Part shown: positions 1 through 34,827 of the stretch, one piece after another
Layout: each line of letters starts with the position of its first letter
Position numbering within the stretch: the first letter of the stretch is position 1
From: Opitutaceae bacterium
Lineage (GTDB): Bacteria > Verrucomicrobiota > Verrucomicrobiia > Opitutales > Opitutaceae
Direction: 5' to 3'
NCBI GenBank assembly: GCA_023269585.1
Contig: JAHFTC010000036.1
Span: 1-34,827 of the forward strand
DNA: 34,827 nucleotides
Made by a program: the position numbers and the translations under genes
The notes under the pieces: model-generated
What the model saw: only the letters and a program-made list of their open reading frames with translations
Told to the model about the DNA's origin: nothing
The model's database searches: none

Positions 1-131
1 GGCGTCGCCGCGCGCACCACCCTCAGCAGCGGGTACTGGCGGCCCGGCCGCGGCTGAAGGCGCCGCGTCGCCGCCCTCTTGCGTCTTGCCGTGTCCGATC
101 GCCTCTGACACCTGCTTCGGCCCCCGCCCCC

Positions 132-1241
132 ATGCGAAAGCTCACCCATCTCAGCTCGCTGGTGATCCCCGCCTCGCCCCACACCTGGCGGCAGCGCCTG
201 TTCGGGACGGGCCCCTATTGGGCGTACCAGTTGAGCCTCTGGGTTCTCGTCGTCACGGGCTCGGACCTAGGTCTCATCCTCCTCTACGGGGATGCGGTCT
301 CGGTCTTCACCATCCTCTCGGCGCTCGTGTTCGCCCTGGATCTGATTGTGGGCACGCACCTGAGCCGGATGCTGATTCTCGGCGCCCGTCGCCGCCCGCG
401 TTCCGCCGGGTTCCTCGCCCTGATCGCGCTCTCCAGCATTCCGGTCTGCGCCGCGGCGGCCGCGGTGATCAGCACCGTCATCGGCTACCTGTTCTTCAAC
501 GCCGAAAGCGCCCCCTTCTCCGCGTTCGTCAGCTTCCGGGTTGCCTACATGGCGTCCATCTACGGCGCCTGCTGGCTCGCCACGTATTGCGGTTGGAGTT
601 TTCTCCAGGCGTTCCATGACGCCGAAACCGCCCGCCTGCGCGCCGACACCGCCGCCAAGGAGGCCGAGCTCCTCGCCATCAAGGCCCAGCTCAACCCGCA
701 TTTCCTCTTCAACTCCCTCAACACCCTGCGCGCCCTCATCCCCCGCGACCAACACGCGCCCCGCGAGGCGATCACCATGCTCGCCGACCTGCTCCGCGCC
801 GCGCTCACGGTCCAGACCCGGGCCACCATCCCCTTGCAGCAGGAACTCGAAACCGTCGACGCCTACCTCGCACTCGAGCAGATGCGCTTCGAGGAACGGT
901 TGCGCATCCGCCGCGCGATCAACCCGGCCTGCCTCGCCTGCCCCGTGCCGCCCTTCGCCCTCCAGACCCTCGTCGAGAACGCCGTCAAATTCGGCATCGC
1001 CCCGCGCCCCGAGGGCGGGGAGATCGCCCTCGTCGCCGAACCCGTCGCCGGCGCACTTCGCTTCTGTATCACCAATCCCGGACGCATTGCCGCCACCGCA
1101 TCCGCCTCGACCGGCTTCGGTCTCCGCAGTGTTCGCCAACGCATCCGGCACCTGTTCGGCCCGCACGCCCGCCTCGACCTCCTCCAGACCTCCGACGATC
1201 TCGTGACCGCCGAACTCCTCCTCCCGCCCCCCGCCCCATGA
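132..1241 (+). CDS. LytS/YehU-type sensor histidine kinase
   Basis: Membrane sensor kinase of the His_kinase (PF06580) type, expected to phosphorylate the regulator encoded just downstream. The 369-residue product starts with a membrane domain holding about four hydrophobic segments (roughly residues 30-52, 57-84, 93-122 and 135-160). A short coiled linker rich in A, E and K (162-186) leads to the phosphoacceptor motif NPHFLFNSLN, with His190. The ATPase domain has the N box LVENAVKFG (280-288) and the G box TGFGLRSVRQRI (327-338). No extracytoplasmic ligand domain is visible, so the signal may be sensed in or at the membrane; this is inference. The stop codon overlaps the next start by 4 bp (ATGA), which indicates translational coupling. 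The family call is firm; the stimulus is unknown. Confidence 0.93.
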   Translation: MRKLTHLSSLVIPASPHTWRQRLFGTGPYWAYQLSLWVLVVTGSDLGLILLYGDAVSVFTILSALVFALDLIVGTHLSRMLILGARRRPRSAGFLALIALSSIPVCAAAAAVISTVIGYLFFNAESAPFSAFVSFRVAYMASIYGACWLATYCGWSFLQAFHDAETARLRADTAAKEAELLAIKAQLNPHFLFNSLNTLRALIPRDQHAPREAITMLADLLRAALTVQTRATIPLQQELETVDAYLALEQMRFEERLRIRRAINPACLACPVPPFALQTLVENAVKFGIAPRPEGGEIALVAEPVAGALRFCITNPGRIAATASASTGFGLRSVRQRIRHLFGPHARLDLLQTSDDLVTAELLLPPPAP

Positions 1242-1969
1242 GAGCGCTGCTCATCGACGACGAACGCCCCGCCCGCCGCGAACTCCGCGGCCTCCTCGAC
1301 GACCACGGCGGCGTCGAGATTGTCGGCGAAGCCGCCAACATCGCCGAGGCCGCCCGCCTCGTCGCCGAGCACCGCCCCGATCTGCTCTTCCTCGATATCG
1401 AGATGCCGGGCGGCGATGGTTTCTCCCTCCTCGAGGCCCTGCCGCCGCCCCACCCACTCGTGATCTTCACGACCGCCTACTCCGAACACGCCGTGCGCGC
1501 CTTCGAGATCAACTCCCTCGACTACCTGCTCAAGCCCATCGCCACCGGCCGCCTCGCCGCCGCGCTCGAGAAAGCCGCCGCCCGTCTTCGTTTGCGGCCG
1601 CCCGCAGGTGGCCCCACGCCGACGGTCGCGCCGTTCGCGGAGGACGACCAAGTTTTCCTGCGTTCCGGCGACCGCTGCTGGTTCGTACCCGTGCGCACGA
1701 TCGTGCTCGTCGAGGCCGACGGCAACCAGACCCGCGTCCACTTCGGCAAAGATTCCGCCGTGCTCTCGCGCACGCTCAACGCCATGGAGGAGCGTCTGCC
1801 CGCCCGCCTCTTCATCCGCGCCAACCGCCACCAGCTCGTCAACCTGCACATGATCGCCACCATCGGCGACTGGTTCAGCCGCACCCTGCGAGTCGTGCTC
1901 ACCGACGGCCGTACAATCGAGTTCTCCCGCCGGCAGGCCCTGCACTTTCGCGAGACCCTCAGCCTGTAG
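1238..1969 (+). CDS. LytTR-family response regulator
   Basis: DNA-binding response regulator paired with the upstream LytS-like kinase. The 243-residue protein has a receiver domain (1-118) with the acidic pair DDE at 7-9, phosphoacceptor Asp53 in FLDIEMPGGDG, Thr79 and the conserved Lys99 in LLKP. A Pro-rich linker (about 119-135) leads to a LytTR domain (about 137-240), with the family pattern VEADGNQTRVH and the RANRHQLVNL stretch that matches the usual R-x-H-x-x-x-x-VNL segment. It would bind paired direct repeats at target promoters, but no target can be assigned from this window. The gene overlaps the kinase gene by 4 bp. Its TAG stop lies in a GTAG that may belong to the first, degenerate unit of the following hairpin-repeat cluster. 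Confidence 0.94.
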   Translation: MRALLIDDERPARRELRGLLDDHGGVEIVGEAANIAEAARLVAEHRPDLLFLDIEMPGGDGFSLLEALPPPHPLVIFTTAYSEHAVRAFEINSLDYLLKPIATGRLAAALEKAAARLRLRPPAGGPTPTVAPFAEDDQVFLRSGDRCWFVPVRTIVLVEADGNQTRVHFGKDSAVLSRTLNAMEERLPARLFIRANRHQLVNLHMIATIGDWFSRTLRVVLTDGRTIEFSRRQALHFRETLSL

Positions 1970-2063
1970 CCCGAGGGGAACGGGTGAGCGTTTCATGTCT
2001 CCTTCGTAGCGGAACGCGTCAGCGTTTCGTGTCTCCTTCGTAGCGGAACGCGTCAGCGTTTCG
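1966..2063 (+). repeat. REP-like hairpin repeat cluster A (three units)
   Basis: Two good units at 2006-2029 and 2040-2063 start 34 bp apart. Each is GTAG followed by arms CGGAACGC and GCGTTTCG around a 4-nt loop, here GTCA. The arms pair over 8 bp with one G-T wobble. A degenerate unit at 1977-1994 (arms GGAACGG and GCGTTTC, loop GTGA) follows the response-regulator stop, and a GTAG is present at 1966-1969. A GTAG tetranucleotide at the foot of an imperfect hairpin is the known architecture of REP elements mobilised by RAYT transposases. No RAYT gene lies in this window. Confidence 0.8.
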
Positions 2064-2114
2064 TACCCCCTCCGCGGAGCCCGCACCGCGGCGGTGCAAG
2101 GCCGCAGGCCGCCC

Positions 2115-2258
2115 CACCGCCCACCGTCGACTGTCCACCGACTACCGTCCACTGCCGTCCGTCCACCGCCCACCGTCCACTGCCCACCGTCTACCGTCCA
2201 CTGCCGTCCGTCCACTGCCCACCGTCCACTGCCCACCGTCTACCGTCCACCGATCCCC
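2115..2258 (+). repeat. CCGTCCACYG-type minisatellite
   Basis: Tandem degenerate units of about 10 bp (CCGTCCACYG / CCCACCGTCY), with a higher-order duplication: 2155-2203 and 2204-2252 are two 49-bp copies differing at only a few positions. The array lies between the response regulator and rsmB and has no coding potential of its own. Closely related sequence reappears inside the methyltransferase gene at about 4031-4145, with a looser relative in rsmB at about 3440-3525. Confidence 0.85.
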
Positions 2259-2316
2259 CACCGCCGGCATTGCCCTCGCCCGCCCGCTCGCCCACTGTGC
2301 GGCTTTCCGTCACCGC

Positions 2317-3588
2317 ATGTCCGCACCCGCCGCTCTCTACAACTACGCAGCCGAAGCCGTCCGCCGCTGGCGCGACGGCATGAACGCCGACGAGGCCCTG
2401 CGCGATTTCATGCGCCGGCACCCGCATTTCCCACAGCCCGGCCGCGAAAAGCTCACCCGCGCCGTCTTCGCCTATTTCCGCTGGCTGCGCTGGCTCGAGG
2501 ACATGCGCGTGCCCGCGCAGATCGAGGCCGCCGCCCAGCTGCAGGAGCGTTTCGCCAAGGATCCGCGCTGCGTGAAGGATCAGACGCTCGCCGCCCTCGC
2601 CGTCCCCGAATGGATCTGGCCCGAGCTCGATTTCGCCCCCGATGCCGTCGCGGCCGAAGCCCGCAAGTTCGCGTGGGTGCGTTCACTCCAGACTAAGCCG
2701 CCGCTCTGGCTGCGCGCCCGCCCCGGCCGCGCCGCCGCCCTCGCGAAAACCCTCGGCGCCTGCGAACCCGCCGGCCACCCGCTCGCACCCGACGCCCTGC
2801 GCTACGCCGGCCACACCGACCTCTACCTCTCCGCGCCCTTCAACGCTGGCGCCTTCGAGATCCAGGATTTGGCGTCGCAGATCGTCGGCTCCCTCTGCGC
2901 TCCGCAGCCCGGCGAAACCTGGTGGGATGTCTGCGCCGGCGAAGGCGGCAAGTCGCTCCACCTCGCCGACCAGATGGCCAACAAGGGCACCCTCTGGTGC
3001 AGCGACCGCTCCAAGCGCCGCCTCGAAAACCTCAAGCGCCGCTTCAGCCGCGCCGAGCTCTACAACTACCGCCTCGCCCCCTGGGAGACACCCGACCACC
3101 TGCCCACGAAGACGAAGTTCCACGGCATCCTCGTCGACGCCCCCTGCTCCGGCCTCGGCACCTGGGCACGCAACCCCGACGCCCGCTGGACCACCACGCT
3201 CAAGGATGTCGAGGAACTCGCCGCCGTGCAGCTCGGCCTGCTCAACAAGGTCGCCGGTTCGCTCAAGCCCGGCGGCCGCCTGATCTACGCCGTGTGTACG
3301 CTCGCGCGTCGTGAGACCACGGATATCGCCGCCGCCTTCACCGCCGCCCACCCCGAGCTAACCCCTCTGCCGCTGGACAGCGCTTGCGGCAGTGGCGCTG
3401 TGCCCCGCGCTGAGCCTATCGACCGGGCCAAGAGCAGCGACTCCGGTCCGCTTTCCGGTCTCCGGTCTCCGGTTTCCGGTGTCCCAACACCGTCCACCGG
3501 TAACCGTCCACCGTCCACCGGTCTCACCCTCTGGCCCCACGAGCTCCACGCCAACGGCATGTTCCTCGCGGCCTGGCAGCGCCCCTAA
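2317..3588 (+). CDS. RsmB/NOP-family rRNA (cytosine-5) methyltransferase
   Basis: SAM-dependent methyltransferase of the NOL1/NOP2/Sun family, most like RsmB, which makes m5C967 in 16S rRNA. The 423-residue protein has an N-terminal helical NusB-like/RNA-binding part (1-120), the family segment EIQDLASQIV (181-190), and a SAM motif I of unusual form, DVCAGEGGKS (204-213; the common form is D-x-CAAPGGKT). Motif IV is LVDAPCSGLGTW with Cys277, and motif VI is AVCTLARRE with Cys327, the expected catalytic pair. The ending LTLWPHELHANGMFLAAW (403-420) is the normal family C-terminus. Residues about 356-402 are a low-complexity insertion of repeat DNA between the core and this end. Target base and substrate are inferred from the family only. 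Confidence 0.88.
   Translation: MSAPAALYNYAAEAVRRWRDGMNADEALRDFMRRHPHFPQPGREKLTRAVFAYFRWLRWLEDMRVPAQIEAAAQLQERFAKDPRCVKDQTLAALAVPEWIWPELDFAPDAVAAEARKFAWVRSLQTKPPLWLRARPGRAAALAKTLGACEPAGHPLAPDALRYAGHTDLYLSAPFNAGAFEIQDLASQIVGSLCAPQPGETWWDVCAGEGGKSLHLADQMANKGTLWCSDRSKRRLENLKRRFSRAELYNYRLAPWETPDHLPTKTKFHGILVDAPCSGLGTWARNPDARWTTTLKDVEELAAVQLGLLNKVAGSLKPGGRLIYAVCTLARRETTDIAAAFTAAHPELTPLPLDSACGSGAVPRAEPIDRAKSSDSGPLSGLRSPVSGVPTPSTGNRPPSTGLTLWPHELHANGMFLAAWQRP
3385..3525 (+). repeat. In-frame repeat insertion within rsmB-like gene
   Basis: Short degenerate units (TCCGGTCTCCGG, then CCGTCCACCGG types) fill the codons between the catalytic core and the conserved C-terminal motif. They translate into Ser/Pro/Gly-rich sequence unlike any methyltransferase domain. 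The units resemble the minisatellite upstream of the gene. Confidence 0.6.
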
Positions 3589-3614
3589 ACCCGGCGCATT
3601 CCCGAGGCTCCGCC

Positions 3615-4643
3615 ATGCCGTCCGGCAGCAAGATTTCCGGTCCGGTCGTTCGCGCCGACTTCAACGCCGTCGAGGCGGTGCTGCACTACACCCGCGCCGC
3701 CCACCGCCTCGGACTCTGGGAGTCCGAGCGCCAGCTCATCGCGCGTTTCTTCCCCGACAAGTCGGCGCCGTTGCTCGAGGCCGGCTGCGGCGCCGGTCGC
3801 GCGACGCTCGGGTTGTTTGATCTTGGTTACAACAATCTCACCGCCTTCGACTTCGCCGAGGAACTCGTCGAGCAGGCCCGCGACCTCGCCGCCCAGCGCG
3901 GCGCCACCGGTATCCGTTTCCTCACCGCCGACGCCACCAAGCCCGCCCAGGTCCGCGCGTTGCTCCCGCCCTCTTCCGTCGTAGCTGGGCGGCGCAGCCG
4001 CTCAGCCCTCAGTCCTCCGGTCACCGACAACTGTCTACCGTCCACTGTTCACAGCCCACCGTCCACCGTCGACCGTCGACCGACCACAGTCGACTGTCCA
4101 CTGTCCACCGTCCACCGGGCACCGTCCACCGCTCACCGCCCACTGTCCCGCCACGTACCCTCTGGAACGTGGCGCGCCTCGCCAGCCAATGCGGAACGCA
4201 TTGGCGAGAGATGCCACTGTCCACCGTTTTCCGGCGCCCTCTTCCTCTTCAACGGCCTGATGCAGATCCCCACCCGCCGCGCCCGTCGCCGCGCGCTGCG
4301 CAATCTCGCCACCGTCCTCGCCCCCGGCGCACCGCTGCTCTTCACCACGCACGACCGCGACGAGCCCGACGAACTCCACCTCTGGGAGGCCGAGGCCCGG
4401 CGGTGGGCCAAGGGCAAGCAGGACCCGCGGCTGCACGAGTACGGCGACCGCTATTTCGAGCACGAGCACGGCCGCACGTTCATGCACCTGCCCACCCGCG
4501 ACGAGACGCTCGCCGAACTCGCCGCCACCGGTTGGGAACCCGAATACGACGTCATGCGCAGCGACCTCGTCCGCGAGTCCCGCGCCGTGAAGGATTTCTC
4601 CGACAACTGCCGCTTCTGGCTCGTCCGCCGGCCTCGGAGTTGA
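3615..4643 (+). CDS. Class I SAM-dependent methyltransferase with repeat-derived insert
   Basis: Rossmann-fold methyltransferase of unknown substrate. Motif I is LEAGCGAGRA (54-63), the acidic end of beta-2 is in TAFDF (76-80), and motif II is probably FLTADATKP (102-110). The fold resumes with ALFLFNGLMQIPTRRARRRALRN cut by no stop, then LAPGAPLLFTTHDRD (motif III region) and a C-terminal half rich in charged residues. Between these, residues about 119-204 are Pro/Ser/Thr/Val/His low-complexity sequence made from minisatellite and hairpin DNA. Without this insert the protein would be about 255 residues, the usual size for such enzymes. The start is preceded by a GAGG about 10 bases upstream. 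The gene lies 26 bp after the RsmB-like gene and may be co-transcribed with it. Confidence 0.85.
   Translation: MPSGSKISGPVVRADFNAVEAVLHYTRAAHRLGLWESERQLIARFFPDKSAPLLEAGCGAGRATLGLFDLGYNNLTAFDFAEELVEQARDLAAQRGATGIRFLTADATKPAQVRALLPPSSVVAGRRSRSALSPPVTDNCLPSTVHSPPSTVDRRPTTVDCPLSTVHRAPSTAHRPLSRHVPSGTWRASPANAERIGERCHCPPFSGALFLFNGLMQIPTRRARRRALRNLATVLAPGAPLLFTTHDRDEPDELHLWEAEARRWAKGKQDPRLHEYGDRYFEHEHGRTFMHLPTRDETLAELAATGWEPEYDVMRSDLVRESRAVKDFSDNCRFWLVRRPRS
3969..4226 (+). repeat. In-frame minisatellite and double hairpin inside methyltransferase gene
   Basis: The segment from about 4031 to 4145 is CCGTCCACYG-type minisatellite DNA. It is followed by two perfect hairpins. The first has arms CGCCACGT / ACGTGGCG at 4149-4156 and 4167-4174. 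The second has arms GCCAATGCG / CGCATTGGC at 4185-4193 and 4197-4205 with a GAA loop. The whole block is about 86 codons without a stop and interrupts an otherwise continuous methyltransferase fold. Confidence 0.8.
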
Positions 4644-4742
4644 AACGCATTCATGTTCCGCGTGCGGGAGCAGGGCCGCGCGGAAACCGCGGTGTATTGC
4701 CCGAATATTCGCCCACATCCTTCGATGCGGTATGAGACCTGC

Positions 4743-5732
4743 ATGGCCGATGCGCATATGGATCGCATCGAAACCAGCTTCGGAACCGTCTCCGGGATCG
4801 CGGACCAGACGACCTACGCCAACGGCGCCGTGAAATCGTGCCGCCTGGCGGTCGAGAACCGGCTCCAGACGCCCATCGGTGAGGTCATCCCGCTCTACCG
4901 CCAGGCCGAGATCGGCGAGCGCAACAAGAAGGACCGGCGCTCGCTCGGCTTCTTCGAAAGCGGCGCGATCAAGAGCATCGCCCTCGACCAGGCGATGCCG
5001 TTGCGGACGCCCCTGGGCCTGCTCAAGGCCGAGGCAGTCAGCTTCTACGAGAACGGCGCGATCAATCGCCTCTTCCCGCTCAACGGCCAGATCGACGGCT
5101 ACTGGTCCGAGCGCAAGGAGGCCGAGTTGGCCGAGCCCATGGACTTCGACCTGCCCGTGGGGAAATTCCGCGCCAAGGTCATCAGCCTGCATTTCTACCC
5201 GAGCGGCGCCCTCAAATCGCTCACCCTCTGGCCCAGCGAACGCATCACTCTAAACTCCCCGGTCGGCCCCCTCCGCGTCCGCAAGGGTTTCGCCCTCCAT
5301 GAGGACGGCACGCTGCGTTCGCTCGAACCGGCCAAGGTGGAGGATCTGAGCACGCCCATCGGCCTCGTGAAGGCGTTCGACGCGGAGATGATCGGCATGA
5401 GTGCCGACCTGAACTCCGTGCAGTTCACACGCGCGGGAATTCTTTGTTCGATGAAAACCATTCATACCGGCCTGCGCGTGAAGTCGGCCGACGGGGTAGA
5501 AGTGCGCATCGAACCTTTCGAGACAATCAGCCGCATCGACGACGAGGGCCAACGCACCGTGCCCATGCAGATCGATTTCGGGGCCGGCACGGTGAAGGTC
5601 GTCGCGCAGCACACCCACGTCTTCGACACGGCGCACACCACGCTCGCAACCTTCGCCCGGGAACGCGTCGTGCGCGAAGCCTGCTCATCCTGCGCCGGCT
5701 GCGAAGGCGGCGACGGCTGCTGCCAGAACTGA
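4743..5732 (+). CDS. Unrecognised MORN-like repeat protein with Cys-rich tail
   Basis: I do not recognise the family with certainty. The 329-residue product carries at least five copies of a motif of the form aromatic/His-x-x-G-[AT]-[ILV]-[KNR]-[SR]: YANGAVKS, FESGAIKS, YENGAINR, YPSGALKS and HEDGTLRS. They alternate with [ST/L]-P-[ILV]-G segments (TPIGEV, TPLGLL, LPVGKF, SPVGPL, TPIGLV). The pattern resembles MORN_2/YwqK-type beta-hairpin repeats. The last residues hold six cysteines in CSSCAGCEGGDGCC, suggestive of metal binding. No signal peptide is seen. An in-frame ATG exists at 4653, but 4680-4740 is noticeably less GC-rich and contains the palindrome CGAATATTCG (4702-4711), so I place the start at 4743. 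Another ATG is at 4758. Confidence 0.75.
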   Translation: MADAHMDRIETSFGTVSGIADQTTYANGAVKSCRLAVENRLQTPIGEVIPLYRQAEIGERNKKDRRSLGFFESGAIKSIALDQAMPLRTPLGLLKAEAVSFYENGAINRLFPLNGQIDGYWSERKEAELAEPMDFDLPVGKFRAKVISLHFYPSGALKSLTLWPSERITLNSPVGPLRVRKGFALHEDGTLRSLEPAKVEDLSTPIGLVKAFDAEMIGMSADLNSVQFTRAGILCSMKTIHTGLRVKSADGVEVRIEPFETISRIDDEGQRTVPMQIDFGAGTVKVVAQHTHVFDTAHTTLATFARERVVREACSSCAGCEGGDGCCQN

Positions 5733-6185
5733 TCGGTTCCGCGCTCCGGCACTGCCCCGAGCAGTCCCGCCCAGCGCGCCGCGAGGCCCCCGAGGCGTTC
5801 TGCATCCCTGTCACTGATTTCCATCACCGCGCCAGTAATGGCCCGGCATGCCCTCCAGAATTACGGGGCAGCCGCGGCCATCCGCGACGGAGAGACGCCA
5901 CTGGCTCGAATTCGCGGCTTCCGAGAATGACCGCGTAAGCCTGCGTACGTCTCGATCTTCCCCGGAATTCCATCGCAGCTTCACACTACACTTCCGCGCT
6001 GCGCCACTTCGCCTACGCTGCGGGATGGAAGAAATTCGAACTACTTTGGGACCTCGTGGTCCGCGCGCACAAAGTTGCGGCGATGATTCCGTTCCTCGAG
6101 AGAACCCTGGAGGGGAATACGCCCCCCGCAGCACCCACTTCCTGCAGTTTGCACTGCCTCCGCGATTCGACGCGTCCCGCGGGGA
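5733..6185. other. Gene-free stretch
   Basis: About 450 bp between the repeat protein and the toxin-antitoxin pair. Open frames here (for example 5848-6189 on the plus strand) have mixed composition and no recognisable motif, and their codon use differs from neighbouring genes. Base composition is more even than in the flanks, as in decayed or foreign DNA. I see no RNA gene, terminator or repeat that I can support. Confidence 0.4.
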
Positions 6186-6482
6186 CTAGTCCATCAAGCG
6201 ATGCTTCCAGTAGCCTGGCCGGCGCTTGAGATGCATGATCGCCACGATCCATACCCGGTCGGACTGCGCCACATAAAGGACACCGTAGGGGAATACTGTT
6301 CCAAGAATCCGCCGTACCGGCGCCTCGAACAGCCGGTACCGCTGCGGATGGTGGCAGGCCTCATTCAACAACGCCACCACCTCGTCGTAAAAACGCCCGC
6401 CCAAATCCGGGCTGATCTCGGCGTAGTGCCGCACCGCCTCCAGAAACTCCGCATCGGCTTCCGGATGGAGCGTCGGATTCAC
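6186..6482 (-). CDS. ParE/RelE-family toxin
   Basis: Toxin of a type II toxin-antitoxin module. The 98-residue protein shows the ParE/RelE plan: an N-terminal HPEADAEFLEAVRHYAEIS helix pair, then DLGGRFYDEVVALL, then the core RYRLFEAPVRRILGTVFPYGVLYV and a C-terminal strand VWIVAIMHLKRRPGYWKHR. The conserved R-x-x-x-x-x-x-P-Y-x-[IVL]-x-Y segment is clear. Whether it acts on ribosome-bound mRNA (RelE) or gyrase (ParE) cannot be told from sequence; the pairing with an Unstab_antitox protein favours the ParE-like group. It lies downstream of the antitoxin gene and overlaps it by 4 bp, the normal order for such modules. Confidence 0.88.
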   Translation of the reverse strand: MNPTLHPEADAEFLEAVRHYAEISPDLGGRFYDEVVALLNEACHHPQRYRLFEAPVRRILGTVFPYGVLYVAQSDRVWIVAIMHLKRRPGYWKHRLMD

Positions 6483-6724
6483 CGGCCGATCAACTTCCGC
6501 GCCTTGGCCAACGTTTCCTCCATCGGAATCCCCCGCACCTGGCCGCCTTCCAACTCGGCGAATCGGCGTTGCACTTCATTTCGCCACGCCCCTTCGACCG
6601 TCGCCTCCACCCCGCCATGCTTGGCGAGCAGAATGCGATCCACCAACTCGGCTACCGCATCGGCCGGCCACTGGCGCGTTTCCTCGACGATCTGCTCTAC
6701 GGTGATCGGCATGCTCGGCACCAT
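6479..6724 (-). CDS. Addiction-module antitoxin (Unstab_antitox type)
   Basis: Small acidic antitoxin of the PF09720/TIGR02574 addiction module type, 81 residues from this start. It begins MVPSMPITVEQIVEETRQWP and has the family helix DAVAELVDRILLAKHG. The C-terminal toxin-binding part is WRNEVQRRFAELEGGQVRG followed by IPMEETLAKARKLI. The open frame reaches back to 6766, but those extra residues are not family-like; ATG codons at 6724 and 6712 are the plausible starts. It precedes and overlaps the toxin gene by 4 bp, so the two would be co-expressed and probably autoregulated, although I see no clear operator. Confidence 0.87.
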   Translation of the reverse strand: MVPSMPITVEQIVEETRQWPADAVAELVDRILLAKHGGVEATVEGAWRNEVQRRFAELEGGQVRGIPMEETLAKARKLIGR

Positions 6725-6936
6725 AGACCGGACGTTGTTCAGTTCAACGCCGGTCTTCGCCCTCACGCCCTCGCTTCGCCCCTCACGCCTCCCGCCTCAG
6801 CCGCATCTCGTTGGCGGAGCCCAGGCAGTGTTCCTCGCAGCGCCGGCTTGTCGGCCTCCGCACAAATCGCCTAAGAAACTCCCGCCTCGCGCGTCTTCCT
6901 GCAAGACGCCCACCATCACCCCAACCCCAACCCGGC

Positions 6937-7458
6937 ATGAGCCCGCCCCCCGATGAACACGACGCCTTCGTGCGCGAGGCCATCCGCCAACACGAGCGGC
7001 CCCTCCTACGCTATGTCGCCCACCTGCTCGCCGACCACGACCGCGCGCGCGACCTCGTGCAGGACACGTTCGTCAAACTCTGCCGCCAGCCCGTCGCCGA
7101 GGTCGAAGGCCACGTCGCCGAATGGCTCTTCACCGTCGCCCGCCGCGCCGCACTCGACGTATTGCGCAAGGAGGGCCGCATGAACCGTTTCGCCGAAGGC
7201 CAGGCCGAACGCCTCGTCGCCGCCGATCCCACCCCGGCCGCCCAGGCCGAGACCCGCGAATCCGCCGCCCAGGCGCTCTCGCTCCTCCACCGCCTCCCGC
7301 ACAACCAGCAGGAGGTCGTCCGCCTCAAGTTTCAGGAGGGCTTCAGCTACCAGGAGATCGCCGCCATCACCCACCTCACGATGGGCAACGTCGGTTTCCT
7401 CCTCCACACCGCCCTCGCCACCCTGCGCCGCGAAATGACGCGCCCCAGCGCCGTCTGA
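6937..7458 (+). CDS. ECF-family RNA polymerase sigma factor
   Basis: Sigma-70 family protein with regions 2 and 4 only, 173 residues. Region 2 includes LLRYVAHLLADHDRARDLVQ and DTFVKLCRQP, followed by the region 2.3/2.4 helix VAEWLFTVARRAALDVLRKE. Region 4 starts at LHRLPHNQQEVVRLKFQEG and contains the helix-turn-helix FSYQEIAAITHLTMGNVGFL. The ATG at 6937 gives the usual N-terminus; the open frame extends upstream to 6811 with no family similarity. The next gene starts 18 bp downstream and encodes a single-pass membrane protein with an anti-sigma-like N-terminus, which suggests that the two form a sigma/anti-sigma pair. Confidence 0.92.
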   Translation: MSPPPDEHDAFVREAIRQHERPLLRYVAHLLADHDRARDLVQDTFVKLCRQPVAEVEGHVAEWLFTVARRAALDVLRKEGRMNRFAEGQAERLVAADPTPAAQAETRESAAQALSLLHRLPHNQQEVVRLKFQEGFSYQEIAAITHLTMGNVGFLLHTALATLRREMTRPSAV

Positions 7459-7476
7459 CCACCGGAGACTTTCGCC

Positions 7477-8988
7477 ATGCCCAAGATCGACCAGAACGAC
7501 CCGCGCCTCACCGCCTACGCCTTGGACGAGATGTCACCGGCCGAGCGCGCCGCGTTCGAACCCCTCCTCCGCGACGATCCCGCCGCTCGCGCCCTCGTCG
7601 ACGACCTCGGCCGCATCGCCGACCTCCTCGCCGACGCCCTCGCCGCCGAGCCGCTGCCCGCGCGCACCGTCGTGCTCCCCGCCGCCCGCCGGCCCCATTG
7701 GCTGCGCCGCCTTGTCGCCGACAGTTGGACACTCTGGGTGCCGCTCGGCGCCGTCGCGTGTTTCGCGCTCTTCTTCTGGCGCGTATACCTCCCCGGCCTC
7801 GACACGCAGCAGCCCGCCGCTCCCGTCGTGGCGACCGGCCCCTCCGGCGTCCCGCCCGGCTACACTGCCGTCGAGGTCGCCACCACCACCGGCGAAGGCT
7901 CCGCTGTCGGTGGCGACACCGCCGCACCCCGCAGCCCCCTCCCTTCCGCGCCCACCGGGCTCACCGCGGCGTCGACCATCGTCAAGACCGGCCATTTCCT
8001 CACCGCCCGCGAGAACCCGTCGTCGCAGTTCGCCGTCAACGTGGGCACCGCGGCCTACGCCGATGTGCGCCGCAGCCTCGAGGCCGGCGAACGCCCGCCC
8101 ACCACCCTCGTGCGCATCGAGGAACTGGTGAACGCCTTCCCCTACCGTTACCCGCGGCCCGCCGGTGCCGACGCCCTCGCCCTCGCCACCGAGATGCACT
8201 CCGCCCCCTGGGCCAAGGACCACCTGCTCGTGCGCATCGCCCTGCAAGGGCGCGACACGCCCGCCCCCGCGACCACCGCCGCCACTGCGCCCACTGGCGC
8301 CACCCCGCCCGCCCCCGCCGGCGATCGGCCGAGCCACGCCGCCCGCGAGCTCCTCGCGGCCGACGCCGCCGCTGCGATCCGCTCCCTCGCCGCCCGCGAC
8401 GTGAAGGTGCAGGTCGACTTCAACCCGGAGAAGGTCCTCGCGTACCGTCTCATCGGTTACGAGAACCGCCTCATCAAGAGCGGCGATGCCGAGCCGTCCT
8501 CCGACAACAACCTCGCCGCCGGCCGCGCGATCACCGCCCTCTACGAGGTCATCCCGCTCCCGCCGCCGGCCGCGGCGCCCCGGACCGTCGCCGCCCAGCC
8601 CGTCCCGCCGCCCACACCGGACCCGAGCGATACCGCCGCCTGGCTGACGGTGAAACTTCGCTACGCCGATCCCGCCACCGCCCGCAGCCGTTCCGTGATC
8701 GTGCCGCTGCACGCCGCCGTCGCCGCCGACACGCCGCCGGCCAGCCCTGACTTCCAGTTCGCCGCCGCCGTGGCCGGTTTCGGCCTCATCCTCCAGAACA
8801 ACCCCAACAGGGGCACCGCCAGCTGGGACATGGTGGAAGAGCTCGCCCAAGCCGGCTTGGCCGACGACACCACCGGCCGCCGCAAGGAGTTCGTCTCCCT
8901 CGTGAAGAAAGCCCGCGTCGTCGCCCCCGCCGAGACCACCGCACCCGCCATCACCCCGGCGCCGACAGAACCCGTCGCCACGCCCTGA
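7477..8988 (+). CDS. Membrane-anchored YfbK-like protein lacking the VWA domain, anti-sigma-like N-terminus
   Basis: The 503-residue product appears to be a domain rearrangement. Residues 1-60 (DPRLTAYALDEMSPAERAAFE onward, split by no stop) resemble the cytoplasmic N-terminus of ECF anti-sigma proteins. A single membrane segment follows at about 84-104. Residues about 184-260 match the domain that precedes the VWA domain in YfbK proteins: NVGTAAYADVRRSLEAGERP, then VRIEELVNAFPYRYP, then LLVRIALQG. Residues about 308-480 match the YfbK C-terminal domain (DUF3520): DVKVQVDFNPEKVLAYRLIG, then YENRLIK, ITALYEVIP, DFQFAAAVAGFGLILQ and RKEFVSLVKKA. The VWA domain of about 180 residues that normally lies between them, with its DxSxS metal site, is absent. 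A Pro/Ala/Thr linker of about 45 residues takes its place. The gene is probably co-transcribed with the sigma factor. Confidence 0.82.
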   Translation: MPKIDQNDPRLTAYALDEMSPAERAAFEPLLRDDPAARALVDDLGRIADLLADALAAEPLPARTVVLPAARRPHWLRRLVADSWTLWVPLGAVACFALFFWRVYLPGLDTQQPAAPVVATGPSGVPPGYTAVEVATTTGEGSAVGGDTAAPRSPLPSAPTGLTAASTIVKTGHFLTARENPSSQFAVNVGTAAYADVRRSLEAGERPPTTLVRIEELVNAFPYRYPRPAGADALALATEMHSAPWAKDHLLVRIALQGRDTPAPATTAATAPTGATPPAPAGDRPSHAARELLAADAAAAIRSLAARDVKVQVDFNPEKVLAYRLIGYENRLIKSGDAEPSSDNNLAAGRAITALYEVIPLPPPAAAPRTVAAQPVPPPTPDPSDTAAWLTVKLRYADPATARSRSVIVPLHAAVAADTPPASPDFQFAAAVAGFGLILQNNPNRGTASWDMVEELAQAGLADDTTGRRKEFVSLVKKARVVAPAETTAPAITPAPTEPVATP

Positions 8989-9014
8989 GCCCGCCGGAGC
9001 GTTCCCTCGGCCCC

Positions 9015-9105
9015 ATCGCAAAACGCGCCAGCGTTTCGTATCCCTCCGTAGCGGAACGCGTAAGCGTTTCGATCTTCCTTCGTAGCGGAACGCGTGAGCG
9101 TTTCA
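9015..9105 (+). repeat. REP-like hairpin repeat cluster B (three units)
   Basis: Units with the GTAG foot lie at 9048-9071 (loop GTAA) and 9082-9105 (loop GTGA, last foot base changed to A), starting 34 bp apart. A diverged copy lies at about 9015-9038 with arms AAACGC / GCGTTT around GCCA and no GTAG. The arm sequences are those of cluster A, and the 34-bp spacing is identical. Confidence 0.8.
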
Positions 9106-9462
9106 CACTGGGCGCATCGACCGCCAGCTCGGCCACCCCTCGCGCCGGGCTCCCGATCCCGAGCCCGAAAGCCTCACGGCTACCGCTACCGGATCCGCTT
9201 CCTGATTCCCTGAGTTCCAGATTCTCGTCCCTCCGCCCCTTCGTACCTCCGCCCTCCGACTCTCCGTTCCTGCCCGGTTCCAGTTTTCCACATTCTCTAT
9301 TCCGCGCCCGCAGCCCGCGGTCCGAGCGTTCCCCATTCTCCTTTCTCCGGCCTTCATCGGCCGCGCCCCGCCGGCACCGCCAACTTCTACCCGCGACAGC
9401 CGCGGGCCCCCTGCGGAAAGTAGGTTGAAAAGCGCGGAGGGGCGTCCAATCGTCGCACCGCA
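9106..9462. other. Gene-free, pyrimidine-rich stretch upstream of xseB
   Basis: About 350 bp with C/T-rich plus strand made of loosely repeated TTCC/CTCC words between 9190 and 9360. No open frame here has gene-like features. The segment just before xseB (9417-9460) is a candidate promoter region, but I cannot identify -35/-10 boxes with confidence. Confidence 0.4.
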
Positions 9463-9714
9463 ATGCCCGCCGCCAAGCAGCCGGACCAGCCCAGTTTCGA
9501 GGACGCCCTCACCCGCCTGGAATCCATCGTCGACTCGATGGAGCAGGGCCAGGTGCCGCTCGCCGAGCTGCTCACCCGCTACGAGGAGGGCACCAAACTA
9601 CTGAAAGTCTGCGAAGCCCGGCTCAAGGACGCCGAGCTCAAGATCGACCAGCTCAAAAAGACCCGCGACACCGTCGCGCTCGAGAGCTTCAGCCCGGAGC
9701 GGGCCGAGCGTTGA
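9463..9714 (+). CDS. xseB: Exodeoxyribonuclease VII small subunit
   Basis: XseB, the small subunit that binds the coiled-coil region of XseA in exonuclease VII. The 83-residue protein is of normal length and contains the family core: SFEDALTRLESIVDSMEQGQ, then VPLAELLTRYEEGTKLLK, then CEARLKDAELKIDQL. A Lys/Gln/Pro-rich N-terminal extension of about ten residues precedes it. The gene ends at the start of dxs, an arrangement common in bacteria as xseB-ispA-dxs; here ispA is missing between the two. No xseA lies in the window. Confidence 0.93.
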   Translation: MPAAKQPDQPSFEDALTRLESIVDSMEQGQVPLAELLTRYEEGTKLLKVCEARLKDAELKIDQLKKTRDTVALESFSPERAER

Positions 9715-9725
9715 ATGCCCCGCCG

Positions 9726-11657
9726 ATGAGTGCCGCCCCGTCCGCCGGTTCACCGCCTCCGGCTTCCGCCGCCCGTCCCGTCAACCTGCTCGCCACCCTC
9801 CGCGGCCCGGCCGATGTGAAGGCGCTGCCGGCCGAGCATCTCCCGCTCCTCGCCGAGGAGATCCGCCGCGAGCTCATCCACGTCACCTCGCACAACGGCG
9901 GCCACCTCGGCCCCAATCTCGGCGTCGTCGAACTCACCATCGCGCTCCACCGCGTGTTCGACACCCCGCGCGACAAGTTCGTCTTCGACGTCAGCCATCA
10001 GGGCTATGTCCACAAACTTCTGACAGGCCGCACCGGCGAACCCTTCCGCCAGATCCGCAAGACCGGCGGCCTCTCCGGCTTCCTCAACCGCGCCGAGAGC
10101 CCGCACGACGCCTTCGGCGCGGGCCACGCCGGCACCGCCCTCTCCGCCGCCCTCGGCCTCGCCACCGCCCGCGATCTGCTCGGCACCAGCGAGCATGTCG
10201 TCGCCCTCTGCGGCGACGCCGCGTTCACCTGCGGCATCTCGATGGAGGCGCTCAACAACATCACCCACGCCACCAAGCGCCTCGTCGTCGTCCTCAACGA
10301 CAACGAATGGTCGATCTCCCGCAACGTGGGCGCGATGGCGAAGTACCTCAACGAGCTCTCCACCAACCCCACCTACAACCGGATCTACCACGACATCGAG
10401 GAGTTCTTCCGCAGCACCCCGCGCGGCGAGCGCCTCCACCAGATCTGGATGAAGTGGAAGCGCGAGACCAAGGACTTCTTCGTCGAGTCGTCGCTGTTCG
10501 AGAAATACGGTCTGCGCTACCTCGGCCCGATCGACGGCCACGACATCCCGCTCCTCGTCAAGAACCTCGAGTTCGCCAAACAGTCCGACGTCCCGATCGT
10601 CCTCCACGTCCTCACCAAGAAGGGCAAGGGCTACGACGTCGCCTCCGCCGCCCCCGAGCGCTTCCACGGCACGAGCCCGTTCGACATCGCCACCGGCAAC
10701 GGCCACTCCGCCGCCGGTGCGCCACCGGCTTTCCAGGACATCTTCGGCGAGGCCCTCGTGCGCGAGGCCCAGCTCGACAACCGCGTCGTCGGCATCACTG
10801 GCGCCATGCCCAGCGGCACCGGCCTCGCCGCCCTCGCCAAGGCCCTCCCCCGCCAGTTCTTCGACGTCGGCATCGCCGAGGAGCATGCCGTGCTCTTCGC
10901 CGCCGGCCTCGCCGCGCAGGGCCTCAAGCCCGTCGTCGCCATCTACTCGACCTTCCTCCAGCGCTCGTACGACCAGGTCGTCCACGACGTCTGTCTCCAG
11001 AAACTCCCCGTCGTCTTCTGCCTCGACCGCGCCGGTCTCTCGCCCAACGACGGCCCCACCCACCACGGGCTCTTCGACCTCTCCTACCTGCGCAACGTCC
11101 CCCACGCCGCCATCGCGCAACCCAAGGACGAGGACGAGATCGCCGACCTGCTCCACACCGCGCTCCGGCACCCCGGCCCCGTCTTCCTGCGCTACCCGCG
11201 CGGCGCCGGCCCGGGCGTGAAGCCCAAGGCGCGCGCCGCCGCGCTCCCCGTCGGCAAGGCCGAGGTCGTGCGCGCGGGCACCGCCCTCGCCCTCTGGGCG
11301 CTCGGCCCCTGGGTGCAGGATGCCCTCGCCCTCGCCGATCGCCTCAAGCTCGAGCTCGGACTCGACGCCGCCGTCGTCAACGCCCGCTGGGTCAAGCCGC
11401 TCGACCGCGAACTCCTCCTCGCCCACGCCCGCTCGATGCGCCTGCTCGTGACGTTGGAGGACAACGTCGCGATGGGCGGTTTCGGCAGCGCCGTGCTCGA
11501 GACCCTCAGCGACGCCGGTGTATCCACGCCGGTCGAACGCATCGCCTGGCCCGACGCATTCGTCGAGCACGGCAGCAGCGTCGACATCCTCCGCGCCGCC
11601 CACGGTCTCGACGCCGAGTCGCTCTTCCGCCGCCTCGCCGCCCGCCTGGCCCCGTAG
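9726..11657 (+). CDS. dxs: 1-deoxy-D-xylulose-5-phosphate synthase
   Basis: DXS condenses pyruvate and glyceraldehyde 3-phosphate, the first step of the MEP isoprenoid pathway; the product also feeds thiamine and pyridoxal synthesis. About 643 residues from the ATG at 9726. Visible motifs include VFDVSHQGYVHKLLTGR (the family histidine region), GHAGTALSAALGLA, and the thiamine-diphosphate site starting at GDAAFTCG and ending at VVLNDNEWSIS. Others are HVLTKKGKGYD, the transketolase pyrimidine-binding part DVGIAEEHAVLFAAGLA, and the C-terminal domain with TLEDNVAMGGFGSAVLE. A TTG at 9711, overlapping the xseB stop as TTGA, is an alternative coupled start. The gene is complete and ends before a convergent kinase gene. 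Confidence 0.95.
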   Translation: MSAAPSAGSPPPASAARPVNLLATLRGPADVKALPAEHLPLLAEEIRRELIHVTSHNGGHLGPNLGVVELTIALHRVFDTPRDKFVFDVSHQGYVHKLLTGRTGEPFRQIRKTGGLSGFLNRAESPHDAFGAGHAGTALSAALGLATARDLLGTSEHVVALCGDAAFTCGISMEALNNITHATKRLVVVLNDNEWSISRNVGAMAKYLNELSTNPTYNRIYHDIEEFFRSTPRGERLHQIWMKWKRETKDFFVESSLFEKYGLRYLGPIDGHDIPLLVKNLEFAKQSDVPIVLHVLTKKGKGYDVASAAPERFHGTSPFDIATGNGHSAAGAPPAFQDIFGEALVREAQLDNRVVGITGAMPSGTGLAALAKALPRQFFDVGIAEEHAVLFAAGLAAQGLKPVVAIYSTFLQRSYDQVVHDVCLQKLPVVFCLDRAGLSPNDGPTHHGLFDLSYLRNVPHAAIAQPKDEDEIADLLHTALRHPGPVFLRYPRGAGPGVKPKARAAALPVGKAEVVRAGTALALWALGPWVQDALALADRLKLELGLDAAVVNARWVKPLDRELLLAHARSMRLLVTLEDNVAMGGFGSAVLETLSDAGVSTPVERIAWPDAFVEHGSSVDILRAAHGLDAESLFRRLAARLAP

Positions 11658-11675
11658 GACCGGCTCCGACCGGTC
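11658..11675 (+). terminator. Possible weak terminator hairpin after dxs
   Basis: Perfect 6-bp stem GACCGG / CCGGTC around a 6-nt loop, beginning just after the dxs stop codon. No T run follows directly; a short T-containing stretch comes about 14 bases later. It lies between convergent genes, where a terminator is expected, but the lack of a U tract keeps confidence low. Confidence 0.3.
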
Positions 11676-11717
11676 GCGCTGGGCGCTCGTCTTTCGCCGC
11701 TCGCCCTCCGGGTTTGC

Positions 11718-13778
11718 TCAGCCTCCCGGCTCGCCCCGGGCGGCCGCCTGCAGGCGCTCGTGCACCCGCGTCCGCAGTTCCTCCGCCGTGAACGGTTTAA
11801 CCAGCAGGTTCGTCGCGGGATTGAGTGCCGCGTCGCCCTGCTCGGAGTCGAAGTGGCCGCTCATGAAGAGCACCGGCACCGCGCCATGCCGTGCGCGCAA
11901 CTGCGCGGCGAGTTCCACGCCGGACATCCCGGGCATCACGATGTCCGTCAGCACCAGGTCGATCGGCGGTTGCGCCGCCGCGAACACCGCGAGCGCCGAG
12001 CTCGAGTTGTTCGCGTTGGTCACCCGGTAGCCGCAATTGACCAGCGCCCGCTCCGCGAAACGCCGCACCACCACCTCGTCCTCGACGAGCAGGATGTGCT
12101 CGCTGCCGAGCAAAGCCACCTCCCCGAGCTCGGCCGCGGCTTCCGGCGCGGGCTGGGCCTCGTCGCACACCGGCAGGAACACCCGCACCGTCGTGCCCCG
12201 GCCCGGCTCGCTCTCGACCTGCACCGCACCCTCGTTCTGCAGCACGATCCCGTGCACCATCGAGAGCCCGAGGCCCGTGCCCCGCCCGCGCGGCTTCGTC
12301 GTGAAGAACGGTTCGAACAGCCGCGCCTTCACCTCCGGCGGCATGCCGCTGCCGGTATCCACAACTTCCAGCAGCGCCTGCCGCTCCGCCGCCAACGCCG
12401 AGCCAAACGCGGCCGCCGCGCCGCGCCCGAGCTCCCGGCAGCGCACCGTCACGGCGCCGCCCTCCGGCATCGCGTCGCGCGCGTTGGTCGCGAGATTGAG
12501 CAGCACCTGCTCGAGCTGTCCCCGATCAGCCCGCACGTGGGGTGCCCCGTCCAGCTCCAGCGCGAGCCGGTGCTGCACCCCCAGCAGCCGCTCCACCAGC
12601 CGCGCCATCCCGCGCACCGCCGCGCCCAGATCGAGCACCTCGGCCCGCCGCAGGTCGCGCCGGGCGAACGCCAGGAGCTGGCGGGTGAGCGCCGCCCCCC
12701 GGCGGTGCGCCTCCTGGATCTCCGCCATCATCTCCCGCACCTCCGGGTCCGGATAGTCGGCCAGCAGGCCCGCATTGCCGCCGACCACCGTCAGCAGGTT
12801 GTTGAAATCGTGCGCCACGCCCCCGGCGAGCCGCCCCACCGTCTCCAACCTTTGGGCGTGCGCGAGTCGCTCCTCGAGCTGGCGGCGCGCCGTCACGTCG
12901 CGCATGCTCACCAGCGTGCGCGCCTCCGCGCCGAGCCGCTGCTGCACCGACACCTCCACGCTGCAGGCGTCGGGCGCACCGGGCCGCAGCGCGATCTCCA
13001 GCGGCGCCCCGGGCCGGATCGTCGCGAGCTCGATCGGCGTATTCGACCCGGCCCGCCGCAGCAGCCAGGCCAGGCTCTCGTCGACCACCTCCGCCCGATC
13101 CGCCTGCAGGAGCCGGAGCGCGGCGGCGTTGCTGTCGCGCACCACGCCCTGCTCGTCGAGCTCCAGCAGTCCGTCGGGCGCGAGGGCGAAGAGCTCGCCG
13201 TAGCGCTTGCTGGCCCGCTCCGACTTCTCGAGCGCCGCATGGTACGACGCAGTGAACGCCCGCACGAGCAGCGCAGTCCCGACGAAGACCACCTCCGAGA
13301 CGATGAGCAGGCTGCTGTGGGACCGGAAATCGAAACGCATCCCGCCGCGCATCAGAAAACCGGGGAAGAGGTAGGCCAGCGGCAGCGCCGCGCACGAAGC
13401 CGCGGCCACCCAGGCGGCGCTGCGCGCCCCCAGCATCATCCCCGCCGCCACGATCACCGCCGGAAACACCACCAGCGCTCCGCCCCCGAAGTAGCCCCAC
13501 TGCACCAGCGCGAGAACCGACAGCGTCCAGACGGTCGCCAGCACCAGCAGCACCGCGGCGCGCGGCCGGCGCCCGGCCAGAACCAGCGCCCCACCGGTGA
13601 GCACCACCGCCACCAGTTCCTCGGTGCGCGCCACCGGGTTGTCGGGATCCGCCCACAACCCGAAGGCCAGCATCACGACATAGGCGACCAGCGTGAGCTT
13701 GATGCCGAGGCGGACCCAATCGGCATTGACGATCGGGGCGTTGGGCGGCGGCTGCGGGAAGCTGGAGCGGGTCCGCAT
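11718..13778 (-). CDS. Hybrid sensor histidine kinase with C-terminal receiver
   Basis: 686-residue membrane kinase. The N-terminal part (about 22-175) has six or so hydrophobic segments. A PAS-like domain (about 190-300) contains LFALAPDGLLELDEQGVVRD and ends in the PAC-like VSMRDVTARRQLEERL. The HisKA domain has [16 protein letters not shown] with His323. The ATPase domain has the N box LLNLATNARDAMPEG, G1 DTGSGM (474-479), the F box FEPFFTTK, and G2 GRGTGLGLS. A receiver (560-670) follows, with EDE at 566-568, Asp612 in LTDIVMPGMSG, and Lys661. The phosphoryl group may pass to this receiver and then to an unidentified acceptor. No partner regulator is adjacent. The neighbouring ABC importer on the same strand is a possible but unproven regulatory target. 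Confidence 0.92.
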   Translation of the reverse strand: MRTRSSFPQPPPNAPIVNADWVRLGIKLTLVAYVVMLAFGLWADPDNPVARTEELVAVVLTGGALVLAGRRPRAAVLLVLATVWTLSVLALVQWGYFGGGALVVFPAVIVAAGMMLGARSAAWVAAASCAALPLAYLFPGFLMRGGMRFDFRSHSSLLIVSEVVFVGTALLVRAFTASYHAALEKSERASKRYGELFALAPDGLLELDEQGVVRDSNAAALRLLQADRAEVVDESLAWLLRRAGSNTPIELATIRPGAPLEIALRPGAPDACSVEVSVQQRLGAEARTLVSMRDVTARRQLEERLAHAQRLETVGRLAGGVAHDFNNLLTVVGGNAGLLADYPDPEVREMMAEIQEAHRRGAALTRQLLAFARRDLRRAEVLDLGAAVRGMARLVERLLGVQHRLALELDGAPHVRADRGQLEQVLLNLATNARDAMPEGGAVTVRCRELGRGAAAAFGSALAAERQALLEVVDTGSGMPPEVKARLFEPFFTTKPRGRGTGLGLSMVHGIVLQNEGAVQVESEPGRGTTVRVFLPVCDEAQPAPEAAAELGEVALLGSEHILLVEDEVVVRRFAERALVNCGYRVTNANNSSSALAVFAAAQPPIDLVLTDIVMPGMSGVELAAQLRARHGAVPVLFMSGHFDSEQGDAALNPATNLLVKPFTAEELRTRVHERLQAAARGEPGG

Positions 13779-13844
13779 CGGTCGAGTTCGGGTGGCGCCC
13801 CGACCGTAGCCGAAAACTCCGGTCCCGCCAGCCCGGCGACAGGT

Positions 13845-14609
13845 TCAGCCAGCGGTGCCCCAGCGGCGGTGCAGGAAATTTTCCCAGGGCGAGAACAGGA
13901 TCTTGTCCGCCGCCACGCCGATGCCGACGATCATCAGCATCACGCCGATCACCTGCTCCATCGCGTTGAGCTCGCGGCCGTAGTGCAGGAGGTGGCCGAG
14001 GCCGAAACCGGTGAGAATCGTCACGTAGATCTCGGCCGCCATCAGCGAACGCCACGCGAACGCCCAGCCCTGCTTCATCCCGCTCACGATGAACGGCAGC
14101 GACGCCGGCAGGATCACCTGCGCAAGGGTGTGCAACCGCTTCGAACCCATCGTCGCCGCGGCGCGGACGTAGATCGGATTCACATTCCGGACACCGGTCT
14201 CGGTGGCCAGGATCACCGACCAGAGCGTGCCCATGATCACGACGAAAAGCATCGCCCCCTCCGTCTGCCCGAACCACAGCAGCGCCAGCGGCACCCAGCA
14301 CACGCTCGGCAACCCCTGCAGCCCGAGCGCCAGCACGCCCACCGTGTCGCGCAGGGCGCGCATCCGTGCCGTCGCCATGCCGATCGGCACCCCGGCGAGC
14401 AGCCCGATCAGGTAGCCGATCAGCAGCCGCCTGAGCGTGACCACGCAGCTCGAGCCGAGCGACCCGTCGAGCGCGGCGTCGCGCAGGTACCGCGCCACGT
14501 CCAGCGGCGCCGGCAGCAGGACCGGCGACCAGAGCTTGAGCGAATACAACACCTGCCAGAGCAGGAGCAGGCCCACGAAAAAGAGAAAGGCGGTGAGGAA
14601 ACGTTTCAT
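13845..14609 (-). CDS. ABC transporter permease (SsuC/TauC/NrtB family)
   Basis: Inner-membrane permease of a nitrate/sulfonate/taurine-type importer, 254 residues. About six membrane segments are visible (8-24, 62-82, 90-112, 117-137, 185-205, 218-238). The cytoplasmic EAA-like loop that contacts the ATPase runs from about 149 to 176 (RAAATMGSKRLHTLAQVILP). The ATG at 14609 overlaps the end of the ATPase gene by 4 bp, which fixes this start; the open frame extends well upstream only as a shadow of the ATPase gene. It is the third gene of the order binding protein, ATPase, permease. Confidence 0.92.
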   Translation of the reverse strand: MKRFLTAFLFFVGLLLLWQVLYSLKLWSPVLLPAPLDVARYLRDAALDGSLGSSCVVTLRRLLIGYLIGLLAGVPIGMATARMRALRDTVGVLALGLQGLPSVCWVPLALLWFGQTEGAMLFVVIMGTLWSVILATETGVRNVNPIYVRAAATMGSKRLHTLAQVILPASLPFIVSGMKQGWAFAWRSLMAAEIYVTILTGFGLGHLLHYGRELNAMEQVIGVMLMIVGIGVAADKILFSPWENFLHRRWGTAG

Positions 14610-15415
14610 TCGGCGGGAGCCTCCGCGGTCGTCAGGTGGCCCTTGAGGGCGCGCATGATCTGGCTCGAGTGCACCGCCAGCTCGGCGGAATTGATGTCGC
14701 GCGGCCGGGGAAGATCGACGGGGAACTGCTCCTGCACCCGTCCGGGGTTGGGGGAGAACAGCACCACACGGTCGCCGAGGCAGGCCGCCTCGCGGACGTT
14801 GTGCGTCACGAAGACGATGGTCTTCTTGCGCTCCTGCCAGATGCGCTGGATGTCGCCGTAGAGCTGCTCGCGGGTAAGCGCATCGAGCGCGGCGAACGGC
14901 TCGTCCATGAGCAGCACCTTCGGATTCGGTGCGAGGGCGCGGGCCAACGCGATCCGCTGCTTCATGCCGCCGGAGAGTTCGTGGATGTTGGCGTTCTTGA
15001 ACCGCTCCAAGCCGACGAGCTGCAGGTAATACATCGCCACGTCCCGCCGCTCGGAGTCCTTCAGACCGGGTTTGAGCTTCAGGCTGAACATCAGATTGCC
15101 CATCACATCCAGCCACGGAAATAGCGCGTGTTCCTGGAACATCACCATGCGGTCGCGGCCGGGGCCGGTCACCTGCGCGCCGTCGGCCAGGATCCGCCCG
15201 CTATCGGGCCGCTCCAGACCCGCGATGATGTTGAGCAACGTCGACTTCCCGCAGCCCGAGGGCCCGACGAGGCAGACGAATTCGCCTTCGCCCACCTGCA
15301 GCGAGATGCGATCGAGGGCGTGCACGACACGCCGGCCGGTGCCGAAGGTCTTGCTCACGTCCTCGACCGCCAGCTTTGCCGGTGCACTCGGGGTCAGTTC
15401 TTGTTGGAGGGTCAT
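14606..15415 (-). CDS. ABC transporter ATP-binding protein (SsuB/TauB/NrtD family)
   Basis: Nucleotide-binding subunit of the importer, 269 residues. Walker A is GPSGCGKST (51-59), the Q loop is in MVMFQEHALFPW, the signature is LSGGMKQR (147-154), Walker B is VLLMDEP (167-173), and the switch His205 is in FVTHN. The DEPFAALDALTREQL form is typical of the nitrate/sulfonate/taurine subgroup. The gene follows the substrate-binding protein by 54 bp and overlaps the permease by 4 bp, so the three form an operon. The substrate cannot be inferred: no sulfonatase, nitrate reductase or other catabolic gene is nearby. Confidence 0.94.
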   Translation of the reverse strand: MTLQQELTPSAPAKLAVEDVSKTFGTGRRVVHALDRISLQVGEGEFVCLVGPSGCGKSTLLNIIAGLERPDSGRILADGAQVTGPGRDRMVMFQEHALFPWLDVMGNLMFSLKLKPGLKDSERRDVAMYYLQLVGLERFKNANIHELSGGMKQRIALARALAPNPKVLLMDEPFAALDALTREQLYGDIQRIWQERKKTIVFVTHNVREAACLGDRVVLFSPNPGRVQEQFPVDLPRPRDINSAELAVHSSQIMRALKGHLTTAEAPAE

Positions 15416-15469
15416 GGGGTCAGGCCGCTGTTATCGTATCCGGCGGGGCGGAAGCGCAACCGCCCGCAC

Positions 15470-16453
15470 TCACTCTTTGCCGAACATCCGGTCCACCGGC
15501 AGCGAATTCCTCAGCAATCCGGAAGCGCGCGCATCCGCCATGAATTTCTCCAACACCGCCGGCTCCACGTCGCCGGTGAAATGCAGCCGGCTCCACGCCG
15601 CCGCGATGAGGGGGGCGGAAATCTCTCGTCGGGTCTCCGCCGTGAGCGCGGCACAAACCTTCGCCTGCGCCTCCTCCGGGTGCGCGACGATCCACGCGGT
15701 GAGTTCGAGATGGGCGGCCCGGAGCGCGGCGGCGAGTTCCGGCCGCTGCTTGAGCAGCTTCACGCTCGCCACCAGGATAGTCGTGAGCGCGTCCTTCTCC
15801 TCGATCAGAACCCGGCCCTTGCCCTCGAGCACAAGGCGCGAGACCCACGGCTCCACCGTCCAGACCGCATCGAGCCGGCCGGCCTGGAACAGCCCGAGCT
15901 GGTCCGGATTCGGCGTCGGGATGACGAACACATCGCCGCCGGTCTGCGTGACCTTCAGGCCGTTGGCGCGAAACCACGCCCGCGCCGCGATATCCTGGGT
16001 GTTCGCCAGCTGCGGCGTGCCCACCTTCTTGCCCCGAAAGTCTTCCGCCTTCGTCAACGTGCTATCGCCCGGCACGACGAGCGCTGCACCGCCGCGGGCC
16101 GAACCCGCGAGAATCCGGATCTCCTCGCCCTTCGACCGGATGTAGGCGTTGAGGGCCGGATTCGGCCCCACGTAGGTCGCGTCGATCGAGCCGGCAAAGA
16201 TGGCCTCCATTGCACTCGGGCCGGCATTGAACGGGAACCACTGGATCGTCACCTCGGGCCCGAGCCGCTGCTCGAACCACCCCGCGCCCTCCCGCGTGCC
16301 CTGCGCGCCGATCACGCCCTGGGCGTGCGTCACGTTCGGGAAATAGCCGAGCCGCAGCACCTGCGGCTCCGCGGCCCCGCTCCTGACCGCGCCGGCCACC
16401 AGGCAGAGCGCCCCGAGCCCGAAAGCGGCAATACGAGAGATCATCGGTTGCAT
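15470..16453 (-). CDS. ABC transporter substrate-binding protein (SsuA/NrtA-like)
   Basis: Periplasmic binding protein, 327 residues from the ATG at 16453. The N-terminus MQPMISRIAAFGLGALCLVA is a Sec signal peptide, with likely cleavage near SGAA-EP at about residue 28. The mature part starts LRLGYFPNVTHAQ, followed by FNAGPSAMEAIFAGSIDATY and VGPNPALNAYIRSKGEEIR, the pattern of COG0715 proteins that bind small anions such as sulfonates or nitrate. KVGTPQLANTQDIAARAW and TVEPWVSRLV are further family segments. The open frame extends upstream to 16717, but those residues have no family character. It is the first gene of the importer operon, so the operon promoter should lie in the gap shared with the divergent HDOD gene. 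Confidence 0.9.
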   Translation of the reverse strand: MQPMISRIAAFGLGALCLVAGAVRSGAAEPQVLRLGYFPNVTHAQGVIGAQGTREGAGWFEQRLGPEVTIQWFPFNAGPSAMEAIFAGSIDATYVGPNPALNAYIRSKGEEIRILAGSARGGAALVVPGDSTLTKAEDFRGKKVGTPQLANTQDIAARAWFRANGLKVTQTGGDVFVIPTPNPDQLGLFQAGRLDAVWTVEPWVSRLVLEGKGRVLIEEKDALTTILVASVKLLKQRPELAAALRAAHLELTAWIVAHPEEAQAKVCAALTAETRREISAPLIAAAWSRLHFTGDVEPAVLEKFMADARASGLLRNSLPVDRMFGKE

Positions 16454-16755
16454 GACAACGCGCACGATAGTCGCACCCTCCCCCTTGGAAACCCCCAAAC
16501 GCAGGTCACGGCGACTTTTCCCGCCCCTCCGCCTGCCACCCGCGGCCGGATACGGCGGAGCACCCCGCCGCAGTCGCCCCGACCGCGTAAGAGGCGTGTG
16601 AAATCCGGCCCCTCGACTGCAAAGACCCTCGTCCGCCTCAAGTTCCGCGGGAGGTGGCCGATGCCACACCTCGCCGATGGGGCCGACCCCGACGGCTTCG
16701 GTCGTTGCGCGGCTCATGCCGTCGTGGGAGTCCCAATCTTCGCCAACTTCTCTTC
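16454..16755. promoter_or_regulatory. Divergent intergenic region, importer operon versus HDOD gene
   Basis: About 300 bp between two divergent genes, so it must hold both promoters. I looked for a riboswitch ahead of the importer (guanidine, cobalamin, SAM and thiamine types) and saw no convincing core motif. No clear -35/-10 pair stands out in this GC-rich DNA. Confidence 0.4.
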
Positions 16756-17952
16756 ATGAATGTCGCCTCCGGCCATCTACGCCTCCTTCTGGTGGCGGCC
16801 ATGTCCGACTCGGTCAGCGGGCTCGCCCGCGACCTCTTCCTCCTCGACGAACACATCGAGACCACGCTCCGCTCCGACGCCCCCGGCGCCCTCGCGTTGC
16901 TCGACGCCGAAAACTTCGACGCCATCGCCGTCGATTTCCGTCTGCCGGGGGATGTCCCCGGTCTGCTCGGCACCATCGCGAACCGGCATCCCAGCCTGAT
17001 CCGGCTCGTCATCGCCGACAACCCCGGCGACCCCCTCTTCGCCCACGCCGCCCATCTCGCCCACTGCCTCCTGCCTCGGCCTTGCGATGCGGGCGCCATC
17101 CACGAGGTGCTCCACGAGACCATCGCCACCACCCGGCGGATGCGCGACCCGGCGCTCAGCACCGCGGTCGCCGGAATCCTCGCACTGCCCGAGTCGCCCG
17201 CCATGCGCCGCGAACTGCTCAGCCTCCTCGCCGATGACGAGGCCTCCGTTGAGCACATCGAGGAGGCCGTGGAAAAGAACCCCGCCATCGCCGCCAAGCT
17301 CCTGCAGATCTCCAACTCCGCCTACTACGGCTCCCGCGGGTCCGTCGCCTCGATTGGTGAGGCCGTGTCCATGCTCGGGCTCGACACCGTCCGGGGCATC
17401 GTGACCTCCGCCCACCTCTTCGAGGCCATGCCTGCCGCGGCCCTCAAGGAAGTCCCCGTCGCCGAGATCTGGAACCACTCGGTCTCCTCCGCCGTGATGG
17501 TGCGGCGGATCGCCTGGCATGTGCGCGCCGGTGTGAACGTCAACCGCGCCGCCTTCACCGCCGCCCTCCTCCACGACGTCGGCAAGCTCGTCATGGCGCT
17601 CGCCCACGGCGAGGCCTACAGCGAACTGCGCCGCCGGCCGCCCACCCGCCCCCTCTGGCAGGATGAGGAACGCGCCTTCGGCCACCACCACGGCACCGCC
17701 GGCGCCCTGCTGCTCGAACTCTGGGGCCTGCCCTCCGTGGTGGTTGAATCCGTCGCGCTCCACCACACCCCGCACCGCGCCCGCGAGAACACCATCTCGC
17801 CGCTCACACTCGTCCACCTCGCCAACGCCCTCGTCCACAGCGAGAACGTCGGCCAGCTCGCCGAGGCCCGCCTCGACAGCGGCTACCTCCAGCGCCTGCT
17901 CCTGCCCTCCAAGCTCGATCTCTGGCAGGCGGCCCTCACCGCCGAGGTCTAG
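16756..17952 (+). CDS. HDOD-domain protein with degenerate receiver-like N-terminus
   Basis: 398-residue signalling protein. Residues 1-125 resemble a receiver: an Asp at the phosphoacceptor place (Asp60 in AIAVDFRLPGD) and a beta-5-like end LLPRPCDAGAI. The N-terminal acidic pair is missing and the conserved Lys is replaced by Arg, so phosphorylation is doubtful. An HDOD domain (about 140-345) follows, with KLLQISNSAYYGSRGSVASI, AVSMLGLDTVRGIV, LLHDVGKLVM (His273, Asp274) and GHHHGTAGALLLELWGLP. HDOD proteins are usually regulatory scaffolds in motility, stress or second-messenger control rather than phosphohydrolases. The ATG at 16756 gives the shortest N-terminus compatible with the first beta strand; the frame is open back to 16654. 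Confidence 0.88.
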   Translation: MNVASGHLRLLLVAAMSDSVSGLARDLFLLDEHIETTLRSDAPGALALLDAENFDAIAVDFRLPGDVPGLLGTIANRHPSLIRLVIADNPGDPLFAHAAHLAHCLLPRPCDAGAIHEVLHETIATTRRMRDPALSTAVAGILALPESPAMRRELLSLLADDEASVEHIEEAVEKNPAIAAKLLQISNSAYYGSRGSVASIGEAVSMLGLDTVRGIVTSAHLFEAMPAAALKEVPVAEIWNHSVSSAVMVRRIAWHVRAGVNVNRAAFTAALLHDVGKLVMALAHGEAYSELRRRPPTRPLWQDEERAFGHHHGTAGALLLELWGLPSVVVESVALHHTPHRARENTISPLTLVHLANALVHSENVGQLAEARLDSGYLQRLLLPSKLDLWQAALTAEV

Positions 17953-18486
17953 CGCCGGCAACCCTGCGCCCTCGGATTCCCGCACGCAACGCCCTCGCTT
18001 CCTCCGAAACCGCGGTGGCGCAGCCCCCGGGGAGGCATCCGGGAGGACGCTTCTCAGTGCTGTCCGCCCGAGAAGCCAAAGCCGGCGAGCCCGGCGAGCA
18101 GACGCGCCGCAATCGAAGGCCTTCATGCCGATCCCGGGCGTTTCCATCATGTCAACTATTGATTGACGTGTTTCGCTTCACTCCACCCGCATTCTCATGG
18201 TGCACCAGTTGAATAGCACCACGGGTGGCGCTGTTTTTCTGGGGGCGAACCCGTCGAAAAACTCCTCCGCAGGCGGACCGTGGAAGCCGCTCAATACTCC
18301 GCCGCGCGGCTGTCTTGCCCTACCCATCACAGTCAAACCTACCTGGGAAGGCAGGCCCCCGGCCCGCCCTGCGCCTGCTCCGCGCCAAATCCCCACGCCC
18401 ATGATCGCCATACCGGAAGATCGTGCCCCCTGCCCTGGCCGCCAGAAACGCGTTGACCCCGCCCCGGCCGCGCGCGGAACTCCCGC
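17953..18486. other. Gene-free stretch between HDOD gene and lipB
   Basis: About 530 bp with no convincing gene. The plus-strand frame 18197-18520 and the minus-strand frames here lack motifs and gene-like codon use. The middle (18140-18260) is less GC-rich than its surroundings. A 5-bp inverted repeat GTCAA / TTGAC lies at 18151-18167, too short to call an operator. The lipB promoter probably lies in this region, but I cannot place it. Confidence 0.4.
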
Positions 18487-19164
18487 GTGGACCAACCGCC
18501 TCCCGCAACCGCCGGCGTGACCATCGATTGGGGACGCACCCGCTACCGCGACGCCTGGCAGCGCCAGGACGAACTCGTCGCCGCCCGCACCGCCGGCACC
18601 GCGCCCGACACCCTCGTCTTCACCGAGCACGAGCCCGTCTTCACCGTCGGCCTGCGCAGCGGCGCCGAGCGGCACTTGGTCTGGACGCCGCCCCAGCTTG
18701 CCGCCCAAGGCATCGAGGTCGTCCCCACCAACCGCGGTGGCGACATCACCTATCACGGCCCCGGGCAGATCGTCGGCTATCCCATCGTCAATCTCGACCC
18801 CCGCCGCGATCTCCACGCCTACCTGCGTTTCCTCGAGGAGGTGCTGATTCGCACCGTCGCGCACCACGGCCTCGTCGCCGCCCGGCGCGAGGGCAAGACC
18901 GGCATCTGGCTCGGCACCCGCAAGATCGCCGCCATCGGCGTCGCCGTGAAACGCTGGGTCGCGTATCACGGTTTTGCCCTCAACATCGCCCCCGACCTCG
19001 CACACTTCGGCGGCATCGTCCCCTGCGGCATTGTCGACGGCACCGTCACCTCCCTCGCCGCCGAGCTCGGCCCCCGCTGCCCCTCGCTCGAGCAAGTACG
19101 CGCCGATCTCGCCGCCGAGTTCTGGACCCGCTGGCCCGACTTCCTCGCCGGCCAGGACGCCTGA
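18487..19164 (+). CDS. lipB: Octanoyl-[acyl-carrier-protein]:protein N-octanoyltransferase
   Basis: LipB moves octanoate from acyl carrier protein to lipoyl domains of 2-oxoacid dehydrogenases and the glycine cleavage H protein. The 225-residue protein shows TEHEPVFTVGLRS, the family signature NRGGDITYHGPGQIVGYPIV (83-102), and Lys146 in GTRKIAAIGVAV. The catalytic Cys180 is in FGGIVPCGI, followed by VTSLAAELG. The start is GTG at 18487; an N-terminal PPPATAG stretch precedes the conserved WGRTRYRDAW. The gene is followed about 220 bp later by lipA, so octanoylation and sulphur insertion are encoded together. The gap between them holds a nested inverted repeat. Confidence 0.95.
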   Translation: MDQPPPATAGVTIDWGRTRYRDAWQRQDELVAARTAGTAPDTLVFTEHEPVFTVGLRSGAERHLVWTPPQLAAQGIEVVPTNRGGDITYHGPGQIVGYPIVNLDPRRDLHAYLRFLEEVLIRTVAHHGLVAARREGKTGIWLGTRKIAAIGVAVKRWVAYHGFALNIAPDLAHFGGIVPCGIVDGTVTSLAAELGPRCPSLEQVRADLAAEFWTRWPDFLAGQDA

Positions 19165-19212
19165 TCCGGCGCGCTCCCTTCCGCCCCTCCGCCCGAGCCC
19201 CCCGCTCCCCGG

Positions 19213-19248
19213 CGCCAAATACTCTCACGGTCGTGAACCTATTTGGCG
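19213..19248 (+). promoter_or_regulatory. Nested inverted repeat between lipB and lipA
   Basis: Outer arms CGCCAAATA (19213-19221) and TATTTGGCG (19240-19248) are perfect over 9 bp. Inside them, TCACG (19225-19229) and CGTGA (19232-19236) form a second 5-bp palindrome around GT. A symmetric 3-by-3 internal loop separates the two helices. It could fold in RNA as one long hairpin or be a protein-binding site ahead of lipA. There is no T run, so a simple terminator is unlikely. Confidence 0.55.
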
Positions 19249-19385
19249 GCGCCCGCAACCGGCCCGCCGGGTAACACCAGTTTCCCTCACTTTCTGCCGC
19301 TTCGCCGGTCTGCCACCTCATACCGTCCGGGCTGGCCAACATCCGGATTGCACTCCCACCCGTTTCCCAAAACGTCGCCGCTCCG

Positions 19386-20270
19386 ATGGTCACGCGTAAA
19401 CCCGACTGGCTCCGCGCCAAGCTTCCCTCCGGCCCCGAGTACGGCGCCGTCCGCCGCCTCGTCGAGGGCAGCGGCCTGCACACCGTCTGCCAGAGCGCGC
19501 AATGCCCCAACATCGGCGAGTGCTGGTCCCGCGGCACCGCCACCGTGATGATCCTCGGCAACATCTGCACGCGCTCCTGCAACTTCTGCGCGATCCAGAC
19601 CGGCCGCCCCGCCGCGCCCGACCTCGGCGAGCCTGCCCGCGTGGCGGAGGCCGTCGCGACGATGAAGCTGCGCCACTGCGTGATCACCTCGGTCGCCCGC
19701 GACGACCTGCCCGATGGCGGCGCCGCCGCCTGGGCCGCCACCATCCGCGCCGTGAAGTACGCGAACCCCGCCTGCGCCGTCGAGGTCCTCATCCCCGACC
19801 TCAAGGGCCGCACCGAGCACCTCGACCTCATCCTCGAGGCCAAGCCCGACATTCTGAACCACAACGTGGAGACGGTGGAGCGCCTCCAGAAACCGGTGCG
19901 CGTGCAGGCCCGCTACGACCGCAGCCTTTCCATTCTCCGCCACGCCAAGGGCCGCGGTTTCACCACCAAGAGCGGCCTCATGCTCGGCGTGGGCGAGCGC
20001 AAGGACGAGGTCGCCCAGACCCTGCGCGACATGCGCGCGGTGGGCCTCGATGTGCTGACCATCGGCCAGTACCTCCAACCAACTCCGCAACACCTCGCGA
20101 TCGACCGCTGGGTCACGCCCGACGAATTCGCCGAGTGGAAACAGTTCGGCCTCTCGATCGGCTTCGGGGTCGTCGAATCCGGCCCGCTGGTGCGCTCCTC
20201 CTACCACGCCGACGAGCAGTCCTCCCGCTACACCGGCGCCGCCGCGCTGCACACCGGGGCGCTCCCCTAG
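19386..20270 (+). CDS. lipA: Lipoyl synthase
   Basis: Radical-SAM enzyme that inserts two sulphur atoms into protein-bound octanoyl chains. The 294-residue protein has the auxiliary cluster motif C-x4-C-x5-C (Cys35, Cys40 and Cys46 in CQSAQCPNIGECW). The radical-SAM motif is C-x3-C-x2-C (Cys61, Cys65 and Cys68 in CTRSCNFC). Other family segments are VVVxNDN-free but diagnostic: HCVITSVARDDLPDGGA, PDILNHNVETV, TKSGLMLGVGE, and GQYLQPTPQHLAIDRWVTP. The C-terminal Ser of the R-S-S-Y motif (VRSSYHAD), which ligates the auxiliary cluster, is present. The gene is complete and is followed by a strong terminator shared with the convergent hemD. Confidence 0.96.
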   Translation: MVTRKPDWLRAKLPSGPEYGAVRRLVEGSGLHTVCQSAQCPNIGECWSRGTATVMILGNICTRSCNFCAIQTGRPAAPDLGEPARVAEAVATMKLRHCVITSVARDDLPDGGAAAWAATIRAVKYANPACAVEVLIPDLKGRTEHLDLILEAKPDILNHNVETVERLQKPVRVQARYDRSLSILRHAKGRGFTTKSGLMLGVGERKDEVAQTLRDMRAVGLDVLTIGQYLQPTPQHLAIDRWVTPDEFAEWKQFGLSIGFGVVESGPLVRSSYHADEQSSRYTGAAALHTGALP

Positions 20271-20349
20271 GGCTCGCGGCTTACCGACCTGCTCCGAAAC
20301 GGATCGGAAAGGCGACGCCTGCGCCGCTGAACGCGACTCCTTCCGCCCG

Positions 20350-20383
20350 AGAGGCAGCTGACCAAGGCTGCCTCTTTGCTTTT
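20350..20383 (+). terminator. Rho-independent terminator between lipA and hemD
   Basis: Perfect stem AGAGGCAGC / GCTGCCTCT around the 8-nt loop TGACCAAG, followed by TTGCTTTT. It lies between convergent lipA and hemD. The plus-strand version has the T tract; in the other direction the hairpin is preceded by few A residues, so it serves lipA best. Confidence 0.85.
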
Positions 20384-20411
20384 GCCCATTCCGGGCCCCG
20401 CGAAGGCGCGA

Positions 20412-21218
20412 CTACGCCCCGAGCTTCTTCACGACGGCGGCAACCAGTCCGTCCATCGTCGCCTCGGCGGCCTCGAAATCCACCGGCACGCCCGCGCGCC
20501 GCATCGCATCGCTGGTTACAGGCCCGAGGCTGCCCGCCAACGGGCGTTTCGCGCCCGGCCGCGGTGCCAGCGTCGACGCCTGTTTCACAAACGACTCCAC
20601 CGCCGAGCCGCTCGCGAAGAGAATGGCATCCGCGCCGTGCTGACGAAAATCCGCCGCCGCCTCGCTGGCTCCGGCTGCGACGTCCTCCGTCGCATAGACC
20701 GGCAGCTGGTCGACGATCGCCTGCTGTTCCGAAAGGCCTTTGACGAGCACCTCGCGGTTCCGATCGCCGGTCACGACGAGCACCTTGAGGTTCGCCATCG
20801 ACTCGAACGCGGCCAGCGCCTCCACCAGCGCCTCGCCCACGTGCTCCTTCGGCATCACATCCACATCGAGGTGGAACGCGTTCAGTTCCGCCGCCGTGCC
20901 GGGCCCGATTGCCGCCAAGCGCGCACCCCCGAGCGCTCGGATGTCCCGAAAGCGCCGGAAAAACTCGCCGAAGAAAAACCGCACGCCGTTGGGGCTCGTG
21001 AAGACCACCCACTGGTAGCTGGCGATCTCCCCGAAGATCTCGTCGCCAGTTTCCGCATCCACCGCGGACACGATCTCGATCAGCGGCAGTTCGAGCACCG
21101 TCGCGCCGAGCGCGGCGAGCCGGCCCCGCAGTTCGCCGGCCTGTTCACGGGCGCGGGTGATGACGATGCGGCGCCCCTGCAACGGGCGCGCGGCGGAAAT
21201 GGTGTCGGTGTCGCTCAT
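20412..21218 (-). CDS. hemD: Uroporphyrinogen-III synthase
   Basis: HemD closes and inverts ring D of hydroxymethylbilane to give uroporphyrinogen III. The family is weakly conserved. The 268-residue protein shows the usual two-lobe pattern: VITRAREQAGELRGRLAALG (19-38), LPLIEIV, WVVFTSPNGVRFFF (70-83) and LAAIGPGTAAEL. The second lobe has LVVTGDRNREVLVKGL, ILFASGSAVESFV and GSLGPVTSDAMRRAGVPVDF (229-248). The start overlaps the hemC stop by 4 bp (ATGA). Order hemC-hemD and length support the call even though the active site has few invariant residues. Confidence 0.92.
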   Translation of the reverse strand: MSDTDTISAARPLQGRRIVITRAREQAGELRGRLAALGATVLELPLIEIVSAVDAETGDEIFGEIASYQWVVFTSPNGVRFFFGEFFRRFRDIRALGGARLAAIGPGTAAELNAFHLDVDVMPKEHVGEALVEALAAFESMANLKVLVVTGDRNREVLVKGLSEQQAIVDQLPVYATEDVAAGASEAAADFRQHGADAILFASGSAVESFVKQASTLAPRPGAKRPLAGSLGPVTSDAMRRAGVPVDFEAAEATMDGLVAAVVKKLGA

Positions 21219-22066
21219 GCGAGCCCAAGCTCCTTGAGCACGCGCCGGGCGAAGTCAATGGGAGCGGTGCCGTCCTGCCGCACCAGCTGCCGCCCGCACC
21301 GCTCGTGATAGAGCCGCACCGCGCCATCGGGCGACGCATGCGCGGCGAACGCGATCTGGCAACCCGCACCCGTCAACGCCTGGAACGCCCGCTCGATGTC
21401 CACCTGCTGCCGGGTCGGCGCGTCGAGCAGCGGCGCAAACCGCGCGGCGTCCTCGCGCCGGCATTGCACCGCCACCGCCCCCTGCCCCACCGCCGGCACC
21501 ATCTCGTCGATCCCGAGCGACCGGAACACCACGCCGGGCCACTCCCGGATGCCCAAGCGGTTGAGCCCGGCTTGCGCGAGGATCGTCGCCTCGGCGTCGC
21601 CGCGGGCGATCTTCGTCAGCCGCGTGTCCACGTTGCCGCGGATCTCGGTGAACTGGAGGCTGGGAAACAGCGCCGCGATCTGGCCGCGCCGCCGCGGGCT
21701 GCTCGTCGCCAGCGTCACAGGAATCTGGACTCCCTCCCGCAGCACCAGCACATCGCGCGGGTCCTCCCGCGGCAGATAGCCGGCCACGACGAGATCCCCG
21801 TCCGCCATTTCGCCGGGCAGGTCCTTCGTGCTGTGCATCGCGAGCGTCGCCTCGCCGCGGCGCAACGCCTCCTCGATCTCGGCGGTGAACAGGCCCTTGC
21901 CGCCCTGCTTTTCCAAGGACCACTCCAGCTTGCGATCGCCGGTCGTCACGATCCTGAGCGCCTCGAAGGTCGTCCCGGGCATCCGTGCCGCGAGGAATTC
22001 GATCACGAGCTGCGTCTGGGCGAGCGCCAGCGGGCTCTTGCGGGTGGCGATGCGGAGCGTGGTCAC
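21215..22066 (-). CDS. hemC: Porphobilinogen deaminase (hydroxymethylbilane synthase)
   Basis: HemC polymerises four porphobilinogens into hydroxymethylbilane on a covalent dipyrromethane cofactor. From the GTG at 22066 the protein has 283 residues. Motifs are LRIATRKSPLALAQT (4-18), TTGDR, HSTKDLP with catalytic Asp82, ATSSPRRRGQ (120-129), IRGNVDTRL, VGQGAVAVQCR and GAGCQIAFAAH with the cofactor-binding Cys236. It is about 25 residues shorter than typical proteins because domain 3 ends early (RVLKELGLA). The frame is open upstream to 23095, but those residues are a shadow of trpC. The GTG start fits the family N-terminus exactly. Confidence 0.94.
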   Translation of the reverse strand: MTTLRIATRKSPLALAQTQLVIEFLAARMPGTTFEALRIVTTGDRKLEWSLEKQGGKGLFTAEIEEALRRGEATLAMHSTKDLPGEMADGDLVVAGYLPREDPRDVLVLREGVQIPVTLATSSPRRRGQIAALFPSLQFTEIRGNVDTRLTKIARGDAEATILAQAGLNRLGIREWPGVVFRSLGIDEMVPAVGQGAVAVQCRREDAARFAPLLDAPTRQQVDIERAFQALTGAGCQIAFAAHASPDGAVRLYHERCGRQLVRQDGTAPIDFARRVLKELGLA

Positions 22067-22207
22067 GGCGCCAACCTGCCCAACCCGCCCCCCCTTGCGC
22101 CAGCCGGATCTTGCCGGTATCCGCGCAGCACCAGTGCACGCCGGCGCCGGCCGCGCCCGGCGAACGCGCTTGCGCCGCGCCGCCGGCTTTGGCGCTATCG
22201 GCGCCAC

Positions 22208-23008
22208 ATGAGCGACAAACTCGCCGAGATCATGGCCCACAAACGGCAGGAGATCGCCCCCCTGCTGCGTCCCGTCTTCGAGTCCGACCTGGCCGCACTG
22301 GACGCGCAACTGCCCAAGCCGCCCTCCTTCGCCGCCGCCCTCCGCCGCGCCGACGGCCGCCTCGCCGTCATCTCCGAGATCAAACGCCGCTCGCCCTCCG
22401 CCGGCGCCATCGCCGCCACCGCCGATGCCGCCGCCCAGGCGCGCAACTACCGCGACGCCGGCGCCGACGCCCTCTCCGTCCTCACCGACCAGAAGTTCTT
22501 CGGCGGCTCGCTCGACGACCTGCGGCTCGTGGCGCGCGAGTTCGCCACCACCGGCCCCGCCCTGCCCCGCCTGCGCAAGGATTTCTTCATCCATCCCGTG
22601 CAGGTCGCCGAGGCGCGCGAGGCCGGCGCCAGCGCGATCCTGATCATCGTCCGCGCGCTCAACGACGAGGAGATCAAGGCTCTCGCCGCCGCAGCAGCAG
22701 CCGCCGGCCTCGACGCGCTCTACGAGATCCACAACGAACCCGATCTCGCCCGCGCCCTCGCCGCCGGCGCGAAGATCATCGGCGTGAACAATCGCGACCT
22801 CGCCATCTTCAAGACCGACCTCGCTCTCTCCGAACGGCTCCTGCCGCAGGTGCCGGACGGCATCATCAAGGTCAGCGAGAGCGGCATCTTCGGCGCCGCC
22901 GAGGCGGGCCGCGCGCGTCGTGCCGGCGCCCATGCGGTGCTCGTTGGCGAGGCGCTCATGAAGGCCGCCGATCCCGCCGCCCTGCTCGCCGAGTTCCGCA
23001 CCGCCTGA
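22208..23008 (+). CDS. trpC: Indole-3-glycerol-phosphate synthase
   Basis: TrpC closes the indole ring in tryptophan synthesis, converting carboxyphenylamino-deoxyribulose phosphate to indole-3-glycerol phosphate. The 266-residue TIM barrel shows ISEIKRRSPSAG with Lys59, DALSVLTDQKFFGGS, LRKDFFIHPVQV with the catalytic Lys124, LYEIHNE with Glu173, IIGVNNRDL with Asn195, and VSESGIF. The gene stands alone, without other trp genes, which is frequent in scattered-pathway bacteria. It is divergent from hemC over a 141-bp gap. A short hairpin GGCGC / GCGCC lies at 22191-22205, directly before the ATG. Confidence 0.96.
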   Translation: MSDKLAEIMAHKRQEIAPLLRPVFESDLAALDAQLPKPPSFAAALRRADGRLAVISEIKRRSPSAGAIAATADAAAQARNYRDAGADALSVLTDQKFFGGSLDDLRLVAREFATTGPALPRLRKDFFIHPVQVAEAREAGASAILIIVRALNDEEIKALAAAAAAAGLDALYEIHNEPDLARALAAGAKIIGVNNRDLAIFKTDLALSERLLPQVPDGIIKVSESGIFGAAEAGRARRAGAHAVLVGEALMKAADPAALLAEFRTA

Positions 23009-23070
23009 CCGTTGGGCCGGAGACGCGGCGCGGAAGTTTGGGGCGCGTTTCAAAACACCCTTGCCAAAGC

Positions 23071-23102
23071 GCCGGTGCCCCCGCGGAATCCGCACCGGTT
23101 TT
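23071..23102 (+). terminator. Hairpin with T run after trpC, 3 bp before tRNA-Arg
   Basis: Stem CCGGTGC (23072-23078) / GCACCGG (23092-23098) followed by TTTT. It has the form of an intrinsic terminator for trpC, though the T run is short. It ends only 3 bases before the tRNA, so it could also be a processing structure or overlap the tRNA promoter. Confidence 0.6.
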
Positions 23103-23105
23103 CCC

Positions 23106-23180
23106 GGGATCGTATTTCAACGGATAGAATGGTGGCCTCCGAAGCCGCAGATGTGGGTTCGATTCCCGCCGATCCCGCCA
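23106..23180 (+). tRNA. tRNA-Arg (anticodon CCG)
   Basis: A 75-nt cloverleaf with encoded CCA. The acceptor stem is GGGATCG / CGATCCC (23106-23112 and 23170-23176), with G73 at 23177 and CCA at 23178-23180. The D arm is TTTC / GAAT with one weak pair and a loop containing GG. The anticodon stem is GTGGC / GCCGC with loop CTCCGAA, so the anticodon is CCG at 23139-23141, reading the Arg codon CGG. The T arm is GTGGG / CCCGC with loop TTCGATT. The variable loop is four bases. Confidence 0.93.
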
Positions 23181-23359
23181 CCTCTGAAGCGAGGGCAGAA
23201 ACCGCCCCACTGCTAACCAGGGTGCTAAAACGTTCGCCGCCGTCCGCCCGCTGAAGGCTCGACGACCTCGGGCCACGCCGCCCCCCCCGCCTGAATCTCC
23301 GGTCCTCCCTTGCCGAGGTTGACAGAATGCCGGGGCCCCCGCGTCATTGGCGTTCAACC

Positions 23360-23800
23360 ATGCGCTTTCCCACCCCGTTCCTGCTCGCTCTGCTCCTCGC
23401 CACCCTCTCCGGCTGCTCCTCCTTCACCCCGGCGCCGCCAAGCGACGAGGACTCCAAGGGCCGCTGGGTGCTAGCTCAGGAAAAGGATACGACGCATGTC
23501 GTCACCCTCGTCCGGGGCATGACCCCCGCCGTGGTGACCAAGCTGCTCGGCAAGCCGCTGTTCGTCAGTCCGGTCAAGAAGGCCGAGCGCCCTTCGGAAA
23601 CGTGGACCTATCGCCGGAACACTCTCGGCGGCCACAGGATGTCCTCGGAGCGTTCGAAATATGGTCAGGTGACCGTCACCCAGCGGGTGATCTATGTGGA
23701 GACGCTTGAGCTCACCTTTGTCGACGGCCTGCTGGCGACGGTCCACACCTCGCGCTACCGCGAGGACGTCGATCCCCGGAGTCCGAATCACCGGTTCTGA
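23360..23800 (+). CDS. Small predicted lipoprotein
   Basis: 146-residue exported protein. The N-terminus MRFPTPFLLALLLATLSGC is a lipoprotein signal peptide with a lipobox ending at Cys19. The mature part has a stretch VTLVRGMTPAVVTKLLGKPL and then YRRNTLGGHRMS, VTQRVIYVETLELTFVDGLL. This G-M-T-x-x-x-V-x-x-L-L-G-x-P pattern, followed by beta strands ending in a hydrophobic strand, resembles the SmpA/BamE-like fold, but the match is to the fold pattern only and I do not assign that function. An upstream TTGACA at 23319-23324 could be a -35 box, although the matching -10 region is poor. The gene is convergent with the next kinase gene. Confidence 0.8.
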   Translation: MRFPTPFLLALLLATLSGCSSFTPAPPSDEDSKGRWVLAQEKDTTHVVTLVRGMTPAVVTKLLGKPLFVSPVKKAERPSETWTYRRNTLGGHRMSSERSKYGQVTVTQRVIYVETLELTFVDGLLATVHTSRYREDVDPRSPNHRF

Positions 23801-23979
23801 ACCGGCGTCGCCCTAGGGACGCGGCACCATGCACGCCGCGACTGGGTCCGTGCCGGCGAAGCGGGCACCGCGGGCCACTTGAATTCTTCCAGCCGATCGA
23901 GAACCCCAAACAACCGCGGTCTGGACACCGCCGGTTGGGCGCTCGTCCCTCGACACTCACCCCCTGGCGACCTCCCGGC

Positions 23980-25953
23980 TCAGACCTGCAGCACCCGCCG
24001 CACCGCCACCGCCAGCTCCGCCGCCTTGTAGGGTTTTGGCAGGAACTGCGCGCTGCGGCCGTCGCCCGGCTCGAACTGCTCGGCCTCGCGCGTGTAGCCG
24101 CTGCAGAAGAGCACCTTCAGCTCCGGCTTCATCAATTGGAGACGCGCCGCGAGCTCGTGCCCGGTCATGCCGCCGGGCATCACAATGTCGGTGAAGAGCA
24201 GGTCGACCCGCCCGCCGATCTCGCTCCAAAGGCGCAGCGCCGCCGGGGCGTTGTCCGCCTCGAGCACCGTGTAGCCGAGCCGGCGCAGCGCCATGCGCGC
24301 CACGGCCCGCACCGCCACCTCGTCCTCGACCACGAGCACCGTCTCGCAGCCCCCGGGCAGCGGATCGCCCGTCGCATCGAGCGCGGCACCGGCGCTCGGC
24401 ACGGCACGGGCGACCGCCGGCAGGAACACGCGGAAGCGGGTGCCCACCCCGATCGCGCTTTCCACCTCGATCCACCCCTCGTGCTGGTTCACCACCGCAT
24501 AGACGATCGCCAGCCCCAGCCCCGTGCCCTTGCCAATCTCCTTGGTCGTGAAGAACGGCTCGAAGATCCGCAGAAGATTCTCCGGAGCGATGCCCGCTCC
24601 CGTATCCGCCACGGACAGGCACACGAACTGCCCCGGCCGCGCCTGCGGGTGCCGGCGCGCCTGCACCTCGTCGAGCGCCGCCACGTCGAGTTCGATCAGC
24701 AGGCGGCCGCCACGCGGCATCGCGTCGCGCGCGTTCACGGCGAGATTCATCAGCACCTGTTCGAGCATGCCCGGGTCGGCGAACACCACCGGCAGCTCCG
24801 GCGCGAAACGGCTTTCCAGCGTGATGTCCTCGCCGAGCACGCGCCGTAGGAGTTTCGTCACGCCGCCCACCAGGTCGACGGGATCGACGTTCTTGGCCGC
24901 CTTCACATTGCGGCGGCTGAAGGTCAGCAGTTGGCGGGTGAGGTTGGTTGCGCGCTCCGCGGCATGAGAGATTTCCTCCACTCCGGCGCCGATCTCGGCG
25001 CTCATCGTGCCGCGCATCCGCAACATCGACACCTGCATCTGGATGATCGTGAGCAGATTGTTGAAATCGTGCGCCACCCCGCCCGCGAGCAGCCCCACCG
25101 CCTCCATCTTCTGCGACTGCCGGATCTGCTCCTCGAGCTGGAGCTTCTCCGTGATGTCGCCCACATAGCAGTGCACCACGCTCTGCTGCACGATCGGGTA
25201 GAACGACCACGAGAGCGTGCGGGCGCCGTGCCGGGTCTCGTGCCGCAGAAGCGGCTTCTGGCGGTCGAGACTCTCGCGCACGATCGCCGCGTGGTTGGCC
25301 GGCAGCATGCGTTCGACCGACTCCACGCCGATCGAGTGCGCCAGCAGCACCGCCGCCCGGTTGAAATACGACAACCGCCCGCCGGCGTCGAAGGCCAGCA
25401 CCGGGTTGGGATTGAGCTCCGGAAACGATGCGAGCTTACGAATCTCGTTCGCCGCACGGTCGCGCTCGCTCACGTCCACGATCATCCCGAGCAGGTAACC
25501 CACGCCCTCGATCTCGATCCGTTCGAAGAAACCCGTCGACAGCCGCTGCTCCCCCGTGCGCGTCTTGAACGACACCTCGACAAACCGCAGCGAATTTCCG
25601 GTGCGCAACCGCGAGAGCAGTTGCACCCCCTGCTGCCGGTCGACGAGCAGATCCAAGTCGGCCACACTGTGCCCCAGCACCTGTTCGGCCGGATAGCCGG
25701 AAAATTCCTCGAAGGCCGGGTTCACGTCGATGATCGCCAGATCACTCCAGCGCAGCAGCACGGTCGCCACCGGATTGCACTGGAACAACCGGTTGAAGAG
25801 ATCCTCGTGCGGTGCGGGGCCGCCGCCGAGCTCCGCCTCGGCGACCTCCGGCCGCAACGGCATCGCCGCGAGGTGCGCGTGCACGATCGCACGTTCCGGT
25901 GCGCTTCCGCCGGTGATGAAGACGCGCAGGGGCAATGGGGCGGGCTCGCTCAT
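23980..25953 (-). CDS. PAS-containing hybrid histidine kinase with C-terminal receiver
   Basis: 657-residue protein with no clear membrane segment, so probably cytoplasmic. Two PAS domains are visible: about 50-165 ([20 protein letters not shown], then [12 protein letters not shown], ending [11 protein letters not shown]) and about 175-270 ([20 protein letters not shown], ending [15 protein letters not shown]). HisKA follows with [16 protein letters not shown] (His295). The ATPase domain has [40 protein letters not shown]. The receiver has EDE at 543-545, Asp589 in [12 protein letters not shown] and Lys640 in LPKPY. The core is a clear paralogue of the kinase at 11718-13778. Start ATG at 25953 is chosen because upstream codons have no family character. 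Confidence 0.92.
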
Positions 25954-26039
25954 GTGGACGGCGGATTTCACACGCCCGCCCACCTCTTCGTCGATGGAAA
26001 AGCACGGAAACCTTTGAGGGATATTCCCGGAGCGGTCCG

Positions 26040-26399
26040 TCACGCGCCCTCGCCCAACACACCACACCGCAGCACGAACTCAGGGTCGAGCGTCGCGCGC
26101 AGAATCTCCTGCAGTTCGGGCGCCAGACACTCGTAGTCGTCGGGGATGTCGAGCACCTCGATCGGCGGCAGCGTGAGGCCCGCGAAGTCCTCCGCGATCC
26201 GCCGTTTGTGCTCCCGCTCCATCGCAAACACTACGTCGGCCCAGCGCAGATCCTTCTCGCTCACGCGCCGCGGCGACTCGCTGCGCACGCCCGCCGAGCG
26301 CACCTCCAGCCGCGGGTCATCCCGGTAAATCCGCTCGGCAGTGACGCTGCGCCGCTTGTTCAGCGCGCAGACGAAGAGGACCCGTAATCGCCGGCTCAT
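26040..26399 (-). CDS. Predicted low-molecular-weight protein tyrosine phosphatase
   Basis: 119-residue protein of the COG4551 type. The N-terminal strand and P-loop RVLFVCALNKRRSVTAE fit the C-x5-R-S/T motif of LMW phosphatases, with Cys11 and Arg17. The region LEVRSAGV matches the strand after the first helix in LMW-PTPs, and ADVVFAME is the next conserved strand. LDIPDDYE holds candidate general-acid aspartates. It is shorter than classical LMW-PTPs (about 150 residues), as is normal for this subgroup. Its start overlaps the stop of the hydrolase gene by 4 bp, so it is the last gene of a compact minus-strand operon. The substrate is unknown. Confidence 0.85.
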   Translation of the reverse strand: MSRRLRVLFVCALNKRRSVTAERIYRDDPRLEVRSAGVRSESPRRVSEKDLRWADVVFAMEREHKRRIAEDFAGLTLPPIEVLDIPDDYECLAPELQEILRATLDPEFVLRCGVLGEGA

Positions 26400-26947
26400 C
26401 GCACGAGGCGCCGCAGCAACGCCAAACCCGCCGGCCAGCCGCCCAGGTTGCTCGCGGCATTGATGTGGCCCGCCGCACCCGCCGAGACGAACTCGCTCCC
26501 CCACGCCTCGGCGCAGGCCGGCGCGAAGGCCGGCGACGCATAGGGATCATCGGTGCTGCCGACCACGATACTACGAAACGCCAGCCGCCGCCGCGGCGTC
26601 GGCCCGAACGACGCCAGCACCGCGGGAAAATCCGCCTGCGCCGGGTCCGGCGGCGCCACCAGCAGGGCCGCGGCGATGGTCCTTTCCGTGCGCGCGGCCC
26701 AATGCGCGACCAACAGGCAGGCCACGCTGTGCGCCACGAGCACCGTCTCCGATCCCGCCGCCGCGACCGCCGCGTCCAGCGTCGCGCTCCACTCGCGCAG
26801 CTCCGGCCGCTCCCAGTCGCGCTGCTCCACGCGGCGAAACTCCGGATACAGCCGTTCCCACGCCGACTGCCAATGCTCCGGCCCCGATCCGCCATAGCCG
26901 GGCAGCACCAGGATCGGACCGGACCACGCCTGCTCCGGGACGCTCAT
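26396..26947 (-). CDS. RBBP9/YdeN-family alpha/beta hydrolase
   Basis: 183-residue serine hydrolase of the PF06821 type. The N-terminus ILVLPGYGGSGPEHWQSAWE is the family hallmark. The nucleophile elbow is LVAHSVACLL with Ser74 (A-H-S instead of the usual G-H-S, normal for this family). Asp134 in GSTDDPYAS and His161 in GAAGHINAASNLGGW complete the triad. Substrates of bacterial members are mostly unknown; small-ester hydrolysis is inferred only from the fold. The gene starts 1 bp after the end of the HIT gene and overlaps the phosphatase gene, so it sits in the middle of one transcription unit. Confidence 0.9.
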   Translation of the reverse strand: MSVPEQAWSGPILVLPGYGGSGPEHWQSAWERLYPEFRRVEQRDWERPELREWSATLDAAVAAAGSETVLVAHSVACLLVAHWAARTERTIAAALLVAPPDPAQADFPAVLASFGPTPRRRLAFRSIVVGSTDDPYASPAFAPACAEAWGSEFVSAGAAGHINAASNLGGWPAGLALLRRLVR

Positions 26948-26948
26948 A

Positions 26949-27473
26949 TCAAGGCGCCCCTGTTTCGGCGGCTTCCTGCGCCAGCGCCGCGCGGATCTTC
27001 GCCGCGACCGGAGCAAGGACTTCCGGCCCCACGCGTGGGCGCTGGTGGTCGGCGCCCGCGGGCTGGTCGCCGGCGTGTCGGGGCATGACGTGGAGATGGG
27101 CATGGAACACCGTCTGCCCGGCGGCCGCGCCGGTATTCAGGATGAAGTTGAATCCCTCCGCGCGCAGGTCGGTGCGACGGATGGCCCGCGCGATGCGCTG
27201 GGCGACGACCATCATGCGCTCCGCCGTGGCGGCGGGCGTCGCCACAATGTCGTCGGCATGCGCCACCGGGACGACGAGCACATGCCCGGGATTGCGCGGG
27301 GCGTGGTCGAGAAACGCCACCACGAGTTCGTCGCGATGGACGATCACGGCGTCGCGCTGCCCGGCGACGATCGCGCAGAACACACAGTCGGTCGCCACGT
27401 CATCCGCCGACGCGTGTCCGGCCAGCAAGGCCAGAAGGAGCGCGCCGAGGACGAAACGCGGCAGCCGCGGCAT
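26949..27473 (-). CDS. HIT-family protein with signal peptide
   Basis: Histidine-triad hydrolase/transferase fold, 174 residues. The core starts at DCVFCAIVAGQRDAVIVHRD and has FLDHAPRNPGHVLVVPVAHADD. The catalytic triad is VFHAHLHVMPRH (His124, His126, His128). These proteins usually hydrolyse nucleotide phosphoramidates or dinucleoside polyphosphates in the cytoplasm. Here the first 23 residues, MPRLPRFVLGALLLALLAGH then ASA, look like a cleavable Sec signal peptide, which is unusual. The C-terminus after the triad is extended with Pro/Ala-rich sequence. The gene starts 5 bp after the lpdA stop. The start at 27473 is the only ATG close to the core; the frame upstream is a shadow of lpdA. 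Confidence 0.87.
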   Translation of the reverse strand: MPRLPRFVLGALLLALLAGHASADDVATDCVFCAIVAGQRDAVIVHRDELVVAFLDHAPRNPGHVLVVPVAHADDIVATPAATAERMMVVAQRIARAIRRTDLRAEGFNFILNTGAAAGQTVFHAHLHVMPRHAGDQPAGADHQRPRVGPEVLAPVAAKIRAALAQEAAETGAP

Positions 27474-27478
27474 GGCCC

Positions 27479-28876
27479 TCAGATGTGGATCGCCTGGCCG
27501 TGGGTCGCGGCCGCGGCCTCGGCGAGCGCCTCGCTGAGCGTCGGGTGCGCGTGGATCGTGTGATGGATCTCGTCGATCGTGGCCTCGACGTTCATCGCCA
27601 GGCCGAACTCCGTGATGAGCTCCGTCGCCTCGCCGCCGATGATGTGCGCGCCGAGGATCTCGCCGGTCTTGGCGTCGCTGATGATCTTCACGAAGCCCTC
27701 GGAGTCGCCCGCGGCCACCGCACGTCCGGAGGCCGTGAAGGGGAACTTGCCGATCTTGTACTCGAGCTTCTTCTCCTTCGCGGCCTTCTCGGTGAGCCCG
27801 ATGCTCGCCACCTGCGGGTGGCAGTAGGTGCAACCGGGGAAGAGCTTCACGCGCTCGGGCTTGGCGGCGCCGAAGATGCCGTTGACGGCGTTGATCGCCT
27901 CGAACGTCGCCACGTGCGCGAGCCACGGCGGCCCGATGATGTCGCCGGCGGCATAGATCCCGGGCACGGTCGTCTGGTAGTCGTCGCCGACTTTCAGGTA
28001 CCCGCGGTCAAGCTCGGGCTTCACCCGCGGCCCGAGCAGCCCCTCGGTGTAGGCGCCCACGCCCACGGCCTGCAGCAGCGCTTCGGCCTCGATCTCCTCG
28101 GTCTTGTCGCCCTTCACGAGCTTGAGCTTCACGCCCGTGTCCGTGACGCGGATATCCTCGCACTTCGTGCCGGTGTGGATGGCGAGGCCCTGCTTGGTCA
28201 GGCTGCGCTCGAGCAGCTTCGCGACCTCCTCGTCCTCGACGGGCAGGATCTGCGGGAGCATCTCGACCAGCGTCACCTTCGTGCCGAAGGCGTTGAAGAA
28301 ATAGCTGAACTCCACGCCGATCGCGCCGGCGCCCACGACCACGATCGACTTCGGCTGGTCCGTGCGGGCGAGCGCCTCGCGGGAGGTCATCACGCGTTTC
28401 CCGTCGACCTCGAGGCCGGGGATGCGCTTCGGCTTCGCGCCGGTGCAGATGAGGATTTTCGCGGCCTTGAGGATCGTGCCCTTCTTGGCGCCCTCGGTGA
28501 TCTCGACCATGCCGGGCGCCGGGACCGAAGCCTTGCCGACGAAGTAGTCGACCTTGTTCTTCTTGAAGAGGAACTCGATGCCCTTGGCCATCTGGTCGGA
28601 CACGCCGCGCGAGCGCTGCACGACCTTGGCGAAATCAAAGCCGGCGCCCTGGATCGAGAGGCCATAGGCGTCGGCCTTCTGGAACGTCTTGAAGAGCTCG
28701 GCGCTCTTGAGCAGCGCCTTCGTGGGGATGCAACCCCAGTTGAGGCAGGTGCCGCCGGCGCGTTCCATTTCGATGCAGGCGACGCGCTTGCCGAGCTGTC
28801 CGGCGCGGATGGCGCCCGCGTAGCCCGCGGGTCCGCCGCCGATGACGATGAGATCGTAGGAGTTGTTTTCGGACAT
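27479..28876 (-). CDS. lpdA: Dihydrolipoyl dehydrogenase
   Basis: E3 flavoprotein that reoxidises dihydrolipoyl groups of 2-oxoacid dehydrogenase complexes and the glycine cleavage system, with NAD+ as acceptor. The 465-residue protein has the FAD fold DLIVIGGGPAGYAGAIRA (8-25) and the redox-active disulfide GGTCLNWGCIPTK (Cys44, Cys49). The NAD fold is VVVGAGAIGVEFSYFF, the second FAD segment is GIYAAGDIIG, and the C-terminal catalytic pair is in HAHPTLSEAL. The ATG at 28876 is preceded by a GGAG about 11 bases upstream. It is the first gene of a tight operon with the HIT, hydrolase and phosphatase genes. It complements lipB and lipA elsewhere in the window; no E1 or E2 gene is present. Confidence 0.95.
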   Translation of the reverse strand: MSENNSYDLIVIGGGPAGYAGAIRAGQLGKRVACIEMERAGGTCLNWGCIPTKALLKSAELFKTFQKADAYGLSIQGAGFDFAKVVQRSRGVSDQMAKGIEFLFKKNKVDYFVGKASVPAPGMVEITEGAKKGTILKAAKILICTGAKPKRIPGLEVDGKRVMTSREALARTDQPKSIVVVGAGAIGVEFSYFFNAFGTKVTLVEMLPQILPVEDEEVAKLLERSLTKQGLAIHTGTKCEDIRVTDTGVKLKLVKGDKTEEIEAEALLQAVGVGAYTEGLLGPRVKPELDRGYLKVGDDYQTTVPGIYAAGDIIGPPWLAHVATFEAINAVNGIFGAAKPERVKLFPGCTYCHPQVASIGLTEKAAKEKKLEYKIGKFPFTASGRAVAAGDSEGFVKIISDAKTGEILGAHIIGGEATELITEFGLAMNVEATIDEIHHTIHAHPTLSEALAEAAAATHGQAIHI

Positions 28877-29040
28877 GGTGTAGATGCTCCGTTTGGGAGC
28901 CGCCAACGCTTCCCCGTTGCCCGCCCCGGTCAACCGGGAAAACCGCTACGTTCCACGCCAGTAACGGCGGTGTGGCGATCGGCGCCGCGCTAAGGTGACA
29001 ACTAATGATCCTCCGGCGAACGCGCCCGGACCTCCCGCGC

Positions 29041-29475
29041 TTACACGTCGATCACGTCGCCCTTGCCGGGCGGCGGCTTCGGCGCCGGCGGCCGTTCTCT
29101 CCCGCCTCGCTGCACCTTGATCTTGCTGCCGAACAGCGTCGAGAAGGCCATGTTCGTCACGCTGATGATCAGCGAGCCGAGCAGGGCCGCGCCGAGGCCG
29201 CTCACGGAGAAGCCCTCGACCAGCCGGCTCGTCACCCACAGCAAAAACGCGTTGATCAACCACAGCCCGAAGCCGGCCGAGAGGATCACCAGCGGCAACG
29301 TGAACAGCACCAGCAGCGGCTTCAGAAAGGCGTTGAAGACGCTCAGGATTAACACGACAACCAGCAGCGTCATGCCGTCGGCGCAATGGATGCCCGGCAC
29401 GATCTTCGCCGCCAACGCCACCCCCATCGCCAAGAACAGCCAACGCAGCACCGTGTTGAAGAAACCTTTGTTCAT
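29041..29475 (-). CDS. Phage holin family 4 (PF04020) membrane protein
   Basis: 144-residue integral membrane protein with about four hydrophobic segments (roughly 9-26, 34-50, 54-82, 92-114). The family hallmark NAFLKPLLVLFTLPLVILS followed by GLWLINAFLLW is plain. Despite the name, these proteins are chromosomal housekeeping-type membrane proteins of unknown role, common outside prophages, and nothing else here is phage-like. The C-terminal 25 residues (KIKVQRGG, then a Pro/Lys/Gly-rich stretch) are charged and probably cytoplasmic. It is divergent from the glycosyltransferase gene, with only 42 bp between the starts. Confidence 0.85.
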   Translation of the reverse strand: MNKGFFNTVLRWLFLAMGVALAAKIVPGIHCADGMTLLVVVLILSVFNAFLKPLLVLFTLPLVILSAGFGLWLINAFLLWVTSRLVEGFSVSGLGAALLGSLIISVTNMAFSTLFGSKIKVQRGGRERPPAPKPPPGKGDVIDV

Positions 29476-29517
29476 TGTCGTCTCGCGGCGACTGTCGCGC
29501 CGCCCCTGTTCGGAGCA

Positions 29518-30579
29518 ATGAAAATTCTCCTCGTGCAGGACCGGCTGCGCGGCGGCGGCACCGAGCGCCAGACCGTCTTCCTCGCCCGCGCCTTCGCCGC
29601 CCGCGGCCACACCGTTTCCCTGCTTACCTTCCGTCCCGGCGGCGCGCTCGCCGGCGAGCTCGCCGGCACCGTGATCGCCCGCCGCGCCCTCCAACCTTTC
29701 GATACCGGCCTCGACTGGTTCGCCCCCGGACTCGTCCGCTCCGCCCGCGGTTTCGGACCCGACCTCGTCCTCTGCATGGGTCGCATGGCCAACTGCCGCG
29801 GCGCCCGGCTGCAACGCGCCCTGCCCCGCTCCGCCGTCGTCGCCACCGTGCGTACCGGCAAAAACCTGCCGTGGCTCTATCGGCGCAGCCTGCGCACCGC
29901 GCGCGCCGTGGTGGCCAACTCCGAGTTCGCGCGCCGCCACCTCATCGAGCCAGCCGGGGCCGCGGACCGCTGCACCGTCATCCCCAACGCGCTGCTCTTC
30001 GCCGCGCTGAGGGATCTTGTCCCGGCGCCCGCCGCACCGCCGGTGATCCTGCACGTCGGCCAGTTCCGCTCCGGCAAAGGCCAGCGCGAACTCCTCGGCC
30101 TCTGCGCCGCCCTGCCCCGCGACCTCGCGTGGCGACTGGAGTTCGTCGGCGACGGCCCCGAACGGCGCCCGTGCGAACGCGCAGCAGCAGCAGCGGGCCT
30201 GGCGGACCGCGTCGTCTTCCACGGCTGGCAATCCAACCCGGTGGAATTCTACCGCCGCGCCAGCATCGCCGCCCTCGCCTCGTTGCCCGGCTTCGAGTCG
30301 CTGCCAAACTTCCTTGTCGAGGCCCAGTGCGCCGGCCTGCCCGTGGTCGCGTTCCCGACCGACGGTGTCGGCGAGACCTTCCTCGCCGGTGAGACCGGGC
30401 TTTCGATCGCGGCCGGTGACGCGACCGGCTTCACCACGGCGTTGCGGGAGTTGCTCACCCAGCCCGAGCGCCGCGCCGCGATGTCCGCCGCGGCCCGCGT
30501 TTGGGCGCGCGCGCGTTTTGATCCCGACCGCCAAGCCGAGGCCTACCTCGCGCTCTTCGCACGCCTCGTCGCCCACTGA
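29518..30579 (+). CDS. GT4-family glycosyltransferase
   Basis: 353-residue retaining glycosyltransferase of GT-B fold. The acceptor-domain start is MKILLVQDRLRGGGTERQTV, the usual G-G-x-E-R/GG-T-E loop. The hinge/donor domain starts at about PVILHVGQFRSGKGQRELLG (175-194). It continues with LEFVGDGPERRPCE, VVFHGWQSNPVEFY, and the E-x7-E donor site LPGFESLPNFLVEAQCAG (Glu260, Glu268). It ends with VVAFPTDGVGETF. The sugar and acceptor are unknown; cell-surface polysaccharide or glycolipid assembly is usual. No other glycan gene lies nearby. The ATG at 29518 is chosen because the first strand begins there, although the frame is open to 29386. Confidence 0.92.
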   Translation: MKILLVQDRLRGGGTERQTVFLARAFAARGHTVSLLTFRPGGALAGELAGTVIARRALQPFDTGLDWFAPGLVRSARGFGPDLVLCMGRMANCRGARLQRALPRSAVVATVRTGKNLPWLYRRSLRTARAVVANSEFARRHLIEPAGAADRCTVIPNALLFAALRDLVPAPAAPPVILHVGQFRSGKGQRELLGLCAALPRDLAWRLEFVGDGPERRPCERAAAAAGLADRVVFHGWQSNPVEFYRRASIAALASLPGFESLPNFLVEAQCAGLPVVAFPTDGVGETFLAGETGLSIAAGDATGFTTALRELLTQPERRAAMSAAARVWARARFDPDRQAEAYLALFARLVAH

Positions 30580-30684
30580 CGTCGCGGTCGCGGCGGCTGC
30601 CGCTCTCGCCTTTCACCTCGGCCTCTCGTCTCACGCTGCGAGTTGCAGGGCACGGTTGGTTGCTTAACCCTCCGCGCCTCCCAC

Positions 30685-33600
30685 ATGCCTGCGCTCGAAA
30701 CCATCCGCCTCCGCGGCGTCCGTCAGAACAACCTCAAGGGCTTCGACCTCGATATCCCGCTCGGGCGCTACGTCGTCGTCACGGGCCTGAGCGGCGCGGG
30801 CAAATCCTCGCTCGTGTTCGACACGCTACACGCCGAGGGCCAGCGGCGTTACGTGGAGACGTTCAGCGCCTACACCCGCCAGTTTCTCGAGCTCCTCGCC
30901 AAGCCTCAGGTCGACTCCATCGAGAACATTCGCCCCTCGATCGCCATCGAGCAGAGCAACACCGTGAAGACCTCGCGCTCGACCGTCGGCACGATGACCG
31001 AGCTCACCGACTACTTCAAAGTCTGGTTCGGCCACGTCGCCGCCTGCTACGACCCCGAGACCGGCGAACGCGTCGAGGACGACAACCCGCAGACGATCTG
31101 GGCGAAAGCCTCCGCGCAGTTGCCCGGCACCACCGTGCTCGTCGCCTTCCGTGTCGCCCGCCCGGAGAACCTCACCTGGGCCGAGATCCTCCAGAATCTC
31201 CAGGGCCAGTCCTACCAACGCGTCCTGGTTCCCGACGCCGCCGGCGCCTGCGCGCCCCACCGCATCGACGACCTGCTCGCCACCGACGTGCCGCGTAGCG
31301 GAACGCGTGAGCGTTTCGATTCCTCCTCTTCCCGTAGCGGAACGCGTGAGCGTTTCGCCTCGCCGCTCGCCGACTCCGCCACCGCCCTCTTCGTCGTCCA
31401 GGACCGCATCACCCTCGACGCCACCGCCAAGTCCCGTTTCACCGAAGCCGTCGAGACCGCCCTCCATTTCGGCCAAGGCGAGGTCTTCAGTTTCCGCGAA
31501 ACGACTTCCGGTCAGTTCGCGGAAACTGGCCACTACTCCCGCGGTCTCCACTCGCCCAAGACAGGCCGCCGCTTCCGCCCCGCCGCGCCGGCGATGTTCT
31601 CCTTCAACTCCCCGCTCGGCGCCTGCCCGAATTGCCGCGGCTTCGGCCGCGTCATCGACATCGACTACCGCCTCGCGATCCCCGACGAGACCCTCAGCAT
31701 CGACGACGGCGCCATCAAATGCTGGGAAGGCGAAGTCTTCAGCGAGTCCAAGCGCGACCTCCTCTCCTTCGCGAAGAAGAAGAAGCTCCCCACTCACCTT
31801 CCCTTCTGCAACCTCACCCCCGCCCAGCGCGCCTACGTGATCGACGGCGAGCCGGGCTACGGTGCAAACGGCGTGGAGTGGCCCGCCGCGTGGTACGGGC
31901 TCAAGGGCTTCTTCCGTTTCCTCGAGGCCCGTACCTACAAGATGCACTACCGCGTCTTCCTCGCGCGGTACCGCACCTACAACCTCTGCCCCGAGTGCCA
32001 CGGCACCCGCCTCCAGCCCGAGGCCCTCTGCTGGAAATGGCAAAGCCGCACCCTCCCCGAGCTCTACCAGCTCCCCGTCTCCGAACTCCTCGCACTCCTC
32101 GCGCCGCTTTCTCGCGCCGACGACCGCCAGAGCGTCGACTCCGTACCTTCCCCCGCGCCCGAAACCACCACCTCCGCCGCCCCGCCTGCGTCCAATCCGC
32201 ACTCCGCAATCCGCAATCCGCAATCGGGTACTCCGCAATCTTCCGATCTGGCCCTCGACGCCATTCTCGCCCGCCTGCGCTACCTCGAGCAGGTCGGCCT
32301 CGGCTACCTCACGCTCGACCGCCAGTCGCGCACGCTCTCCGGCGGCGAAGTCCAGCGCGTCAACCTCACCTCCTGCCTCGGCTCCTCGCTCGTCGACACC
32401 CTCTTCGTCCTCGACGAGCCCTCCGTCGGCCTGCACCCGCGCGACATCGACCGCCTCATCGGTATCATCCGTTCGCTGACGGATGCCGGCAACACCGTGG
32501 TCGTCGTCGAGCACGACGAGTCGATGATCCGCGCCGCCGACCACGTGATCGAGATCGGGCCCGAGCCCGGCGCCGCCGGCGGCTACGTCGTCTTCCAAGG
32601 CGATGTCCCCGCGCTCCTCGCCTCCCCGCAGGCCATCACCGGCGCCTACCTCTCCGGCCGCCGCTTCATCCCCGTCCCCGCCCACCGCCGCCCCGTTTCC
32701 GCCCCCACCTCCGCCGAACCGCGTCCCTCCGCCCAGCCCCGTCCCTCCGCCGAACCCCGTCCCTCCGCCGAACCCAACGCCTCAGCCGGTGGTCGGCCTT
32801 GTAATACAATAGATTACATCTCGTCCGGAGCACCGGCCCCTGCCCCCGCGCCGAAAGACCCGTGGCTCATCTTCGAGCAAGCCTCCAAGCACAACCTCCG
32901 CGACCTCTCCTTCGCGCTCCCGCTCGGCCGCCTCGTCGCGCTCTCCGGCGTGTCCGGCTCCGGCAAGTCCACGCTGCTCGACCACGTCATCCACCAGGGC
33001 CTGCTCGCCGCACGCCGCCAGTTCGCCGAGGACCCGGCCACCATCGCCGCGATCCACGGCGCCGAGCACCTCGGCGAGATCGTGCTCGTCGACCAGTCCC
33101 CGCTCAGCCGCACGCCGCGCTCGAATGCCGCCCTCTACGCCGACGCCTGGGAGGGCATCCGCAATCTCTTCGCCTCGACCGAGGCCGCCCGCGAAGCCGG
33201 CTACTCCGCGTCCAGTTTCTCCTTCAACGCCGGCGACGGCCGCTGCGACCACTGCTCCGGCCTCGGCTACGAGGCCGTCGAGATGCAGTTCCTCTCGGAC
33301 GTCTACGTTCCCTGCCCGATCTGCGAAGGCCGCCGTTTCAAGCCCGAGATCCTCGCCTGCACCTGGCAGGGCCGCAGCGTGAGCGATGTCCTCGCGCTCA
33401 CCGTCCGCCAGGCGCTCGACTTCTTCGCCGGGCAACCCGCGATCCGCTCGCGCCTCGCCCCGCTGGATACCGTCGGCCTCGGTTACCTCACCCTCGGCCA
33501 ACCGCTCAACACCCTCTCCGGCGGCGAGTCCCAGCGCCTCAAGCTCGTCAAGTACCTCGGCACCTTCACCGAGTTGGAAAACACAAAGTTCCAAATCCCA

Positions 33601-34827
33601 GACGCCAAAGCAGAACCCAACGACTCCGCCCCCGCCTCCCGCTCCTCCGCCAATCGCCAATCGGCAATCGAAGATCGGAGATCGGCCGCCTCCGTCCCTT
33701 CCGCCAATCCGCATTCCGCAATCCGCATTCCGCAATCGTCGCCGGCCCTGCTGCTTCTCGATGAGCCCACCACCGGCCTCCACCGCCACGACGTCGGCCG
33801 ACTGCTCTCCGTGCTCCACGCGCTCGTCGACCAGGGCCACAGCGTCGTCGTGATCGAACACAACACCGACGTTCTCAAGAACGCCGATTGGATCCTCGAA
33901 GTCGGTCCCGAAGGTGGCGCTGCCGGCGGCCGTATCGTCGCTTCAGGCACACCCGAGCAAGTCGCCCTCACCCGCACCGCCACCGCCCCCTATCTGCGAG
34001 CTGCGCTCGCAAACGCGGAACTCGGAACGCAGAACGCGGAACTCCTCGCCGCCGAGCCCGCGCAAGCCCCCTACGCCCGGTCCGCCTCCCCCAATCGAAA
34101 ATCGGCAATCGAAAACCGGCAATCGCCCGTCTCCGTCATTCCGCAATCCGCATTCCGCAATCCGCAATCTCACTGCCTCCAGATCCTTGGCGCTCGCGAA
34201 AACAACCTCCGCAATCTCTCGCTCTCCATCGCGCTGCGCTCGCTCACGGTCGTCACCGGCGTGTCCGGCTCCGGCAAGTCCACCCTCGCCTTCGACATCA
34301 TCTTCGCCGAAGGCCAGCGCCGGTTCATGGAGTCGATGTCGCCCTACGCGCGCCAGTTCGTCGAGCAGCTGCCGCGCCCCGCCGTGGACCGCGTCACCGG
34401 CATCCCGCCCACCGTCGCCATCGAGCAGCGCATCACCCGCGGCGGACGCAAGAGCACCGTCGCCACCATCACCGAGGTCGCGCAATACCTTCGCCTGCTC
34501 TACGCCAAGCTCGGCATCCAGCACCATCCCGTCACCGGAAACCCGGTGCGCGCCCTCACCGCCCCCGAGTTGGAGAAACACTTCCTCGCCACGCTCGCCA
34601 CTCCCGCCGCCAAGAAGGCGAAGCACCTCTACCTCTGCGCCCCGCTCATCCGCGGACGCAAGGGCCACCACCAACCCATCGCCGACTGGATCCGCGACCA
34701 CGGCTACACGCACATGCGCGCCGACGGCCGCCTGCTCCTCGTCGAGAACTTCTCCAAGCTCGACCGCTTCAAGGAGCACAACGTCGAGGTGGTCGTGGCG
34801 GATTTGAAATCCGCCGCGGGGCGAGAG
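30685..34827 (+). CDS. uvrA: UvrA, tandem (double-length) form, 3-prime end outside window
   Basis: Damage-recognition ATPase of nucleotide excision repair. The frame is open from the ATG at 30685 to the window end, 1381 codons, already longer than standard UvrA (about 940). ABC module 1 has Walker [10 protein letters not shown] (from residue 34), signature [12 protein letters not shown] and Walker [13 protein letters not shown]. Module 2 has GVSGSGKST (near 32947), a complete zinc module CDHC...CPIC (33250-33330), signature [12 protein letters not shown] and [13 protein letters not shown] third module starts near 34170, with GVSGSGKST near 34261 and the UvrA segment [20 protein letters not shown]. 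So a second UvrA copy is fused in line, as in Chlamydia. In module 1 only the second Cys pair (ACPNC) of the zinc site remains. Several repeat-derived inserts interrupt linkers and loops. Confidence 0.93.
31295..31357 (+). repeat. Two REP-like hairpin units in frame inside uvrA
   Basis: Units at 31295-31318 and 31334-31357 are identical to the intergenic consensus with loop GTGA. Both are read in the frame that gives RSGTRERF. Their starts are 39 bp apart, a multiple of three, whereas both intergenic pairs are 34 bp apart. Confidence 0.88.
31488..31528 (+). repeat. Perfect 13-bp inverted repeat inside uvrA
   Basis: Arms CAGTTTCCGCGAA (31488-31500) and TTCGCGGAAACTG (31516-31528) with a 15-nt spacer. 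The segment encodes [14 protein letters not shown], just where the first Cys pair of the UvrA zinc module is expected, and no cysteine is present there. Confidence 0.7.
32193..32240 (+). repeat. CAATCCGC-family repeat in uvrA module 1
   Basis: Repeated CAATCCGCACTCCG / CAATCCGCAATCCG words, read as [12 protein letters not shown]. They lie in a Pro/Ser/Thr-rich insert (residues about 476-521) before the module 1 signature helix region. Confidence 0.75.
32704..32775 (+). repeat. 18-bp tandem repeat encoding RPSAEP linker
   Basis: Four tandem 18-bp units read as [18 protein letters not shown] and RPSAEP. They form a flexible linker between ABC modules 1 and 2 of UvrA. Confidence 0.85.
33578..33738 (+). 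repeat. CAATCCGC-family repeat insert between signature and Walker B of uvrA module 2
   Basis: About 160 bp inserted after [13 protein letters not shown] and before [13 protein letters not shown]. The second half consists of CAATCGGCAATCG and CAATCCGCATTCCG words. The first half (about 33579-33627) is markedly less GC-rich than the gene. In normal UvrA these two motifs are separated by only about ten residues. Confidence 0.82.
34012..34170 (+). repeat. Repeat-rich linker between the two UvrA copies
   Basis: Contains AACGCGGAACTCGG-type units (34012-34044) and CAATCGAAAATCGG / CAATCCGCATTCCG units (34092-34170), all in frame. They lie between the end of the first UvrA copy and the start of the second. 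Confidence 0.75.

Follow-up and report, generated by a model that had tools for sequence, protein, structure and literature searches.

A VWA-less YfbK shell joined to an anti-sigma-like domain in an Opitutaceae bacterium, and repeated loss of the VWA domain from sigma-linked YfbK proteins

Introduction

YfbK proteins are widespread, and the openly licensed literature that we searched yielded no function for them. In the family as known from Escherichia coli, a VWA domain stands between two conserved flanks (PF12450-VWA-PF12034). The predicted structure of E. coli YfbK has the architecture of ArnB, in which a beta-sandwich is split by the VWA domain and followed by a helical domain, as in the core of Sec23/24 (PMC12852372).

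Class I anti-sigma factors of ECF sigma factors, such as RskA and RslA, have one membrane helix between their N-terminal and extracytoplasmic parts, and their genes lie directly behind the gene of the sigma factor. Some of them have a zinc site in the N-terminal domain, while RskA lacks the zinc ligands. In the openly licensed (CC) full texts we found no description of a link between YfbK proteins and anti-sigma factors, and an earlier description elsewhere is possible.

Here we describe a 503-aa protein in which both YfbK flanks, jointly called the shell below, follow an anti-sigma-like N-terminus. It is encoded on contig JAHFTC010000036.1 of an Opitutaceae bacterium, of which a stretch of 34,827 nucleotides was analysed (the window).

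Gene, domains, and neighborhood

Features of the locus are collected in Table 1.

Table 1. Coordinates of the fusion gene, its parts and its neighbors in the window.
Feature	Position	Strand	Remarks
ECF sigma factor gene, probable partner	6937–7458	+	PF04542 E 7.5e-12; PF08281 E 7.2e-11; TIGR02937 E 3.4e-22
Anti-sigma/YfbK-shell fusion gene, VWA-less	7477–8988	+	503 aa; ATG start, TGA stop
Anti-sigma-like domain, residues 1–60, without zinc ligands	7477–7656	+	NCBIfam antisigma and family profile
Predicted membrane helix, residues 85–103	7729–7785	+	hydropathy 1.65 over 19 residues
PF12450, N-terminal YfbK flank, residues 170–253	7984–8235	+	E 2.7e-23
NVG, residues 188–190, at the DxD position of VWA-bearing relatives	8038–8046	+	
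Junction in place of VWA	8236–8388	+	3' part from ~8335 aligns with the final VWA helix
PF12034 (YfbK_C), residues 305–480, strands and C-terminal helices	8389–8916	+	E 3.1e-41
xseB and dxs, downstream; context only	9463–11657	+	names by sequence reading, without family scan

Both YfbK flanks are matched far over the cut-off and in the right order, as the first-pass annotation had proposed. The sigma gene, in which sigma70 regions 2 and 4 are matched, ends 18 bp before the ATG of the fusion gene, again in agreement with that annotation. What sets the protein apart from the YfbK family is the lack of the VWA domain with its metal site, the presence of an anti-sigma domain and a membrane helix, and the position behind an ECF sigma gene. 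In particular, Pfam found no VWA family in the ORF, and no DxSxS metal site is present between the flanks. They are separated by ∼50 residues, Pro/Ala-rich at first and then forming one helix, which is too few to fit a VWA fold. The segment had been described as a short Pro/Ala linker replacing the VWA; the VWA is indeed gone, but residues 287–308 align with its last helix and are not linker.

The N-terminus had been likened to an ECF anti-sigma factor with one membrane helix, and both parts of this claim find support. The NCBIfam "antisigma" model matches it with an E-value of 1.2e-9, which is under the curated cut-off, as are all anti-sigma matches of single proteins. A profile built from 17 N-termini of the family matches the solved structures 3hug (E 2.9e-4) and 4nqw, RskA (E 8.3e-4), from the PDB. 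We take 3hug to be RslA; the entry itself is labelled "probable conserved membrane protein". Residues 85–103 are the sole strong hydrophobic segment, and since four Lys/Arg residues precede it and none follow, the N-terminus is predicted to be inside. Similar to RskA and RslA, the protein thus combines an N-terminal domain related by profile with one predicted membrane helix and a gene directly behind that of an ECF sigma factor; unlike them, it has a YfbK shell as its extracytoplasmic part. The absence of zinc ligands distinguishes it from those class I factors that have a zinc site. Taken from the sequence, the 503-aa protein is probably a membrane-anchored off-switch for a stress-type ECF sigma factor.

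Just 5' of the sigma gene, at 6186–6766 on the reverse strand, lie two small overlapping genes, resembling a ParE-type toxin and an antitoxin by sequence reading. On the 3' side of the fusion gene, positions 9025–9105 contain direct repeats with the form GGAACGCGT(A/G)AGCGTTTC. The order of xseB and dxs is the same in L001 and L036.

The sigma/anti-sigma-YfbK module in Verrucomicrobiota

Relatives were gathered over the phylum by protein search and with a Pfam model, and were read from their loci. We built our own models of the anti-sigma domain, the two flanks, the VWA domain, and the sigma factor, and determined the architectures of 117 YfbK proteins with them. An anti-sigma domain and a VWA domain were found together in 63 proteins, a VWA domain with the anti-sigma domain undetected in 35, and an anti-sigma domain without VWA in 19; these proportions are not population frequencies, as the sampling followed similarity to the window and to the C-terminal model, and some genomes contributed two proteins. 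The VWA calls were upheld by Pfam on ten examples. A same-strand ECF sigma gene is located upstream in 100 of the 117 cases, including all 19 VWA-less ones, and in most of the 117 proteins the VWA domain and its metal site are intact.

The first-pass annotation had seen a new type of module here. It was right on the anatomy and on the likely link to the sigma factor, and the VWA-less state is conserved. The fusion itself, however, is not supported as the novelty, as sigma/anti-sigma-YfbK modules with a VWA are found widely in the phylum. Forms without VWA are thus recurrent and derived variants of this module.

YfbK genes on plasmids of other phyla (enterobacteria, Nostoc, Bacteroides) match the flanks only; no match to the anti-sigma part was found on them. 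In L148 (G041:C1:1803500-1810500), a reverse-strand ORF of 935 aa encodes a one-piece sigma/anti-sigma/YfbK protein, in which a complete, VWA-bearing YfbK is combined with an ECF-sigma-like domain (residues 33–188), an anti-sigma-like stretch, and a membrane helix. In a congener of the window's source, a CRISPR-like array lies directly 5' of the sigma gene (L035:3813-4731); its 36-nt repeat occurs 13 times, spaced by 70–74 nt. No promoter motif was found 5' of the sigma genes; dyads are enriched there and were not taken as such a motif, as they appear to derive from a conserved divergent coding region.

Repeated loss of the VWA domain

The VWA domain in relatives of the 503-aa protein is ∼190 residues long, and its metal site reads DVSGS or similar in nearly all intact proteins, DVSGSM among them. 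Between fixed anchors, intact relatives have 196–199 residues, whereas VWA-less proteins have 7–55. In the window's genus, all three members that we found are VWA-less (the window, L035, and L001). Further VWA-less lineages are L037, L056, L070, L072, L075, and L082, as well as L128 from another family, and a VWA-less clade of nine (L136–L144) belongs to other families of the same class. The sigma-linked proteins of this clade have ∼490 residues and strongly diverged YfbK flanks, and several of the genomes also carry an intact copy. In addition, L051, L083, and L086 have a VWA-sized or shortened segment without the usual DxSxS metal site and are possible intermediates.

Within the order, six changes are needed both on the sigma tree and on the shell tree, the latter built with the VWA columns left out. 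A wider sigma tree requires eight changes, at least five of them forced by supported branches; L037 and L070 are adjacent in the tree and may represent one event. A single ancient loss is ruled out by AU tests, which rejected one origin within the order with p = 4e-5 for the sigma tree and p = 0.005 for the shell tree. The tree alone gives no direction, and the changes were read as losses because E. coli, Bacillota, and most of the phylum share the form with VWA.

The comparison of L072, from a one-contig genome, with its congener L099 shows a clean excision, with LKGRE joined to AGGTLVTIAKDVKIQVEFNP: the VWA is gone between LKGRE and AGGTLVTIAKD, and the alignment is close on either side. The borders in L056, L070, and L075 are similar to those in L072, and the window's clade retains part of the last VWA helix. 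Judged from these trees and alignments, the VWA domain has been lost repeatedly, at least six separate times in related bacteria, with precise domain borders. That related bacteria repeatedly lost the VWA and kept the rest suggests that the remaining shell still has a job.

Selection on the remaining shell

Between the window and L035, dN/dS is 0.24 in the PF12450 part, 0.37 in the PF12034 part, and 0.58 in the junction, while the anti-sigma domain has 0.37 and the sigma factor 0.235. The shell is therefore under purifying selection (0.24–0.37). As its values are somewhat over that of the sigma factor, and reach 0.52–0.54 against L001, the constraint may be relaxing.

Such relaxation is what one would expect if the protein were a working anti-sigma factor with an unused periplasmic remnant, the loss of VWA being the first step in the erosion of a lost sensory input. 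The divergence of the loops near the former VWA site, the strongly diverged flanks of the clade of nine, and the retention of a VWA without metal site in L051 and L083 agree with this. However, P244, W245, F315, R324, and E357 of the shell core have remained the same in those lineages of the order that lost the VWA, the reading frames are intact, also in one-contig genomes (L070, L072), and the nine-member VWA-less clade persists over several genera. We consider decay unlikely; as far as sensor and remnant can be weighed by sequence conservation, it favours a function of the shell after the loss of VWA.

Some shell residues changed with the loss. D188 and D190 are each altered in seven of nine VWA-less lineages, D190 mostly to Gly, and K310, L333, and G344 are altered in six. 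Of the VWA-bearing proteins, 84 of 95 have the DxD motif, vs. one of 19 VWA-less ones. The association holds in four of five well-supported independent pairs (sign test p ∼0.1, where five pairs cannot reach 0.05). We infer that the DxD motif may contact the VWA or otherwise serve it.

This co-loss bears on whether a separate VWA protein could dock on the shell and restore the function seen in intact relatives. On a different contig (G000:C139), the window's genome does encode a distant VWA-YfbK paralogue that is intact and sigma-linked, and several genomes with members of the L136–L144 clade likewise retain an intact copy. Still, 18 of the 19 proteins without VWA have lost DxD as well, which speaks against a docking surface having been kept, and we saw no free VWA gene next to the locus; supply in trans is thus quite improbable. 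Finally, an artefact of assembly or sequencing is ruled out, as is a deletion confined to this genome: the source is a draft assembly of 4.47 Mb in 216 contigs and orthologues with intact VWA exist, but the VWA-less state is common to the three genus members found, with an open frame in the two besides the window at 65% and 51% identity, and recurs in related and unrelated genomes, including one-contig genomes of other genera.

Fold of the shell

An AlphaFold model of the shell, obtained from three sequences only, has a mean pLDDT of 49 and pTM of 0.54. In this low-confidence model, both halves contribute strands, and three helices lie at the C-terminus. With Foldseek, the ArnB chains of 8s05 match it best, at a weak E-value of 4e-3. 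VIA-align gave weak matches to Sec23 and ArnB that span the junction (Z 3.5–4.2), in particular Sec23 at Z 4.2 and ArnB at Z 3.9 over 155 residues with rmsd 7.8; the ArnB entries are 8s05 and 5a8j. The top Z is 4.5, and since gamma-adaptin ear domains rank level with Sec23 or above it, the fold search alone is no demonstration of an ArnB/Sec23 fold. The model of an intact Clostridiales homologue (L002) has a pLDDT of 46, and viral contigs yielded no extra homologues for folding. Given the poor pLDDT and too few sequences, neither model served to decide on the fold or on where the DxD motif lies.

Together with the published YfbK fold, the weak matches fit the view that the VWA is inserted in a host fold, which stays complete when the VWA is removed. 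The shell is probably a split beta-sandwich similar to that of ArnB/Sec23, with a helical domain. ArnB/ArnE and the Sec23/Sec24 core differ in that they are cytoplasmic and carry the inserted VWA, whereas the shell of the 503-aa protein lacks it and is predicted to be periplasmic and sigma-linked.

Discussion

We regard it as likely that the 503-aa protein is a class I-type anti-sigma factor whose shell senses or scaffolds without VWA. This reading draws on the gene order, the domains, the precise and repeated loss of VWA, the selection on the shell, and the co-loss of DxD; the binding of the sigma factor, the topology of the folded shell, the signal, and the mechanism of release are its conjectural parts. 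The cytoplasmic N-terminal domain, similar to those of RskA and RslA and having no zinc site, would hold the sigma factor encoded upstream, and one helix would span the inner membrane. The periplasmic part would be the YfbK shell, with the two halves that flank the VWA in intact relatives forming one beta-sandwich and a helical region. As an inserted domain in this sandwich, similarly to ArnB and Sec23-24, the VWA could be removed without breaking the host fold. The shell would most likely take up an envelope signal or hold a partner and relay this via the helix, so that the sigma factor is released. In this sense the shell may regulate the sigma factor, as had been inferred in the first-pass annotation.

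A broader version is more tentative, and we hold it to be possible rather than likely. The VWA-less shell may by itself serve as a periplasmic sensor or relay that is coupled to ECF sigma factors throughout the Verrucomicrobiota, with the VWA as a removable cassette excised many times at the same borders, which would yield anti-sigma factors with a changed or metal-independent input.

With their link to ECF sigma factors across the phylum, YfbK proteins gain a testable role in transmembrane signalling. Moreover, the repeated removal of the VWA at precise borders is a natural experiment that separates the role of the VWA from that of the shell, and it shows which shell residues would depend on the VWA, namely the DxD motif, K310, and the loop 331–347.
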